From Microbacterium sp. LWH3-1.2 (GTDB lineage: Bacteria > Actinomycetota > Actinomycetes > Actinomycetales > Microbacteriaceae): a DNA stretch of 64,000 nucleotides. Below, piece by piece: positions 1 through 64,000 of the stretch. The stretch is taken from positions 806,001-870,000 of the forward strand of contig NZ_JBEGIK010000001.1 in the NCBI RefSeq assembly GCF_040675855.1, given 5' to 3'. A program made the position numbers and the translations under genes. How positions within the stretch are numbered: the first letter of the stretch is position 1; the number at the start of each line of letters is the position of its first letter. A model generated the notes under the pieces. That model saw only the letters and a program-made list of their open reading frames with translations. It was not told the DNA's origin and searched no databases.

Positions 1-20
1 GAGAAGCGGCGCGTGGCCAT
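1..20 (-). CDS. second ABC transporter permease, first codons only
   Basis: Only six codons (M-A-T-R-R-F) lie in the window before it runs off the left edge. The ATG at 20 begins one nucleotide after the TGA (24-22) of the upstream permease, the tight coupling usual for paired permeases of peptide transporters. The identity as a DppC/OppC-type permease is inferred from position alone. Confidence 0.5.
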
Positions 21-21
21 G

Positions 22-1110
22 TCAGTACCTCACCCTCGGGTCGAGGAAGGCGGCTATGACGTCGACGACGAAGTTCGTCACCGCGACGAGGATCGCGATC
101 ATCGCGACGATGCCCTGGATCGCGACGAAGTCGCGGGCCTTCAGATACTCGGCGAGCTGGAATCCGATGCCCTGCCACTCGAACGTCGTCTCGGTCAGCA
201 CCGCGCCGCCGAGCAGCAACGCGATCTGCAGGCCGATCACGGTGACGATCGGGATCAGCGCCGGCTTGTAGGCGTGCCGGCGCACGAGACGGTACTCGCT
301 CACGCCGCGGGAGCGGGCCGCGTCGATGTAGGGCATGTTGTGCGTGCCGATGACGTTCGTGCGTACCAGCCGCAGGAAGATGCTCGCGGTCAACAGGCCC
401 AGCACCATCGACGGGAGGAAGGCGTGCAGCAGCACGTCCTGAACGTAGGCCGGGTTGCCCGAGGCGATCGCATCGATGAGGTAGATGCCGGTGCCGCCCT
501 CGCGGTTGAGCGCGATCTCGGTCCGCACGCTCGCCCGGCCGCTGACCGGGAACCAGCCCAGCCACACCGAGAAGACGAGCTTGGCCAGCAGGCCGGAGAA
601 GAACACGGGCGTCGCATAGAAGAGGATCGCGCTGACGCGGAGTCCGGCATCCGTCGCCTTCTCGCGCTTTGCGGCCGCGACCATGCCGAGGGGAATGCCG
701 ACGATGAGGGCGATGAGCAGGGCGTAGCAGACGAGCTCGAGCGTCGCCGCACCGTACGTCAGGAGCACCTCCGTCACGGGTTGGTTGTCGGTGATCGTGG
801 TGCCGAAGTTGCCGGTGAACACCTGCCCGATGTACTCGAGGTACTGGACGAGAATCGGCCGGTCGTAGCCGGCCTCATGGATGCGCTCCTGCAGCTGGTC
901 GGCGGGGAGGCGGCCGCCGAGGGCCGCGGTGATCGGATCGCCGGTGAGACGGATGAGGAAGAAGACCAGCGTCACCAGGATGAGAACGGTCGGGAAGATC
1001 AGAAGGAACCGCACCAGGAGGTAGCGGCCCAGGGTCCCGCCTGTGGCGGGTCTGCGGCGCGCCAGCATCGCGGGCGGCTGGTCAACGGATGCGGCGATGT
1101 CGCTCGTCAT
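22..1110 (-). CDS. peptide/oligopeptide ABC transporter permease (DppB/OppB type)
   Basis: Inner-membrane subunit of a family-5 peptide importer, 362 aa, slightly longer than the usual 310-340 because of an N-terminal tail of about 30 residues. A first membrane segment at roughly residues 30-52 (FLLIFPTVLILVTLVFFLIR) precedes the conserved L-G-x-D-P-type motif seen here as TGDPITAALGG. More hydrophobic segments follow, and the C-terminal end DPRVRY is typical of the subfamily. It lies 88 nt downstream of the substrate-binding lipoprotein gene, separated by a perfect hairpin, and abuts a further permease gene. The substrate cannot be told from sequence; peptides are the family default. Confidence 0.9.
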   Translation of the reverse strand: MTSDIAASVDQPPAMLARRRPATGGTLGRYLLVRFLLIFPTVLILVTLVFFLIRLTGDPITAALGGRLPADQLQERIHEAGYDRPILVQYLEYIGQVFTGNFGTTITDNQPVTEVLLTYGAATLELVCYALLIALIVGIPLGMVAAAKREKATDAGLRVSAILFYATPVFFSGLLAKLVFSVWLGWFPVSGRASVRTEIALNREGGTGIYLIDAIASGNPAYVQDVLLHAFLPSMVLGLLTASIFLRLVRTNVIGTHNMPYIDAARSRGVSEYRLVRRHAYKPALIPIVTVIGLQIALLLGGAVLTETTFEWQGIGFQLAEYLKARDFVAIQGIVAMIAILVAVTNFVVDVIAAFLDPRVRY

Positions 1111-1150
1111 CGTGGTGGCCTAACTGTGTGTGCTGCCGGAGGGCGAATGC

Positions 1151-1186
1151 CGATGGGGCGGCCCGGGTGAGCGGGCCGCCCCATCG
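1151..1186 (-). terminator. perfect 15-bp hairpin between binding-protein and permease genes
   Basis: CGATGGGGCGGCCCG (1151-1165) is exactly complementary to 1172-1186, with a 6-nt loop. No T-run follows on the minus strand, so it is more likely a partial terminator or mRNA-stabilising hairpin than a complete stop. Such structures commonly let the binding protein be made in excess over the membrane subunits. Confidence 0.7.
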
Positions 1187-1198
1187 ATGGAAGCCGCG

Positions 1199-2833
1199 TT
1201 ACTTCGTGAGCGGCGCGAAGCGGAACTTGAACGATGCGTCGAGCGTGACGCCCTCCACACCGGTTCCGGCCACGGCCACCTGTGCACCCTGCAGGAGCGG
1301 CACGGTCGAGAGCAGCTCGGCCACGCGCGTCTGGATGTCCTCGATCTCCTGCGTGCGCTTCGCCGGATCGGTCTCGACGGCCTGCTGGAGGATGAGGTCC
1401 TCGGTCTGCTGGTCGCTGAAGTGGTTGCCCAGGAAGTTCTTCGTCAGGAAGAACGGGGTGAGGTAGTTGTCGGCGTCGGAGTAGTCCGGGTACCAGCCCA
1501 GCTGGTAGGCGGGGTAGACGTCCGACGTGCGGTCCTTCGAGTACTGCACCCACTCGGTCGACTTGAGGTCGACGGAGAACAGGCCGCTCTCCTCGAGCTG
1601 CGACTTCACCAGGGCGTACTCGTCACCCGACGACGGGCCGTAGTGGTCGGGGCTGTACTGCAGGCTGAGGGCGACGGGCGTCTCGACGCCCGCGGCCTCG
1701 AGGGTGGCCTTCGCCTTCTCGGCATCGGGGCCGCCGGCGCCGTCGCCGTACATCTCCTTGAGAGGCTCGATGGCGCCGGTGAAACCCTCGGGGACGAACG
1801 AGTAGAGCGGCGTGTACGTGCCCTTGTAGACCTGCGACGACAGCGCCTCGCGGTCGACGAGGTCGGCCACGGCCTGGCGTACGGCGAGGGCCTTGGCCGC
1901 GTCGGCCTCGGGGGTCGTCGCACCGTACGGCTGCGTGTTGAAGTTGAACACGATGTAGCGGATCTCGCCGCCCGGGCCGTTGACGATCTGGACGTCCTCG
2001 TTCTTGCTGAGGTCCTCGACGTCGGTCGACGACAGTGCGCGGTACGCCACGTCGATGTCGCCTTCCTGCACGGCGAGCTTCAGGTTCGACGACTCGGCGA
2101 AGTAGCTGAGGATCACGGCACTGTTGACCGGCGCATCGAGGAGGCCCTGGTAGTTCTCGTTCGGAGAGAACTCGACGGTCTTGTTGAAGTCCCACGACGT
2201 GATCGCGTACGGGCCGCCGAAGGCGTTGGCGTCGACGATGTCCTGGTCGGGCGTGACTGCGTCGGCGGAGAACACCTCGTCGTCGACGATGGCGCCCGGG
2301 AAGCTCGTGAGGATGTACGGGAAGACCTGGTCGTTCGCGGTCTTGAGGTGGAACACGACCGTGGTGTCGTCCGGCGTCTCGACGCTGTCGAGGTTGTAGA
2401 GCAGGCTCGACGCGCCGTTCGGGTCGGCGATCTTGATGTTGCGGTCGAACGAGAACTTGACGTCGGAGGACGTCAGGTCGTTGCCGTTCGCCCACTTGAG
2501 ACCCTCGGGCAGGGTCACCGTGTACTCGGTCGGCGACGTGAACTCGGCCGACTCGGCGAGGTCGGGCACGACCTCGGTGCTGTTGTAGTCGGTGTTGAGG
2601 AGGTACGGGAAGACCTGGGTCTGCACCGCCAGCGAGCCGTTGTCGTACGAGCCCGCCGGGTCGAGCGTGGTGACCTTGTCGGTGGTGCCGACGATGATGG
2701 GCTCGCCCGAGGCGCCGCCGTCGTCGTCGTTTCCGCCGCCACCGCCGGCGCAGCCGGCGAGGAGAAGAGCCGAGGCGCCGAAGGCGCCGATCGCGATGCC
2801 CATGCGGCCCCGCGTGCTGTGGTGCAGTGACAT
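1199..2833 (-). CDS. ABC transporter substrate-binding lipoprotein, family 5
   Basis: Extracytoplasmic solute-binding protein of a peptide-type importer, 544 aa, the normal length for SBP_bac_5. A lipoprotein signal peptide is visible: basic start, hydrophobic stretch GIAIGAFGASALLLAGC with lipobox L-A-G-C at about residues 25-28, then a Gly/Asp-rich linker. The mature protein carries the family's TLDPA-x-SYD segment and the central SPTEYTVTLPEGLKWANG region. An AGAGGT Shine-Dalgarno precedes the ATG at 2833. It heads the operon with the permease genes at 22-1110 and 1-20. The ligand is unknown; oligopeptides are the default inference. Confidence 0.92.
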   Translation of the reverse strand: MSLHHSTRGRMGIAIGAFGASALLLAGCAGGGGGNDDDGGASGEPIIVGTTDKVTTLDPAGSYDNGSLAVQTQVFPYLLNTDYNSTEVVPDLAESAEFTSPTEYTVTLPEGLKWANGNDLTSSDVKFSFDRNIKIADPNGASSLLYNLDSVETPDDTTVVFHLKTANDQVFPYILTSFPGAIVDDEVFSADAVTPDQDIVDANAFGGPYAITSWDFNKTVEFSPNENYQGLLDAPVNSAVILSYFAESSNLKLAVQEGDIDVAYRALSSTDVEDLSKNEDVQIVNGPGGEIRYIVFNFNTQPYGATTPEADAAKALAVRQAVADLVDREALSSQVYKGTYTPLYSFVPEGFTGAIEPLKEMYGDGAGGPDAEKAKATLEAAGVETPVALSLQYSPDHYGPSSGDEYALVKSQLEESGLFSVDLKSTEWVQYSKDRTSDVYPAYQLGWYPDYSDADNYLTPFFLTKNFLGNHFSDQQTEDLILQQAVETDPAKRTQEIEDIQTRVAELLSTVPLLQGAQVAVAGTGVEGVTLDASFKFRFAPLTK

Positions 2834-2988
2834 GAAGTGCTACCTCTGCGTAGTGGTGTCAGTCGCGTCAGATGGTCGCGGCCAGAGGCTATCTTCACCC
2901 CGCGAAGGCGTTACGGCAATCCAGTAAACGATTCGTAACCAGAACGAAACCCGCCCGCGATCGAGCTGGATGCCCCGCCGACGCCCGT

Positions 2989-3408
2989 TCAGGTGGGCGA
3001 AGTGCGCTCTGACACCTCCGTCCCGAGGCCGAAATGCACGAGCTCCCGATCGTCGAGCATGCGGCTGCGGATGATGAACCGGCTGCCTGTCGGACCCTCC
3101 ACACTGAACCCCGCACCCCGACCGGGCACCACGTCGATCGTGAGGTGCGTGTACTTCCAGTACTCGAACTGGGCCTCCGAGATGAAGACCTCGATGGGGT
3201 CGGGCAGGCCGACGTCGAGTTCGCCGAGTCGCACATCCGATGGCCCGGTCTGGAACATCCCGACCGGGTAGCACATGGGTGCGCTGCCGTCGCAGCAACC
3301 ACCCGACTGATGGAACATGAGCGTGCCGTGCTCCGCCGTGAGCTGCCGCAGCAGGGCGGCCGCGGCATCCGTCACGGCCACGCGCGAGGGGATCTGGGTC
3401 TGGGCCAT
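2989..3408 (-). CDS. DUF779 family protein, partner of aldehyde dehydrogenase
   Basis: 139 aa, cytosolic. The start at 3408 (MAQTQIPSRV) is chosen because GAGGAG sits 6 nt upstream; a possible ATG at 3435 lacks this and lies in a repeat arm. A cysteine-rich motif, HQSGGCCDGSAPMCYP at about residues 32-47, is the family hallmark and could bind metal. DUF779 genes typically sit beside ExaC/AldB-type aldehyde dehydrogenases, as here (117 nt downstream of that gene). The biochemical role is not established; assistance to or maturation of the dehydrogenase is an inference from co-occurrence. Confidence 0.85.
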   Translation of the reverse strand: MAQTQIPSRVAVTDAAAALLRQLTAEHGTLMFHQSGGCCDGSAPMCYPVGMFQTGPSDVRLGELDVGLPDPIEVFISEAQFEYWKYTHLTIDVVPGRGAGFSVEGPTGSRFIIRSRMLDDRELVHFGLGTEVSERTSPT

Positions 3409-3428
3409 CGGTGTCTCCTCGAAGAGAT

Positions 3429-3505
3429 CGCGCATAACTCAGGCAGACGAGGGTTCGGAGCGTCCTCTGGGGACCGGCGGCTCGATTCTGCCTGAGTTAT
3501 GCGCG
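3429..3505. repeat. 77-bp element bounded by 19-bp perfect inverted repeats
   Basis: CGCGCATAACTCAGGCAGA at 3429-3447 recurs as its exact reverse complement at 3487-3505, with 39 nt between. It lies between the aldehyde dehydrogenase gene and DUF779. Arm length and size suit either a small MITE- or REP-like mobile repeat or a strong intercistronic RNA hairpin. No T-run and no obvious target duplication are seen. Confidence 0.75.
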
Positions 3506-3524
3506 CTGGGGTTCGCTGATCGGT

Positions 3525-5075
3525 CTAGAAGAAGCCCATGGCTCCATCGGCGTACGACACCAGCAGGTTCTTCGTCTGCTGGTAGTGGTCGAGCATCTTG
3601 AGGTGGTTCTCGCGACCGATGCCGGACTGCTTGTACCCGCCGAACGCCGCGTGCGCAGGGTACTGGTGGTAGGTGTTCGTCCAGACGCGACCCGCTTCGA
3701 TGGCACGGCCGGCGCGGTATGCGGTGTCCCCGGAGCGGCTCCAGACGCCGGCGCCCAGCCCGTACAGCGTGTCGTTCGCGATCGAGATGGCGTCGTCGAA
3801 GTCGTCGAACGACGTGACCGAGACGACCGGCCCGAAGATCTCCTCCTGGAAGATGCGCATGTCGTTCGTGCCCTCGAAGACGGTCGGCGCCACGTAGTAG
3901 CCGCCCGACAGCTCGCCGCCGAGGTCGACGCGCTCACCGCCCGCGAGCAGCCTCGCCCCGCCCGCCTTGCCGATCTCGATGTATGACAGGATCTTCTCGA
4001 GCTGGTCGTTGGACGCCTGCGCCCCGATCATCGTCGCCGGGTCGAGCGGATTGCCCTGCACGATCTTGCCGACGCGGCCGAGGGCGTCGCCGAGGAACCC
4101 GTCGTAGATCGAGCGCTGGATGAGCGCGCGCGAGGGGCACGTGCAGACCTCGCCTTGATTGAGGGCGAAGAGGGTGAAGCCCTCGAGCGCCTTGTCGTAG
4201 TAGGCGTCGTCGGTGGAGCGCGCGACATCCTCGAAGAAGACGTTGGCGCTCTTGCCCCCGAGCTCGAGCGTCACCGGGATGAGGTTCTGCGACGCGTACT
4301 GCATGATGAGGCGGCCGGTCGTCGTCTCACCGGTGAACGCGACCTTCCGGATGCGCTTGTGCTGCGCCAACGGCGCGCCGGCCTCGATGCCGAAGCCGTT
4401 GACGATGTTGACCACGCCGGCCGGCAGCAGGTCGCCGATGATCTCGAAGAGGAAGAGGATCGACGCCGGCGTCTGCTCCGCGGGCTTCAGCACCACGCAG
4501 TTGCCGGCGGCGAGTGCCGGGGCGAGCTTCCACGTGGCCATGAGGATCGGGAAGTTCCACGGGATGATCTGCCCCACCACCCCCAGCGGCTCGTGGAAGT
4601 GGTACGCCACCGTGTCCTCGTCGAGTTGGCTGAGCGAACCCTCCTGGCCCCTCAGCACGCCCGCGAAGTAGCGGAAGTGGTCGACGGCGAGCGGGATGTC
4701 GGCAGCCAGCGTCTCGCGGACGGGCTTGCCGTTCTCCCACGTCTCGGCGACGGCGATCCGTTCGAGATTCTGCTCGATGCGGTCGGCGATCTTGTTGAGG
4801 ATCACCGCCCGCTCGGCGGGTGTCGTGCGCTTCCACGACTCGAACGCCTTCCACGCGACATCCACCGCCCGGTCGACGTCTTCCACGGTGCCGCGGCCGA
4901 CCTCGGTGAAGGGTTTGCCGGTGACGGGCGTGATGTTCTCGAAGTACTGCCCCTTGATGGGCTCGACGAACTCGCCGCCGATGTAGTGGCCATAGCGGGG
5001 GCGGTAGTCGGCGATCGATCCTCGCTGCCCGGGTGCGGCGTAGACGCTCGAGACGCCCTCTTCGACGATGGTCAT
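3525..5075 (-). CDS. NAD-dependent aldehyde dehydrogenase (ExaC/AldB type)
   Basis: Oxidises an aliphatic aldehyde, probably acetaldehyde, to the acid; 516 aa, full length, cytosolic. The catalytic glutamate is in [11 protein letters not shown] (about E271) and the catalytic cysteine in [12 protein letters not shown] (about C311). The cofactor-binding [20 protein letters not shown] and FTGETTTGR segments are intact. GGAGACC precedes the ATG at 5075. Upstream are a GAF-domain regulator gene on the same strand and a 14-bp dyad at 5141-5154, a plausible operator. Downstream is DUF779. The layout matches acetaldehyde dehydrogenase units of alcohol catabolism; the exact substrate is inferred. Confidence 0.92.
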
Positions 5076-5140
5076 TGCTGGTCTCCTTCGACGCGTTCCG
5101 CGACGGTCGTCGTCGCGATGCGTCGAAGGTAGGCCGTGCG

Positions 5141-5154
5141 ACGTTGCACAACGT
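5141..5154 (-). promoter_or_regulatory. candidate operator upstream of aldehyde dehydrogenase
   Basis: ACGTTGCACAACGT is a perfect 14-bp dyad, continuing for two more pairs beyond one mismatch (5138-5157). It lies between the regulator's stop and the aldehyde dehydrogenase start, 66 nt upstream of the ATG, where an activator site would be expected. Binding by the neighbouring GAF-domain regulator is an inference. Confidence 0.4.
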
Positions 5155-5165
5155 TGCGAGGTGGT

Positions 5166-6524
5166 TCAGACGTCCGCCTCGAGCCTCTCGATGCGGGCGA
5201 CGAGGCCGGCGCGGCGGGGCGAGCGCGCGGGCAGCATCGACAGGCACAGCCGGAGCAGCTCGGCATCGTCGGCGGCGGCGTCCGTATCCGCGAACGCGAG
5301 GAGGACGTCGACGGATGCCTCGGCCATGAGTGCTTCGCGAAGCGCGACGCGCACGGTGCCGCGGAACTCCTCCACCCCGGGCGCAACCGAGTCGGGGAGC
5401 ACGTCGCCGCGGTAGGCCGCGAGGGCGACGCGGTGCGCGCCGCGGTCGAGCAGCGACAGCACCTGGTGCGCATCGGTCTCGACCTCGACGCCGAGTCGGT
5501 ACGGCCGCGACTCCGGCACGAGCGCGGGGGCGGCCGACGTGAGCGCCTTGCGCAGGCGCACCATCTCGGCACGGAGGGTGACGGATGCCGCATCCCCGGC
5601 CGACTCTCCGTATACGAGGTCGCCGAGCCGCTCTGCCGACAGCCCCTGCCGGTGCACGGCGAGCATGAGCAGCAGCTCGGCATGACGCGGACCGAGCTCG
5701 GACACCGTCTCGAAGCCCTCGCCGGTCACCTCGAGCTGCGCGCGGTCGCGGCCGAGCACCCGCAGCGTCGCGCGCGTGGGCTCGACGCGCCGTGCGGGCG
5801 CGCGGCGCGCGGGTCGCGGCGGCTCGGCGCGCGCCCGGAGCCGCGCGACCAGCAGCTCGCCTTCGATCGCCCGGGCCGTGGCATCCACCAGCAGCTGCGC
5901 CTGAGGTGTGACGGCCTCGACACCGCCGGTCACGTCGATGACGCCGAGGATGCGCCGCGTCTCGGGGTCGTGCACGGGCGCGGCGCTGCACGACCACGGC
6001 TGCACGAGCCGGTTGAAGTGCTCGGCACCGGCGATCTGCACCGATCGGTCGAGGGCGAGCGCGGTGCCCGGGGCCGCCGTGCCGACGGCGTCCTCCGACC
6101 AGTTCGCGCCCTCGACGAAGCCCATGTCGCCGGTGAGATGCCGCACGTTGCGGTCGCCCTCGACCCACAGCAGACGCCCGGCGGCGTCGCCCACGGCGAC
6201 GACGACGCCGGACTCGGACGCCTCGCCCGGAAGCAGCAGCCCGCGCACCATGTCCATGACCGCGGACAGCGGATGCGCACGGCGGTACGCGTCGAGCTCC
6301 TCGGCCGTCAGGTCGAGCGGTGGGAGCGCCTCGGCGCCGACGAGGCTGTCGAGCGAGCGGCGCCAGGAGTCGCGAACCAGCAGGCGGACGTCACGCAGGC
6401 GCTCGTCGGCCGTGTTGCCGGCCACGAGCTCCTCATGGGCGCGCTCGATGAGCAGGCGGGAGGTCTCTGGCGAGACCTCGCGCCGCTGCGACCAGGATGA
6501 TGACACGGCGGCTCCGATCGACAT
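5166..6524 (-). CDS. GAF-domain transcriptional regulator (AcoR-like sensor region)
   Basis: Likely regulator of the downstream aldehyde dehydrogenase; 452 aa from the ATG at 6524, with GGAGG about 12 nt upstream (an ATG at 6572 is also in frame). The N-terminal half has the AcoR-type GAF signature: NWSEDAVGTAAPGTALA, then EHFNRLVQPWSCSAAPVHDP and ILGVIDVTGG. There is no sigma-54 AAA+ domain. The C-terminal part (ELGPRHAELLLMLAVHRQGL onward) resembles a winged-helix output with a short C-terminal tail. It is the unusual actinobacterial GAF-plus-wHTH architecture often paired with exaC-type dehydrogenases. The effector is unknown, possibly an alcohol or aldehyde. Confidence 0.8.
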   Translation of the reverse strand: MSIGAAVSSSWSQRREVSPETSRLLIERAHEELVAGNTADERLRDVRLLVRDSWRRSLDSLVGAEALPPLDLTAEELDAYRRAHPLSAVMDMVRGLLLPGEASESGVVVAVGDAAGRLLWVEGDRNVRHLTGDMGFVEGANWSEDAVGTAAPGTALALDRSVQIAGAEHFNRLVQPWSCSAAPVHDPETRRILGVIDVTGGVEAVTPQAQLLVDATARAIEGELLVARLRARAEPPRPARRAPARRVEPTRATLRVLGRDRAQLEVTGEGFETVSELGPRHAELLLMLAVHRQGLSAERLGDLVYGESAGDAASVTLRAEMVRLRKALTSAAPALVPESRPYRLGVEVETDAHQVLSLLDRGAHRVALAAYRGDVLPDSVAPGVEEFRGTVRVALREALMAEASVDVLLAFADTDAAADDAELLRLCLSMLPARSPRRAGLVARIERLEADV

Positions 6525-6595
6525 CGGTGGAGCGTGCCTCCAGTGTAGGCGCGAGCCGCGGGCACCCAGCATCCGTTGTGCATACCAATCGCATC

Positions 6596-6612
6596 TTGCG
6601 CACTACTGCGCA
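6596..6612 (+). promoter_or_regulatory. candidate PadR promoter/operator
   Basis: Two TGCGCA half-sites (6597-6602 and 6607-6612) separated by 4 nt lie in the 143-nt gap between the divergent GAF-regulator and PadR genes. They overlap a possible -35 (TTGCGC), with TACCGT about 19 nt further downstream. An autoregulatory PadR site is plausible but unproven. Confidence 0.3.
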
Positions 6613-6667
6613 GTCCGTGGTACCGTGCCGTCAACACCATTGGCCGGTGACCGCAGAAGGGACCACC

Positions 6668-7027
6668 GTGGATACGACGCAGCTGCTCAAGGGGGTGCTC
6701 GACGCCGCCGTGCTGGCGGTCGTGCAGCACGACGACGGATACGGGTACGACATCGTGCGACGACTGCGGGAGGCGGGGCTGGGCGATGTCGGCGACGCCT
6801 CGGTCTACGGAACGCTCCGACGCCTTTACGCGGCGGGCGCACTGTCGAGCTACGTCGTTCCGTCCGACGGCGGCCCTCACCGCAAGTACTACGCGATCAA
6901 CCCGCAGGGCCGCGAACTGCTCAGGGCCCAGCGCGCCGACTGGTCGCAGTTCGCCTCCGCGATGTCGGGACTGCTCGACGAACGCCCCGCCGCCACCCCG
7001 CTGCGAAAGATCGGAGAGAACCGGTGA
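6668..7027 (+). CDS. PadR-family transcriptional regulator
   Basis: Small winged-helix repressor, 119 aa, normal for the short PadR subfamily. The GTG at 6668 (VDTTQLLKGVLDAAVLAVV) is preferred because AGAAGGG lies just upstream. The core GYGYDIVRRLREAGL, SVYGTLRRLYAAGALSSY and PHRKYYAINPQGREL covers recognition helix and wing. Its stop overlaps the start of the HAAS-domain gene by 4 nt (GTGA). PadR-HAAS pairs are common in actinobacteria and firmicutes and respond to envelope-type or metabolite signals. The inducer here is unknown. Confidence 0.93.
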   Translation: MDTTQLLKGVLDAAVLAVVQHDDGYGYDIVRRLREAGLGDVGDASVYGTLRRLYAAGALSSYVVPSDGGPHRKYYAINPQGRELLRAQRADWSQFASAMSGLLDERPAATPLRKIGENR

Positions 7028-8142
7028 ACGTCACAGCTCCCGCCCTCGACTCCCGCATCGCCGAGTTCGCCGCCGCCGTGCGTGCCGAGCTCTCCGACCT
7101 CCCCGCCGAAGACGTCGACGACCTCGTCGACGGACTCGACGCCGATCTCGCCGAGCAGGCGTCCGAGAGCGACGACTTCGAGCTTCCCGACCCGGTCGCC
7201 TACGCCGCGGAACTCCGGTCTGCGGCCGGACTGCCCGAGAGGACGACGGATGCATCGACCTCTCGTCGTTCGCCGCGCGAGCGGCTGAACGCTCTGTACG
7301 CCCGCATCGCACGTGCCCTGCACTCGTCGAAGGCGGCCACCTGGGTGATCGAACTCTTCGTGAGCCTGCGCCCGGTGTGGTGGATCGCCCGGGGATGGGC
7401 GTTGTTCGTTCTGCTCGCGTTGCCGCTCGGAACGTGGGACACGATCATCGGCTTCCCCGGGCGCAACACCGGCGGCTGGCTGCTGCTCGGCGCCCTCATG
7501 CTGCTCAGCATCGAGTGGGGTCGCGGCCAGTGGGTGCCTGGGCGGGCTCTGCACGTGCTGCGCACCGCGGCGAGCGTTGTCGCGGCCGTCACGCTGCTGT
7601 TCGCGATCCCTGCGACGGTCACCTCGGCCCAGAACGCCGTCGGCGCCGCCTACTACTCCTGGACGACCGTCGACGAGCCGACACCCGGCCTGGCGGTCGA
7701 CGGCACGCGGGTGCGCAACATCTTCGTATACGACGCCGCCGGCAACCCGATCGAGCAGGTGCAGCTGTTCGATCAGGATGGCAGACCCCTCACCACAGTC
7801 TCAGGGCAGGACGCGAGCACCTGGCAGTGGGACGAGTACTTCGCCTACGGCGGCGGACCCGTCCCGGTGCCGCTCGTGATCAACGGCCGCTCGCCGGTGT
7901 GGAACGTCTACCCGCTGCGCGAGCTCCCGTTCGACGCGATCGAGCCCGACCAGGCCGCCGCGATCCTGCCGGCTGCGCCGTTCCCCGACGTTCCGGCTGT
8001 CGACGGGCTGACGAACCCCGTCCCCACCGCGACGCCGAGTCCCGGGGCGGCGACCGACGCGGTGCCCGATCCGACGCCGACGCCCACGCCGGAGGGCGCC
8101 ACGGCGCCCATCGCGAACGACACTGTGGGGGCGGAGAGGTGA
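7024..8142 (+). CDS. HAAS-type signalling-domain membrane protein
   Basis: 372 aa, GTG start at 7024 inside the PadR stop (GTGA overlap). The N-terminal 70 residues, with AELSDLPAEDVDDLVDGLDADL, match the helical HAAS/permease-prefix domain that accompanies PadR regulators. Three or four membrane segments follow (VWWIARGWALFVLLALPLGT; GGWLLLGALMLLSIEW; VLRTAASVVAAVTLLFAIPA). An extracytoplasmic domain of about 150 residues ends in a Thr/Pro-rich tail (PTPTPTPEG). It probably transduces or buffers a signal with the PadR regulator. Its biochemical activity is not known. Confidence 0.8.
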   Translation: MNVTAPALDSRIAEFAAAVRAELSDLPAEDVDDLVDGLDADLAEQASESDDFELPDPVAYAAELRSAAGLPERTTDASTSRRSPRERLNALYARIARALHSSKAATWVIELFVSLRPVWWIARGWALFVLLALPLGTWDTIIGFPGRNTGGWLLLGALMLLSIEWGRGQWVPGRALHVLRTAASVVAAVTLLFAIPATVTSAQNAVGAAYYSWTTVDEPTPGLAVDGTRVRNIFVYDAAGNPIEQVQLFDQDGRPLTTVSGQDASTWQWDEYFAYGGGPVPVPLVINGRSPVWNVYPLRELPFDAIEPDQAAAILPAAPFPDVPAVDGLTNPVPTATPSPGAATDAVPDPTPTPTPEGATAPIANDTVGAER

Positions 8143-8318
8143 CCGTGCGAACGGATGCCGGTCTCCCGGGGAGACCGAAGTCCGGGGCGGCCGAGCTTGC
8201 TGATGCCGCGGCGATCGAAGCGGCGGCATCCGTCGCCTGGTTCAGCCCGCCGCGCATCGTGAGCATCGACATCACCCACCTGGTGCGCGCCGCCCTCGAT
8301 GGGCACAGCCGACCCTGA
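8139..8318 (+). CDS. small hypothetical protein, third member of the PadR-HAAS unit
   Basis: 59 aa, unrecognised. The GTG at 8139 overlaps the preceding stop by 4 nt, the same GTGA coupling as the PadR-HAAS junction, which is the main reason to believe it is translated. The sequence has an Ala-rich stretch and the motif WFSPPRIVSIDITHLVRAAL; no signal peptide or membrane segment is seen. It ends 13 nt before the convergent CCA-transferase gene. It could also be non-coding sequence that happens to be open. Confidence 0.5.
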   Translation: MTVRTDAGLPGRPKSGAAELADAAAIEAAASVAWFSPPRIVSIDITHLVRAALDGHSRP

Positions 8319-8330
8319 GGCAGCGAGGGG

Positions 8331-9758
8331 TCACGCGCGCGCGGCCCACCACTCCCGCAGGCGGCGCTCGGCCTCCTCTTCGCCGACCATGCCCTCGTCG
8401 AGGCGCAGGTCGAGGAGGAACCGGTACGCCTCGCCCACCTCGCGGCCGGGCTTGAGGCCCAGCACCTCCTGGATGCGGTTGCCGTCGAGCTCGGGGCGCA
8501 TCGCGTCGAGCTGCTCCTGCGCGGCGAGCTCGGCGATGCGGCGCTCGATGTCGTCGTAGGCGCGGGCGAGACGCGCGGCCTTCTTGACGTTGCGGGTCGT
8601 CACGTCTGCGCGAGTCAGGATGTGCAGGCGGTCGAGCTCGGCATCGGCATCGCGCACGTAGCGGCGCACCGCCGAGTCGGTCCATGCACCCTCGGAGTAC
8701 CCGAAGAAGCGCAGGTGCAGCTCGATGAGCCGGATCACGGTGGTGATCGTCGCGGAGTCGAAGCGCAGCTCCTGCAGGCGCTTGCGGGCCATCCGCGCGC
8801 CCTTGAGGTCGTGGTGGTAGAACGTCACGCCCCCGCCCGGCTCCAGCCGGCGGGTCGCGGGCTTGCCGATGTCGTGCAGCAGGGACGCGAGCCGGAGCGC
8901 GACGTCGGGTGCGGCACCCGGGTTGCGGGTCTTCTCCAGCTCGATGGCCTGCCGCAGCACCGTGAGGGAGTGCTCGTAGACGTCCTTGTGGTGGTGGTGC
9001 TCGTCGACCTCGAGCTGCAGCGCGGGGATCTCAGGCAGGAACTCGGCCATGAGTCCCGTCTCGACCAGCAGACGGATGCCGCGCACCGGGTCGTCCGTCG
9101 CGAGCAGCTTCACGAGCTCGGCCTGGATGCGCTCGGGGCTCACGATCTCGAGCGTGCGGCGCAGCTCCTGGATCGCGGCCTCGGTGTCGGGGTCGACGGC
9201 GAAGCCGAGCTGCGACACGAAACGGGCGGCCCGCAGCATCCGGAGCGGGTCATCGCCGAAGCTCACGGTGGGGTCGGCGGGGGTGCGCAGCACGCCGCGG
9301 ACGAGATCCTCGACACCCCCGGTCGGGTCGACGAGCGTCTGGCCGGGAACCCGGAGCGCCATCGCGTTCACGGTGAAGTCGCGGCGCACGAGGTCACCCT
9401 CGATGGTGTCGCCGAAGTCGACGGTGGGCTTTCGCGTGACGCCGTCGTAGCTGTCGGCCCGATACGTGGTGATCTCGACCTGCTCGCCGAGGACGCGCGC
9501 GCCGATCGTGCCGAACGCGCGGCCGATGTCCCACTGCGCGGACGAGATGGGCTTCACGATCCGCAGGATGTCGTCGGGGCGCGCGTTCGTCGTGAAGTCG
9601 AGGTCGTTGGTCGGCCGGCCGAGCAGGGCGTCGCGGACGGGACCGCCCACGATCGCGAGGTCGAAGCCGGCGTCGGCGAACGCGCGGGCGAGCGCGGCGA
9701 CGACGGGGGACTCGGCGAGCGCGCCGAGGCGCGCGATGCCCTCGGCCATGTTGAGCAT
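8331..9758 (-). CDS. cca: CCA tRNA nucleotidyltransferase
   Basis: Adds or repairs the 3' CCA end of tRNAs; needed here because the tRNA genes in the window do not encode CCA. 475 aa, standard actinobacterial length. Class II nucleotidyltransferase motifs: GGPVRDALLGRPTNDLDFTT (about residues 38-57) with the catalytic DxD, then RRDFTVNAMALR and the RMLRAARF motif. A C-terminal HD domain has SLLHDIGKP. Two ATGs are possible: 9758 (2 nt after GGAGG) and 9749 (MAEGIARL, better spacing); the difference is three residues. Confidence 0.95.
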   Translation of the reverse strand: MLNMAEGIARLGALAESPVVAALARAFADAGFDLAIVGGPVRDALLGRPTNDLDFTTNARPDDILRIVKPISSAQWDIGRAFGTIGARVLGEQVEITTYRADSYDGVTRKPTVDFGDTIEGDLVRRDFTVNAMALRVPGQTLVDPTGGVEDLVRGVLRTPADPTVSFGDDPLRMLRAARFVSQLGFAVDPDTEAAIQELRRTLEIVSPERIQAELVKLLATDDPVRGIRLLVETGLMAEFLPEIPALQLEVDEHHHHKDVYEHSLTVLRQAIELEKTRNPGAAPDVALRLASLLHDIGKPATRRLEPGGGVTFYHHDLKGARMARKRLQELRFDSATITTVIRLIELHLRFFGYSEGAWTDSAVRRYVRDADAELDRLHILTRADVTTRNVKKAARLARAYDDIERRIAELAAQEQLDAMRPELDGNRIQEVLGLKPGREVGEAYRFLLDLRLDEGMVGEEEAERRLREWWAARA

Positions 9759-9782
9759 GGCCTCCAGCCTACCGAGCGCTGT

Positions 9783-11333
9783 TCACGCGAATCGCAGGAA
9801 CCCGGCGAACGTCAGCTCGCGCACGCGGGGCAGCAGGTCCGCGCGCAGCGCTGTCGCGTCGACGTCGAGCAGATCGGCGATCGCGTCGACCAGCACCCCC
9901 ACCGGGAGGTCGCCGTCGCACGCCCCGACGAGCGCGGCGAGGCCCGGATCGACGCCGAGCGCCCGGCCGAAGCCGCCGCCCTGGCGCAGCTCGATGACCG
10001 TCGGATCCTCGGCGCCGGGCAGGTGGTGCCGCGCCTCGGTGACATCAGGGGCGACGAGGAGCACGGATGCTGCGAGCCCTGCGTCGTCGAGCACGCTCAG
10101 GCGGTCGTGCGCCTCGAGAGCGGCGGCGAGGTGCGTGCCGAGGGCCTCGCCCGCGAGCGCCGTGTGGAGAGTCTCGTACCGGGCGAGCGTGGGGCTGCCG
10201 TCGGCCGGACGCCGCAGCAGAAGGTAGCCGAAGCCCACCTCGGTCACGGCGCGATCCGCGAAGTCGTCGAGCCAGGCGTCGACGAGTCGTGCGAAGCCGG
10301 GCGTGCCGGGGAGTGTGCCGCCGTCTCGCACCCACAGCTCGGCGTACGACAGCGGGTCGAGGCTCTCGCGCTCGACCACCCAGGCATCGATCGGCACGGG
10401 CGACGACTCGACCCACCCGCGCACCCGCTCGAGCCCGGGCGCGCCGTCCCTGGTCTCCCAGTTGCCCAGCAGCTGCGCGATGCCGCCTGGCGCCAGGTGG
10501 GCGCCGACGCCCGTCACGAAGGCGGCCACGACGTCGTCGCCGACCATGCCGCCGTCGCGGTACTCGTAGGCGGGAACGTCCGCGACCCGGGGCGTGATGA
10601 CGAACGGCGGGTTCGACACGACCCGGTCGAACTGCTGGCCGGCGACCGGCTCGAAGAGGCTGCCGAGGCGCACCTCGATGCCCTCGATGCCGTTGAGGAG
10701 CGCGTTCAGGCGCGTGAAGGAGAGAGCGCGCGGCGAGATGTCGGTCGCCACCACGTGCTCGACGTGCGCGCGGGCGCGGAGCGCCTGGATTCCGCAACCC
10801 GCCCCGATGTCGAGGGCGCGCTCGGCGCGGGTCGGCAGTTGCAGCCCCGCGAGCGTCAGCGAGGCGCCGCCGACGCCCAGCACGTGATCCTCGGGCAGCG
10901 GCCCGCCGAGCGCCGCCTCGTCGAGGTCGCTCGCGATCCACCACTGCGCCGTGATCTCATCTTGGCCGGGCCGGGAGGCGTCGGCGTACGACTGCGGCCG
11001 CACCACGGCGAGCGGGCGCACCTCGCCGCCGTCGACGTCGGCGAGCCCCAGCCGCACGAGTCCCGCTGCGCCGGCTCGCGAGAGCGCCTGGTCAACGGAT
11101 GCCGCGGCCTGCGGCATCCCGAGCACCAGAAGTCTCCCCAGCACGGCGAGGGCGTCGTCGCGACTGCCGAGGGCGCGCGACGCCGGCGACCGGAGGCCTC
11201 GCGCGATCGCGTCGTCGGCCGCGCCGCCCCACGCGTCGCGCAGGGCTTCGGCGGTGAACCCCGCGCCCTGGAGGTCGGCGGCGAGGTCACGGCAGAGGTC
11301 GGTATCCGGTTCGGGAAGCACGGGACCATTCAA
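9783..11333 (-). CDS. SAM-dependent methyltransferase with N-terminal DUF7059-type region
   Basis: 516 aa. A central class I methyltransferase fold carries motif I ALDIGAGCGIQALRARAH and motif IV VVSNPPFVITP, the NPPF signature of enzymes methylating amide or amino nitrogen, such as PrmC-type protein glutamine or RNA base methyltransferases. The N-terminal 150 residues and the C-terminal 150 are conserved in actinobacterial homologues rather than in PrmC itself. It is encoded 24 nt downstream of cca on the same strand (reading leftward, cca is the distal gene) and is divergent from the DUF6049 gene. The true substrate is unknown. Confidence 0.85.
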   Translation of the reverse strand: MNGPVLPEPDTDLCRDLAADLQGAGFTAEALRDAWGGAADDAIARGLRSPASRALGSRDDALAVLGRLLVLGMPQAAASVDQALSRAGAAGLVRLGLADVDGGEVRPLAVVRPQSYADASRPGQDEITAQWWIASDLDEAALGGPLPEDHVLGVGGASLTLAGLQLPTRAERALDIGAGCGIQALRARAHVEHVVATDISPRALSFTRLNALLNGIEGIEVRLGSLFEPVAGQQFDRVVSNPPFVITPRVADVPAYEYRDGGMVGDDVVAAFVTGVGAHLAPGGIAQLLGNWETRDGAPGLERVRGWVESSPVPIDAWVVERESLDPLSYAELWVRDGGTLPGTPGFARLVDAWLDDFADRAVTEVGFGYLLLRRPADGSPTLARYETLHTALAGEALGTHLAAALEAHDRLSVLDDAGLAASVLLVAPDVTEARHHLPGAEDPTVIELRQGGGFGRALGVDPGLAALVGACDGDLPVGVLVDAIADLLDVDATALRADLLPRVRELTFAGFLRFA

Positions 11334-11431
11334 CCGCGCCGCCTGTCCTCAGGCGGGCTCGGAGCCGCGGACCGTAGACTCTCCTCGATCGTGCGGTCAG
11401 GACATCGCACAGGAGCGAACCCCCCGACAGG

Positions 11432-13747
11432 ATGATCGTGATTTCACCGCGAGCCCCGCGGCGTGCCCCGCGCCACGCACCGCGCCTCGTGACCGCCGGC
11501 TTGGCGGCCGTGGCGTTGCTCGCCGGGCTTGTGCTGCCGGCCCCGGCGATCGCGGCGGACTCCACGCCGACGCCCTCGCCGACTGCGACCTCCGCCATTC
11601 CCGCCGGGACCACCGTGTTCACCCTGTCACCCGTGGCGAACGGCATCGTGAACCCGGGCGACGCGCTGAGCGCGTCGATCTCGATCCAGAACGGCACGGA
11701 CGCCGAGATGGCGCCCACCACCGTCACGCTGTCGCTCGGGCGCACGCCGATCGCCGACCGCGAGGACCTGGGCGACTGGCTCGACGGCACACCGACCGAC
11801 GTCGCTCTCGAGGCGGTCGCCACCGATGAGATCGCAGCGGTCGAGCCGGGCGGGTTCCAGGTGCGCGGCATCACGATCGCCGCCGACGATCCGGCGCTCG
11901 CGGGTCTCGCTCCCGGCGTCTACCCGCTCGCCGCGTCGTATCCCGGCACGGACGGCACCGTGACGTCGACGAGCACGATGATCGTCCCTCCTGCCGAGGC
12001 GACAGACGTCGGCATCGGCGTGATCGTCCCGATCACCGCGGGCGCTCTCAGCGACGGCCTCCTCACCGCGGAGCAGCTCGCGGAGCTCACCGCGCCCGAC
12101 GGCGACCTCACCAACCAGCTCGACGGCGTGACCGGAACCGCCGCGATCCTCGCTGTCGACCCGGCTGTGCCCGCTTCGATCCGGGTGCTGGGCACGTCGG
12201 CGCCGGAGTCCGCGCTCGAGTGGCTCGCGCGCCTCGAGAGCATCCAGAACTCGCGATTCGCGCTGCAGTTCGGAGACGCCGACGTCACCGCGCAGCTGCA
12301 GGCGGGCCTGCCACGGCCGCTGCAGCCCACGTCCTTCACCGCCTACATGTCGGAGTCCAACTTCGCGACCCCGACGCCGACTCCGACGCCCACCCCGGCC
12401 CCGTCGGACGCCCCCACGACCGCGCCCACCCCGCAGCCCGACTCCGCCCTGCCGAGCACGGACGAGCTGCTCACGGTCGGCCCCGCCACGCGCCAGGGCG
12501 TGTACTGGCCCGCCGAGGGCACCGCGGATGCTGAGATCATCTCGCGCCTCACCGACATCGCCACCACCGACGGCACCGCTCCGGCGACTCTCATCCCTTC
12601 CTCGACGACGGACGCCGGCTCCGACGGCCGCACCGTCTCGGCGCACGGCCGCGTCGGCGCCGGAGAGGTTCTCGTCTACGACAGCGACGTCTCCGCCGCC
12701 CTCGACGACGCATCGCAGCAGGAGGTCTCCTGGCTGCGCGGCGCACCGCTCACCGCCGCGACCGCCTATCTCGCCTTCGCGGCGGCCGAGACGAACGGCC
12801 CGCTCCTCGTCACCGTCGGCCGCGGCGACGGGCGCTCCCGCGTCGAGCTCGGCGCGGCGATCTCCGCCGCCTTCTCCGCACCCGACGTGACCCCCCGGAC
12901 GATCGCGACGGTCGCGGCGGGGGAGGCGTTGGATGTGGAGCTGACCGGCGTCGAGTCCTCGCCGGAGCGCGCGGCCGCAGCATCCGCTCTCGTCGCAGAC
13001 GAAGGCGAGCTCGCGCGGTTCGCGACCATCCTCGACCAGCCATCCCTGCTGACCGGACCGGAGCGCGCCGACATCCTGCAGGTCCTCGGCGTCGCGTGGA
13101 TCGGTGACACCACCTGGCCGACCGTGTTGGCCGAGCACCGCGCCGCGACTGCCGGCACGCTCGACTCCGTCGCCCTGCTCCCCACGAGCCCGAGCGACCT
13201 CTACGGCTCGAGCGCCGCACTGCGGTTCTGGGTGCGCAACGACCTGCCGTACCCCGTCAACCTCGTGCTCTACACGACACGCGACAACCTCCGCCTCGAC
13301 GTGCAGGGCGAGACCCCCATCGTCGCGACGCCGCAGAGCAACACGCGCGTCGAGGTGCCCGTGCAGGCGCGCGTCGGCCGCGGCGACGTCACCCTGACCC
13401 TGCAGCTGCGCAGCCCCGCGTTCGTCGCCATCGGCGATCCGCAATCCGTCGAGGTCAACGTGTACGCCGACTGGGAGGCCGTCGGCATCGCCGCCCTCGC
13501 CGCGCTCGTCGGCATCCTCCTGCTGTTCGGCATCGCGCGTACCGTCCTGCGCGTGCGCCGCCGACGGAAGGCGACGGATGCTGCCGCCCCGGGTGGTGCC
13601 GATGGCGGGACGGTCGCCGGTGCCGAGGCGGGCGTGCTCGGCACCGGAGGGAAGGGTCGGGCCGAGGACGAGGCCGACGACGATGAGGATGGCGCTGGTG
13701 TCGCCGAAGCCGGGGTTCCCGCAGCGACCGACGGGGATGAGCGGTGA
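11432..13747 (+). CDS. DUF6049 family secreted/membrane-anchored protein
   Basis: 771 aa. An N-terminal signal peptide (basic R-rich start, then LVTAGLAAVALLAGLVLPAPAIAA, about residues 20-44) leads into a large extracytoplasmic region interrupted by a Pro/Thr linker (TPTPTPTPTPAPSD, about 310-325). Near the C-terminus a membrane segment (VGIAALAALVGILLLFGIA, about 685-705) precedes a basic and then acidic cytoplasmic tail. The stop overlaps the murJ start by 4 nt, a conserved actinobacterial arrangement suggesting a joint role in lipid II transport or cell-wall assembly. No catalytic motif is visible. Confidence 0.85.
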   Translation: MIVISPRAPRRAPRHAPRLVTAGLAAVALLAGLVLPAPAIAADSTPTPSPTATSAIPAGTTVFTLSPVANGIVNPGDALSASISIQNGTDAEMAPTTVTLSLGRTPIADREDLGDWLDGTPTDVALEAVATDEIAAVEPGGFQVRGITIAADDPALAGLAPGVYPLAASYPGTDGTVTSTSTMIVPPAEATDVGIGVIVPITAGALSDGLLTAEQLAELTAPDGDLTNQLDGVTGTAAILAVDPAVPASIRVLGTSAPESALEWLARLESIQNSRFALQFGDADVTAQLQAGLPRPLQPTSFTAYMSESNFATPTPTPTPTPAPSDAPTTAPTPQPDSALPSTDELLTVGPATRQGVYWPAEGTADAEIISRLTDIATTDGTAPATLIPSSTTDAGSDGRTVSAHGRVGAGEVLVYDSDVSAALDDASQQEVSWLRGAPLTAATAYLAFAAAETNGPLLVTVGRGDGRSRVELGAAISAAFSAPDVTPRTIATVAAGEALDVELTGVESSPERAAAASALVADEGELARFATILDQPSLLTGPERADILQVLGVAWIGDTTWPTVLAEHRAATAGTLDSVALLPTSPSDLYGSSAALRFWVRNDLPYPVNLVLYTTRDNLRLDVQGETPIVATPQSNTRVEVPVQARVGRGDVTLTLQLRSPAFVAIGDPQSVEVNVYADWEAVGIAALAALVGILLLFGIARTVLRVRRRRKATDAAAPGGADGGTVAGAEAGVLGTGGKGRAEDEADDDEDGAGVAEAGVPAATDGDER

Positions 13748-15363
13748 GCGGGATCGGACGCGCGAGCGCGCTCATCGGCGCGGGCACGATCGTGTCGCGC
13801 CTCACCGGATTCCTCCGGGGGATCGTGCTCGTCGCCGTTGTCGGTTCGGTCAACAGCCGCGCGGGCGACGCGTTCGGGACGGCGAATCAACTTCCGAACA
13901 ACATCTACGCGATCATCTCCACCGGCCTGCTCACGGCGGTGATCGTGCCGCAGATCGTGCGGGCCGCGTCGCACGAGGACGGCGGACGCGCCTTCATCTC
14001 CAAGGTGTTCACCCTCGGCACCGTCGTGCTGCTCGGCGCCACGGCCTTGGCCACCCTCGGCGCGCCGTGGCTGGTTCAGCTCTACGCTCCCGGGTACACG
14101 CCCGAGCAGCTTGCGCTCACCACCGCGTTCGCGTACTGGTGCCTGCCGCAGATCTTGTTCTACGGTCTGTACGCACTCGTCGGCGAGGCCCTCAACGCAC
14201 GCCGCATCTATGGCCCTTACACGTGGGCGCCCATCGTCAACAACGTCGTGTCCATCACCGGGTTCCTCCTCTTCCTCGCGTTGTTCGGCGGCCCGATCAC
14301 CGACGTGGATCCCTGGACCCCGGCGATGATCGCGATCCTCGCGGGAACCGCGACCTTCGGCATCGTCGTGCAGGCGTTCATCCTCTTCTTCTTCTGGCGC
14401 CGAACAGGCCTGCATGTGCGGCCCGACTTCGGCTGGCGGGGCGTCGGTCTCGGCCAGATTGGGCGGCTGGCAGGCTGGACCTTCCTGATGGTCGTCGCAG
14501 GTCAGCTCGCCGGCCTGCTCCAATCCCGTGTCCTGTCGGACGCCTCCGGCGAAGGCCCCGCCGCCGCCGCGTCGGGCTATGCCTGGCTGCTCTTCATGCT
14601 CCCGTACTCGATCATCGTCCTGTCGATCGGCACCCCGTACTTCACGCAGCTGAGCGAACACGCCCACGCGGGCCGCGACGATGACGTCCGCGCTGACATC
14701 GGCCGCAGCATCCGCACCCTCGGGGTCTTCATCGTCATCGCCACGTTCGCGCTCGCCGCCGCAGCGGTGCCGGCTTCCCGCATCTTCACCAACACCGCGA
14801 GCGAGGCGGTGCAAGCGGCATGGGTCCTGCTGGCCTTCCTCGTCGGGTTGATCCCACTCGCCGTGCTGTTCGTCATCCAACGAACGTTCTACGCCTACAA
14901 CGACACCCGCACACCGTTCTTCTTCACGCTGCTGCAGTGCACGATCGTCGTCGCGACGGCGCTCGGGTCGCGCGCTCTCGTCGATGCACAGGTGGTCGGG
15001 TTGGAGTACCTCGCTGCGCTCGTCGCGATCGGCCAGTCGGTCGCGAGCATCGTGCAGGTGCTCCTTGCGACCTGGCTCCTTGAAAGGCGGATCGGCGGGC
15101 TGCGGACGGGATCATGGGTGCTGTCACTCGGTCGTTTCGTTCTGGCGGCCATCCCGGCCGCCGTGGTCGGCTGGCTCGTCTTCCTGTGGTCCGGCGGCCC
15201 CGGCGGATGGACCACGTCGAGCCAGCTGCTGGGAGCTGTGGGGGCCGCTGTCATAGGCGTCGTGGCGATCGCCATCTACGTCGGATTCCTCGCGCTGCTG
15301 CGCGCGCCGGAACTCTCCGTCGCCACCGGCCTGGTGCGCCGTCTCCTGCCGGGCCGCCGCTGA
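13744..15363 (+). CDS. murJ: lipid II flippase MurJ (MviN family)
   Basis: Translocates the peptidoglycan precursor lipid II across the cytoplasmic membrane; 539 aa with about 14 membrane segments, matching the MOP-superfamily core. The start SGIGRASALIGAGTIVSRLTGFLRGIVLVAVVG carries the conserved first helix with its functionally important arginine (RLTGFLR). Unlike the mycobacterial MviN there is no long pseudokinase C-terminus; the protein ends RRLLPGRR. The GTG start overlaps the DUF6049 stop. Its product feeds the PBP/RodA system encoded at 49688-52543. Confidence 0.94.
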   Translation: MSGIGRASALIGAGTIVSRLTGFLRGIVLVAVVGSVNSRAGDAFGTANQLPNNIYAIISTGLLTAVIVPQIVRAASHEDGGRAFISKVFTLGTVVLLGATALATLGAPWLVQLYAPGYTPEQLALTTAFAYWCLPQILFYGLYALVGEALNARRIYGPYTWAPIVNNVVSITGFLLFLALFGGPITDVDPWTPAMIAILAGTATFGIVVQAFILFFFWRRTGLHVRPDFGWRGVGLGQIGRLAGWTFLMVVAGQLAGLLQSRVLSDASGEGPAAAASGYAWLLFMLPYSIIVLSIGTPYFTQLSEHAHAGRDDDVRADIGRSIRTLGVFIVIATFALAAAAVPASRIFTNTASEAVQAAWVLLAFLVGLIPLAVLFVIQRTFYAYNDTRTPFFFTLLQCTIVVATALGSRALVDAQVVGLEYLAALVAIGQSVASIVQVLLATWLLERRIGGLRTGSWVLSLGRFVLAAIPAAVVGWLVFLWSGGPGGWTTSSQLLGAVGAAVIGVVAIAIYVGFLALLRAPELSVATGLVRRLLPGRR

Positions 15364-15500
15364 GGCCGCTCGCCCAGGTGTCCGGGTGGGGCGCGGGGGA
15401 CGGATCACGGAATGCGACGCGGTTACCATGTGTTGAGGCATCCGGAGTCATCGCGTGTGTCGTCAGACGCTTCGCAGGCTTCACGAGGAAAGGTGCGCAC

Positions 15501-16505
15501 GTGCGTCAGGTCATCATCATCGGTTCGGGTCCGGCGGGTTACACCGCGGCCATCTATGCCGCGCGCGCCAACCTCAGCCCGCTCGTCGTGGCGAGCTCGG
15601 TCGAGGCCGGCGGCGAGCTGATGAACACCACCGAGGTCGAGAACTTCCCCGGTTTCCCCGAGGCGATCATGGGTCCCGACCTCATGGCGAAGATGCAGGA
15701 GCAGGCCGAGCGGTTCGGTGCCGAGGTGCTGTACGACGACGTCGTGTCGCTCGACATCGACGGCCCCGTGAAGAAGGTGACCCTCGGCAGCGGCGCCTCG
15801 CACGAGGCGGACGCGCTGGTGTTCGCCACCGGCTCCGCGCCCCGCAAGATCGGCATCGAGGGCGAGTCGCGCCTCTCCGGTCGCGGCGTCTCGTACTGCG
15901 CGACGTGCGACGGGTTCTTCTTCCGCGAGCGCGTGATCGCGGTCGTCGGCGGCGGCGACTCCGCGATGGAGGAGGCGACGTTCCTCACCAAGTTCGCGTC
16001 GAAGGTGTACATCATCCACCGCCGCGACGAGCTGCGCGCCTCGAAGATCATGCAGGAGCGCGCGTTCAAGAACGAGAAGATCGAGTTCGTGTGGAACAGC
16101 GAGGTCGTCGACATCCTCGGCGACGACGCGGTCACCGGTGTCGTCCTGGAGGACACCGTCGACGGCTCGCGCCGCGAGCTGGCGCTGGACGGCGTGTTCG
16201 TCGCGATCGGCAACGACCCGCGCACCCACCTCGTGCACGACAAGCTCGAGCTCACCCCCGAGGGCACCGTCTGGGTCGACGGGCGCTCGTCGCGCACGTC
16301 GGTGCCCGGTGTGTTCGCCGCCGGTGACGTCATCGACCCCACCTACCGTCAGGCGGTCACCGCCGCCGGCAGCGGAACCGTCGCGGCACTCGACGTCGAG
16401 CACTTCCTCGCCGCCCTCGGCGAGGCGGGCGCCCCGGCCCCGGACGCCGCCGAGATCGACGGGCTTCCCGGTGCCGAGCCGGTCGCGAAGGTCGAGGCCG
16501 CGTAG
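15501..16505 (+). CDS. trxB: thioredoxin-disulfide reductase
   Basis: NADPH-dependent FAD enzyme that reduces thioredoxin; 334 aa. The GTG at 15501 is chosen because GAGGAAAGG precedes it and the FAD fold begins at once (RQVIIIGSGPAGYTAA). The redox-active CATC is in SYCATCDGFFF, the NADPH-binding motif is VVGGGDSAMEEA, and the second FAD motif is VFAAGDVIDPTYRQ. A short Ala/Pro/Glu tail follows. The gene is followed after 93 nt by trxA, which has its own stress-type promoter candidate. Confidence 0.96.
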   Translation: MRQVIIIGSGPAGYTAAIYAARANLSPLVVASSVEAGGELMNTTEVENFPGFPEAIMGPDLMAKMQEQAERFGAEVLYDDVVSLDIDGPVKKVTLGSGASHEADALVFATGSAPRKIGIEGESRLSGRGVSYCATCDGFFFRERVIAVVGGGDSAMEEATFLTKFASKVYIIHRRDELRASKIMQERAFKNEKIEFVWNSEVVDILGDDAVTGVVLEDTVDGSRRELALDGVFVAIGNDPRTHLVHDKLELTPEGTVWVDGRSSRTSVPGVFAAGDVIDPTYRQAVTAAGSGTVAALDVEHFLAALGEAGAPAPDAAEIDGLPGAEPVAKVEAA

Positions 16506-16530
16506 CGCGAGGACCGGCGTCGCGCAAGCC

Positions 16531-16557
16531 GGGAACACTTCTCGCGCGTGTCGCGTT
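16531..16557 (+). promoter_or_regulatory. candidate SigH/SigR-type (thiol-oxidative stress) promoter of trxA
   Basis: GGGAAC (16531-16536), an 18-nt spacer and GTT (16555-16557) match the actinobacterial SigR/SigH consensus GGGAA(T/C)-N18-19-GTT. The site is 41 nt upstream of the trxA start, and thioredoxin genes are classic members of that regulon. The assignment rests on motif and context only. Confidence 0.6.
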
Positions 16558-16598
16558 GTATGAGCGTGGACAGACTTCCCACCGAAGGAGAAACACAG

Positions 16599-16922
16599 AT
16601 GACCGCCAAGGCGACGACTTCCGCCACGTTCGAGCAGGACGTGCTCCAGGCCGAGGGTCCGGTGCTCGTGGACTTCTGGGCGGAGTGGTGCGGCCCGTGT
16701 CGCATGGTCTCGCCCGTCCTCGACCAGATCCAGACGGAGCACCCCGACAAGATCACGATCCTCAAGCTCAACGTGGATGAGAACCCCGACCTCGCGATGA
16801 AGTACCAGATCACCTCGATCCCCGCGATGAAGGTGTTCAACAAGGGTGCCGTCGAGACGACGATCATCGGCGCGAAGCCGAAGTTCGCCCTCGAGCAGGA
16901 CCTCGCTGCCTACATCGGCTGA
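16599..16922 (+). CDS. trxA: thioredoxin
   Basis: Small redox protein that reduces cytoplasmic disulfides and is recharged by the adjacent TrxB; 107 aa, normal length. The active site WCGPC sits in VLVDFWAEWCGPCRMVSPVL (about residues 25-44), and the cis-proline is in TSIPAMKVF. The ATG at 16599 follows GAAGGAG at a good distance; an upstream in-frame ATG at 16548 would add a non-conserved leader. A strong terminator follows at 16941-16971. Confidence 0.96.
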   Translation: MTAKATTSATFEQDVLQAEGPVLVDFWAEWCGPCRMVSPVLDQIQTEHPDKITILKLNVDENPDLAMKYQITSIPAMKVFNKGAVETTIIGAKPKFALEQDLAAYIG

Positions 16923-16940
16923 GCGCCTCACCTCTTCACG

Positions 16941-16971
16941 AAACCCCCGCCGACCGGTTCGGCGGGGGTTT
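16941..16971 (+). terminator. intrinsic terminator after trxA
   Basis: AAACCCCCGCCGA (16941-16953) pairs perfectly with 16959-16971 around a 5-nt loop and ends in TTTT on the plus strand. The 13-bp GC-rich stem with its T-run is a textbook terminator, placed 19 nt after the trxA stop. Confidence 0.9.
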
Positions 16972-17045
16972 TGGGCATCTACCGGGCATAATCGGACCAC
17001 GCCTGCCGCAGCATCCGCGATTCCCTCACATTCTTTCGTGGCCCG

Positions 17046-17072
17046 TGTCGATCTGCGCGAGGCTTGTTCGAC
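17046..17072 (+). promoter_or_regulatory. candidate ECF42-dependent promoter of the DGPF gene
   Basis: TGTCGA (17046-17051), a 17-nt spacer and CGAC (17069-17072) match the promoter motif described for ECF42 sigma factors (TGTCGA at -35, CG(A/T)C at -10). It is upstream of the YCII/DGPF gene, and an ECF42-type sigma gene lies 0.9 kb downstream. Confidence 0.55.
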
Positions 17073-17137
17073 GGACATGGTGAAGGGGCCGAACGGCCCT
17101 CCGACCGGGCCACATCGCCCCGACGAAAGGGAATCCC

Positions 17138-17554
17138 ATGCGTTACATGCTCATCATGCAGGTCGGCTCGGAGGCTGCTGCGGCTTTCGACCCCGAGACC
17201 TTCGACATGGCGGAGGCGTACGCCGCCATGGGCCGCTACAACGAGGAACTGCAGAAGGCCGGCGTGTTCCTCAGCGCCGAGGGCCTGTCGGATGCGTCCG
17301 AAGGATTCCGCGTCGATTTCGACTCCGTCCCCCCCGCCGTGACCGACGGACCGTTCGCCGAGGCGCGCGAGGTCTTCACCGGCTACTGGATCCTCGAGGT
17401 CGCGTCGCGGGAAGAAGCCGAGCACTGGGCGCGCAAGTGCCCGCTCGGCCCGGGCACTGCGCTCGAGGTGCGTCGGGTCAACGAGCTCAGCGACTTCGAC
17501 CAGAACGACGAGTGGATCGCCAAGGAGAAGGAGTGGCGCGCCGCCAACACGTGA
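17138..17554 (+). CDS. YCII/DGPF-domain protein
   Basis: 138 aa cytosolic protein of the YciI-like fold. The DGPF motif is present in VTDGPFAEAREVFTGYWILEV (about residues 67-86), with the usual MRYMLIMQ opening. An AAAGGG Shine-Dalgarno precedes the ATG. DGPF proteins are the characteristic partners and targets of ECF42 sigma factors, and such a sigma is encoded at 17982. A matching promoter motif lies at 17046-17072. The molecular activity of DGPF proteins is not established. Confidence 0.92.
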   Translation: MRYMLIMQVGSEAAAAFDPETFDMAEAYAAMGRYNEELQKAGVFLSAEGLSDASEGFRVDFDSVPPAVTDGPFAEAREVFTGYWILEVASREEAEHWARKCPLGPGTALEVRRVNELSDFDQNDEWIAKEKEWRAANT

Positions 17555-17574
17555 CCCGGGTTCTCAGGCCGCGT

Positions 17575-17925
17575 TCATCGGCTGGCTTCGGCACGCACCG
17601 TCGGATCCCACCGGCGGTGCGTGTTGGCGTCGCCGAGCAGCGACCATACGGCACGAGTCAGCGGGGGATAGTCAAGCGCGATCTGCCTCAGCACCCGGTA
17701 ATGGCGGCTGGCGTTCGGACGCGACCCGCCGTCGGCCGCGATGTTCTCGGCACGAAGCAGGTAGACGACGAGTTCGTCGACGGACGGCAGATCGTCCATG
17801 AACTCCCACGGATCCTCGCCGGCACGAAGACGCTCGTGCACCAGCACCGAGAGCTCGTCGGCGGCTTCGGCACGGAGCAGCTCGAGGCTCGCACGTCGCC
17901 GCGGGGTCTGCTCGTCGTTCGCCAT
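17575..17925 (-). CDS. conserved-looking hypothetical protein
   Basis: 116 aa, not recognised as a known family. The ATG at 17925 gives an N-terminal charged helix (SLELLRAEAADELSVLVHERL) followed by EDPWEFMDDLPSVDELVVYL and a C-terminal SRHYRVLRQIALDYPPLTRAVW region; a soluble, mostly helical protein is likely. It is convergent with the DGPF gene (20 nt apart) and divergent from the ECF42 gene (56 nt). Codon use is like its neighbours, which supports a real gene. Confidence 0.7.
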   Translation of the reverse strand: MANDEQTPRRRASLELLRAEAADELSVLVHERLRAGEDPWEFMDDLPSVDELVVYLLRAENIAADGGSRPNASRHYRVLRQIALDYPPLTRAVWSLLGDANTHRRWDPTVRAEASR

Positions 17926-17981
17926 CAATCCAGGGTACGTGGCGATCCCGACACCGTGGGCCACCCGTTTACGCTGACAGC

Positions 17982-19247
17982 ATGACTCTCGACGACGCTG
18001 GCCACGCGCGCCGGGCGGTCGAGGCCGTATGGCGCGACCAGTCCCCCCGCATCGTCTCGGCGCTGGCTCGGCACACCGGCGACTTCGCCTGGGCCGAGGA
18101 TCTCGCCCAGGAGGCGCTCGTCGAGGCCCTCGCCGCGTGGCCGGGCAGCGGCATCCCCGACAATCCCGGGGCATGGCTCATGTCCGTGGCCAAGCGGCGC
18201 GCGATCGACGGGTGGCGGCGACGCGAACGGATGTCGCAGCGCGAGCCGCTCTTCGTGTCGGAGGCCCTCGCGATCGAGGCGATCGACTCGGTGCCCGACG
18301 ACGCCGACCCCGACCGCATCGACGACGATGTGCTGCGTCTCGTCTTCGTCGCGTGCCACCCCGTGCTTCCCGCCCAGACACGCCTCGCCCTGACGCTGCG
18401 CACCGTGGCGGGCCTCACCACCGACCAGATCGCGCGGGCCCTGCTCATGACGGTGCCCAGCGTGCAGCAGCGGATCGTCCGGGCCAAGCGCACACTCGCT
18501 GCGGAAGGCGTGCCCTTCGAGGTGCCGGGCCGCGCCGAGCGCCCGGCGCGGCTTGCGAGCGTACTGCAGGTGATCTACCTGCTCTTCACCGAGGGATACT
18601 CGGCCACCGAGGGGGAGGGTCTCATTCGTCCCGACGTCGCTCGCGAGGCGGTGCGGCTCGGTCGACAGCTGGTTGCGCTCATGCCACGCGAGCCTGAGAT
18701 CTGGTCGCTCATCGCGCTCATGGAGTTTCAGTCGTCGCGCTTCGCGGCCCGCATCGATGCCGAGGGTCTGCCGCTCACCCTCGAAGACCAGGACCGCCGC
18801 CGATGGGATCGCTCCGCAATCACCCGAGGCAGCGACGCGATGAGACGAGCGGATGCCTCGACCCGCGGCCTGGGCTACTACGGCCTGCAGGCAGCGATCG
18901 CGCAATGCCATGCGGTGGCCCCCACGTTCGCCGAGACGGACTGGGAGCAGATCCTTCGGCTCTACGACGCTCTGGAATCGCTCGCACCGTCGGCCGTCGT
19001 TCGCCTCAATCGCGCCGTCGCGCTCTCCATGGCGCGCGGCCCCGAGCCCGCTCTCGCGGTGGTGGATGCGCTCGCACCCGAATTGTCGGGCTTCCGCCCG
19101 TTGCCCGCGGTCCGTGCGGAGCTTCTGGAGCGGCTCGGACGAACGGATGCTGCAGCCGCGGAGTTCCTCGCGGCGGCAGCGCTGCCGGGCAATGCGGCCG
19201 AGGCCGAGGCCCTGCGCCGGCGCGCCGAGGCACTCCGGACGCTATGA
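17982..19247 (+). CDS. ECF-type RNA polymerase sigma factor, ECF42 group
   Basis: 421 aa: an ECF sigma (region 2 with HTGDFAWAEDLAQEALVEAL; region 4 with RTVAGLTTDQIARALLMTVPSVQQRIVRAKR) plus a C-terminal extension of about 200 residues with TPR-like helices (DUF6596-type). That extension defines ECF42 and is thought to stand in for an anti-sigma factor, and none is encoded nearby. The probable target is the DGPF gene at 17138. The 3' end overlaps that of convergent parB by 6 nt. Confidence 0.92.
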   Translation: MTLDDAGHARRAVEAVWRDQSPRIVSALARHTGDFAWAEDLAQEALVEALAAWPGSGIPDNPGAWLMSVAKRRAIDGWRRRERMSQREPLFVSEALAIEAIDSVPDDADPDRIDDDVLRLVFVACHPVLPAQTRLALTLRTVAGLTTDQIARALLMTVPSVQQRIVRAKRTLAAEGVPFEVPGRAERPARLASVLQVIYLLFTEGYSATEGEGLIRPDVAREAVRLGRQLVALMPREPEIWSLIALMEFQSSRFAARIDAEGLPLTLEDQDRRRWDRSAITRGSDAMRRADASTRGLGYYGLQAAIAQCHAVAPTFAETDWEQILRLYDALESLAPSAVVRLNRAVALSMARGPEPALAVVDALAPELSGFRPLPAVRAELLERLGRTDAAAAEFLAAAALPGNAAEAEALRRRAEALRTL

Positions 19248-20231
19248 GGCCTCGAGAGCCCCGTATTCCGTCTCACCGAGCTCAGCGAGGATCCGGTTGA
19301 GGTCCTGAATTGTAGCGAAGTCGATGCTGATCTGGCCTTTTCTTGCAGTCAACGAGATCTTCACGCGGGTGTTGAGCCGGTCGCCCAGGCGTCCCGCGAC
19401 ATCGTCGAGGTGTGCGCGGCGCGAACCGGCTTGCGGCTTCACCGAACGGGTGGGGGAGGCATCCGGAAGCTTTGCCGCCGCCTCCGCGGCACGGACCGAG
19501 AGATCCTCGTTGACGATCTTGTCGGCGAATCGCTGCATGGCCGCCGCGTCTTCGAGCGACAGGATCGCACGGGCGTGCCCGGCGGTGAGCACCCCCGCGG
19601 CCACCCGCTGCTGCACCGGCATAGGCAGCTTGAGGAGGCGGATCGTGTTGCTGATCTGCGGGCGCGAGCGGCCGATGCGGGTGGCGAGCTCCTCCTGCGT
19701 GATGCCGAAGTCCTCGAGCAGCTGCTGGTACGCCGAGGCCTCCTCCAGGGGGTTCAGTTCCGAGCGGTGCAGGTTCTCGAGGAGGGCATCACGGAGCAGG
19801 TGCTCGTCGGCGGTGTCGCGCACGATCGCGGGGATCGAGGAGAGGCCCGCCTCGCGGGCGGCGCGGGTACGCCGCTCACCCATGATGAGCTCGTAGTCGC
19901 CCTTCTCGTTGAGCCGGACCACAACGGGCTGCAGGACGCCGAACTCACGGACACTGTGAACGAGTTCTGCGAAGTGCTCGGGGTCGAAGTTCGTTCGCGG
20001 CTGACGCGGGTTCGGCACGATGTCGTGCGGGTCGATGTGCGCCAGTCGGGCGCCGGGCACATCGACGAGGTCCTCGTGTCCGTCCGGCTCGACGACCTCG
20101 ACGGGCGGCTCCGCTTCGGCCACGGCGACGGCACGAGGGAAGAAGACATCGGCGGGTCGCTCGTCGACCTGCTCGCTGGTCGGGATCAGTGCGCCGATTC
20201 CGCGGCCGAGTCCTGTGCGCTTCGCTGCCAT
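19242..20231 (-). CDS. parB: chromosome-partitioning protein ParB
   Basis: Binds parS, spreads or clamps on DNA using CTP, and drives origin segregation with ParA; 329 aa. The N-terminus AAKRTGLGRGIGALIP is the ParA-interacting leader. The CTP-binding GERRTRAAREAG motif is at about residue 120, the parS-reading helix-turn-helix (LATRIGRSRPQISNTIRLLKLP) at about 185-206, and a C-terminal dimerisation domain ends the protein. ATG at 20231 overlaps the parA stop by 1 nt (a GTG 3 nt upstream is possible). At least eight perfect parS sites lie within 7 kb. Confidence 0.96.
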   Translation of the reverse strand: MAAKRTGLGRGIGALIPTSEQVDERPADVFFPRAVAVAEAEPPVEVVEPDGHEDLVDVPGARLAHIDPHDIVPNPRQPRTNFDPEHFAELVHSVREFGVLQPVVVRLNEKGDYELIMGERRTRAAREAGLSSIPAIVRDTADEHLLRDALLENLHRSELNPLEEASAYQQLLEDFGITQEELATRIGRSRPQISNTIRLLKLPMPVQQRVAAGVLTAGHARAILSLEDAAAMQRFADKIVNEDLSVRAAEAAAKLPDASPTRSVKPQAGSRRAHLDDVAGRLGDRLNTRVKISLTARKGQISIDFATIQDLNRILAELGETEYGALEAS

Positions 20232-21559
20232 CACGCGCCCCTTTCATTCGAGGCGCTGTCGCGCCGGATCATCTCGACAGCCGCTTCGCGGTATGCGATG
20301 GCGCCGGCCGACTGTCCATCGTAAGCGAGAACGGACTGCCCGAAACTCGGCGCCTCCGAGACGCGCACGGACCGCGGGATGATCGTGTCGAGCACTTCGG
20401 TGGGGAAGTGGGCACGCACCTCGTCGGCGACCTGCTGCGCGAGTCTCGTGCGCCCGTCGTACATCGTCAGCATGATGGTCGACAGCTCCAGGCGCGGGTT
20501 CAGATGCTTCTGGATCATCCGCACCGTCCCAAGCAGCTGGCTCAGCCCCTCGAGCGCGTAGTACTCGCACTGGATGGGGATCAGAAGCTCGCTCGCGGCG
20601 GTGAACGCGTTGATGGTGAGCAATCCGAGCGACGGCGGGCAGTCGATGAGGATGAAGTCGAGCTCTCCGGCATTTGTGGTGAGGTACTCGTCGACGGCGA
20701 CACGGAGGCGGTGCTCGCGGGCGACTTGTGACACCAGCTCGATCTCGGCCCCGGCGAGGTGGATGGTGCTCGGCGCGCACAGAAGATTGGGCGACTCGGG
20801 GCTCACCTGGATGATGTCTGCGAGGGGAAACTCGTCGATGAGCACGTCGTACACGCTCGGCGTATCAGCGGTGTGCGGCACTCCCAGCGCCGTCGAGGCG
20901 TTGCCCTGCGGGTCGAGATCGATCACGAGCACCCGAGCGCCGCGCTCAGCCATGGCAGCGGCCAGGTTGACGGTCGTGGTCGTCTTGCCGACGCCGCCCT
21001 TCTGATTCGAGACAGTGAGCACTCGAGTGCGCCCGGTGAGTTCGACGTCGGCTTCTTCGAGGGCTTTGCGACGGGCGGAGAGGTCTGCAAGCTCTCGCGC
21101 GATGGGGGAGTCGTCTTCGTCCTGCGCGAGTGCGGCGCCGTCTTGCTGCACGATGGGGGATTCCTCTTCCTGCGTGACAGTGTCACCCTCGGGCGGTGCA
21201 ATGTCTTCGGGGATGGAGTCACTGTACTCATCCGGTGCGACATCGCCGTCGGAGTCTGGCAATTCGTCCTCGTCGCCCCGCACCGAGGGCTCTTCGGGAA
21301 GGATCTCGTCGGGCCCGGGGAGTTCGCTGTTCGAGGTGGTGTCACCGTCACCGGCGTTCTCGTCGGTGACGGTGTCCTCCGTGACGGGAGACTCCGGCGT
21401 CCAGACCGTCGGCGGCTCATCGGACGAGAAGGATGCGTGAGCCTCAATCTCGTCGGGTTGTTTCACGTGAAACTCTCCCCCGTACCCGAGCCGCTCAACA
21501 TCGTCTTCCACCCTATCCCGCCTTACCCCCATCCCTAGCCGTCGGAGCCACTTATTCAT
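20231..21559 (-). CDS. parA: chromosome-partitioning ATPase ParA with long acidic N-terminal extension
   Basis: 442 aa from the ATG at 21559, which follows TAGGGA; canonical ParA proteins are about 260-320 aa. The ATPase core begins near residue 178 (RVLTVSNQKGGVGKTTTTVN, deviant Walker A at about 187-193) with FILIDCPPSLGLLT and the rest of the family intact. The first 175 residues are unusual: a basic start MNKWLRRLGMGVRRDR, then about 110 residues rich in Asp, Glu and Pro. The RELADLSARRKALEE helix is normal for actinobacterial ParA. A parS site is embedded at codons for E-F-H-V-K-Q (about residues 29-34). An internal start (for instance a GTG near residue 137) would give a more usual protein. 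Confidence 0.92.
   Translation of the reverse strand: MNKWLRRLGMGVRRDRVEDDVERLGYGGEFHVKQPDEIEAHASFSSDEPPTVWTPESPVTEDTVTDENAGDGDTTSNSELPGPDEILPEEPSVRGDEDELPDSDGDVAPDEYSDSIPEDIAPPEGDTVTQEEESPIVQQDGAALAQDEDDSPIARELADLSARRKALEEADVELTGRTRVLTVSNQKGGVGKTTTTVNLAAAMAERGARVLVIDLDPQGNASTALGVPHTADTPSVYDVLIDEFPLADIIQVSPESPNLLCAPSTIHLAGAEIELVSQVAREHRLRVAVDEYLTTNAGELDFILIDCPPSLGLLTINAFTAASELLIPIQCEYYALEGLSQLLGTVRMIQKHLNPRLELSTIMLTMYDGRTRLAQQVADEVRAHFPTEVLDTIIPRSVRVSEAPSFGQSVLAYDGQSAGAIAYREAAVEMIRRDSASNERGA
21460..21473. promoter_or_regulatory. parS site 1 (perfect), inside parA
   Basis: GTTTCACGTGAAAC, the full parS palindrome, lies within the 5' part of the parA reading frame. Confidence 0.93.
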
Positions 21560-22258
21560 GCGTTCCCTACTGTTCCGCGTGGATGATCCACCCTCCCTAG
21601 TCAACCTCGGGCGGCCCGTTCGGGCACGCCAACCCGCCGCCTGAACACGAAGCGGAACCACGCGGATTCTGCCTGTGCCCTGGAGTCGACGCGTATGCGG
21701 GGTCCTCGTGTTTGCCGGCCATGCCGGGCGGCGTGCCCGCGACGCGGAGGATCTGCGAGATCCCCGACTTCGCCCGAACCACCGCCCCCGACGACGCGTC
21801 CTGATCGAGGCCCACTCTGCGGACCAGCAACCAGAGCGGAGGTGCCTGGGAGCGAAGCTGCCTACGCCTTTCCTTTCGTGACGCCGAATCGCGTCCGAGT
21901 GCTCGCTTTTCCCGCGACCGGTCCGCTCCCACGATGCTCCTCCCTCTCCACCGCTCCACGGGCAGTTGACCGTGAAGGTGAGGGTCATCCCTCGACGCAT
22001 ACCTGTCGGCTCGTTGATGCGGCGGCACGATGTCGACCGCCGTCTTCCGGACTGTCACCGGCCATGCACAACGCCTCTCCCGAGCCCAGCGATTACTCTG
22101 CTACGCCGCCATCGGCCGCGACGGTTCGGTTCACACCGCCTCCGCCGTCTTGCCCGCTAGGTGAGAGGAGCTCGGCTGTTCGATCCCCCGTTGTCCCCGC
22201 TCGATGTGGCGCGTGTCAGCACGCGAGCACTGGCGATGGCCCGCGTGAACAGGAGCAC

Positions 22259-22272
22259 GTTTCACGTGAAAC
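22259..22272. promoter_or_regulatory. parS site 2 (perfect)
   Basis: GTTTCACGTGAAAC; intergenic, 700 nt upstream of the parA start. Confidence 0.93.
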
Positions 22273-22506
22273 GTCGGTACGGGACGCGATCACGTGGTCG
22301 TCTACGGGTCCTTGTCACGAGCGCACACCGCAAGTGCGACTTCCCTCGAGCAGCTGCCATCGTTTCTCAGGTTCCACCTGAACCGACTGGTTTGCGGAGT
22401 AGCCCCGTAGCAGCATTGTGCGGGCGGCCGGCCCGCGCCGGAGAGACGTAGCCCGAAGTGGGCAACGTGCGACTCGCGCGGCAGCCAAGACGACCACGTC
22501 TCGCTT

Positions 22507-22520
22507 GTTTCACGGGAAAC
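22507..22520. promoter_or_regulatory. parS-like site 3 (one mismatch)
   Basis: GTTTCACGGGAAAC differs from parS at one central position (T to G), breaking the central CACGTG. It is flanked like the perfect sites (TGTTTC...AAACG), suggesting a decayed or weaker copy. Confidence 0.7.
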
Positions 22521-22800
22521 GGATCACCCGTCCGGGCGTCGGCACGCCAGTTGCACGGTGTGTGCCAGGGAGACCATGCCGGCGTACGGGGATGTGCGAC
22601 CTCCGCACTGCGCAACCCGCCAGCCCCGCTCACCAACGCCGGGCGCATCTCGTCACATGACCAGGAGAGTCAGGCGTGGCGCAGCACCCCACCGACTCGA
22701 AGCGCGCGAGTTCGATTCCCGCCGGAGCGCGATCACGAGCGCGAGACGGCACCGCCCAGCCGGCCGTTGAACCGTTCGCTGTGCCAGCCGCTTCGTCGAT

Positions 22801-22814
22801 GTTTCACGTGAAAC
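22801..22814. promoter_or_regulatory. parS site 4 (perfect)
   Basis: GTTTCACGTGAAAC, 294 nt from site 3. Confidence 0.93.
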
Positions 22815-23091
22815 GGAACTGCTGAACGTGCCCCACGCGTCATCGTGCACTCCGTTTCCCGCACCTCGCGACACCTGGGCGCAAGTCGCACCTCCGACGG
22901 GGCACACCCGGCCGCTCGCTGCACCCATTCCGCCGCTCGTCTCTCTCGCCGGCAGCAGCGCGTGGACCTGAGGAGCCCCCGAGCTCAGCCGGGGCCACAA
23001 GATTCTGCTGCAACCTCGACGGGGGAGCGGCCGGAACTGGCGAGCCGGCGCCAGTCGACGATCGCCGCCTATCGCATGGCCTGCTCGCCCC

Positions 23092-23105
23092 GTTTCACGT
23101 GAAAC
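23092..23105. promoter_or_regulatory. parS site 5 (perfect)
   Basis: GTTTCACGTGAAAC, 291 nt from site 4 and the last site before the transposase remnant. Confidence 0.93.
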
Positions 23106-23489
23106 ATGCTGTCTCTCGGAACCACGATGAAGCGTCGGCCGCTTCCTGGATCCTCTCGGCACTCTCATGGACGCGGGAGGGCCAAGCCGACCGACCTCTC
23201 GTGATCGGGGCTGCGGCTTCAAGAATGTCCAAAACTGAAAGAGAGGATGGCTCTGCGACCCGATCCCAATCGCTGTTGCTGTCCGCTCTGACGTTCGGCG
23301 CCGCAGAGAGCGGCGGATCGCGCCGACGATCAGGTTGCTCCTCGTCGGATGCCTGCGCTGGACTTCACCTCGCGACCGCTTCCTGTCGGGGTGATGTCTT
23401 CCGTTCGTTGACCATCGGTTCCGCGGGCGCCAGTGCTTGAGCCGGCGCCCAGGATGCGTTTATGCCCGGAGACGGTGAGGTGCCGCGGA

Positions 23490-24760
23490 ATGGTGGAGTT
23501 TCTCGACACCGTGCGGGTCAGCCTGTTTGATTATGCCGCGGTCAGTTCGAGGATGCTCACCTCCTCGGCCTCAGCGACGAGCAGTGCCATGGAGTGTTCG
23601 CTGAAGTAGCGGCGGTCGGCGCCGTTCCATTCGTCGTGCTGCTCGATGAGGACGTGGCCGGCCAGGCGTAGCAGCGCCGCCGGGTTCGGGAACGTGCCGA
23701 CGACGTCGGTGCGGCGTTTGATCTTCGTGTTCACCCGTTCCAGCGGGTTCGTGGACCAGATCTGCCGCCAGTGCTCCTGCGGGAACCCGCAGAACGCGAG
23801 TAGGTCGTCCTTGGCATCCTCGAGCATGTCCGCGACCGTCGGGGGCGACTTCATGAGCATGCGCACCACTTCGTGGAACTGGGTGAACACGTACTCGGTG
23901 TCGGGCTGCGCGAAGATCGTGCGGATGATGGACGCGACGATCGGGACGACCGCTCTCGGGACCGCGGCGATGAGCACGTTCCTCATGAAATGGACCCTGC
24001 ATCTTTGCCAGCTGGCGCCGGCGAGGACGTTCTGGATTGCGGCGGTCAGCCCGGTGTGCGCGTCGCTGATCACGAGCTTCACGCCACCCAGCCAGCGGGC
24101 TTTCAAGGAGCGCAGGAACGTGGTGGAGAACGGCTGCGACTCGGTCTCGCCGACCGCGGAGCCGAGCACTTCCCGGCGCCCGTCGGCGGCGACGCCGACC
24201 GTGACCACCACCGCCTGCGACGCCACCCGATGGCAGACGCGGGCTTTGCAGTAGGTCGCATCCAGGAACACATAAGGGTAAGCCGAATCGGGCAGCGGCC
24301 GGTCCCGAAACGCGGCAACGTCCTCGTCCAGATGCGCGCAGATCCTGGACACCTCGGACTTCCAGATGCGCGTGTCGGCGCCGAGCGCCTCCACGAGGTC
24401 GTCGACTTTGCGGGTTGAGACGCCATGGACATATGCCTCCGTCACCACCGCGAACAACGCCTGGTCGACCCGGCGGCGTCGTTCCCGCAGCGACGGGACG
24501 AACGACCCGTGGCGCAGCTTCGGGATCCGCAACCCCAGGTCCCCGGCGGTCGTTGACACGGTCTTCGGTCGGGACCCGTTGCGCAGGGCGACCCGGTCGA
24601 TGCTGCGTTCGTAGGGGCCGGAACGATGGCACACCAGCGTCGACGACACCGAGAGCCCCGTCGGAATCTCCACCACCACAGGGGACGTCACCCTGGAGAC
24701 CTGGACCACCCGCCGTGACCGGCCGTCGAGCTCACGTCGTCCGGCGCGATCGACCACCCG
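23490..24760 (-). mobile_element. truncated IS256-family insertion sequence
   Basis: This span covers the transposase remnant plus the end-like sequence downstream of its stop. The 3' boundary is placed by that sequence; the 5' boundary is uncertain because the partner inverted repeat and the 5' coding end are not detectable. No target duplication could be identified. Confidence 0.6.
23531..24757 (-). pseudogene. IS256-family transposase, N-terminally damaged
   Basis: A 408-codon frame whose residues from about 46 onward (RSGPYERSIDRVALRNGSR) follow the IS256 family closely. The DDE residues are present: D in YVFLDATY (about 166), D in VISDAHTG (about 232) and E in TNPLERVN (about 340), with the FMRNVL and KIKRRTDVVG blocks. 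The first 45 residues do not resemble the family, and roughly 60 usual N-terminal residues are missing. A typical IS end (about 23470-23505, AAACTCCACCATTCC on the minus strand) follows the stop, but no matching repeat is found at the other end. It looks like an element truncated at its 5' side. It lies between parS sites 5 and 6. Confidence 0.8.
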
Positions 24761-24802
24761 CCCGTCGATGGACGCTCACGACATCACGGGGGGCTGAGCT
24801 GT

Positions 24803-24816
24803 GTTTCACGTGAAAC
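24803..24816. promoter_or_regulatory. parS site 6 (perfect)
   Basis: GTTTCACGTGAAAC, just beyond the 5' side of the transposase remnant. Confidence 0.93.
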
Positions 24817-25376
24817 GAACCCCACACCTATCCGCGGCTTCACGGAACTTTTCGACGGCGTGCACCAGACGCCACAGCCTCACGCACGAGGATGTCGTCG
24901 CGGTGCAGGGCGATGCTCGCCCAGCCAGCGTGCATGCGCGAAGATCAGCCCTGCGAACGAGCAACCTGCACCAGCGTGGAGCTCTCCACCAGCAGTCGAT
25001 CGTTCCCACGACCAGTCGGATCGCGGCGCAACGAGCAGCGGAGATCGATAGACGCGGCAGTTTCGCTCGCCCGGTTGGATGCGAAGCCACCCGGCGGGCC
25101 GTCCGGGGCGGTGAGGCGGTGAGTCCCCGATCTGCGCCGCATGCCGACCGACTTCTCACCCTCACACATGTCACGGCGATGCGCATTGCGACCCGGGTCG
25201 AACCGCGACGGCGAGTCAAACGTATGGTTCCCAGAGCGGTACAAAGGCGAGTGGTTCAGCACTCCACGCGTCGCGGCTGAGCGCACACGAGGCGAGGGCC
25301 GATGGAATTCGGATCACACCAACGCTTCTGTGAAGATCTTCGTGGCTATCGGACGTGAGCGATCGACCGCTCGAGC

Positions 25377-25390
25377 GTTTCACGTGAAAC
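25377..25390. promoter_or_regulatory. parS site 7 (perfect)
   Basis: GTTTCACGTGAAAC, 574 nt from site 6. Confidence 0.93.
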
Positions 25391-25890
25391 ACTTTCACGG
25401 CGGATCCGAGACGCCCGAGCTATCCGCGGCCCGAGCTCGTCTTGGGCGTCACCTGGCTGAGAACTCATCGCGTCGAGGCCACCCCGCGGTCCGTGATGCG
25501 TGCTCGTCTGCGTCGCCGATTCCTGGACCCGGGAGAGCCCGCCTTGGCAGGCTGGGCAGTCAGCGGTGATGCGAACGGCCCGCAGCCCGAATTCCGGGCG
25601 ATCGGCATCTCCCGCGCTCGCCCATCCGGGCACGGGGGACAAGAGATCAAATCCGGAGCCCCTGTCCGGCCCGACGGTGCGTGTCGTGTCCGGCAATCAT
25701 GGGGAAGGGCGTCGGCGTCCGGTGGCGAAGCCGGGGAAGGAGGGGCCGCGTGCGCACCCTGGGTCGGCCTGCGCTGATGCGGCGGAACAACAGCGAGAAC
25801 GCCGTGAGGGCGCGGAGCGCGCCCCATGCATGAACATGCAAGTCGAAGCGCTCGTCCGACGGGGGCGAAATCGAGGATGGGCACGGCTCC

Positions 25891-25904
25891 GTTTCACGTG
25901 AAAC
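25891..25904. promoter_or_regulatory. parS site 8 (perfect)
   Basis: GTTTCACGTGAAAC, 514 nt from site 7. Confidence 0.93.
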
Positions 25905-26134
25905 ATGCCGGCTCCATCGCCCTGACTTGATTCGCCACGACCCGTGTGCACAGGCGAAGCCGCCATCCTGCTTCACCCATTACGCACGCGAGTGCCGAGT
26001 CCACCCGGAACACCGACCCACCCGGCCGGATCTCGCAGTGGACCGCATGCCGGCCACCCGGCACCGAAGCCCGACCCGGGGCCGGATCACCCCACCCGTG
26101 CGTGGCCGCCTGGCCGCCTCGGTCACCGGCGGCT

Positions 26135-26764
26135 TCAGCGGACGGTGGCTCGGATGACCCGCGACGGTTCGGGGAGCAGACCGTCGCCGACGATCTCAAC
26201 TCGGGCGTTCGTCACCTTGAAGGTGCGAAGCTGTTTCTGTGCAGCTTCGATCTCGTTGGTGGCGCTCGTTCCCTTGAGGAGGATGAGCTCACCGCCGTCA
26301 CGGACCAGGGGAGCAGTGATCGGGACCAACGTGCGAAGAGCGCTGACGGCGCGCGCAGTCACCGCGTCGAGAACGGGGCCACGCTTCCAGTCCTCCGCCC
26401 GCGCGCGAACCACCTCGACATTGTCGAGCTCGAGCGCCTCGACCTGTTCCGAGAGCCACGCCACACGGCGTTCCATCGGCTCGATCAGCACCCACTCGAC
26501 ATCGGGACGGGCGATCGCGAGCACCAGCCCGGGAAGGCCGGCGCCCGAGCCCACATCTCCGACACGGCCCGAGAACAGGGGCGCGATGATCGCGCTGTTC
26601 AGGATATGACGCGACCACAGACGCGGCGGCTCGAGGGGACCGATCAGACCGCGCTCTTCACCGTGCTGGCCGAGCGCGTCCGCGAACCTCCGTGCGACCT
26701 CGATGCGGTCGCCGAAGATCTCGGCGGCGGCCGCGGGTTCCTGCTCGATCTCGATCATCGACAT
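26135..26764 (-). CDS. rsmG: 16S rRNA (guanine527-N7)-methyltransferase RsmG
   Basis: Methylates G527 of 16S rRNA with SAM; 209 aa, normal length. The class I methyltransferase motif is VGDVGSGAGLPGLVLAIARP (about residues 68-87), preceded by RLWSRHILNS and followed by the RAEDW segment and TARAVSAL, all RsmG hallmarks. The ATG at 26764 has only a weak Shine-Dalgarno; a second ATG lies two codons in. The gene follows jag by 42 nt, a gap containing parS site 9, and is the last recognisable gene before the parS-rich region. Confidence 0.95.
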   Translation of the reverse strand: MSMIEIEQEPAAAAEIFGDRIEVARRFADALGQHGEERGLIGPLEPPRLWSRHILNSAIIAPLFSGRVGDVGSGAGLPGLVLAIARPDVEWVLIEPMERRVAWLSEQVEALELDNVEVVRARAEDWKRGPVLDAVTARAVSALRTLVPITAPLVRDGGELILLKGTSATNEIEAAQKQLRTFKVTNARVEIVGDGLLPEPSRVIRATVR

Positions 26765-26785
26765 TTCCGGTGGCTCAGCACGACT

Positions 26786-26799
26786 GTTTCACGTGAAAC
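26786..26799. promoter_or_regulatory. parS site 9 (perfect)
   Basis: GTTTCACGTGAAAC in the 42-nt gap between jag and rsmG; the outermost site of the array on the dnaA side. Confidence 0.93.
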
Positions 26800-26806
26800 G
26801 AGCGGC

Positions 26807-27325
26807 TCAGCCGCGGCGGATCACCGTGTGACGGTCGGCGCCCTCGCCGTAGGACTCGGACACGAAGCCGCGCTCGGCCACGATGTCGTGGACGACCTTG
26901 CGCTCGTAGCTCGACATCGCGGGCAGTGACGCCTGCGAGGCGCCGTCATCCAGACGCGCGATCGCGCGGTCGACGAGAGCAGTCAGCTCGCCCTGGCGCG
27001 CGTCGCGCGAGCCACCGATGTCGAGGATCAGGCGGGAGAAGCGGCCGGTGCGGTTCTGCACCGCGATGCGCGTGAGCTCCTGAAGCGCCTGAACGGTGTC
27101 GGGAGCCGCGATCAGGGCGACCGATCCGCCGGAGGGTGCCTCGACCGAGACATAGGCGCGGCCGGCGCGTACGTCGAGATCGAGGTCGCCGTCGATGTCG
27201 GCGATGTCGAGCAGACCCTCGATGAAGTCGGCGGCGACGTCGCCTTCCTCCTCGAGCTGGGCGACGGTCGCGGGGATCCGCTCCTCGCGCGCATCGGCAG
27301 GGGCGTACTCAGGGGACGTGGTCAT
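26807..27325 (-). CDS. jag: Jag/KhpB-like KH-R3H RNA-binding protein
   Basis: 172 aa. A KH-like domain (about residues 35-100, with DLDVRAGRAYVSVEAPSGG and LQELTRIAVQNRTG) is followed by a C-terminal R3H domain (PAMSSYERKVVHDIVAERGFV, then a basic end HTVIRRG). It binds single-stranded RNA in the cytoplasm; homologues influence cell division and envelope homeostasis. The acidic start lacks the Jag_N domain of firmicute proteins, as is usual in actinobacteria. It sits in the conserved order yidC-jag-rsmG and is probably co-transcribed from rpmH/rnpA. Confidence 0.92.
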   Translation of the reverse strand: MTTSPEYAPADAREERIPATVAQLEEEGDVAADFIEGLLDIADIDGDLDLDVRAGRAYVSVEAPSGGSVALIAAPDTVQALQELTRIAVQNRTGRFSRLILDIGGSRDARQGELTALVDRAIARLDDGASQASLPAMSSYERKVVHDIVAERGFVSESYGEGADRHTVIRRG

Positions 27326-27361
27326 GGCGTGATCCTCGTGTGTGACGTCGGTCGGGTGCGG

Positions 27362-28519
27362 TCAGGAAGCGGTGCCGGTGCCGGTTCCGGACGCACCGGG
27401 GTCTGTCCCACCGGAGACTTGCCCGCCCTGCTTCTGCCCGGACCCTGGCTGCTTCTGTCCCTGCTTCTTCGCACGCTGCTTGCTCACCGGCTGCTGACGC
27501 TTCGGTGCGGCGGCCTTGGCGCGCTCGGCCTCTTCGTACAGGCGCTGCTGCTCGGCGAGGTACTTCTCCATCGGGACGACCTTGCCGGACGCGTCGATCG
27601 CCTTGCCCTTCTTCGCGAGGCGCTCCTCACGTGCCTTGGCCGCATCGGAGCCGGGAGTCGGCATCTCGCGGATGACGAGGAACTGCTGGCCCATCGTCCA
27701 CAGGTTCGACACGAACCAGTAGATGACGACACCGAGCGGGAAGAAGATGCCGGAGAAGATGAAGCCCAACGGAAGGATGTAGAGCATGATGCGCTGCATC
27801 TGGTAGGCCTGACCGGTCTTGGCCTCGGGGGACAGGTTCTTCGAGATGATCTGCAGCTGCGTGAAGAACTGCGACGCGATCATCAGCACGACGAGGGTGA
27901 CCAGGATGATGATCGCAGGAGTGTTGCCGGTCTGGACCGCCTGGATCAGGGTCTCGTGCAGCGACGCGACGCCGAACAGCTTGGCGTTGTAGAACTCCGC
28001 GGTCAGCTCGGCGTTGAGCAGTCCCACACCGCCGGTTCCGGCGGCGTAGTGCTTGGTGACATCGTTGAGCACGCTGAACAGCGCGAAGAAGACGGGCATC
28101 TGCACGAGCAGTGGCAAGCAGCTCGACACGGGAGTCGTGCCGTGCTTCTTGTACAGCGCCATCGTCTCGCGGCTCATGGCCTCGCGAGAGAGCTGGTCCT
28201 TCTTGCCCTTGTACTTCTCCTGGACTTTCCGCAGTTCAGGAGCGATTTCCATCATCTTGCGCTGGCTCTTGATCTGCCGAACGAACAGAGGGATCATCGC
28301 GGAGCGCACGACGATCACGAGACCCACGATCGCCAGCACCCACGTGATGCCGTCTGCCGGCGGAAGCCCGATCGCGGTGAAGAGCCAGTGCCAGAAGACG
28401 AGCACCGCCTCGACCGCCCACTTGAGCGGCCAGAGGATGATCCCGAAGAGATCGAATCCGCCGTTCGTCGCCGGAGCGGACGGCGACGGCGTCGAGGCGA
28501 GGGCTGACAAGAGATCCAT
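27362..28519 (-). CDS. yidC: membrane protein insertase YidC
   Basis: Inserts and folds inner-membrane proteins, alone or with Sec; 385 aa with five membrane segments and a basic, Gln/Lys-rich tail (KQRAKKQGQKQPGSGQKQGG) typical of Gram-positive YidC. The hydrophilic groove arginine lies in the first core segment (VGLVIVVRSAMIPLFVRQ). GTTPVSSCLPLLVQMPVFFALF is the conserved helix pair region. There is no large P1 domain, as expected outside Gram-negatives. The gene follows yidD by 8 nt. Confidence 0.95.
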   Translation of the reverse strand: MDLLSALASTPSPSAPATNGGFDLFGIILWPLKWAVEAVLVFWHWLFTAIGLPPADGITWVLAIVGLVIVVRSAMIPLFVRQIKSQRKMMEIAPELRKVQEKYKGKKDQLSREAMSRETMALYKKHGTTPVSSCLPLLVQMPVFFALFSVLNDVTKHYAAGTGGVGLLNAELTAEFYNAKLFGVASLHETLIQAVQTGNTPAIIILVTLVVLMIASQFFTQLQIISKNLSPEAKTGQAYQMQRIMLYILPLGFIFSGIFFPLGVVIYWFVSNLWTMGQQFLVIREMPTPGSDAAKAREERLAKKGKAIDASGKVVPMEKYLAEQQRLYEEAERAKAAAPKRQQPVSKQRAKKQGQKQPGSGQKQGGQVSGGTDPGASGTGTGTAS

Positions 28520-28527
28520 GCGGAGGA

Positions 28528-28884
28528 TCAGTCCTTTCCGGTGGGGGCGGGCACGACGAACCCGTGGCGGGTCAGCGCGTGCCGGAAGTTCTTGCGGGGC
28601 GGCACGTCATCGACGCCGCCGGCCGCCCAGGGGTGGCACCGGGCGATCCGGGCCGCAGTCAGCGCCGATCCGACGACGGCCCCGTGCTGCTGCACCGCCC
28701 CGACGGCGTACGCCGAGCACGACGGGTAGTACTTGCAGACGTCGCCGTAGGTGTGCGAGATCGTGGCACGGTAGCCGTGCAGCAGAACGAGAACCGCGTT
28801 GCGGGGGAGCAGAGGGATGCTGCGCAGGGAATCGGATGCCGAGAACTCGGCGTCTCCGAACGCGTAGGCGGGAAGAACGCTCAT
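28528..28884 (-). CDS. yidD: membrane protein insertion efficiency factor YidD
   Basis: 118 aa from the ATG at 28884, which overlaps the rnpA stop by 4 nt (ATGA). Core motif: LVLLHGYRATISHTYGDVCKYYPSCSAYAVGAVQQHGAV, with the conserved cysteine pair, followed by RCHPWAAGGVDDVP. It is a small membrane-associated protein that aids YidC-dependent insertion; its exact mechanism is unresolved. Its position between rnpA and yidC is the standard one. Confidence 0.94.
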   Translation of the reverse strand: MSVLPAYAFGDAEFSASDSLRSIPLLPRNAVLVLLHGYRATISHTYGDVCKYYPSCSAYAVGAVQQHGAVVGSALTAARIARCHPWAAGGVDDVPPRKNFRHALTRHGFVVPAPTGKD

Positions 28885-29216
28885 GCGGCCCTCGGCGCAA
28901 GACACTTCACGATGTCGCTGCGCAGATCATCGAAAGAAGCGGATGCAGAACTGGGAAGTGCGCGGATCACGACCTCGCTGCCCGGTGCGACCGCTTCGAT
29001 CGACTCGAAGCACAGCGCCTTGAGCCGGCGTCGAACAGTATTGCGCACGACGGCACCGCCGACCTGCTTGCTCACGATGAAGCCGAACCGCGTCGGACCA
29101 TCGGTCACGACGCGGTTCACGTAGGTGATGGTGTGCGCTCCGGCACACCGGCGACCCCGACGGACGACGGCCTTGTACTCCGATCCGCGGGTGAGTCGGT
29201 TCGGCCTCGCGAGCAC
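28881..29216 (-). CDS. rnpA: ribonuclease P protein component
   Basis: Protein subunit of RNase P, which matures tRNA 5' ends; 111 aa. The opening LARPNRLTRGSEYKAVVRRG and the conserved basic RNR motif in KQVGGAVVRNTVRRRLK (about residues 51-67) identify it. It is 8 nt downstream of rpmH and overlaps yidD. Confidence 0.95.
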   Translation of the reverse strand: MLARPNRLTRGSEYKAVVRRGRRCAGAHTITYVNRVVTDGPTRFGFIVSKQVGGAVVRNTVRRRLKALCFESIEAVAPGSEVVIRALPSSASASFDDLRSDIVKCLAPRAA

Positions 29217-29224
29217 CGCTCGGC

Positions 29225-29362
29225 TCAGGCCGAGAGCTCGGTGCGCCCCTTGGCGCGGCGAGCCGAGAGGATGCTGCGGCCGGCGCGCGTGCGCATGCGG
29301 GCGCGGAAGCCGTGCTTCTTGGCGCGGCGACGGTTGTTGGGCTGGAAGGTGCGCTTGCTCAT
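29225..29362 (-). CDS. rpmH: 50S ribosomal protein L34
   Basis: 45 aa: starts [19 protein letters not shown], the invariant L34 signature, continues [20 protein letters not shown] and ends RTELSA. A strongly basic protein bound in the large subunit. ATG at 29362 with TAGGAA-like sequence upstream. A promoter candidate lies at 29456-29484 on the minus strand, divergent from dnaA. This is the first gene of the rpmH-rnpA-yidD-yidC-jag-rsmG unit. Confidence 0.96.
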
Positions 29363-29455
29363 AGGAACTACTTCCGATCAGGTGTCACCGGGACGCTCGA
29401 GACCGGGGACGTGTGTACAGGGGCGACTGCCACGAAGGCATAAGTCAACCGATTA

Positions 29456-29484
29456 AGGCTACGTCGAGTTGCCCGAGAACTCAA
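29456..29484 (-). promoter_or_regulatory. candidate rpmH promoter
   Basis: On the minus strand TTGAGT (29484-29479), a 17-nt spacer and TAGCCT (29461-29456) resemble a sigma-70-type promoter about 94 nt upstream of rpmH. Spacing is ideal; only sequence supports it. Confidence 0.5.
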
Positions 29485-29565
29485 ACCGAGCGCAGAACGT
29501 GTCATTATGCACCGGCGATGCGACCGACCCTGGCACCGACACGCAGGCCGGTCCTACAGTGGAGT

Positions 29566-29594
29566 TTGCTCACGCGACGCCTCCTGACTAGCGT
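29566..29594 (+). promoter_or_regulatory. candidate dnaA promoter
   Basis: TTGCTC (29566-29571), a 17-nt spacer and TAGCGT (29589-29594), 75 nt upstream of dnaA. The DnaA box at 29606-29614 would fall at or just after the transcription start. Confidence 0.5.
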
Positions 29595-29605
29595 GGCTCC
29601 GGCAG

Positions 29606-29614
29606 TTATCCACA
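29606..29614 (+). promoter_or_regulatory. DnaA box upstream of dnaA
   Basis: TTATCCACA is a perfect 9-mer DnaA box. Its position next to the dnaA promoter candidate suggests autoregulation. Confidence 0.8.
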
Positions 29615-29669
29615 GGCCTGAACCGACGTTCCGCGCCTCCCGTGGAATCATCGACAACCCGGGGGGGCC

Positions 29670-31118
29670 ATGACACCGCACGAAGTTCCAGATGTACCGG
29701 TCTGGACGGCCGTTCTGGACGAACTCGTGCGAGACGATCGCATCACCCCGCAGCTGCACGGCTTCATCAGTCTGGCCGTTCCGCAGGGTGTCATGGGCGG
29801 AACGCTCTATCTCGACGTTCCCAACGATCTGACCGCCGCCCAGTTCACCAAGCGCATGCGCGCGCCGATCTTGGAGGCGCTCACGCGCGTCGCCCAGGAC
29901 GTCCAGGATCCCGCGTCGAACTTCCGCGTCGTCGTCAACCCGGATCTCGCCGACGTGCATCTCACGGCGCCGATCCCGGTCCAGTCGGTCGCGGCATCCG
30001 TCGCGCCGCCGATCGGACTCCAGAACACGCCTGTCGGACGCCCGCACCTCGACGACCCGGGGGACGCGGCATCCGTCTCGCGCAGCGATACGCGACTGAA
30101 CCCGAAGTACACGTTCGACAACTTCGTCATCGGGCAGTCCAACCGGTTCGCCCATGCCGCGGCGGTCGCTGTGGCCGAGGCGCCGGCGAAGGCGTACAAC
30201 CCGCTCTTCATCTACGGCGACTCGGGTCTCGGCAAGACGCACCTTCTTCACGCGATCGGCGACTACGCGCTGAGCCTCTATGCCGGCATTCGCGTGCGTT
30301 ACGTGTCGAGCGAGGAATTCACCAACGACTTCATCAACTCGATCGCCAACAACCGCGGCTCGGCGTTCCAGGCCCGATACCGGGATGTCGACATCCTGCT
30401 GATCGACGACATCCAGTTCCTCCAGGGCCGGGCCGAGACGCAGGAAGCCTTCTTCCACACGTTCAACCAGCTGCACGACCACGACAAGCAGGTCGTGATC
30501 ACGAGCGATGTGCCCCCGAAGCACCTCACCGGCTTCGAAGACCGCATGCGCAGCCGCTTCGAGTGGGGCCTCATCACCGATGTGCAGGCGCCCGACCTCG
30601 AGACGCGCATCGCGATCCTCCGAAAGAAGGCTCAGTCCGAGCGACTCCATATCCCCGACGAGGTGATGGAGTACATCGCGACCGTGGTGTCGAGCAACAT
30701 CCGCGAACTCGAGGGCGCCCTCATCCGTGTCTCCGCGTTCGCGAGCCTCAACCGCTCGACGCTCGACATGTCGCTGGCCCAGACCGTGCTGCGCGACATC
30801 GTCGATCAGGACGACGCCAACGTCATCTCGCCGACCGACATCATCACGGCGACCGCGGCCTACTTCAAGCTCACCGTCGATGACCTCTACGGATCGAGTC
30901 GGTCGCAGTCCGTCGCCACCGCCCGTCAGATCGCCATGTACCTGTGCCGCGAGCGCACGAGCCTGTCCCTGCCCAAGATCGGCCAGCTGTTCGGCAACCG
31001 CGACCACACGACCGTGATGTACGCGTACAAGAAGATCAGCGAGCTCATGAAGGAGCGCCGGTCGATCTACAACCAGGTGACGGAGATCACCGCTCAGCTC
31101 GGCCGCAACGGTCGCTGA
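29670..31118 (+). CDS. dnaA: chromosomal replication initiator DnaA
   Basis: AAA+ ATPase that binds DnaA boxes and melts oriC; 482 aa. Domain I occupies about residues 1-90 and a variable linker runs to about 140. Domain III begins at NPKYTFDNFVIGQSNRFAHA with Walker A GDSGLGKTHLL and Walker B DILLIDDIQFLQG. Domain IV ends in the DNA-binding helix-turn-helix with the DnaA signature (LPKIGQLFGNRDHTTVMYAYKKI). The linker is short compared with Streptomyces. A terminator and the origin follow. Confidence 0.97.
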   Translation: MTPHEVPDVPVWTAVLDELVRDDRITPQLHGFISLAVPQGVMGGTLYLDVPNDLTAAQFTKRMRAPILEALTRVAQDVQDPASNFRVVVNPDLADVHLTAPIPVQSVAASVAPPIGLQNTPVGRPHLDDPGDAASVSRSDTRLNPKYTFDNFVIGQSNRFAHAAAVAVAEAPAKAYNPLFIYGDSGLGKTHLLHAIGDYALSLYAGIRVRYVSSEEFTNDFINSIANNRGSAFQARYRDVDILLIDDIQFLQGRAETQEAFFHTFNQLHDHDKQVVITSDVPPKHLTGFEDRMRSRFEWGLITDVQAPDLETRIAILRKKAQSERLHIPDEVMEYIATVVSSNIRELEGALIRVSAFASLNRSTLDMSLAQTVLRDIVDQDDANVISPTDIITATAAYFKLTVDDLYGSSRSQSVATARQIAMYLCRERTSLSLPKIGQLFGNRDHTTVMYAYKKISELMKERRSIYNQVTEITAQLGRNGR

Positions 31119-31596
31119 AGCGTCCTCCACAACCCTCGAGGGGCCCGTGCGCGACGCGCGCGGGCCCTTCGGCGCATATGCCTGAAGAAGTTCTTGACAC
31201 GCGCGGGGAGCAGGGCCATCATTTCGGTTCTTCACAGTGTGGAAAACCTGTGGATAACTCTCCCAAGCTGCGGAAACCGCTGTGAACGAGCGGGGGAGAC
31301 CTGTGGATGGATTGCGGAATCCACAGGTCTTGTCATTCGTCTTTCCGACTGCTCTCCTGAGCGTCTCCACAACTCACACGCGTGTGGTTTCCGTCTCCCG
31401 ACTGGTGAGGCGACGGTTGTCCACAGTTTCCACAGCCGTTAACACCATGACAAGAAATCTTTGAGATGAACCCCGTCCGATCACCTTTGCGGTGGACAAC
31501 CCCCGTCACCGGAAGCGGACTGGCAATCTCGGAGGCTGGCACTAGCATGAGAACCCCGAGCCCGCAGTCGAAGGGCCCGCTGCAGAGGGAGCGTTC
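31119..31596. other. replication origin oriC
   Basis: 478-nt dnaA-dnaN intergenic region. Two perfect DnaA boxes are seen, TGTGGATAA (31249-31257) and TTGTCCACA (31417-31425). Near matches lie at 31238 (TGTGGAAAA), 31302 (TGTGGATGG), 31317, 31363, 31426 and 31491 (GGTGGACAA), on both strands. An A/T-richer stretch around 31438-31468 after the last clustered box is the likeliest unwinding element. Location, box cluster and flanking genes make the assignment firm; box affinities are not known. Confidence 0.9.
31141..31167 (+). terminator. hairpin terminator after dnaA
   Basis: GGGCCCGTGCG (31141-31151) pairs with CGCGCGGGCCC (31157-31167), one G-U pair, 5-nt loop, 22 nt after the dnaA stop. 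No long T-run. It would shield oriC from dnaA transcription. Confidence 0.7.
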
Positions 31597-32751
31597 GTGA
31601 AGTTCCACGTCAATCGCGATGTGTTCAGCGAAGCCGTATCGTTCGTCGTCAAACTCCTTCCGCAGCGCAACCCTCAGCCGATCCTCGCCGGCGTGCTGAT
31701 CGAGGCATCCGCTGAAGGTCTCTCGCTCGCCGCATTCGACTACGAAGCGTCTGCGCGCACCACGATCGAGGCCACTGTCGACGAACCGGGCACGATCCTC
31801 GTCCACGGCCGGCTGCTCTCCGACATCGCCAGCCGTCTGCCCAACGCCCCGATCCAGATCGAGGTCGACGAGGACGGCGGAATTCTTCTCACGTGCGGCT
31901 CGGCCCGGTTCACCCTGGCCTCCATGCCCGTGCAGGAGTACCCCGCGATCCCCGAGGTCACCGGCGACTCCGGGCTCGTGCCTTCCGAGGACTTCGCCAC
32001 CGCCATCGCTCAGGTCGCCTTCGCCGCGTCGCGCGACGACGTCACCCCCGTGCTCACGGGCGTGCAGCTCGAGGTCTCGGGAACGAGCCTCAGCCTCGTC
32101 GCCACCGACCGCTACCGCGTCGCGCTCCGCGAGATCCCGTGGGACGGCGGGTCCACTGCGAGCGACGAGTCGACCACGGCTCTCGTTCCCGCGCGCACCC
32201 TCACCGAGGTCGGCAAGACGTTCGCACACGGCGGCGACATCTCGATCGCGTTCTCCGGCTCGGGCGATCGCGAGATCATCGCCTTCACCGCCGGCAACAA
32301 GACGGTGACGTCGTTGCTCATCAAGGGAAACTTCCCCCCGGTGCGTCGCCTGTTCCCCGAGCAGACCGAGCATCACGCCGTCGTCAACACCGCCGAGCTC
32401 GCCGAGGCCGTGCGCCGTGTGTCGCTCGTGCTCGACCGTTCCGCCCCGCTGAGGTTCACCTTCACGGCCGACAGCGTGTCGATGGATGCCTCGGGCACCG
32501 AGCAGGCTCGCGCCACCGAGTCCGTCGACGCGACGCTGCTCGGCGGCGACGAAGTCACGCTGGGTCTCAACCCTCAGTATCTGCTCGAGTCCCTCGGCGC
32601 GGTGAAGAGCGAGTTCGTGCGAATCACGTTCACCTCGAGTGAGAACGCGAACAAGCTCAGCCCCGTGCTCATCACGCCGCAGACCTCGGTCGACCGCGCC
32701 GGTTCGGACTCGTTCCGCTACCTTCTGCAGCCGAACCTGCTGCTGCGCTGA
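31597..32751 (+). CDS. dnaN: DNA polymerase III beta sliding clamp
   Basis: Ring-shaped dimeric clamp giving DNA polymerase III its processivity and a platform for repair proteins; 384 aa, three repeated clamp domains. The GTG at 31597 (VKFHVNRDVFSEAVSFVVKLLP) follows an AGAGGGAG Shine-Dalgarno. The conserved LVATDRYRVALREIPW (middle domain) and the C-terminal end (HITPQ-type motif here LITPQ...SDSFRYLLQPNLLLR) are present. recF follows after 52 nt; no gnd gene separates them, unlike in some actinobacteria. Confidence 0.97.
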   Translation: MKFHVNRDVFSEAVSFVVKLLPQRNPQPILAGVLIEASAEGLSLAAFDYEASARTTIEATVDEPGTILVHGRLLSDIASRLPNAPIQIEVDEDGGILLTCGSARFTLASMPVQEYPAIPEVTGDSGLVPSEDFATAIAQVAFAASRDDVTPVLTGVQLEVSGTSLSLVATDRYRVALREIPWDGGSTASDESTTALVPARTLTEVGKTFAHGGDISIAFSGSGDREIIAFTAGNKTVTSLLIKGNFPPVRRLFPEQTEHHAVVNTAELAEAVRRVSLVLDRSAPLRFTFTADSVSMDASGTEQARATESVDATLLGGDEVTLGLNPQYLLESLGAVKSEFVRITFTSSENANKLSPVLITPQTSVDRAGSDSFRYLLQPNLLLR

Positions 32752-32803
32752 CCGGTCTGGCGCTGACCAGACCTTCGTCGGAGCCGGTCATTAGGCTTGT
32801 CCG

Positions 32804-34018
32804 GTGATCGTGGAGCACCTGAGTCTCGTCGACTTCCGCAACTATGCGGCCGCCGACGTCGAGCTCGGCCCCGGTCCGAACGTCTTCGTCGGCCGCAACG
32901 GCCAGGGCAAGACGAATCTTGCCGAGGCCATCGGCTTCTTCGCCACGCTGGGCTCGCACCGGGTCTCGAACGACGCACCCATGGTGCGGGACGGAGCCGA
33001 TGCCGCGATCATCCGTGCTCGATTGGCCCACGGCGAGCGTCGCGTGCAGCTCGAGGTGCAGGTGAACCGGCAGGGTTCCAACAAGGCACGGGTCAACGGC
33101 GCACCGGTGAAGCCGGCAGAACTCCCTCGCTACGCGCAGGTCGTGCTCTTCGCCCCGGAGGACCTGCAGATCGTGCGCGGCGATCCGTCCGCGCGCCGCC
33201 GGTTCGCAGACCAGCTCCTGGTGCAGCGTGCGCCGCGGATGGCGGGTGTGATCGCGGACTACGACCGCGTGCTCAAGCAGCGCACCGCTCTGCTGAAGTC
33301 CGCAAAGGCCCGCGGCATCCGCGGCGACGCCCTGTCGACCCTCGACGTGTGGGACGACAAGCTCGTCTCGCTCGGCACGCAGCTCATCGCCGCGCGCCTC
33401 GCCCTCGCCACTGATCTGGCGACCCCCCTCGCGGCCGCATACATGGCGATCGCCGGCGCCGATCACAGCCCCGAGATCGAGTGGGCTCTCTCGATCGCCG
33501 GGGCCGACACCGGCGAAGACGGCGACAGCGGTTCGGCTCATCCCGCGGCCGCCGGGCCGACCGTGGAGTCAGGACGGACGGATACCTCGACCACCCGGAT
33601 CGCGGAGCTCTTCCGTCAGGCGCTCGCGGCGAAGCGCGCGTCCGAGCTCGAGCGCGGCATCACGCTGGTGGGACCGCACCGTGACGACCTGCTCCTGCGG
33701 ATCCGCGGTCTTCCGGTGAAGGGATACGCGTCCCACGGCGAGTCCTGGTCGGTCGCACTCTCGCTGCGGCTGGCTTCGGCCGAACTCCTCCGTGCGGATT
33801 CGCGCCTCGGCGACCCCGTCCTCATCCTCGACGACGTCTTCGCCGAGCTCGACACCGATCGCCGCGCCCGCCTGGCGCACCTGGCCGCCGACTACGAGCA
33901 GGTGGTGGTGACCGCCGCGGTCGAGGGCGACGTGCCCGGAGAGCTCCGCGCGCGGATGGTGCGCGTCGAGGCCGGCCGCATCCTCGGCCCCGTCCAGTCG
34001 GAGGAGATGGATGGCTGA
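32804..34018 (+). CDS. recF: DNA replication/repair protein RecF
   Basis: SMC-like ABC ATPase that helps load RecA at gapped DNA; 404 aa. Starts IVEHLSLVDFRNYAAADVEL with Walker A VGRNGQGKTNLAEAIG (about residues 28-43). The signature region GRPAxGYASHGESWSVALSLRLA-type segment and Walker B DPVLILDDVFAELD are near the C-terminus. An insert of about 35 residues rich in Gly, Asp and Ser (about 225-260) interrupts the arm domain. The last 8 nt overlap dciA. Confidence 0.95.
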   Translation: MIVEHLSLVDFRNYAAADVELGPGPNVFVGRNGQGKTNLAEAIGFFATLGSHRVSNDAPMVRDGADAAIIRARLAHGERRVQLEVQVNRQGSNKARVNGAPVKPAELPRYAQVVLFAPEDLQIVRGDPSARRRFADQLLVQRAPRMAGVIADYDRVLKQRTALLKSAKARGIRGDALSTLDVWDDKLVSLGTQLIAARLALATDLATPLAAAYMAIAGADHSPEIEWALSIAGADTGEDGDSGSAHPAAAGPTVESGRTDTSTTRIAELFRQALAAKRASELERGITLVGPHRDDLLLRIRGLPVKGYASHGESWSVALSLRLASAELLRADSRLGDPVLILDDVFAELDTDRRARLAHLAADYEQVVVTAAVEGDVPGELRARMVRVEAGRILGPVQSEEMDG

Positions 34019-34571
34019 CGCTTCGACAAGCTCGGGGCCCGAGCCGCCGCGGGACGCAGCATCCGTGCCCGCGAAGCCTGCTCCCCTCGATCGCACAGCC
34101 GTCCCGGAGACGATCTCGACCTACCTGCGCCTGCGCGGGCTGGAGCCCTCCGCACGGTCGTACCGCAAGCGCCGCCGTCGCACCGAGGACGACGAGAACA
34201 TCCCGTTCGCCCCGGGGCGCGACCCTCGCGGCGTCGGCGACGTGCTGGCAGACCTCACCCGCGAGGCAGGCTGGGACCCTCAGCTCGCACGGGAGGACGT
34301 GGTGCGCGCGTGGGATCAGGTGGCCGGCGAGGACACCGCGAAGCACACCCGGCCCGTCGCGTTCTCGAACGGGACGCTCACCATCCAGGCCGACTCGACG
34401 GCATGGGCGAAGCAGCTCCAGCTGATGCGCGCGCAGATCCTCTCGGAGATCGTCCGGCGGTACCCCGAGGCGGGGGTGGACGCGGTCCGTTTCATCGGGC
34501 CGGACGTCCCCTCCTGGAAATGGGGTCCCAGAACGATTCCAGGGCGGGGTCCGCGCGATACCTACGGATAA
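34011..34571 (+). CDS. dciA: DciA-like DUF721 protein
   Basis: 186 aa. The C-terminal DUF721 domain (DVVRAWDQVAGEDTAKHTRPVAF, LTIQADSTAWAKQLQLMRAQIL) resembles the KH-like core of DciA, which recruits the replicative helicase DnaB in bacteria lacking DnaC/DnaI. The N-terminal half is basic and probably disordered (YRKRRRRTEDD), and the protein ends in a short basic tail. Gene position between recF and gyrB is conserved in actinobacteria. The helicase-loading function is carried over from homologues. Confidence 0.88.
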   Translation: MADASTSSGPEPPRDAASVPAKPAPLDRTAVPETISTYLRLRGLEPSARSYRKRRRRTEDDENIPFAPGRDPRGVGDVLADLTREAGWDPQLAREDVVRAWDQVAGEDTAKHTRPVAFSNGTLTIQADSTAWAKQLQLMRAQILSEIVRRYPEAGVDAVRFIGPDVPSWKWGPRTIPGRGPRDTYG

Positions 34572-34650
34572 GCCACGTCGGGAGACATCCAAGCGAGTTT
34601 CATCCCCTTACAGGGGCGTAGAGCGCTGTGATCGGGCCGTTACCCGATAG

Positions 34651-36735
<2,085 letters not shown>

Positions 36736-36740
36736 CACAG

Positions 36741-36792
36741 GCGAGCGCAGCGAGCTGCCCCGGTCGTTGAGCGAGCGCAGCGAGTCGAAACG
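36741..36792. repeat. tandem GCGAGCGCAGCGAG repeats in the gyrB-gyrA gap
   Basis: GCGAGCGCAGCGAG occurs at 36741-36754 and again exactly 30 nt later at 36771-36784. The second copy is part of a longer CGTTGAGCGAGCGCAGCGAG...TCGAAACG unit. This phrase is a common intergenic repeat in Microbacteriaceae genomes (recalled, not searched). It fills most of the 99-nt gap. Confidence 0.65.
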
Positions 36793-36834
36793 CCACAAGA
36801 CGATCTCGAAACGCACAGAAGAATCGAAGAACAC

Positions 36835-39473
<2,639 letters not shown>

Positions 39474-39477
<4 letters not shown>

Positions 39478-39878
39478 GCACGGTAGCCGACAAGCTCGCA
39501 AAGAAATCCAGTCACAAGACCAGCGCCAAGCAGGTTCGCCTGCGGCTGGTGTACGTGGACTTCTGGTCCGCGGTGAAGCTGTCCTTCCTCGCCGCGATCG
39601 CCATCGCGGTAGTGACGGTCGTCGCCTTCGTGATGGTGTTCCTGGTCGTGCAGACCACCGGCCTCATCGGTGAGGCCGACAAGTTCTTCGCGAGCTTCTC
39701 CGACGGCAGCATCCTGCTCTCGCAGTTCATCAACTTCCCGCAGGTGCTGGCCTTCTCGGCGGTCGTCGCCATCCTGAACCTCGTGGTCGTGACGGTGCTC
39801 GGTGCCGTGATCGCAGGTATCTACAACCTGGCGGTCAAGGTGACCGGCGGCCTGCTGGTCGGCTTCACCTCGAACTGA
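39474..39878 (+). CDS. DUF3566 transmembrane protein
   Basis: 134 aa. A basic N-terminal tail ([19 protein letters not shown]) is followed by two membrane segments ([26 protein letters not shown], about residues 36-61; [28 protein letters not shown], about 90-117). The family is almost always encoded directly after gyrA in actinobacteria, here with a 4-nt overlap. Function is unknown; a link between membrane and nucleoid is sometimes suggested but not shown. Confidence 0.92.
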
Positions 39879-39891
39879 CGCACGACGCTCG

Positions 39892-39921
39892 GCGCCGGTA
39901 TTCGATGACGGATGCCGGCGC
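39892..39921. terminator. hairpin between convergent DUF3566 and VIT genes
   Basis: GCGCCGG (39892-39898) pairs with CCGGCGC (39915-39921), extended by flanking AT pairs after one mismatch; loop about 16 nt. It lies in the 57-nt convergent gap, so it may serve both genes. No T-run. Confidence 0.4.
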
Positions 39922-39935
39922 TCGGCGTGTGCGGC

Positions 39936-40649
39936 CTACACCACGGTGGTGCCGAGCAGCGTACCGATGAGCCAGGTCGCGACGAGGGCGAACGCGCCTC
40001 CGAGCACGAGGCGGGTGGCTGCCCGCGCCTTGGGGGCACCGCCGAGGTGGGCGGAGATCGTTCCGGTCGCGGCCAGGGCGACGAGTACGGCGACGAAAGT
40101 GACGGGCACGCGCCACTCGGGCGGTGGGAGCAGGATCGCCAGGAGCGGCAGAAGCGCGCCGAGAGTGAACGCGATCGCGGATGAGGTCGCGGCGTGCCAC
40201 GGGTTCACGAGGTCGTGCTGGTCGATGTGGAGCTCCACCTCGAGGTGCGCGGACAACGCGTCGTGCGCCGTGAGCTCATGCGCGACCTGACGGGCGGTGG
40301 CGTCGGTCAGACCGCGGTCGCGGTAGAGCTGTGTCAGCTCTTCGAGCTCCGCGTCGGGCATGTCACGCAGCTCCCCGCTCTCCTTGGCGATGAGCGCCCG
40401 CTCGGAGTCGCGCTGACTGCTCACCGAGACGTACTCGCCCAGGGCCATCGAGATGGCGCCGCCGACGAGACCGGCGATTCCGGCGGTGAACAGTGCCCCG
40501 GTGTTCGTCGTCGCTCCCGCAACCCCGACGACAAGCGCGGCGACCGACACGATGCCGTCATTCGCCCCGAGAACACCCGCACGCAGCCAGTTGAGTCGCT
40601 GTCCGAGGCCGACGCCGTGCGGCTCGCCGGGGTGAGAAGTCCGCGCCAC
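39936..40649 (-). CDS. VIT1/CCC1-family metal transporter
   Basis: Membrane protein of the vacuolar iron transporter family, probably exporting or sequestering Fe2+/Mn2+. The family signature LRAGVLGANDGIVSVAALVVGVAGA is at the first helix, then GGAISMALGEYVSVSSQRD with its metal-binding region. A hydrophilic acidic domain (residues about 85-150) precedes three C-terminal helices. Start uncertain: GTG at 40649 (237 aa) or TTG at 40661 (241 aa); neither has a good Shine-Dalgarno. Its upstream side abuts the tRNA-Ile promoter. Substrate is inferred. Confidence 0.88.
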   Translation of the reverse strand: MARTSHPGEPHGVGLGQRLNWLRAGVLGANDGIVSVAALVVGVAGATTNTGALFTAGIAGLVGGAISMALGEYVSVSSQRDSERALIAKESGELRDMPDAELEELTQLYRDRGLTDATARQVAHELTAHDALSAHLEVELHIDQHDLVNPWHAATSSAIAFTLGALLPLLAILLPPPEWRVPVTFVAVLVALAATGTISAHLGGAPKARAATRLVLGGAFALVATWLIGTLLGTTVV

Positions 40650-40670
40650 GAGCCCAGTCAACCAGGCCGA

Positions 40671-40700
40671 TTCGTGAAATCAAGAATCGTCGGGTAAAGT
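40671..40700 (+). promoter_or_regulatory. candidate promoter of the tRNA-Ile/tRNA-Ala pair
   Basis: TTCGTG (40671-40676), an 18-nt spacer and TAAAGT (40695-40700), 38 nt upstream of tRNA-Ile. Weak -35, reasonable -10. Confidence 0.4.
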
Positions 40701-40737
40701 CTTGGAGGTTGCGGAGCGCAGGTTCCGCAGTCAAAGC

Positions 40738-40811
40738 GGGGCTATAGCTCAGGCGGTTAGAGCGCTTCACTGATAATGAAGAGGTCCCAGGTTCAAGTCC
40801 TGGTAGCCCCA
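40738..40811 (+). tRNA. tRNA-Ile (anticodon GAT)
   Basis: 74 nt. Acceptor GGGGCTA pairs with TAGCCCC plus A; D arm AGCTCAGGCGGTTAGAGC; anticodon loop CTGATAA with GAT; T arm with GGTTCAAGTCC. CCA is not encoded, so it needs the CCA-adding enzyme. Confidence 0.97.
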
Positions 40812-40822
40812 CCGTAAGCCCC

Positions 40823-40895
40823 GGGGCCTTAGCTCAGTTGGTAGAGCGCCTGCTTTGCAAGCAGGATGTCAGGAGTTCGAATCTCCTAGGCTCCA
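40823..40895 (+). tRNA. tRNA-Ala (anticodon TGC)
   Basis: 73 nt, 11 nt after tRNA-Ile. Acceptor GGGGCCT pairs with AGGCTCC (one G-U), discriminator A; D arm AGCTCAGTTGGTAGAGC; anticodon TGC in TTTGCAA; T arm AGTTCGAATCT. CCA not encoded. The Ile-Ala pair outside an rRNA operon near the gyrase genes is common in actinobacteria. Confidence 0.97.
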
Positions 40896-40902
40896 CAGAC
40901 AC

Positions 40903-40930
40903 GAAGCCGGTTCCGAGAGGGACCGGCTTC
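40903..40930 (+). terminator. hairpin after tRNA-Ala
   Basis: GAAGCCGGT (40903-40911) pairs with ACCGGCTTC (40922-40930), loop 10 nt, 7 nt after the tRNA. A likely terminator of the tRNA pair. Confidence 0.7.
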
Positions 40931-40968
40931 CGCGTTCTCCCACGAGGCCGGCGCGGTTAGGGTGAAGC

Positions 40969-41409
40969 ATGGACCTGCGCGTCGCAGCCTACGCGGTGAT
41001 CATGGACGATCAAGACCGGCTGCTGCTCGCGCACTGGAACGAGGGTCGCCGTGCCGCGTGGACGATGCCCGGCGGTGGGCTCGAGCCCGGTGAGGACCCC
41101 GCGAGCGCCGCCCGCCGTGAGGTCAAGGAAGAGACCGGCTACCGGGTCGAGATCGAGGGGCTCCTCGGCATCCACTCCCGTGTGGTTCCCCCGGGGCGCA
41201 GGCTCAAGCCCGGCTCGGACCTTCCCTTGCACACGCTGCGCATCGTCTATCGCGCACGCATCACGGGTGGCAAGCTCCGCAACGAGACCGGTGGCTCGAC
41301 GGATCGCGCCGAGTGGTTCTCCCTCGCAGAGGTCCGCGGCCTTCAGCGGGTCAAACTGGTCGACATCGCCCTCGACATGGCGGGGATCGAACTGCCACCG
41401 GCGGACTGA
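40969..41409 (+). CDS. NUDIX hydrolase
   Basis: 146 aa. The complete Nudix box is present, GGGLEPGEDPASAARREVKEETGY (shown here as G-x5-E-x7-REVKEETG, about residues 36-58), with the metal-binding glutamates. The fold starts LRVAAYAVIMDDQDRLLLAHW. It hydrolyses a nucleoside diphosphate linked to some other group; the substrate (oxidised nucleotides, NDP-sugars or others) cannot be deduced. It stands alone between the tRNA genes and a convergent deacylase gene. Confidence 0.93.
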   Translation: MDLRVAAYAVIMDDQDRLLLAHWNEGRRAAWTMPGGGLEPGEDPASAARREVKEETGYRVEIEGLLGIHSRVVPPGRRLKPGSDLPLHTLRIVYRARITGGKLRNETGGSTDRAEWFSLAEVRGLQRVKLVDIALDMAGIELPPAD

Positions 41410-41424
41410 CCGATACCGGTGCCG

Positions 41425-41922
41425 TCAGTCGATGGGCTGCGAGATGTCGGCGACCGTCGCGCCGTACGCGGCGATGAGCGCGTCGGCGTCGACGAACATG
41501 CTGTACCCGTGGGCGCCGGCTCCCATCGCGATGCGCTGGCCCACGATCTCGCCGTCCGCGAAGATCGGCCAGTCGTGCGTACTGCCGAGGGGCACGATCG
41601 TGCCCCTCTCGTAGCCTGTGGCCGCCAGCGCGCGCGCCGGGTCAGGGAGCTGGAGCTTATTGACGCCCACCACGGCGCGCAGCTTGGGCCACGAGATCGC
41701 GCGGTCGCCTGGGATCAGGGCGAACAAGTAGGTGTCGTCGCTGCGCTTGACGACGAGCGTCTTCACGATTCCCGACGGCGGGATGCCGAGAATCGCCGCA
41801 GCCTCCGGCAGGCTGTTCGCCGCCGGACGCTCCCGGATCTCGACGTCGAGGCTGCGTTCGGCCGCCGCCGCGCGGACGCGGTCGACCCCGGTCAGAGTCT
41901 CCCCCGTGGTGGGCTCAGGCAT
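41425..41922 (-). CDS. YbaK/ProX-type aminoacyl-tRNA deacylase
   Basis: 165 aa from the ATG at 41922, which overlaps the end of the upstream gene by 8 nt. YbaK-fold motifs: AAAILGIPPSGIVKTLVVKRSDD (conserved lysine of VKTL), LFALIPGDRAISWPKLRAVVG and the glycine-rich VGQRIAMGAGAHGYSMFVDAD. These proteins hydrolyse mischarged aminoacyl-tRNA such as Cys-tRNA(Pro) or Ala-tRNA(Pro); which one is uncertain. Confidence 0.88.
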   Translation of the reverse strand: MPEPTTGETLTGVDRVRAAAAERSLDVEIRERPAANSLPEAAAILGIPPSGIVKTLVVKRSDDTYLFALIPGDRAISWPKLRAVVGVNKLQLPDPARALAATGYERGTIVPLGSTHDWPIFADGEIVGQRIAMGAGAHGYSMFVDADALIAAYGATVADISQPID

Positions 41923-42430
41923 CCGGTGCGCGCAGCGGGTCGTCCGCAACCCAGAGCTCGTCATCGGCGCGCAACGTCTGCCACGCGGCGTACAGCACGC
42001 CGACCGCAGCGGCGACCCCGAGGATGATGGCGATGACGCCGCCGGCGCCGATGCCCTTCTTCGCCGGAACCGGCGCGGCCTTCGCCCAGGACGACGGCAA
42101 GGCGAACCCGCGCCCGGAGGCGAGGTGCGAGCGCTGCTCGTTCGCGGCGTCCCACACCGACAGCGCGGAGCCGACCACGGCGCCCGCAGCGGGGATGACC
42201 GTGCTGTTCACGACCTTCTTGCCCTTGTCGACGTAGGGGGCGGCGTACTTGCCGTAGCTCGCCTGCACCTGCGGCTTGACCTGCTCGCGACCGTAGTGAC
42301 CGAGCTGGCGACTCGCCTCACGGGCGACGGTCGCGGCCTCCCCGACCAGCACCTGCTGGGCCTCCCACAGGTTTCCGGCCTGCTTCTGAAGCTTCTGGAG
42401 TTCCTTCTTGCGCTTGCGGCTGAGGCTCAC
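41915..42430 (-). CDS. hypothetical single-pass membrane protein with basic coiled N-terminus
   Basis: 171 aa, no known function. The GTG at 42430 follows AGGGAGG at good distance. A very basic helix (SLSRKRKKELQKLQKQAG) leads into a helical region, then a small glycine-rich hydrophobic patch (NSTVIPAAGAVVGSALSVW) and one C-terminal membrane segment (IGAGGVIAIILGVAAAVGVLYAAW, about residues 127-150) with an acidic end. It is translationally coupled to the YbaK-type gene by an 8-nt overlap. Any automatic label such as helicase would not be supported by motifs. Confidence 0.75.
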   Translation of the reverse strand: MSLSRKRKKELQKLQKQAGNLWEAQQVLVGEAATVAREASRQLGHYGREQVKPQVQASYGKYAAPYVDKGKKVVNSTVIPAAGAVVGSALSVWDAANEQRSHLASGRGFALPSSWAKAAPVPAKKGIGAGGVIAIILGVAAAVGVLYAAWQTLRADDELWVADDPLRAPDA

Positions 42431-42526
42431 GGTTGCCCTCCCTGTCGTGGGGATGTCGGTCTCTTCATCTTGCCAGACGACCGCTGAGACGGGAGGGGTT
42501 GCAGGGAACTCTGAGACAATGTAGGA

Positions 42527-43099
42527 ATGCCGCTTCACACTGCTGTCGCAACGATCCACACCAACTACGGCGACATCGTCGTCAACCTGTTCGGCGACCA
42601 GGCGCCTCGCACGGTGCAGAACTTCATCGGCCTCTCCGACGGTTCGCAGGCCTGGACGCACCCGGCGACCGGCAAGCCGGGCGACGGACCGCTCTACAAG
42701 GACGTCATCTTCCACCGGATCATCTCGGGCTTCATGATCCAGGGCGGCGACCCGCTCGGTCAGGGCGTCGGCGGTCCCGGGTACAACTTCAACGACGAGA
42801 TCAACGGCGAGCTCACCTTCACCGCTCCGTACAAGCTCGCCATGGCGAACGCGGGCCTGCGCCGCAACGCGATCACCGGTCAGCCCGAGGGCACCAACGG
42901 CTCGCAGTTCTTCATCACGGTCCCCGGCCAGGGTGGGCGCGGCCCGGAGTGGCTGCAGGGCAAGCACACCATCTTCGGCGAGGTCGCCGACGACGCATCG
43001 AAGGCCGTCGTCGACACCATCAGCGAGGTGCCGACGGCTGCCGGCGACCGCCCGGTCGAGCCCGTCGTCATCGAGTCGATCGACATCGCCGCGGTCTGA
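42527..43099 (+). CDS. cyclophilin-type peptidyl-prolyl isomerase
   Basis: 190 aa cytosolic cyclophilin that accelerates proline isomerisation. Active-site pattern: FHRIISGFMIQGGDPLGQGVGGPGYNF (arginine, Phe and Gln of the cyclophilin pocket, about residues 64-90), NGSQFFITVPGQGG and HTIFGEV. No signal peptide, unlike exported homologues. In Mycobacterium ppiA also lies between gyrA and the pknB region, so the location is conserved. A strong hairpin follows. Confidence 0.95.
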   Translation: MPLHTAVATIHTNYGDIVVNLFGDQAPRTVQNFIGLSDGSQAWTHPATGKPGDGPLYKDVIFHRIISGFMIQGGDPLGQGVGGPGYNFNDEINGELTFTAPYKLAMANAGLRRNAITGQPEGTNGSQFFITVPGQGGRGPEWLQGKHTIFGEVADDASKAVVDTISEVPTAAGDRPVEPVVIESIDIAAV

Positions 43100-43113
43100 G
43101 CGCTCGGTGCCGA

Positions 43114-43148
43114 CCGGGTCCGGAGCAGCGCGCGCTGCCCGGACCCGG
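43114..43148 (+). terminator. long hairpin after the cyclophilin gene
   Basis: CCGGGTCCGG (43114-43123) pairs with CCGGACCCGG (43139-43148), and the inner GCAGC pairs with GCTGC around a GCGC loop with one bulged A: about 15 bp. No T-run. Confidence 0.65.
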
Positions 43149-43191
43149 ACGTCCGCATCCCTGACCCAGGCAAGACAGAGACGGGGCCCGC

Positions 43192-44085
43192 GTGAGCACG
43201 CAGGACTTCCAGCGCAATCGCGAAAACTTCTGCTACCGGCATCCGGACCGACAGAGCTTCGTGCTCTGCCAGCGCTGCCTGCGCACGATCTGCCCGGAGT
43301 GCCAGACGCAGGGCGCCGTCGGAGTCATCTGCCCGGAGTGCCTGCGCGACCAGCAGAAGGCGCAGTCGCCCGCGCAGAAGAAGGCGGAGCGACGGTGGTC
43401 TCGCCCTCGCGCGATGTCGGCGTCGTCGGGGCAGCCGGTCGTGACCTACACGATCATCGCGATCACGGCGTTCGTCTACCTGCTCACGCTGATCCCCGGC
43501 GGCTTCGGCGGCGCCGTCCAGGACGCGCTGTATTTCTGGGCGCCGCTGCTCTACCCCGAGTTCAGGGGCACCTCCCAGCCCTGGCGTCTGCTCACCGTCG
43601 CGCTGGTGCATTCGGGCATCTGGCATGTGGGACTCAACATGCTGGCCCTGTGGATGATCGGGCGAAGTCTCGAGCCTCTTCTCGGGCGCTGGCGATTCCT
43701 CACGCTGTATCTGCTGAGCGCACTCGGCGGCTCGGTCGCGGTGACGCTCCTGTCGTTCACGACGCCCGTGGTCGGGGCATCCGGGGCCATCTTCGGCCTC
43801 TTCGGAGCGCTCCTGGTGATCGGGCGTCACATCGGCGCGAACATCGCCGGCATCGCGCTTGTCCTCGGAATCAACCTCGTGATCGGGTTCATTCCCGGAT
43901 TCAACGTGTCGTGGCAGGCCCACGTCGGCGGACTCGTCGTCGGGCTGCTCGTCGCCTTCATCTTCACGCGCACGCGTGCGGTCCGCCAGCGCGGACTGCA
44001 GATCGGCCTGCTCGTCGCCGTCGGTGCGGGCCTGGTGGCGCTGCTGCTCGTGCCCGTCTTCTTCCCGGCGCTCGTGATCCTCTGA
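43192..44085 (+). CDS. rhomboid-family intramembrane serine protease
   Basis: 297 aa, GTG start. A cysteine-rich N-terminal region with CYRHPDRQSFVLCQRCLRTICPEC and a second C-P-E-C pair (about residues 11-60) looks zinc-binding. The membrane core follows: QPWRLLTVALVHSGIWHVGLNMLAL (HxxxN loop), the catalytic serine in GASGAIFGLFGALL (about S199) and the catalytic histidine in AHVGGLVVGLL (about H251). It cleaves membrane protein segments; targets are unknown. Zinc-ribbon-plus-rhomboid proteins are common in actinobacteria. Confidence 0.93.
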   Translation: MSTQDFQRNRENFCYRHPDRQSFVLCQRCLRTICPECQTQGAVGVICPECLRDQQKAQSPAQKKAERRWSRPRAMSASSGQPVVTYTIIAITAFVYLLTLIPGGFGGAVQDALYFWAPLLYPEFRGTSQPWRLLTVALVHSGIWHVGLNMLALWMIGRSLEPLLGRWRFLTLYLLSALGGSVAVTLLSFTTPVVGASGAIFGLFGALLVIGRHIGANIAGIALVLGINLVIGFIPGFNVSWQAHVGGLVVGLLVAFIFTRTRAVRQRGLQIGLLVAVGAGLVALLLVPVFFPALVIL

Positions 44086-44088
44086 CCC

Positions 44089-44165
44089 GAGTTATCCACA
44101 GGTTCATCCACACCCTGGGGAGAATGACATGGGTGTAATTCACAGGTGTTAACAGACTTGTTAAC
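44089..44165. other. DnaA-box and dyad cluster between convergent genes
   Basis: In the gap between the rhomboid gene and crgA (tail to tail) lie a perfect DnaA box TTATCCACA (44092-44100), a near match TCATCCACA (44104-44112), a weaker TAATTCACA (44136-44144) and the dyad GTTAACA-gact-TGTTAAC (44148-44165). GAGTTATCCACAGG (44089-44102) is the exact reverse complement of 31247-31260 in oriC. No promoter is needed here, so a chromosomal DnaA-binding locus is the likeliest reading. Confidence 0.6.
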
Positions 44166-44203
44166 AACTCCGGATCGGCCGGATTCGCAGCATCCGGGCA
44201 CGG

Positions 44204-44233
44204 AAAAACCCCGGTCGTCAGAGACCGGGGTTT
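44204..44233 (-). terminator. intrinsic terminator of crgA
   Basis: On the minus strand AAACCCCGGTC (44233-44223) pairs with GACCGGGGTTT (44216-44206) around a 6-nt loop, and the T-run continues to 44204. The hairpin is 16 nt after the crgA stop. Confidence 0.9.
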
Positions 44234-44248
44234 CTCTTCGAAGTGTCG

Positions 44249-44488
44249 CTATCGCCAGCGCGTCGTCATCAGGAAGCCGATGAAGGCGATGCCGAAGCCG
44301 ATCACGAGGTTCCATGCCCCGATGTCGGGGATCGGGAACGCCATGCCGCTCAGGTAGAAGACGAGGATCCACACCAGACCGATGAGCATCAGTCCGATCA
44401 TGATCGGCTTGAACCACACCGGGTTGGGTGCGGCTTCGCCTTCTGCGCGCTCGACGAGAGAGTCGTCGTCTTTGCCGGGTCGTGCCAT
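44249..44488 (-). CDS. crgA: cell division protein CrgA
   Basis: 79 aa with two membrane segments (PIMIGLMLIGLVWILVFYLSG, about residues 29-49; IGAWNLVIGFGIAFIGFLMTTRW, about 57-79) after an acidic cytoplasmic tail, the standard CrgA plan. N-P-x-W-F and the P-I-P-D-I-G-x-W-N loop are conserved. CrgA interacts with FtsZ/FtsI-type divisome proteins and helps place septa. ATG at 44488 has a weak Shine-Dalgarno. It is divergent from the sortase gene, as in other actinobacteria. Confidence 0.94.
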   Translation of the reverse strand: MARPGKDDDSLVERAEGEAAPNPVWFKPIMIGLMLIGLVWILVFYLSGMAFPIPDIGAWNLVIGFGIAFIGFLMTTRWR

Positions 44489-44543
44489 GCACAAGAGTCT
44501 AACTGCCAGCCACGCCACAGCCCGCCCTGATTAGAATCCACCT

Positions 44544-45344
44544 GTGGATGACGCGCTGCCCGGCCCGAGGCGATCTGCCCGCAGGGTGAGGACCCCACGC
44601 CGGCGCACGTCCGTCGTCGGCGTCATCGGCGAGGTCCTCATCACCGCCGGCGTCATCGTGCTCCTCTACGTCGTGTGGCAGCTGTGGGTAGGCGACCTCA
44701 TCTATGGCGCCGAGCGCAACGCCGAAGGCACCGAGTTGTCGCAGGAATGGCAGGCGCGATACGAGGAGCAGAATCCCGAGGCCGCGCCCGCCCCCACGAC
44801 GGGCTCCGAGGCGGACCCCGAGGTCGTGCCCGTCACCTCGGCGCCCCCCGTGCTCGCCGAGCCTGCCGACGGCGTGGAGTTCGCGGTCATGCGGATCCCC
44901 CGATTCGGCGCCGACTACGCCGTGCGCATGGCCGGCGGTGTGACGCGCGCCCGCACCCTCGATCCCATAGGCATCGGGCACTACCCGGGAACGAGAATGC
45001 CGGGCGAGCCGGGCAACTTCGCCCTCGCCGCGCACCGCACCACGTGGGGCAAGCCCTTCAACCGCATCGCCGATCTGCACGTCGGCGACGCGATCGTCGT
45101 CGAGACGCAGGAGGGCTGGTACACGTACCGCTTCCGCACCCTCGAGTACGTCACTCCGAACGAGGTCGAGGTGCTCCTTCCGGTCCCCCAGGCGATGGAC
45201 GTCCCCGCGGGGACGGCCTACATCACGCTCACGAGCTGCAGCCCGATGTATGCGATGACCGAGCGCATCGTGGCGTACGGTGTGTTCGAGTCGTTCACCC
45301 CCCGCTCCGTGGGCGAGCCGGCCTCCCTCCAGGCGGTGGCCTGA
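44544..45344 (+). CDS. class E sortase
   Basis: 266 aa. An N-terminal membrane anchor (VVGVIGEVLITAGVIVLLYVVWQLW, about residues 23-47) and an acidic Pro/Ala linker precede the sortase domain. The catalytic His is in FALAAHRTTWG (about H161) and the catalytic Cys in YITLTSCSPMYAMTERIV (about C231), with the arginine a few residues later. Class E enzymes attach LAxTG-type proteins to peptidoglycan in high-GC bacteria; no such substrate is encoded in the window. GTG start. First gene of a short operon with a 62-aa membrane protein and a PabA-like gene. Confidence 0.93.
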   Translation: MDDALPGPRRSARRVRTPRRRTSVVGVIGEVLITAGVIVLLYVVWQLWVGDLIYGAERNAEGTELSQEWQARYEEQNPEAAPAPTTGSEADPEVVPVTSAPPVLAEPADGVEFAVMRIPRFGADYAVRMAGGVTRARTLDPIGIGHYPGTRMPGEPGNFALAAHRTTWGKPFNRIADLHVGDAIVVETQEGWYTYRFRTLEYVTPNEVEVLLPVPQAMDVPAGTAYITLTSCSPMYAMTERIVAYGVFESFTPRSVGEPASLQAVA

Positions 45345-45532
45345 TGTACGCGGGTCTCTGGCGGATCCTTCCCGGCCCGGCGTGGGTACGGGTCCTCATC
45401 CTGCTCGTGCTGATCGCCGCGGTGCTGTACGGACTCCTCTTCTACGTCTTCCCGTGGGTGAGCCAGTTCGTGAACCCGCAGGAGGTCACTGTGACGCTCC
45501 CCGCCGCACCGGGCGGGGTTCCGCTGTCGTGA
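45344..45532 (+). CDS. small single-pass membrane protein
   Basis: 62 aa, ATG overlapping the sortase stop by one nt (TGATG). One central membrane segment, PAWVRVLILLVLIAAVLYGLLFYVFPWV (about residues 12-38), followed by an extracytoplasmic QFVNPQEVTVTLP tail. Its stop overlaps the next gene by 4 nt. Tight coupling on both sides argues that it is real. Function unknown; small proteins of this shape are common next to actinobacterial class E sortases. Confidence 0.75.
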   Translation: MYAGLWRILPGPAWVRVLILLVLIAAVLYGLLFYVFPWVSQFVNPQEVTVTLPAAPGGVPLS

Positions 45533-46170
45533 CCGACCCCTCGGCGTCGGCGCCGGTCCTCGTCGTCGACAACCACGACAGCTTCGTGCACACCCTGATC
45601 GGGTACCTCCACGAGCTGGGCGCCGACACCGACCTGGTCGAGGCGGACGCCCTCGGCGACCCCGCGCGCGCCATCTCCGGTCGGCCCGGCGTCCTCGTGT
45701 CCCCCGGACCAGGAAGCCCCGGCGACGCCGGCGCGTCGATCGAGGTGGTCCATGCGGCGGCGGCGGGCGGCATCCCGCTCCTCGGAGTCTGCCTCGGTCA
45801 TCAGGCGATCGGCGAGGCGTTCGGCGCCACGGTCGACCACGCCCCCGAGCTGATGCACGGCATGACGTCGCTCGTGCACCACGACTCCTCGCACCTCTAC
45901 GACGGACTGCCCGATCCGTTCACCGCGACCCGCTATCACTCGCTCGCGATCATTCCCGAGACGCTGCCCGACGACCTCGTCGTCACGAGCCGCACGGCGA
46001 GCGGCGTCATCATGGGCGTCGCGCACCGCACCGCCCCCATCGTCGGGGTGCAGTTCCACCCCGAGAGCGTGCTCACCGAGGGGGGCTATCGGCTGCTCGG
46101 CAACTGGCTCGCCTCGGTCGGGTACACGGATGCCGCGGCCCGGGGTGCGGCGCTGAGTCCCCGGCGCTGA
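45529..46170 (+). CDS. PabA/TrpG-like glutamine amidotransferase
   Basis: 213 aa class I glutaminase that supplies ammonia from glutamine to a synthase partner. Catalytic nucleophile in GVCLGHQAIGEAFG (about C79), His/Glu in VGVQFHPESVLTEGG, oxyanion region VSPGPGSPGDAG. The GTG start overlaps the preceding stop. No PabB or TrpE partner lies nearby, but this gene next to pknB is conserved in actinobacteria and it is usually taken as PabA (4-amino-4-deoxychorismate synthase, folate pathway). Anthranilate synthase is the alternative. Confidence 0.85.
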   Translation: MTDPSASAPVLVVDNHDSFVHTLIGYLHELGADTDLVEADALGDPARAISGRPGVLVSPGPGSPGDAGASIEVVHAAAAGGIPLLGVCLGHQAIGEAFGATVDHAPELMHGMTSLVHHDSSHLYDGLPDPFTATRYHSLAIIPETLPDDLVVTSRTASGVIMGVAHRTAPIVGVQFHPESVLTEGGYRLLGNWLASVGYTDAAARGAALSPRR

Positions 46171-46177
46171 GCCGGGG
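46159..46177. terminator. hairpin spanning the PabA-like stop codon
   Basis: CCCCGGC (46159-46165) and GCCGGGG (46171-46177) with loop GCTGA, which contains the stop. It lies between convergent genes; no T-run. Confidence 0.5.
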
Positions 46178-46192
46178 CGGCGTGCCGTCGGC

Positions 46193-47887
46193 TCAGGCGC
46201 CCGTGCAGTACGTCAGCGTGATCTCCGAGTGCACGGCGACGTCGCCAGGCGTCAGCGACTGCGACGACACCGTCGGCGGGGTGGAGCCCGCGCAGTTCGG
46301 GTCTTCCGCGGGGATCACGGTCAGGCCGAGTCCCTCGAGCTCCCGCGTCGCGGCGTCCACCGTGTAGCCCCGCACGTCGTTGATGGCCACCCGGCCGGAG
46401 GCGACCACGAGGTTCACCATCGTGCCGGTGGGCACGCTCGACCCGTCGACAGGGTTGCTCGAGATGACCGTTCCCGCGGCGAGATCCTTGTCGTTCTGCT
46501 GCGTGATGGTGCCCAGCTGCAGGCCCGCTCCGGTGATGGCGGTGGTCGCGGCATCCTGTCCCAGTCCGGCGAGCGTGGGCACGGTCGACATCTGCTGGCC
46601 GGTCGACACGTAGACCTTCACCTGCTGATCCGGGGTGACCGACGTCCCGGCGTCGGGATCGGTGCGGATGACGTTGCCCTCCGCGACCTCGGTGCTCTCC
46701 TCGTCCACGCGGATCGCGCGGAGGTCCGATTCGGCGAGGGTGTCGTTCGCCCGCTCGTACGTCATCCCCGACACGTCCGGCACCTCGCGCGCGTTGCCCG
46801 GAAGCTCGTCGCGCGGCTGGATCGTGAGCACCCAGAACAGCAGCGAGATGAGCAGCACCGCGAGCAGCGCCACGCCCGCCCAGATCCACGCGACCGGTGG
46901 CCCGGCCTGCGTGCGCTTCATCGTGGTGTCGGTGCTCAGCTGACGCAGCGATCGTGCGGTCTCGGCGGCCTGCCGCGGGTTGGGTCCGTAGAGCTCGCTC
47001 GTGAGGGCGCCGACCTGGCGCTTGGTGGGCTGCCTGCCGTCGACGGTCGCGTCGAGGGCCTCGCGGAACCCTGCTGCGTCCTGGTAGCGCTGGAACGGAT
47101 CCTTCGCGAGGGCGCGGAGCGCGACCGTGTCCAGCGCCCGCGGCACGGTCTCGTTCACCTCGGACGGCGGGACCGGTGCCTCGCTCACGTGCTGGTACGC
47201 GACCGCGACCGGGGATTCGCCGCGGAACGGCTGGCGGCCGGTCAAGAGCTCGTACAGCACCACACCCGTCGAGTACACGTCGGCGCGCGCGTCGACGGGC
47301 TCCCCCTTGGCCTGCTCAGGCGAGAAGTACGCGGCGGTGCCGAGGATCTGCGTGGTCTCGGCGACCGTCGACGACGAATCCGACACGGCGCGGGCGATGC
47401 CGAAGTCCATGACCTTCACCTGACCGGCATCCGTCACCATGACGTTGCCGGGCTTGATGTCGCGATGCACGACGCCCGCGCGGTGCGAGTACTCGAGAGC
47501 CTCGAGGATGCCGTCGACGTAGCGGACGGCATCCGTCACGGGAACCGGGCCCGCAGCGATGATCTGCTTGAGAAGGCGTCCCTTGACGAGCTCCATCACG
47601 ATGAACGGGACGGGGCGCACCGTGCCGTCCGGGGTGGTCAGGGAGTCCTCGCCGGCGTCGTAGACGCGCACGATCGTCGGATGCGCCATGCGGGAAGCTG
47701 CCTGCGCCTCCAGGCGGAACCGGGTGCGGAACGCGTTGTCGTCGGCCAGCTCGCGGTCGAGGATCTTGATCGCGACCTCGCGGCCGAGCGTGAGGTCGTA
47801 CCCGCGGTAGACACTCGCCATGCCGCCCCGGCCGATCGGCTCATCGATGCGATAGCGCCCCGAAAGCACGCGCGGCTCAGCTGTCAC
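46193..47887 (-). CDS. pknB: Ser/Thr protein kinase PknB with three PASTA domains
   Basis: Membrane kinase sensing peptidoglycan fragments and phosphorylating cell-wall enzymes; 564 aa from the GTG at 47887, chosen because AGGGAG lies 5 nt upstream. Kinase domain: GRGGMASVYRG, AIKIL lysine, HRDIKPGN catalytic loop, DFG in KVMDFGIAR and the Thr-rich activation loop (SSSTVAETTQILGT). The membrane segment is WIWAGVALLAVLLISLLFWVL (about 348-368), then three PASTA repeats (about 380-564), the last ending in a Cys pair. Mycobacterial PknB has four. Confidence 0.95.
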   Translation of the reverse strand: MTAEPRVLSGRYRIDEPIGRGGMASVYRGYDLTLGREVAIKILDRELADDNAFRTRFRLEAQAASRMAHPTIVRVYDAGEDSLTTPDGTVRPVPFIVMELVKGRLLKQIIAAGPVPVTDAVRYVDGILEALEYSHRAGVVHRDIKPGNVMVTDAGQVKVMDFGIARAVSDSSSTVAETTQILGTAAYFSPEQAKGEPVDARADVYSTGVVLYELLTGRQPFRGESPVAVAYQHVSEAPVPPSEVNETVPRALDTVALRALAKDPFQRYQDAAGFREALDATVDGRQPTKRQVGALTSELYGPNPRQAAETARSLRQLSTDTTMKRTQAGPPVAWIWAGVALLAVLLISLLFWVLTIQPRDELPGNAREVPDVSGMTYERANDTLAESDLRAIRVDEESTEVAEGNVIRTDPDAGTSVTPDQQVKVYVSTGQQMSTVPTLAGLGQDAATTAITGAGLQLGTITQQNDKDLAAGTVISSNPVDGSSVPTGTMVNLVVASGRVAINDVRGYTVDAATRELEGLGLTVIPAEDPNCAGSTPPTVSSQSLTPGDVAVHSEITLTYCTGA

Positions 47888-47981
47888 GGTCACTCCCTGC
47901 CTGGAACATCAGCCACACTAGCCGAGCCCGAGCGGGTCGCACGTGCCGTACGACCCGCTCGGAGGACTCACTCAGCCAAGC

Positions 47982-49691
47982 TCACGGCGTGGGCGTCGGA
48001 GTCGGGGTCGCGGCCTCGATCAGCACGGTCGCCTCGCCGGACGCACCCGACGTACGGTTGCCCGCCGTGCCGCCGCTGCAGGTCACGGTGTACGTGACGA
48101 TGACGGTCTGACCGGCCGTGTCGCCCGCGGTCACCGTCGCGTTGCGCGCGTTCTGCGGGAAGTTCGGGCCGTTGGCGATCGTGCCGTTCTGGACTGCGAA
48201 CGTGTACGAGCTCACCGAGCCGGTGCCCGATGGGCACGTGTAGCCGTCCCACATCACCGTCAGGTCGCCGCCGGGCTCGACGGTCGCCGGTGATCCCTGG
48301 AACGTCGGGGTCGCGGGGGGCGGCATCGGGGTCTGGCCCGCGTAGGTCGTCAGCTCGATGATCGTGCTCTTCGGCACGTTTCCCGTCGGGGTGACACTGT
48401 AGATCTTGCCGACGCTGGCCTCGTCGGGCGAGGCGTTGCCCTCTTGGCAGTTCGCGCCGAGGCCGAGAGCGTCGAGGGCGGCCGACGCCGTGGGGCAGTC
48501 CTGCCCGACGTAGTCGTCCGCGACGACGTTCACCGTGGTGGGCGTCGGGGTCGGAGTGTCGGTCGGCGTCGCGGACGGCGAGGCGGAGCTCTTCGTCGGG
48601 TCGGGTTCGGGCTCGTTGCCCGAGTTCGCGACGACCGCCCAGATGGTGCCGATCAGCACGAGCAGCAGCAGGGCGATGAGCGCGATCAGCGGCCACGTCC
48701 AGGGGCTGCGCTTCTTCTTCTCCGGGGTCTCGTCGGCGCCCTCTTCGCCCGGTGCGGGCAGGAGGCGGGTCGCCGCAGACGTGTCGGAGCCGGAGGCGAG
48801 GAGCTGGGTCGCCGCATCGCCTGCGGCGACCGCGCCCGCGATCGCCGGGACCGCCGCCGCGGCGGCGGCGACATCGCCACGGCGCAGCGCCGAGGCGGCG
48901 CGCGCGACGGCTGCCGCCGACGCCGGGCGTTCCTCGGGCTTCTTGGCGATCATCGCCATCACGAGGTTCTGCACGGGAACGGCGACCGTCGCGGGCAGCG
49001 CGGGCGGCTGCTCGTTGATCTGCGCCATCGCGATCGCGACCTGCGACTCGCCTGTGAACGGGCGCTTGCCCGCGAGACACTCGTAAGCGACGATGCCGAG
49101 CGAGTAGATGTCGGTGGCAGGGGACGCCGGGTGTCCCGACGCCTGCTCGGGCGACAGGTACTGCACGGTCCCCATCACCTGTCCGGTGGCGGTGAGCGGC
49201 ACCTGGTCGGCGATGCGCGCGATGCCGAAGTCGGTGATCTTCACGCGCCCGTCGGGCGTGATGAGGAGGTTGCCGGGCTTGATGTCGCGGTGCACGAGGC
49301 CGGCCGCGTGCGCCGCCTGAAGCGCCGCGGACGTCTGAGCGACGATGTCGAGGGTCTTGTCGGTCGACAGGGTTCCGTCGCGCTCGAGGATCGTCGACAG
49401 TGCCTCGCCGGGAACGAGCTCCATCACGAGGAAGGCGCTGCCGTTCTCCTCGCCGTAGTCGAACACGCTGGCGATGCCCTCGTGGTTGACGAGCGCCGCG
49501 TGGCGGGCTTCGGCACGGAAGCGTTCCAGAAAGCCCGGATCGCCCATGTACTCGTCTTTGAGGATCTTGATGGCGACGGTTCGCCCGATGACGTGGTCGG
49601 TCGCCTCCCAGACCTCGCCCATGCCGCCGATCGCTATGCGCGAATCGAGTTCGTATCGGCCGCCGAAGGTCACGCCCTGCGTCGGTCTCAT
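47982..49691 (-). CDS. pknA: Ser/Thr protein kinase, PknA position, with extracytoplasmic domain
   Basis: 569 aa. Kinase domain with IAIGGMGEVWEATD, VAIKILK, HRDIKPGNLLIT and ITDFGIAR; then an Ala-rich juxtamembrane part and the membrane segment WTWPLIALIALLLLVLIGTIWAVV (about 340-363). The outer region has a Ser/Thr/Pro linker, one PASTA-like repeat (VADDYVGQDCPTASAALDALG) and a C-terminal Ig-like region (about 465-569). Mycobacterial PknA lacks such an ectodomain. Position between pbpA and pknB identifies it as the PknA equivalent. Overlaps pbpA by 4 nt. Confidence 0.93.
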   Translation of the reverse strand: MRPTQGVTFGGRYELDSRIAIGGMGEVWEATDHVIGRTVAIKILKDEYMGDPGFLERFRAEARHAALVNHEGIASVFDYGEENGSAFLVMELVPGEALSTILERDGTLSTDKTLDIVAQTSAALQAAHAAGLVHRDIKPGNLLITPDGRVKITDFGIARIADQVPLTATGQVMGTVQYLSPEQASGHPASPATDIYSLGIVAYECLAGKRPFTGESQVAIAMAQINEQPPALPATVAVPVQNLVMAMIAKKPEERPASAAAVARAASALRRGDVAAAAAAVPAIAGAVAAGDAATQLLASGSDTSAATRLLPAPGEEGADETPEKKKRSPWTWPLIALIALLLLVLIGTIWAVVANSGNEPEPDPTKSSASPSATPTDTPTPTPTTVNVVADDYVGQDCPTASAALDALGLGANCQEGNASPDEASVGKIYSVTPTGNVPKSTIIELTTYAGQTPMPPPATPTFQGSPATVEPGGDLTVMWDGYTCPSGTGSVSSYTFAVQNGTIANGPNFPQNARNATVTAGDTAGQTVIVTYTVTCSGGTAGNRTSGASGEATVLIEAATPTPTPTP

Positions 49692-51148
49692 CGTCCCAGC
49701 ACCGCCTCCATGACCTTCTTCGCGATAGGAGCGGCGATGGTGTTGCCGCTGCCCGATTGTCCTTGCCTGCCGCCGTCCTCGACGACCACGGCGACGGCGA
49801 CCTCGGGGTTGTCGGCAGGTGCGAACCCGGTGAACCAGAGCGTGTACGGCTCATCGCCCGTGTTCTCCGCGGTTCCCGTCTTTCCGGCCACGTCGACCCC
49901 GTCTATTCTTGCACCCGACGCGGCACCGTCACTGACATTGGCGACCATCATCTGAACCAGCTCGTCCGCCAGGTCCGCCTCGAGCGCCCGCCCGAATTCA
50001 CTGTCGTCGAAGGTCTTCTGAACAGACAGATCCGGGCCGATCACGCGGTCCACCATCCTCGGGTCCATCACGATCCCGCCGTTCGCGATGCCCGCCGACA
50101 CCATCGCCATCTGCAGCGGCGTCGCGGTGACCTGGCCCTGGCCGAAGCCGCTCAGTGCGGTCTGCGCGTCGTCCTGGATCGTGCGGGGATAGCCGGACGC
50201 CGTTGAGGTGACCGGCAGCTCGAACGACAGATTGAAGCCGTACTTCTCGGCCTCTTCGCGGATCGCGGTGTCGCCGAGTTCGACCGCGAGCTCGGCGAAC
50301 GGGATGTTGCAGCTCAGCCGCAGCGCATCGGCGAGCGTGACCGTGTCGCCGCCGCCGCACGTGCCGCCGCTGGCGTTGTGCACGACGCTCGACGACTGCG
50401 GCAGCTGATAGGTCGCCGGGTTGGGGAGCGTCGACGCCGGCGTGTATTCGCCCGACGCGAGGGCCGCCGAGGCGACCACGAGCTTGAAAGTGGACCCGGG
50501 CGGGTTGAGATCGCCGGCGATCGCGCGGTTCGACAGCGGCTTTCCGGGGTCGGCGACGAGAGCGTCGTACGCGGCGTTGACCTCGCCCGTGGCATGCGAG
50601 GCGAGCACGTTGGTGTCGTAGCTCGGGCTCGTCACCATGGCGAGGATGCGTCCGGTCGACGGCTCGATAGCGATCACGCCGCCCTGCAGATCGCCGAGCG
50701 CCTCGTACGCCGCGCGCTGCACGTCGGCGTCGAGAGACAGCACGACGTTCGATCCGCGCGGGGGTTGCCCGGTGAAGATGCGCTCGACGCGCGAGAGGAA
50801 CTGCGAGCCCGCCGTGCCGCTGAGCTCCTGGTTCATCGCCTGCTCGATCCAGGTCGCCGAGTTCAGGGCGGGATTGATATAGCCGGTGACGGGCGCCCAC
50901 ATCTCGGCATCCGTGTATACGCGCTGCCAGCTGTAGAGGTCGCCCGAGGGCACCGAGGACGCGATGGCCGAGCCGCTCGCGATGATCGACCCGCGCTGCA
51001 CCTCGTACGAGTCGTACAGTGCGCGGCGGTTCGCGGGGTTCGCGGCGAGCTCGTCGGTCTGGATCACCTGGATCCAGCTCGTAGACCCGAACAGCGCGAG
51101 GAACATGACCAGCATCAGGATGCTGAGTCGGCGCAGCTCCTTGGTCAT
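49688..51148 (-). CDS. pbpA: penicillin-binding protein (class B transpeptidase, PbpA)
   Basis: Cross-links peptidoglycan during elongation or division with the adjacent SEDS protein; 486 aa. N-terminal anchor RRLSILMLVMFLALFGSTSWI (about residues 6-26). Transpeptidase motifs: SxxK in NPPGSTFKLVVA (about S221), SxN in LRLSCNIPFAELA (about S279) and KTG in VAGKTGTAEN (about 423). Exactly adjacent to the rodA stop (no gap) and overlapping the kinase gene downstream. Conserved actinobacterial order rodA-pbpA-pknA-pknB. Confidence 0.95.
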   Translation of the reverse strand: MTKELRRLSILMLVMFLALFGSTSWIQVIQTDELAANPANRRALYDSYEVQRGSIIASGSAIASSVPSGDLYSWQRVYTDAEMWAPVTGYINPALNSATWIEQAMNQELSGTAGSQFLSRVERIFTGQPPRGSNVVLSLDADVQRAAYEALGDLQGGVIAIEPSTGRILAMVTSPSYDTNVLASHATGEVNAAYDALVADPGKPLSNRAIAGDLNPPGSTFKLVVASAALASGEYTPASTLPNPATYQLPQSSSVVHNASGGTCGGGDTVTLADALRLSCNIPFAELAVELGDTAIREEAEKYGFNLSFELPVTSTASGYPRTIQDDAQTALSGFGQGQVTATPLQMAMVSAGIANGGIVMDPRMVDRVIGPDLSVQKTFDDSEFGRALEADLADELVQMMVANVSDGAASGARIDGVDVAGKTGTAENTGDEPYTLWFTGFAPADNPEVAVAVVVEDGGRQGQSGSGNTIAAPIAKKVMEAVLGR

Positions 51149-52543
51149 CTAGCCGATCACCACCCTCGGCCGGCTCCGCACGGCGTCGGAGATGCGCAGG
51201 AGGAGGGCCACGATGATCCAGTTCGCCACGAGCGACGAACCGCCCGCGGCGAGGAACGGCGTGGTGAGGCCGGTGAGCGGGATGAGCCGCGTGACGCCGC
51301 CGACCATGATGAACACCTGCAGGGCGATCGTGAACGACAGGCCGGTCGCCAGCAGCTTGCCGAAGTCGTCCTGCCCGGCGAGGCCGATGCGGATGCCGCG
51401 GCTCGTGAACACCATGTACAGGCACAGGATCGCGAAGACCCCGATGAGGCCGAGCTCCTCGCCGAGCGCCGGGAGGATGTAGTCGCTCTCGGCGACCGGC
51501 GTCAGGTACGGCCGCCCCTGGCCGAGGCCGGTGCCCAGCAGGCCTCCGTTCGCCATGCCGAAGATGCCGTTGACGAGCTGGTAGCTGGAGTCGTCCATCA
51601 GCTCGGGGTTGAACGCGTCGAGCCAGTTGTTGAAGCGCGCGCCCACGTACGGCAGGATCCGCGACGCGAGGAACGCCCCCGACACCGCGAGCACGACGCC
51701 GATGAGCACCCAGCTGGTCTTGCCCGTGGCGACGTAGAGCATCGCGACGAACATGCCGAAGATGAGCACGCCGGTGCCGAGGTCGCGCTGCAGCACGATG
51801 ATGCCGAGCGACACGAGCCAGATGACGAGCAGCGGCCCGAGTTCGCGCGCGCGGGGCCAGGTCATGCCGAGGAAGCGCGTGCCGGTCGAGGTCAGACTCT
51901 CCCGCGTGCGGACGAGATAGCCGGCGAAGAAGATGCCGAGGGCGATCTTCGCGAGTTCGCCGGGCTGGAAGGTGAAGAAGCCGAGGTCGACCCACACGTC
52001 GGCGTTGCCGCCGCCGCTGAGTCCTGGGATCACCGGCAGGATCAGCAGCACGATGCCGACGAACCCGAAGATGTACGTGTACCGGAACAGCACGCGGTAG
52101 TTCTTGAGGAACATCACCACGAGGATCGCCGCGACCAGGGCGATCGCCGCCCACGCGAGCTGCCGCGTCGAGAACGCGTCCCACCCGTGGCGCTCCCAGT
52201 ACAGGTCGAGCCGGTAGATCATCGCGAGGCCGAGTCCGGTGAGGAGCGTTGCGATCGGGACGACGAACGGGTCGGCGGCGCGGGCGCGCAGGCGCAGCAG
52301 GATGTGCAGCGCGATCACGAGGGCCGTGAGGCCGCCGCAGTAGACGAGGAACGTCCAGTCGATGAAGTCCTGCGCGCCGAGCTGCACGAGTGCGATCGCG
52401 GAGCCGTTGATCGCGAACGCGAAGATCAGCAGCGCCAGTTCGCGGTTGCGCTGGGTCTGCGGCACGCGGATGCGACGCAGCGCCCGCACGACGGCCGTAT
52501 CGGTCGAGACCGCGTCGGTGGGTGTGCTCGTGGGGGCGCTCAT
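51149..52543 (-). CDS. rodA: SEDS peptidoglycan glycosyltransferase (RodA/FtsW family)
   Basis: Polymerises lipid II into glycan strands together with its cognate PBP; 464 aa with about 12 membrane segments. SEDS hallmarks: WVDLGFFTFQPGELAKIALGIFFAGYL (conserved QPxE...K region), the large extracytoplasmic loop with FNPELMDDSSYQLVNGIFGMANGGLLGTGLGQG, and GEELGLIGVFAI. The C-terminus is short. Encoded between pstP (4-nt overlap) and pbpA, which makes RodA the better name than FtsW. Confidence 0.94.
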   Translation of the reverse strand: MSAPTSTPTDAVSTDTAVVRALRRIRVPQTQRNRELALLIFAFAINGSAIALVQLGAQDFIDWTFLVYCGGLTALVIALHILLRLRARAADPFVVPIATLLTGLGLAMIYRLDLYWERHGWDAFSTRQLAWAAIALVAAILVVMFLKNYRVLFRYTYIFGFVGIVLLILPVIPGLSGGGNADVWVDLGFFTFQPGELAKIALGIFFAGYLVRTRESLTSTGTRFLGMTWPRARELGPLLVIWLVSLGIIVLQRDLGTGVLIFGMFVAMLYVATGKTSWVLIGVVLAVSGAFLASRILPYVGARFNNWLDAFNPELMDDSSYQLVNGIFGMANGGLLGTGLGQGRPYLTPVAESDYILPALGEELGLIGVFAILCLYMVFTSRGIRIGLAGQDDFGKLLATGLSFTIALQVFIMVGGVTRLIPLTGLTTPFLAAGGSSLVANWIIVALLLRISDAVRSRPRVVIG

Positions 52544-53778
52544 CCGCCTCCTCCCGCCAGGTCGCTGATTCCCGACACGATCTGCCGCGCATGCAAGAGC
52601 GAGTTCGCCGAGATCGTCCCCTCCACCGTCGCACGGGCGAACTCCGACAGCGAATCGAGCGGGATCCCGGTGTCTTCGTACGGGGTCGACAGTGAGATCG
52701 GGCCGATGTTCTGCTGAACGCCCTGGTAGATCACGACAGTGTCCTCATCCGCCCCGACGAAGTAGCGCGTCTGCGTCCACTGGTAGCCGAGCCACGCGGC
52801 CCCCGCGATGATCACGAGCACGAGGGCGACGCCCGCGATCCACCCGATGCGGCGCCGCCGGGCGCGCCGGCGATCCTCTTCGATGAGCTCCTCGAGGAAC
52901 TCGGGCGCCGGCTCGAAGTGGGTGGGCTCGTTGGCCGCCTGGCGGTTCGGGTGCAGCCAGCTCGAGCGCCGCGGCGCGGCCGCGGGCACCTCGACGCCGA
53001 CCGGGTTCGACGCAGACCCGACGATCGTGGGCGTTCCCGAGAACAGCGGATGCTGTCCGCCGACGTCGACGATGACGATCGTGACGTTGTCGGGGGCGCC
53101 GCCGTCGAGAGCCTGCTTGAGCAGGTTGTCGGCCGTACGGCCGGGAGCGAGGCCCAGCCCGAGGGCCTTGGACGTATGGGGGTCGTCGACCACGCCCGAC
53201 AGCCCGTCCGAGCACAGCAGCCAGCGGTCGCCGGGCTGCGTCGGCATGATGAACGTGTCGAGCTCGGGGTCGGTGTCCATGTCGCCGAGCACGCGCATGA
53301 GCACGGAGCGACGCGGGTGGTAGCGCGCCTCCTCGGGAGTGATGCGGCCCGAGTCGACGAGGCGCTGGACGAACGTGTGGTCCGTCGTGATCTGGGTGAG
53401 GGCGCCGTCGCGGAACAGGTAGATGCGCGAGTCGCCGATGTGGGCGATGACGGCGTAGTCGTCCACCATGATCAGCGCGCTGACGGTGGTGCCCATGCCG
53501 GCGAGCTCCGGCCGGACGCCGACCGTGTCGACCAGGTCGACCGCGGCGTCCGAGATCGCGTCACGCAGCGCCCGCTCCGCCTCGGCGGTCGACTCGAACG
53601 GCCTGTCCAGCCCCTCGAGTCGGGAGATCGCGAGGCTCGACGCGACGTCGCCGCCGGCGTGGCCTCCCATGCCGTCGGCGACGACGAACAGGTTCGAGCC
53701 GGCGTACCCGGAGTCCTGGTTGTTGGAGCGCACCTTGCCGGTGTGCGAGATCGCGGCGCTCGAGCCCTGGAAGACCAT
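52540..53778 (-). CDS. pstP: PP2C-family Ser/Thr phosphatase PstP
   Basis: Dephosphorylates PknA/PknB and their substrates; 412 aa. Metal-binding PP2C motifs are complete: SNNQDSGY, FVVADGMGGHAGG (about residues 32-44), AHIGDSRIYLFRDG, LLCSDGLSGVVDD and DNVTIVIVDV. A membrane segment (RIGWIAGVALVLVIIAGAAWLGYQW, about 315-338) is followed by an external domain of about 80 residues. Operon member between fhaB and rodA. Confidence 0.95.
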   Translation of the reverse strand: MVFQGSSAAISHTGKVRSNNQDSGYAGSNLFVVADGMGGHAGGDVASSLAISRLEGLDRPFESTAEAERALRDAISDAAVDLVDTVGVRPELAGMGTTVSALIMVDDYAVIAHIGDSRIYLFRDGALTQITTDHTFVQRLVDSGRITPEEARYHPRRSVLMRVLGDMDTDPELDTFIMPTQPGDRWLLCSDGLSGVVDDPHTSKALGLGLAPGRTADNLLKQALDGGAPDNVTIVIVDVGGQHPLFSGTPTIVGSASNPVGVEVPAAAPRRSSWLHPNRQAANEPTHFEPAPEFLEELIEEDRRRARRRRIGWIAGVALVLVIIAGAAWLGYQWTQTRYFVGADEDTVVIYQGVQQNIGPISLSTPYEDTGIPLDSLSEFARATVEGTISANSLLHARQIVSGISDLAGGGG

Positions 53779-53796
53779 GTGCGAGGGGTCCGCCCG

Positions 53797-54330
53797 CTAC
53801 TTCCGCAGCTCGAACGTCGTCGCGCCGACCTTGATCGGAGCGCCGAGGTTCACGGGGACCGGGGCGGTCACACGCACGCCGTCGTGCCAGGTGCCGTTCG
53901 TCGAATCGAGATCCTGGATCATCCACTGGTCGCCCCACAGCACGAGGCGCGCGTGGTGGCTCGACGTGTAGTCATCGCGGACGACGAGGCCCGACTCGCT
54001 CGAGCGGCCGATCGTGAGGGGCTCGTTCCCCAACGGAAGTTCGAGTCCGGTCTTCGGTCCGCTCGTGATGACGATACGCGACGCGGTGGCGGTCGTCGCG
54101 GGTCCACCGGGCTTGGCCGGCGGCGCGGCCGCGACCGGTGCGGTGACGGACGAGGCGGAGCCGGGAGCGGATGCCGCGGGTGCGGCCGCTGCGGCGGCTG
54201 CAGCATCCGGCATCCGCCTGACTTTCACTCCGAAAAGGTCGGCGCGCAGCGAGTACACGACGGCGAAGACGAACGCCCACAGCAGCACCAGGAATCCGAT
54301 GCGCAGCAGCAGCAGGGTGAGCTCGCTCAT
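53797..54330 (-). CDS. fhaB: FHA-domain protein FhaB
   Basis: 177 aa. A signal-anchor at the N-terminus (ELTLLLLRIGFLVLLWAFVFAVVYSL) and an Ala/Pro-rich linker lead to a C-terminal FHA domain (LTIGRSSESGLVVRDDYTSSHHARLVLW, then LDSTNGTWHDG), the phosphothreonine-binding fold. It recruits kinase-phosphorylated partners to the wall-synthesis machinery. ATG at 54330 overlaps the fhaA stop by 4 nt. Confidence 0.93.
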   Translation of the reverse strand: MSELTLLLLRIGFLVLLWAFVFAVVYSLRADLFGVKVRRMPDAAAAAAAAPAASAPGSASSVTAPVAAAPPAKPGGPATTATASRIVITSGPKTGLELPLGNEPLTIGRSSESGLVVRDDYTSSHHARLVLWGDQWMIQDLDSTNGTWHDGVRVTAPVPVNLGAPIKVGATTFELRK

Positions 54331-55070
54331 GCCAGCGGGCCCCTCTCCTGCGGGTCGAACGCCCGGGTCGCATCGTCGACGGATGCTGCCGGCCTGACCG
54401 CACTCGCCTGCGCGACGACGCGGAACACGATGTCGGTGCGTCCGATGCGCACGGTGGCGTCGGGCGGGAGCGCCGCCTCGGTCACCTTGCGACCGTCGAG
54501 CATCGTGCCGTTGGTGGAGCCGAGATCGCGCACCATGGCGCGCTCGCCGTCCCAGAGGATCTCGACGTGCCTGCGGCTCGTGCCGGAGTCGGCGACCGTG
54601 ATGTCGGCGTCGCTGCCGCGGCCGATGACGGTACGCGACTTCGTCAGCGGGATGCGGCGCCCTTCGACGTCGACGACGCCGCGCCACGACACGCGCCCAC
54701 CCTGGGCGGTCGAAGACTCGACGCGGAGGGTGCCGGTCGAGAGCTCCTCGTCGCGTCGGATCGCGATCGTCACGGGGCCGGCAAACGAGTATCCCTGTGC
54801 TTTCGCGTGCGCATGGACGAGCGTGTCGAGCTCGTGCAGGAGCGCGTCGCCGAGCGCTGAGATGCGATCGTCGTCGGCGGGCGACAGTCGCACCGTGAAC
54901 GTGTTCGGCGCGAGGATGCGGTCGCGGCTGACGACGGCCGCCTTCTTGTCGAGCTCGCTGCGCAGGGCCGATGCGATCTCGACAGGCTGGATGCCGCTGC
55001 GGAAGGTCTTGGCGAACGCGCTGTTGACTGCGCGCTCCAGACCTTTCTCGAAGCTGTCAAGTAGTCCCAC
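54327..55070 (-). CDS. fhaA: DUF3662/FHA-domain protein FhaA
   Basis: 247 aa. The N-terminal DUF3662 domain (GLLDSFEKGLERAVNSAFAKTFRSGIQPVEIASAL, residues about 2-120) is followed by a C-terminal FHA domain (VIGRGSDADITVADSGTSRRHVEILW, then LGSTNGTMLDGRKV). In mycobacteria FhaA binds phosphorylated pseudokinase MviN. Here MurJ lacks that C-terminal region, so the partner must differ. First gene of the fhaA-fhaB-pstP-rodA-pbpA-pknA-pknB operon, all with overlaps or very short gaps. Confidence 0.94.
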   Translation of the reverse strand: MGLLDSFEKGLERAVNSAFAKTFRSGIQPVEIASALRSELDKKAAVVSRDRILAPNTFTVRLSPADDDRISALGDALLHELDTLVHAHAKAQGYSFAGPVTIAIRRDEELSTGTLRVESSTAQGGRVSWRGVVDVEGRRIPLTKSRTVIGRGSDADITVADSGTSRRHVEILWDGERAMVRDLGSTNGTMLDGRKVTEAALPPDATVRIGRTDIVFRVVAQASAVRPAASVDDATRAFDPQERGPLA

Positions 55071-55228
55071 GGAGCTCCTCTAGAGGGGGGTGCCGGTTGC
55101 TACATGCTAATTGCACACGCTGTACCCGTGATGGATCGCGCCCCCGATCAGGTGAGTTCGGAAGGGGCCGCGACGCATGATATCCTCGGGAAGTTGAGTT
55201 TCGCGGGATCTGAAGGATCACGCGGCTC

Positions 55229-55312
55229 GCGCGAGTGGCGGAATAGGCAGACGCGCTGGCTTCAGGTGCCAGTGCCCGAAAGGGCGTGGGGGTTCAACTC
55301 CCCCCTCGCGCA
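55229..55312 (+). tRNA. tRNA-Leu (anticodon CAG)
   Basis: 84 nt, class II with a long variable arm (TGCCCGAAAGGGCGT). Acceptor GCGCGAG pairs with CTCGCGC, discriminator A; anticodon CAG in TTCAGGT; T arm GGTTCAACTCC. CCA not encoded. A strong terminator follows, and a gene remnant lies beyond. Confidence 0.97.
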
Positions 55313-55354
55313 CAGCGGGCCCTGTTCTTTTTCAGAGCAGCGGTCCTCACGCAT

Positions 55355-55398
55355 CGAAGAGGCCGGTCGGAGGCGAAGAGCTCCGACCGGCCTCTTCG
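55355..55398 (+). terminator. intrinsic terminator after tRNA-Leu
   Basis: An 18-bp perfect stem, 55355-55372 with 55381-55398, and an 8-nt loop, followed by TTT on the plus strand, 43 nt after the tRNA. Confidence 0.85.
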
Positions 55399-55479
55399 TT
55401 TCCGCTCCGGACGGGTCGTCCCCAGCGCAAGATTCCCGCTCGTCGCCCACACGCCCGGCACGAGTGACCGATGTCGGAG

Positions 55480-55822
55480 GCTGCTCGAGTCCGTGTTCTG
55501 TCCGGGTGTGGTGGTCGTGCCGCCGATGATCACCAGGTCAGGGCATGTGAGGTTGGCGACCGCTGCGATCAGGGTCCCCAGTGCGCGACCAGATGCGTCG
55601 AGGATACGTTCCACGGCTGGCTGCCGGGATGCCGCGAGTGCGAGTACCTCGTCCCATGGCACCTCGCGTCCCAGAGCCATCGACACATCTCTTTCGATGA
55701 AGGGAACCGTGAGCATCGCCTCAGCGCACCCGCGATGTCCTCGAGTGCACGGCGGACCGAGGGGTCCAATGGCCAATGGCCGACGAGACCCACCCCGGAG
55801 TCCGCGCCTGTCTCCCCGCGCT
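55480..55822 (-). pseudogene. ROK-family protein remnant (C-terminal part, frameshifted)
   Basis: Two minus-strand frames join to recreate the ROK zinc region. Frame 1 gives GVGLVGHWPLDPS, and after a shift near 55765 frame 2 gives GPPCTRGHRGCAEAMLTV, matching GHx6GxxCxCGxxGCxE with one Cys replaced by Arg. It continues SGRALGTLIAAVANLTCPDLVIIGG, another ROK motif, before decaying. The N-terminal half is absent; the GNAT gene starts where it should lie. Probably the tail of a lost sugar kinase or NagC-type repressor next to tRNA-Leu. Confidence 0.75.
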
Positions 55823-56313
55823 CACGCGCCGTCGAGCGCGGGCGGGAGCGTGAAGACGATCTCCTCGATCTCGCGGCCGATGCCCGGGGCGAAGTCGACG
55901 TTTCGCGACACCTCGGTGAAGCCGACCTTGGTGAGCACGGCGATCGAGGCTGTGTTGTGCGCCGCGACGCGGGCGAAGAGCGGGCGTATGGGCTCGCGCG
56001 AGATCAGATGGCGCAGCGCTGCGGTCGCGACGCCCCGGCCCCACGCGTGGCGCGCGATCCAGTAGGTGACCTCGCGGTCGCCGTCGATAGTGAAGGATGC
56101 CGCGGTCCCGGCGAAGCCGCCGTCCTCGGTGATCACGAACGAGAGCACGCCGGGCGTGGCGAACTCACGGGCGATCCACGCGTCGAAGGCGTCGCGGTCG
56201 TCGGGGTCTTCGGCGGTGAAGGCGGCCATCGCGATCGCCTCGCGGTCGCGCATCATCTCGAAGATGGCGTCGAGGTCGTCTTCGTCGACGGGTCGCAGCT
56301 CGATATGGTGCAC
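55822..56313 (-). CDS. GNAT-family N-acetyltransferase
   Basis: 163 aa. RimJ/RimL-like fold: HIELRPVDEDDLDAIFEMM at the start, the acetyl-CoA loop in WIARHAWGRGVATAALRHLI (about residues 88-107) and NTASIAVLTKVGFTEVSR near the end. It transfers an acetyl group to an amine; whether the target is a protein N-terminus, antibiotic or metabolite is not visible. It stands alone between the ROK remnant and a GntR gene on the same strand. Confidence 0.9.
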   Translation of the reverse strand: MHHIELRPVDEDDLDAIFEMMRDREAIAMAAFTAEDPDDRDAFDAWIAREFATPGVLSFVITEDGGFAGTAASFTIDGDREVTYWIARHAWGRGVATAALRHLISREPIRPLFARVAAHNTASIAVLTKVGFTEVSRNVDFAPGIGREIEEIVFTLPPALDGA

Positions 56314-56358
56314 GGTTTCACGGTAGCCGCGGCATCCGTCACCGAGAAGAGCGGGAGA

Positions 56359-56991
56359 TCAGTTCAGGCCGTGGATGCTGCGCAGCAGTGATTCGGCACG
56401 GTCGGCGTCGCGGGCGACGAAGGCGGCGCGGAACTCCTCGTAGGCGGCCGTGCGGCCGATGGGGCACTCGATGAACGGTCGCCAGCCCACCATGTCGCGC
56501 CGGATCGCGAACTCGTACTCGCGGACGAACTGCCGCAGCGCGAAGTTGCCGCTCGCTTGGGTGACCACGGAGAAGAAGGCGTGGCTGGCCACGGCGAGGG
56601 CCTCGGCGTCGTTCGCGCGAGACGCGGCGATGACGTCGTCGAGCCGCTCCAGCGCGATCTCGAGCGCCTCGGCGTCAGCGCGAGCCGATGCCATGCGCAC
56701 GGCGAGCCCCATGTTGAAGGCGACGAGCTCGACCGTGTCGTCCTGCTGGTTGGGATGCGACACCCGTGTGTAGCGGTGCGGCGACACCTCGACCAGGCCG
56801 GCGCGCTCCAGTCGCTGCAGCGCCTCGCGCACCGGAGTGCGCGAGACCCCGAGCCATTCCGCCAGCTCCTGGTCGCGCAGCCGCTCGCCAGGGGCCAGCC
56901 GACCGTCGAGTATCGCCTCGCCCAGGCGCGCGTACACCTCGTCTCCGAGGACGGCGCGGCTCGGCTCGAGCGGGACGAAGGGGGCGGTCAT
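56359..56991 (-). CDS. GntR-family transcriptional regulator (FadR/FCD type)
   Basis: 210 aa. N-terminal winged helix with LGEAILDGRLAPGERLRDQELAEWLGVSRTPVREALQRLERAGLVEV (about residues 20-66), then an all-helical FCD ligand domain (FNMGLAVRMASARADAEALEIAL; conserved histidines for metal or ligand less clear). The ATG at 56991 is preferred: a TACACT -10 ends 10 nt upstream, suggesting a leaderless mRNA; a GTG at 57000 is the alternative. The effector is unknown and no catabolic operon adjoins it. Confidence 0.9.
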   Translation of the reverse strand: MTAPFVPLEPSRAVLGDEVYARLGEAILDGRLAPGERLRDQELAEWLGVSRTPVREALQRLERAGLVEVSPHRYTRVSHPNQQDDTVELVAFNMGLAVRMASARADAEALEIALERLDDVIAASRANDAEALAVASHAFFSVVTQASGNFALRQFVREYEFAIRRDMVGWRPFIECPIGRTAAYEEFRAAFVARDADRAESLLRSIHGLN

Positions 56992-57000
56992 GAGTGGCAC

Positions 57001-57363
57001 CAGTGTACGCCGGAGGATTCACCTGCATAGACCCTCTTGAGGCGGCCCTCAGGAGGTTCCCCGGAGAACCCGCCGGACCCCATCAGAAAGTGCGGAAACG
57101 CTGAGGATCCGGCCTCGCTCTCGCGCCGATATATCGGTACGATTAGCCCTGTCCACGTTAAGACGTGGCCTATCCGGGGGGATCCGTCGACGCCCGGGCT
57201 TTCGAGCCAAGCTCAGCCCGGGCGGACGATGGCCCCGTGGTCCACCGGTTGCTCTGCAACATTTGTGTCACCTTCGCAACTGGGTCTCGCCGCGCGGCCG
57301 CCGGTTCACTACGTTGGATGCAATCGTCGCAATCGCGACGAGATCAACGAAGAACGGCAAGTA
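57001..57363. other. GntR-csp intergenic region / cold-shock leader
   Basis: 363 nt between divergent genes. It holds the GntR -10 candidate (57002-57007, minus strand). The part before the cold-shock gene presumably forms its 5' untranslated leader. No ORF, tRNA or long hairpin is convincing. Cold-shock genes often have long, structured leaders, so this is expected. Confidence 0.6.
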
Positions 57364-57570
57364 ATGAGCACGCAGGGCACCGTCAAGTGGTTCAACTCGG
57401 AGAAGGGATTCGGCTTCATCGCTCCCGATGAGGGCGGCGCAGACGTCTTCGCGCACTACAGCGCAATCCAGTCGGGTGGATACCGCTCCCTCGAGGAGAA
57501 CCAGCGCGTCGAGTTCGAGATCGCGCAGGGACCCAAGGGCCTCCAGGCCGAGAACATCCGCCCGATCTGA
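57364..57570 (+). CDS. cold-shock protein (CspA family)
   Basis: 68 aa single cold-shock domain, an RNA chaperone that melts structured mRNA. Both RNA-binding motifs are intact: [20 protein letters not shown] (RNP1) and [10 protein letters not shown] (RNP2). It ends RPI. The ATG at 57364 follows CGGCAAGTA, a weak Shine-Dalgarno. It has a long leader and a hairpin after the stop, so it is probably monocistronic. Confidence 0.96.
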
Positions 57571-57596
57571 TCGGCGGACCGATCGCTTCACGCGGT

Positions 57597-57635
57597 CGAA
57601 GCCGCGGTATCCCATGGGTGGGTGCCGCGGCTTCG
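57597..57635 (+). terminator. hairpin after the cold-shock gene
   Basis: CGAAGCCGCGG (57597-57607) pairs with CCGCGGCTTCG (57625-57635), loop 17 nt, 26 nt after the stop. It may also serve the convergent gene at 57665. No T-run. Confidence 0.6.
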
Positions 57636-57664
57636 TCGCGCGCCGGCGGCGGTGCGAGGAGGCC

Positions 57665-59743
57665 TCATTCGCGGTCGCCGCGCACGAGCTCGAGTCCCGC
57701 GCCGGCGAACTGACGCAGCGTCGCGTCGGGTAGGAACGCCCGCGTGAGCGCTCCGCCGATCCGTGTGAGGTCGCTCTCGTCGCGGTAGAGCAGGTACATC
57801 GTCTCGTACCGCGGGTGGAACTTCTCCTTGAAACGGTGCAGCGACCGGAACCCGTAGACCGGCTCGAGCGCGTCGGCGAGCTTGTCGCTGAGCGCAGCGA
57901 TCATTCCGGCATCCGGCGGGTAGTCGTGGGCGAGCGGCGCCCCCGACAGTGACATGATCTCCGCGCCCTCGTCGGAAAACAGCCTCGCCGACGAGCCGAT
58001 CAGGAACTCCATCACGGGGCCGAAGCCACCCTCGCGTCGTCGCATGAGGTCCAGGGTCCAGCCCTTCACGGTGCCGCCCTCGCCGTAGACCGGCAGCCAC
58101 GACAGGAAACCGTCGACGTCGCCGTTCGGAGCGAGCGCCAGGGCGAGGCGCACCTCCGGGTCCTCGGCCTCGACGAGCGTGCCGAGCGTGAACCCCATCT
58201 CGGGGAGGCCCTTGTCGCCGACCCACATCTCCGAGATGGCCCGCAGCTGCTGCTGGACGCCCCACGACTCGTCGTTCAGGCGGGTCATGCGGAAAGTCAT
58301 CTCCTCACGACCCGCGCGGTTGAGCGAGGAGCGCACCGAGTTCCATCGCTTTCCGGTGAACTCGAGCCCTGGCAGGTCGACGATCGTGTCGTCGGCGACG
58401 ACCAGGCTGCGCCACGACGCCGGCACCGCGGCCCGCGTGGCCTCGTCCGCGCTGAAGAAGCACGGGACCAGTCCCGCCCGCTCGGCATCGTGGATGAACT
58501 CCTCCACGGATGCCGCGCGCGACGCCTCCGGACCGATCGGGTCGGCGAGGGCCAGCGCCACACCCGCGCGCCGCTGGTAGGCGACGATGCCGTCGGTCGT
58601 GCGTGCGTAGGTGTTCCCCTCCCAGGTCGTCATCCACGAGAGGGTCCCGCCGCCGTGGGCGTGCAGCATCCGCTTCACGTCCTCGACCCCCGGATGAGGC
58701 TGCAGGCCGATCCGCGAACGCCGCCGAGCGCGGAAGGCACGGCGCACCCAGACCAGGTAGATGAGCATGAGCAGCCACATCGCGCCACTGGCCAGGGCCA
58801 GCTCGGTCTCGCCGTCGATCGTCGCCTCGACCTGGGCCTGCGAGGCGACGATGATGGCCACCCCGACGAGAAGAGCGGTCAGGATGTTGAAGACAGCGAG
58901 GATCACCGCGAGCACCCACGCCCACCGGCGTCCGCGCCGGAGCCCGTTGGCGATGATGAGGATGATGACGACGTCGATCAGGAAATCCCAGAACCCGCCC
59001 GAGGCGGGCTCGGTCGGTCCGAACGGGCCGTTCGTCGGCACGAGGATCGTGATGACCTCGACCGCGCCGAGCACCAGCACCGAGATGAAGGCGATGAGGC
59101 GCTGCTCGCGCATCGTCGTGCGCTGGACGCGCAGCGATCGGTCGACGAAGAGCACGAGGAGCACGGCGAGCAGGTGCTCGAGGTCGGCGAGCGTGCCCCA
59201 GAAGAGCATCGCCACGAACACGAAGCCGAGCAGCACGAGCCACGCACGCACGCGCCAGGGGCTCCGCAGCAGGCCGACGGCCGCGGCGATGCAGGCCATC
59301 GTGCCGCCCGACGGGCCGACATCCAGTGCCGCGGCCTGGGTCTGCGCCCAGTCCCATGATGCGATCGCGGAGCATCCCCACAGCACGAGGGCGGTGGCGA
59401 AGATCGCGAACAGCTGCCCGACCCAGTAGTAGGCCAGCGCGATGCGCCATCCGCGCCGGAACTCGAGGTAGGCCATGCCGACGAAGCCTGCGATGGTGAA
59501 CGCGTAGACCCAGGGCGCGTTGACGAAGAACGTTCCGGTGACCGGCGTCCACCATCGCCCCGCCTCGAAGGCCGGAAGCCCGTACGCGACCGAGTCGAAG
59601 AGGTCCGAGTCCTCGAACGGCCGCCACAGCCCCTGCCACACGACGCCCGCCACGAGGATCAGCGCGATCATCGTGAAGGTCGCCGGAATCCGCCCTGCGC
59701 CGGCGAGCACTCGGTTCGGTTTCTGAGTCGCCCCGTCACTCAT
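57665..59743 (-). CDS. rhomboid-like membrane domain fused to DUF2156 (MprF-type) synthase domain
   Basis: 692 aa from the ATG at 59743 (a GTG at 59752 is possible; no clear Shine-Dalgarno for either). The N-terminal half has about 9-10 membrane segments, and its first part reads like a rhomboid: RWWTPVTGTFFVNAPWVYAF, GPSGGTMACIAAAVGLL and LADLEHLLAVLL, with Ser and His at the dyad positions but no HxxxN. The C-terminal half (from about residue 350) is a DUF2156 acyltransferase domain (MTTWEGNTYARTTDG, GLEFTGKRWNSVRSSLNRAGR, FKEKFHPRYETMYLLY), the fold that makes lysyl-phosphatidylglycerol. Activity is inferred; probably membrane-lipid aminoacylation. Confidence 0.8.
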   Translation of the reverse strand: MSDGATQKPNRVLAGAGRIPATFTMIALILVAGVVWQGLWRPFEDSDLFDSVAYGLPAFEAGRWWTPVTGTFFVNAPWVYAFTIAGFVGMAYLEFRRGWRIALAYYWVGQLFAIFATALVLWGCSAIASWDWAQTQAAALDVGPSGGTMACIAAAVGLLRSPWRVRAWLVLLGFVFVAMLFWGTLADLEHLLAVLLVLFVDRSLRVQRTTMREQRLIAFISVLVLGAVEVITILVPTNGPFGPTEPASGGFWDFLIDVVIILIIANGLRRGRRWAWVLAVILAVFNILTALLVGVAIIVASQAQVEATIDGETELALASGAMWLLMLIYLVWVRRAFRARRRSRIGLQPHPGVEDVKRMLHAHGGGTLSWMTTWEGNTYARTTDGIVAYQRRAGVALALADPIGPEASRAASVEEFIHDAERAGLVPCFFSADEATRAAVPASWRSLVVADDTIVDLPGLEFTGKRWNSVRSSLNRAGREEMTFRMTRLNDESWGVQQQLRAISEMWVGDKGLPEMGFTLGTLVEAEDPEVRLALALAPNGDVDGFLSWLPVYGEGGTVKGWTLDLMRRREGGFGPVMEFLIGSSARLFSDEGAEIMSLSGAPLAHDYPPDAGMIAALSDKLADALEPVYGFRSLHRFKEKFHPRYETMYLLYRDESDLTRIGGALTRAFLPDATLRQFAGAGLELVRGDRE

Positions 59744-59781
59744 GGGGTTCACGATAGCGGGGGGCTCTGCTGCTGTCCCCG

Positions 59782-61053
59782 TTATCCGGGCGGGCCCGCC
59801 TGACGGGCGAAGTCCGCCAGTGCCTTGGCATCCTCGGCGTCGCGCATCGCACGGCGGGCGGCGTCGAGCGCGGCCACCGGGTCCTGCGCCTGGCGGGCCC
59901 GAGCGAGCTCGCGCTGGGCCGAGAGCAGCCTCGACCGTGCGTCGGCTCCGGCACGGGAACGGGACACGGATGCTTCGGCCCGCGCGAGTGCGCCGCGCGC
60001 GGCGGCGAGGGTGCCGGGGAGGGCGGTGCGCGCGCCGCGCAGGCGCTGCTGGGACGTGCGTGCGTCACCCAGCGCGAGGTCGAGCCGGCTGCGCAGGCGC
60101 GCGATGGCGTCGACCGTGCGGGTGGGGCGGCGGGCAGCATCCGTCTCGATGCGGTTCAGCTCGCCATCGATGGCGTGCAGTTCCGCGCCGAGCCGTGCGG
60201 CGTCGGGGGCGTCGAGATGTTCGCGCGTGACGGCGGCCTGGCGCACGGCGTTGCGCGCCGACGCGATCTCGTCCGGCACGGCCTGCGCGGCTTGCAGCAC
60301 GAGCCGGTGGGACTCTTCGAGGTTGCGGGCGTCGGCTTCCGCCTGGCGGAGCGCCCGCTCGGCCGCGGCGAGCTCGGAGAGGGCGCTCAGCGACGGGTCG
60401 GCGGCACGGGACGACGCGGCGTCGAGGTGGCGTCGGGCGGCGGACACCTCCGAGAGGGCGGCATGCGCCGAGCGCGAGGCATCCCGCCACTCCTCCTCGG
60501 CGAAGCGGGACGAGAGGTCGGCGACGAGCGCGGCCGGATCGCCCATCGACGCGTTCAGTTCGGCGAGGCGGCGGCGGGCCGCGTCGATCTGCCCTGCCGC
60601 CGACACGTTCGCCGTGACCCACGCGCCGTGCTCCTGCCGGGCGGCGGCGACGGCCGCGAGAGCCTCGCCCGCGTGGCGCTCGATGCGCGCCGAGACGCGG
60701 TGGACCTCGTGGGGGGCGACCGTGGGATCGCTGATCGCGCGGTACTCCTCGAAGGCGTCGTCACGCACGTGCTGCGCGGTGAGGCGTGCCCGCCGCAGCG
60801 ACGACGGCGCATCGCCGCCGTAGAGGGCGCCGGAGAGGCCGACCTCGAGGTCGAGCTCGCCGACCTCGTCGTCGAGCTGCACGAGCATCGCACCCGCCTT
60901 CGCACGCGCCTTCTCGGCGGATGCGCGCGCACGCGGTGAGCGCCGGGCACGGCGGACGGCCCATGCGATGACGGCGACGGCGATCGCCGTCACGCCGAAC
61001 ACGACCAGGGCCGGCACCAGCCACCCCAGGATCGTGGCGGCGAGCTCAGGCAT
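59782..61053 (-). CDS. membrane-anchored coiled-coil protein, function unknown
   Basis: 423 aa, Ala/Arg-rich. One N-terminal membrane segment (ILGWLVPALVVFGVTAIAVAVIAWAV, about residues 9-34) is followed by some 380 residues of predicted helix and coiled coil with repeated Ala, Arg and Glu heptads. A weakly conserved front block reads MLVQLDDEVGELDLEVGLSGALYG. The start at 61053 overlaps the HAD gene's stop by 8 nt, so the two are coupled. Similar proteins occur beside TPM-domain proteins in actinobacteria. No enzymatic motif. Confidence 0.75.
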   Translation of the reverse strand: MPELAATILGWLVPALVVFGVTAIAVAVIAWAVRRARRSPRARASAEKARAKAGAMLVQLDDEVGELDLEVGLSGALYGGDAPSSLRRARLTAQHVRDDAFEEYRAISDPTVAPHEVHRVSARIERHAGEALAAVAAARQEHGAWVTANVSAAGQIDAARRRLAELNASMGDPAALVADLSSRFAEEEWRDASRSAHAALSEVSAARRHLDAASSRAADPSLSALSELAAAERALRQAEADARNLEESHRLVLQAAQAVPDEIASARNAVRQAAVTREHLDAPDAARLGAELHAIDGELNRIETDAARRPTRTVDAIARLRSRLDLALGDARTSQQRLRGARTALPGTLAAARGALARAEASVSRSRAGADARSRLLSAQRELARARQAQDPVAALDAARRAMRDAEDAKALADFARQAGPPG

Positions 61054-61765
61054 CGGCGACGCCGGCGGCGGTGGCCGCGCCCTCGTCGGCGTACTCGCCG
61101 AACAGCAGCAGCGCGCGCAGCTGGTCGACATCGTCGACCACGGCCTGCGCGCCCTCGGACTCGTGCGGCCAGCTGAAGCCCCACCGCACGAAGATCACGG
61201 GCACGCCCTGGGCGGCACCGCCCTCGACGTCATGGTGCCTGTCGCCGACGAGCACCGGCCGACTCGTGTCGACGCCCGCGGCGGCGAGGCGACGCAGTGC
61301 TTCGGCGACGATGTCGGCCTTGGCGCTGAGCGTCTTCTCGTCGGGGGTCGCGCCGACGATCGCGGTGAGCGAGGTCGACAGGTCGAAGTAGTCCATGAGC
61401 GCGACCACCTGCACCTCGGGCTTCGAGCTGGCGGTGGCCTGCGGGATGCCGCAGGCCGCGACATCCGCGATCAGCTCACCCATGCCGGGGAAGAGCTTCG
61501 CGCCCGTCGTGTACCCGTCGGTCTTGTTGAGGCCTCGGTAGAAGGTGACCGCCTCGGCCGCCTGTTCGGGCGTCATGCCGACGTTCACCTGGAACGACTG
61601 GTACATCGGCGGCCCGATCCAGTGCACGAGCTCGGCGCGGGTCGGCGGGCGCTTGCCGAAGTGCTCGAGGGCGATCGTGAGGCGGCGGAGGATGCCGTCG
61701 GACGCGTCGACGATCGTTCCGTCGACATCCCACAGCACACAGGTCCACGGCGATCGGCTCGGCAT
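61046..61765 (-). CDS. HAD-superfamily hydrolase (phosphoglycolate phosphatase-like)
   Basis: 239 aa. Motif I VLWDVDGTIVDASDGIL (catalytic Asp pair), motif II in ATASSKPE, motif III lysine in GATPDEKTLSAKADIV and motif IV VLVGDRHHDVEGG, so all HAD catalytic residues are present with a helical C1 cap. It dephosphorylates a small metabolite; phosphoglycolate or a nucleotide are the family's usual substrates. Upstream of, and overlapping, the coiled-coil gene. Confidence 0.9.
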   Translation of the reverse strand: MPSRSPWTCVLWDVDGTIVDASDGILRRLTIALEHFGKRPPTRAELVHWIGPPMYQSFQVNVGMTPEQAAEAVTFYRGLNKTDGYTTGAKLFPGMGELIADVAACGIPQATASSKPEVQVVALMDYFDLSTSLTAIVGATPDEKTLSAKADIVAEALRRLAAAGVDTSRPVLVGDRHHDVEGGAAQGVPVIFVRWGFSWPHESEGAQAVVDDVDQLRALLLFGEYADEGAATAAGVADA

Positions 61766-61828
61766 AGGACCAGCCTATGCGGAGCAGACACCGACCCCTT
61801 CCGTACGAGGGTGGTGCACCCTCGGCGG

Positions 61829-62524
61829 TTAGAACAGGCGCGGTGCGCCGGACTCGATCCCCTTCATGCCCTCGTAGTCGAGAGTGACGCAACGGATGCC
61901 GCGGTCCGCGGCGAGCACCTTGGCCTGCGGTTTGATCTCCTGGGCGGCGAAGACACCGGTCACCGGAGCGAGGTGCGGGTCGCGGCCGAGCAGCTCGAGG
62001 TAGCGCGTCAGCTGCTCGACTCCGTCGATGTCGCCACGGCGCTTCACCTCGACGGCGATCGTGCCGCCCTCGGGATCGCGCAGCAGCAGGTCGACCGGGC
62101 CGATCGCCGTCGGGAACTCACGGCGCACCAGCGTGAGGTTGTCTCCGATCACGTCGACCTGCTCGGCGAGGAGGCGCTGCAGGTCGGCTTCGACGCCGTC
62201 CTTCTGCAGACCCGGGTCGATGCCGAGCTCGTGCGACGAGTCGTGGATGACCTCGTAGATGCGCACCAGCAGTGCGTCCCCGGTCTTGGCGTGGGTCACG
62301 CGCCAGTGCTCGAGCACTCCGGCGGACGCCGCCTCCTCGTCGGGCACCTCGACGTCGAGCCGGCACGGCGGGCTCATCCAGTTGAGCGGCTTGTACGACC
62401 CGCCGTCGGAGTGCACCAGAAGCGACCCGTCCCCCTTGTGCACCAGCAGGCGGGTGGCGAGGGGCAGGTGGGCGTTGAGCCGCCCGGTGTAGTCGACCGA
62501 GCAGCGGGCGATGACGAGACGCAC
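61829..62524 (-). CDS. nucS: mismatch-specific endonuclease NucS (EndoMS)
   Basis: Cuts both strands at DNA mismatches and performs mutation avoidance in actinobacteria that lack MutS/MutL; 231 aa. Start [20 protein letters not shown] is invariant, with [24 protein letters not shown] in the DNA-binding domain. The nuclease core is [38 protein letters not shown] (D, E-x-K catalytic triad). The C-terminus GAPRLF is close to the beta-clamp-binding motif of this family, so interaction with DnaN is likely. Confidence 0.95.
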
Positions 62525-62664
62525 CCGAAGAGCCTAGCCTCCCGCATCAGCTCGCCCGCAGGCTCGTCGGATAGCCTTTGCCCTCGTTGCGCGCACTGCT
62601 GTGCTTTCCGTGCGACCCTCAGACCACGGCCCCCCACGCCGTCCCTTCCTCCGGAGAAGAACCG

Positions 62665-63972
62665 ATGAACTCTCGTCACCCCGACGCGACCGTCCACATC
62701 CTGTCCAGCACCGTCGCCGAGCTCCACGTCGGCAGCGAGGTGGCGGAGGTCGTCGCCCCCGACAGCCTCGCCCTGCGCGACCGCGTGGTCGAGGAGATCC
62801 GCCAGCTCGCAGCATCCGCCGGAGAACCGGCCCACGCGACGCTCGTCGAGGGCTCGTCCCGCTGGCCTCTCGTCGTTCATCCGGACGGCACGTTCGACGA
62901 GGCGCTGGAGGAGGCGGCGGTGGACACGACGGCGGTTCCCGCGGTCGCTCCTGCCCCGGTGGCGGCCGTCCCGGTCACGGCGCCGACGCCGGTGGCAGCG
63001 GTGCCGACGCTCGCGCCCGTGGTGGAGGATGCGGCGCGGCCGACCGTGCAGGATCTGCTCGATTCGCGCGGCGGTGTCGGCGCCCGCCCGCGCGCGACGA
63101 CGGGCTGGCAGGGTGCTGTGCGCCGGGCGACGGGAGGCCTCATCTCTCCCGCACCCGGCCGCGTCGAGCGGTCGCGGCTCGACCGCGAGAAGCGGGTTCA
63201 GCGTCGTCTCGACGCCCCGCGCACGATCGTCGTGCTCAACCCGAAGGGCGGCGCGCACAAGACGACGAGCACCCTGCTGCTGGCCGCGACCTTCGGGACG
63301 CTGCGCGGCGGGGCGACCCTCGCGTGGGACAACAATGAGACCCGCGGCACGCTCGGGTGGCGCGCGCAGCACGCCCCGCACCACCGCACCGCCGTCGACC
63401 TGCTCGAGGACCTCGACGAGGCGTCGAACTTCCGCGGGTCGAGCCTCGCGGCGCTCGATCACTACGTCCGCACACAGGTCGACGCGCGCTTCGACGTGCT
63501 CGCCTCCGACGAGGACGCCGCGGCCTCCTCGACGATCGACGCGGCCGCCTTCGATCGGCTCCACGCACTTCTGCGCCGGTACTACCGCCTGATGATCGTC
63601 GACACCGGCAACAACATGCGCGCGTCGAACTGGGTCGCGGCCGTCGCCGCCGCCGACCAGCTCGTGATCGTGTCGACCGTCCGCGAGGACACGGCCGCCA
63701 GCGCCGCGTGGCTGCTCGACGGCCTGCGCGAGAAGGGCTTCGGCAGGAAGATCGACGAGGCGGTGACCGTGCTCACGGCGCCGTCCTCGCGCCCGGATCG
63801 CAAGCTCGAGTCGCGCCTCTCGCAGCACTTCGAGCGGGTGACGTCCGCCGTCGTGAACGCACCGTTCGATCCGTCGCTGGTCGACGGCGGGCCCATCGAC
63901 TTCGACGCGCTGTCGCCAGAGACCCGCGACGCGTGGCTCACGGTCGCGGCGACGGTGACGGACCGCCTCTGA
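62665..63972 (+). CDS. MinD/ParA-like ATPase with N-terminal extension
   Basis: 435 aa. Residues 1-90 form a small alpha/beta-like domain (AELHVGSEVAEVVAPDSLALRDRVVEEI), followed by a Pro/Ala/Val linker (about 90-130). A basic segment (RVERSRLDREKRVQRRL) leads into a ParA/MinD-type ATPase from about 187. Its P-loop reads VLNPKGGAHKTTSTLLLAA: the KGGxxKTT lysines are present but the usual Gly before the second Lys is His. Later motifs MIVDTGNN and QLVIVSTVREDTAASA fit the fold. GGAGAAG precedes the ATG. Function unknown; related proteins occur near actinobacterial secretion loci. Confidence 0.8.
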   Translation: MNSRHPDATVHILSSTVAELHVGSEVAEVVAPDSLALRDRVVEEIRQLAASAGEPAHATLVEGSSRWPLVVHPDGTFDEALEEAAVDTTAVPAVAPAPVAAVPVTAPTPVAAVPTLAPVVEDAARPTVQDLLDSRGGVGARPRATTGWQGAVRRATGGLISPAPGRVERSRLDREKRVQRRLDAPRTIVVLNPKGGAHKTTSTLLLAATFGTLRGGATLAWDNNETRGTLGWRAQHAPHHRTAVDLLEDLDEASNFRGSSLAALDHYVRTQVDARFDVLASDEDAAASSTIDAAAFDRLHALLRRYYRLMIVDTGNNMRASNWVAAVAAADQLVIVSTVREDTAASAAWLLDGLREKGFGRKIDEAVTVLTAPSSRPDRKLESRLSQHFERVTSAVVNAPFDPSLVDGGPIDFDALSPETRDAWLTVAATVTDRL

Positions 63973-64000
63973 CCCGTTCGGTGAGATCCGACCGGGATCG

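Follow-up and report, generated by a model that had tools for sequence, protein, structure and literature searches.

Why should a bacterial chromosome carry many parS sites when one often suffices? In published accounts, a single parS sustains segregation in Corynebacterium glutamicum (PMC7083940), and one parS of the cluster in P. aeruginosa is reported to be sufficient (PMC4368675). The question is raised anew by a stretch of 64,000 nucleotides from Microbacterium sp. LWH3-1.2 (hereafter the window), in which a motif scan located the parS sequence GTTTCACGTGAAAC eight times without error and once, as GTTTCACGGGAAAC, with a single mismatch. The initial annotation had named these nine sites, and all of them were found where it had placed them. 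They are listed here with their orthologs in L133, the sole sister locus that can be aligned with the window; no strand is assigned to them.

21460..21473, exact parS within the parA frame, read FHVK(Q); L133 ortholog 11904, exact
22259..22272, exact parS in the gap; L133 ortholog 10580, exact
22507..22520, parS with one mismatch (GTTTCACGGGAAAC) in the gap; L133 ortholog 10279, exact
22801..22814, exact parS in the gap; L133 ortholog 9978, exact
23092..23105, exact parS in the gap; L133 ortholog 8390, exact
24803..24816, exact parS in the gap; L133 ortholog 7914, exact
25377..25390, exact parS in the gap; L133 ortholog 7135, exact
25891..25904, exact parS in the gap; L133 ortholog 6463, exact
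26786..26799, exact parS in the jag-rsmG spacer; L133 ortholog 5492, one mismatch

Seven sites occupy the gap between rsmG and parA and one the 42-bp jag-rsmG spacer, a position at which 62 of 74 loci (from the best 80 of 279) likewise hold a parS; for these eight the earlier description of an array between jag and parA stands, but the 21460 site lies inside the parA frame. Successive distances are 799, 248, 294, 291, 1711, 574, 514 and 895 nt. The range of 248-1711 nt given before follows from the positions, although the 1711-nt interval includes an insertion sequence and measures 476 bp (7914 to 8390) in L133. With up to three mismatches the window contains 11 matches against 1.17 expected, a number reached in none of 100 shuffles. 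Searching the genome (3,936,381 bases in two contigs, 99.99% complete) for the 14-mer with one mismatch allowed returned only the eight exact sites and the one-mismatch site of the array, which are its entire parS complement; two further parS-like sites, at 2.71 and 3.22 Mb, have two mismatches. The deviating site at 22507 is probably a decaying copy, since its L133 ortholog is exact.

The array adjoins the partition genes and lies near the probable origin of replication:

19242..20234, minus strand, parB; PF02195, PF17762 and PF23552 above cut-off
20231..21559, minus strand, parA; PF13614, E 5.7e-58; N-terminal extension of ~149 residues ahead of the conserved ATPase core
21560..21640, minus strand, conserved parA leader; GCGGCGGGTTGGCG and GGTTGACTAG, with a ribosome-binding site ahead of the ATG
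26135..26764, minus strand, rsmG (gidB); PF02527, E 1.1e-44
26807..27325, minus strand, jag (R3H protein); PF01424
31119..31596, no strand assigned, dnaA-dnaN spacer, probable oriC; two DnaA boxes, 31249 and 31417

The parB product possesses the N-terminal, HTH and dimerisation domains (PF02195, PF17762, PF23552), has Spo0J (6sdk, E 3e-50) as its nearest solved chain and contains the GERRxR motif. The ParA translation includes KGGVGKTT, the parA and parB frames overlap, and the parA start codon at 21559 is preceded in most relatives by an AAGGA-like site; the leader is nearly the sole part of the gap that can be aligned clade-wide. A third DnaA box is present at 29606, upstream of dnaA, and the genome encodes ScpA (PF02616, 147 bits). 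The locus thus combines consensus parS near oriC, a three-domain ParB and a Walker ATPase ParA encoded with parB, as a ParABS system does, and the nine sites look like the chromosomal ParABS centromere of this Microbacterium species, its segregation anchor. A compact ParB-loading centromere, as initially proposed, is the natural reading because consensus parS adjoin parAB, lie 4.5-10 kb from the spacer with the DnaA boxes and form the genome's whole complement.

What did not hold up is the density as a special trait. We found parS in 143 of 149 Microbacterium genomes, in 2-14 copies; clustering is usual in the genus and occurs also in the other Microbacteriaceae genera examined (20 regions chosen from listed places, not at random), and compact relatives carry 3-4 sites in about 0.2 kb. 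In 74 loci from the best 80 of 279, a sample therefore biased to the window's relatives, rsmG and the conserved core of ParA are 161 to 7,818 bp apart; the 14 of these 74 with less than 300 bp hold 1-3 exact parS there and are denser than the window with its 1.4 per kb. Outside the genus, a 3-kb stretch some 4 kb upstream of parA in Myxococcus xanthus accommodates 22 parS (PMC3899335). As far as the excerpted account goes, this cluster, like that of the window, concentrates numerous parS in a few kb of origin-proximal DNA upstream of parAB, but its sites are more numerous, denser and of another consensus, TGTTCCACGTGGAACG. C. glutamicum, likewise an actinobacterium with ParABS and multiple parS near oriC, has ten sites, nine of them intergenic (PMC7083940); in the excerpted account these are spread over 35 kb in ordinary spacers, 73 kb from oriC, whereas the window packs nine into 5.3 kb. 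What stands out among the relatives is instead the length of the rsmG-parA gap, which varies with the number of parS.

The gap itself is occupied by little else:

21560..26134, no strand assigned, rsmG-parA gap, 4,575 bp; non-coding in the codon-model scan besides the insertion sequence
23447..24702, minus strand, IS256/Mutator-type insertion sequence; PF00872, E 9e-113; outer bounds set by the alignment break against L133

Outside the transposase, whose frame runs from 23531 to at most 24757 with the true start probably further in, codon-model scores along the gap mostly lie between -0.37 and 0.02, while the 5th percentile of known genes is 0.26. They exceed shuffled DNA (median -0.36), and the few that reach at least the 99th percentile of the shuffles are all far below the genes. 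Similarly, in the gaps of at least 1 kb from 54 loci (of the best 80 of 279), 20,040 of 182,593 bp are coding-like, most of which belong to insertion sequences, the N-terminus of ParA and L100. Positions 21000-27000 gave no Rfam match at E<=1, ARAGORN found no tRNA in the gap (its call at 12776-12857 was discounted, as it lies in a coding frame), a promoter scan that included the parA leader gave no consensus promoter, and terminator-like sites number 4 against 2.5 expected. The G+C content of the gap equals that of its neighbours. In its own genome the gap has no copy beyond a 31-bp match and its insertion sequence no second copy; insertions are present in several gaps, of IS256 type in the window, L080 and L044 and of IS481 type in L133. 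A scan in which the gap held a non-coding run of 1,830 bp, against 1,530 bp for the longest in 400 kb of sampled genome, was set aside as unspecific, since it flagged 112,560 of the 400,000 sampled bases.

Within this filler the parS sites stand out by their conservation. All nine have a positional counterpart in L133, seven of them identical in both genomes; the two genomes disagree in 1 of 98 parS columns, against 553 of 2,518 (22%) of the other gap columns and 97 of 674 (14%) of the fourfold sites of four genes. Over 17 species pairs (best 80 of 279 loci), chosen greedily without overlap and aligned from seeds barred from parS, 2 of 490 parS positions differ against 1,162 of 5,887 in the filler, many of the pairs comparing one and the same parA-embedded parS; omitting L049-L072, which compares repeat units, leaves 2 of 322 against 994 of 4,989. 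Those control spacers that remain conserved flank dnaA and have functions of their own. Pooled gaps from the best 80 of 279 loci (180,790 bp) contain 435 exact, 63 one-mismatch and 11 two-mismatch parS, where 0, 0 and 1.2 are expected, besides 11 with three mismatches; other shared motifs were sought there, and the top k-mers are parS variants, generic GC-rich words and the parA leader. Sites have been lost in some aligned pairs (three in L050-L063, four in L050-L060, one each in L049-L050 and L049-L053).

The filler, by contrast with parS, drifts quickly. When 1,860 of the 4,575 gap bases were compared with 366 genomes of the genus (its own included), 54 gave a match at E<=0.001; besides its own genome only G329 shows a long match in the gap body, a few others hit the parA leader and the remainder yield short pieces. 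Within the window's clade, 91 pairs of 14 loci (best 80 of 279) have a median alignable part of 4.5% and a maximum of 15%. On these alignments fast turnover characterises the expanded clade rather than the genus as a whole, because the filler of short-gap species aligns well (96% in L075-L090, 91% in L058-L063).

The origin of the added sites can be seen in relatives. Adjacent inter-parS segments are homologous in 57 of 331 pairs and in 25 of 70 loci (from the best 80 of 279), and 48 of the 57 pairs are in register with a parS; among controls, 0 of 225 coding pairs and 4 of 245 cross-species pairs are homologous. Since neighbouring segments are homologous in so many loci, arrays grow at least partly via tandem duplication, although neither the window nor L133 has tandem homology between neighbouring units.

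We therefore propose, with a probability of about 0.8, that an ordinary ParABS centromere has here expanded into a regional form that evolves fast, resembles a satellite array and keeps its ParB sites individually preserved. An original arrangement of a few parS flanking rsmG on either side would have grown, as pieces bearing parS were duplicated in tandem again and again (shown for relatives, presumed for the window), into an array that fills an enlarged, essentially gene-free gap. Its filler diverges at or above the fourfold-degenerate rate and accepts insertion sequences, while purifying selection, as part of the same centromere reading, would retain hardly more than the individual ParB sites. 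By what is established of ParB biochemistry, every parS would load ParB-CTP clamps that slide into the adjacent DNA, and the coated region would be moved by ParA and load SMC-ScpAB.

Alternatively, the gap could swell without benefit, its parS hitchhiking in duplicated pieces and the extra copies being redundant. Tandem units bearing parS exist, insertion sequences pile up in the gap and other bacteria survive with a single parS, all of which such neutral growth would accommodate. Redundant copies, however, are expected to decay, whereas parS columns changed at 1 of 98 positions against 22% around them, relics with two or three mismatches are scarce in the best 80 of 279 loci, and the clade keeps gap length and parS number after near-total turnover of the filler, so that we consider this course unlikely.

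Within the genus the arrays form a graded series. The number of exact parS follows gap length (Spearman 0.86 in 74 loci from the best 80 of 279), length being counted to the ParA core and thus including the ParA N-terminus; L100, with a partial ParA hit and genes in its gap, enters this correlation but neither the tree nor the pooled counts, and seven of the 80 loci (L044, L048, L056, L061, L086, L096 and L108) were excluded, having no ParA core in reach. Phylogenetic independent contrasts on the same best 80 of 279 gave r 0.70 (p 4e-12, 73 contrasts), with signs agreeing in 56, disagreeing in 12 and tied in 5. The gap exceeds 4 kb in 13 of the 15 loci of the window's clade, and its parS range from 1-3 to 12-18 within the genus (again the best 80 of 279). 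The initial annotation had not remarked on the non-coding nature of the gap, its insertion sequence, its being unalignable except to one congener or this covariation.

The number of ParB-loading sites could also be matched to the size of the chromosome or to the growth rate, the gap being merely a gene-safe place for added parS. Exact parS do correlate with genome size (Spearman 0.34, p 8e-5, in 134 genomes of 95% completeness or more), but weakly, uncorrected for relatedness and far below the 0.86 for gap length, and G011 and G079, with genomes of 3.9 and 4.4 Mb, carry three; this explanation seems to us less probable still. That the gap is a run of decayed genes or a mobile island with an incidental parS count, for which its insertion sequence and its lack of kin elsewhere in the genome might speak, is highly improbable given that codon model and Rfam found no gene remnants, that the gap is expanded at the same place in many congeners with parS throughout, and that its G+C matches the neighbours.

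Going beyond the enlarged centromere itself, we suggest tentatively that the length of gene-free DNA, besides parS number, may be under selection, making this a regional centromere. ParB clamps from many parS would then need a transcription-free track on which to slide, and such domains could arise by satellite-like tandem duplication with the filler free to turn over. As an analogy only, eukaryotic satellite centromeres share the tandem growth, the fast-changing filler and the conserved short protein box, but their parts are not homologous, and here spacing is irregular and units of 0.1-0.5 kb carry one ParB box each.

The ParABS centromere itself is known; its expanded, fast-evolving gap form appears to be new. 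We found no earlier description of such variation in the open-licence literature, and the excerpted M. xanthus account contains nothing on filler turnover or a length series among relatives (PMC3899335). Gap length and parS number are graded within a single genus, between conserved neighbours, which makes the question of why there are many parS experimentally testable and suggests that satellite-like evolution is open to bacterial centromeres.

Two smaller observations concern the sites themselves. In 22 loci from the best 80 of 279 the sites were spaced more evenly than by chance (combined p 1e-7, 10 of the 22 below 0.05), a result that was set aside, as the window gave p 0.42 and three loci exceeded 0.7 and the null ignores relatedness and tandem growth. 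In Bacillus subtilis, parS are dispersed across a large origin region. The 16-bp Spo0J/parS archetype of that species has the same 14-bp core as the sites described here, whose flanks lean to the same outer T and A, with 59% T and 64% A over 493 sites.

The nine parS sites proposed in the initial annotation were confirmed, and they make up the genome's full set within one mismatch: the stretch from 21460 to 26799 contains eight perfect copies of the 14-mer plus one that differs at a single base, and a search of the 3.94-Mb genome allowing one mismatch returned no others. The genes follow the minus-strand order jag, rsmG, gap, parA, parB; of the putative sites, seven fall in the gap, one between jag and rsmG, and one within the parA frame. 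The dnaA-dnaN spacer, marked by its two DnaA boxes, is the probable oriC. By RsmG, the closest named genomes among the best 80 of 279 loci are Microbacterium (top identity 96%, L033).

Features of the window
21460-21473, parS site in the parA frame (minus-strand genes), translated FHVK(Q)
21560-26134, rsmG-parA gap, 4,575 bp
31249 and 31417, DnaA boxes within the dnaA-dnaN spacer

Judged from sequence comparison, individual putative sites in the gap persist while the surrounding DNA does not, and longer gaps tend to hold more sites. Within the window's clade, the alignable gap fraction never exceeds 15% (median 4.5%; 91 pairs, 14 loci), despite parA identity of up to 95%; the spacers beside dnaA, a generous control since they are functional, align over their full length to L035 and L036 at 92-96%. 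Between the window and L133, the locus of sister genome G329, flanks are 93.6% identical, and differences amount to 22% in gap blocks, 14% at fourfold sites and 1 of 98 parS columns. All nine window sites have counterparts in L133, seven being identical in both, and two extra L133 sites lie within a 0.4-kb segment that the window lacks. Across 17 non-overlapping pairs, many sharing the same parA-embedded site and one (L049-L072) comparing repeat units, differences fall in 2 of 490 parS columns versus 1,162 of 5,887 comparison columns. Conservation drops sharply at the 14-mer edges, save for a mild outer T/A preference.

The gap itself scores close to shuffled DNA and far under genes in a codon model trained on the neighbouring genes, except for a transposase stretch of the Mutator family (PF00872), and no Rfam family matched within it. 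This insertion is absent from G329; a separate element of IS481 type (PF13011, rve) interrupts the G329 gap at a different place. Mutator-type transposases also occur downstream of rsmG in L080 and in L044, where parA is out of reach and a position within the gap is thus presumed.

The 14-mer is present in 143 of 149 Microbacterium genomes, with a median of 6 sites (134 genomes at least 95% complete) versus 3 elsewhere in Microbacteriaceae (245 rows, other genera). One Microbacterium genome (G041, 96% complete) has no exact copy and perhaps uses a variant site. In 74 loci (the window and 73 of the 80 fetched, a sample weighted toward its relatives), the rsmG-to-ParA-core distance, which includes the ParA N-terminus, starts at 161 bp, and the number of exact sites tracks it (Spearman 0.86). 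This link holds under independent contrasts (r 0.70; FastTree tree, midpoint root, site counts with up to one mismatch), and several separate branches of the tree hold long gaps. When L100 is excluded and L133 included, the distance spans 161 to 7,818 bp, being at least 4 kb in 16 of 74 loci and under 300 bp in 14. Outside Microbacterium, the gap exceeds 1 kb in 12 of 20 hand-picked regions. Class-wide, 120 of 148 sampled genomes contain the 14-mer, and one genus with 6-10 Mb genomes, presumably Streptomyces, has 8-33 copies. Five genomes of one other Microbacteriaceae genus (G370, G453, G515, G565, G609) carry 9-20 exact sites, many for genomes of 1.3-1.9 Mb. Several contigs (C132 and C134 of G066; L056, L086, L108) terminate within the array or close to it, so that repeats there may break short-read assemblies and parS may be undercounted. 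Microbacterium-type jag-rsmG-parS loci also appear in records titled Planococcus sp. APC 4015 and Stenotrophomonas maltophilia P13 (L056, L074), which are probably mislabelled or contaminated.

As to how arrays grow, 57 of 331 pairs of adjacent inter-parS segments, spread over 25 of 70 loci, are homologous, and in 48 of these 57 the alignment stays in register with a parS flanking the segments. The clearest case is L072, where Tandem Repeats Finder gave periods of 113-138 bp with parS inside the unit. Of 1,081 pairs of non-adjacent segments within one genome, 96 match, compared with 4 of 245 random cross-species pairs and 0 of 225 coding pairs. No segment homology was found within the window or L133 arrays, so tandem growth there is inferred from the relatives; two L133 spacings, both of 301 bp, are only suggestive of it.

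In other bacteria it is established that ParB loads and slides, that ParA drives transport and that SMC is loaded; the window's sites would act likewise, with ParB loading at parS and sliding from there. In C. glutamicum, ten parS lie in 35 kb, and a single site suffices for segregation, with structure altered (PMC7083940); the array upstream of parAB in M. xanthus is tighter (PMC3899335). A clustered array in this position is a kind already known, and the addition here is evolutionary: preservation site by site amid changing DNA, with number linked to gap length. We found no description of graded, satellite-like enlargement within one genus in the literature examined.

Two sites recur as anchors across the loci: that in the jag-rsmG spacer is present in 62 of 74 loci and that in the parA frame, read as FHVK/E, in 57, both occurring together in 46. 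Compact relatives from other genera (e.g. L152, L153, L155, L158) share the two-anchor state, which may be ancestral. ATG (13 loci) or GTG (20 loci) directly precedes the parA-frame site in 33 of the 74 and is usable as a start, so that parS would make up parA's first codons and ParB loading could touch parA expression; among eight examples, purine-rich, ribosome-binding-like sequence precedes most of these codons. In the window's clade, this site lies ~30 codons in, after a conserved leader. The first 34 parA codons and leader (21460-21640) are unusually conserved among nine relatives and use atypical codons, fourfold sites being invariant at 10 of 14 positions there versus 32 of 157 in the core, which suggests a second, DNA- or RNA-level function. 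The ParA N-terminal extension (21112-21559) varies from 149 to 228 residues among the nine clade members measured, and ParA of compact species is without it.
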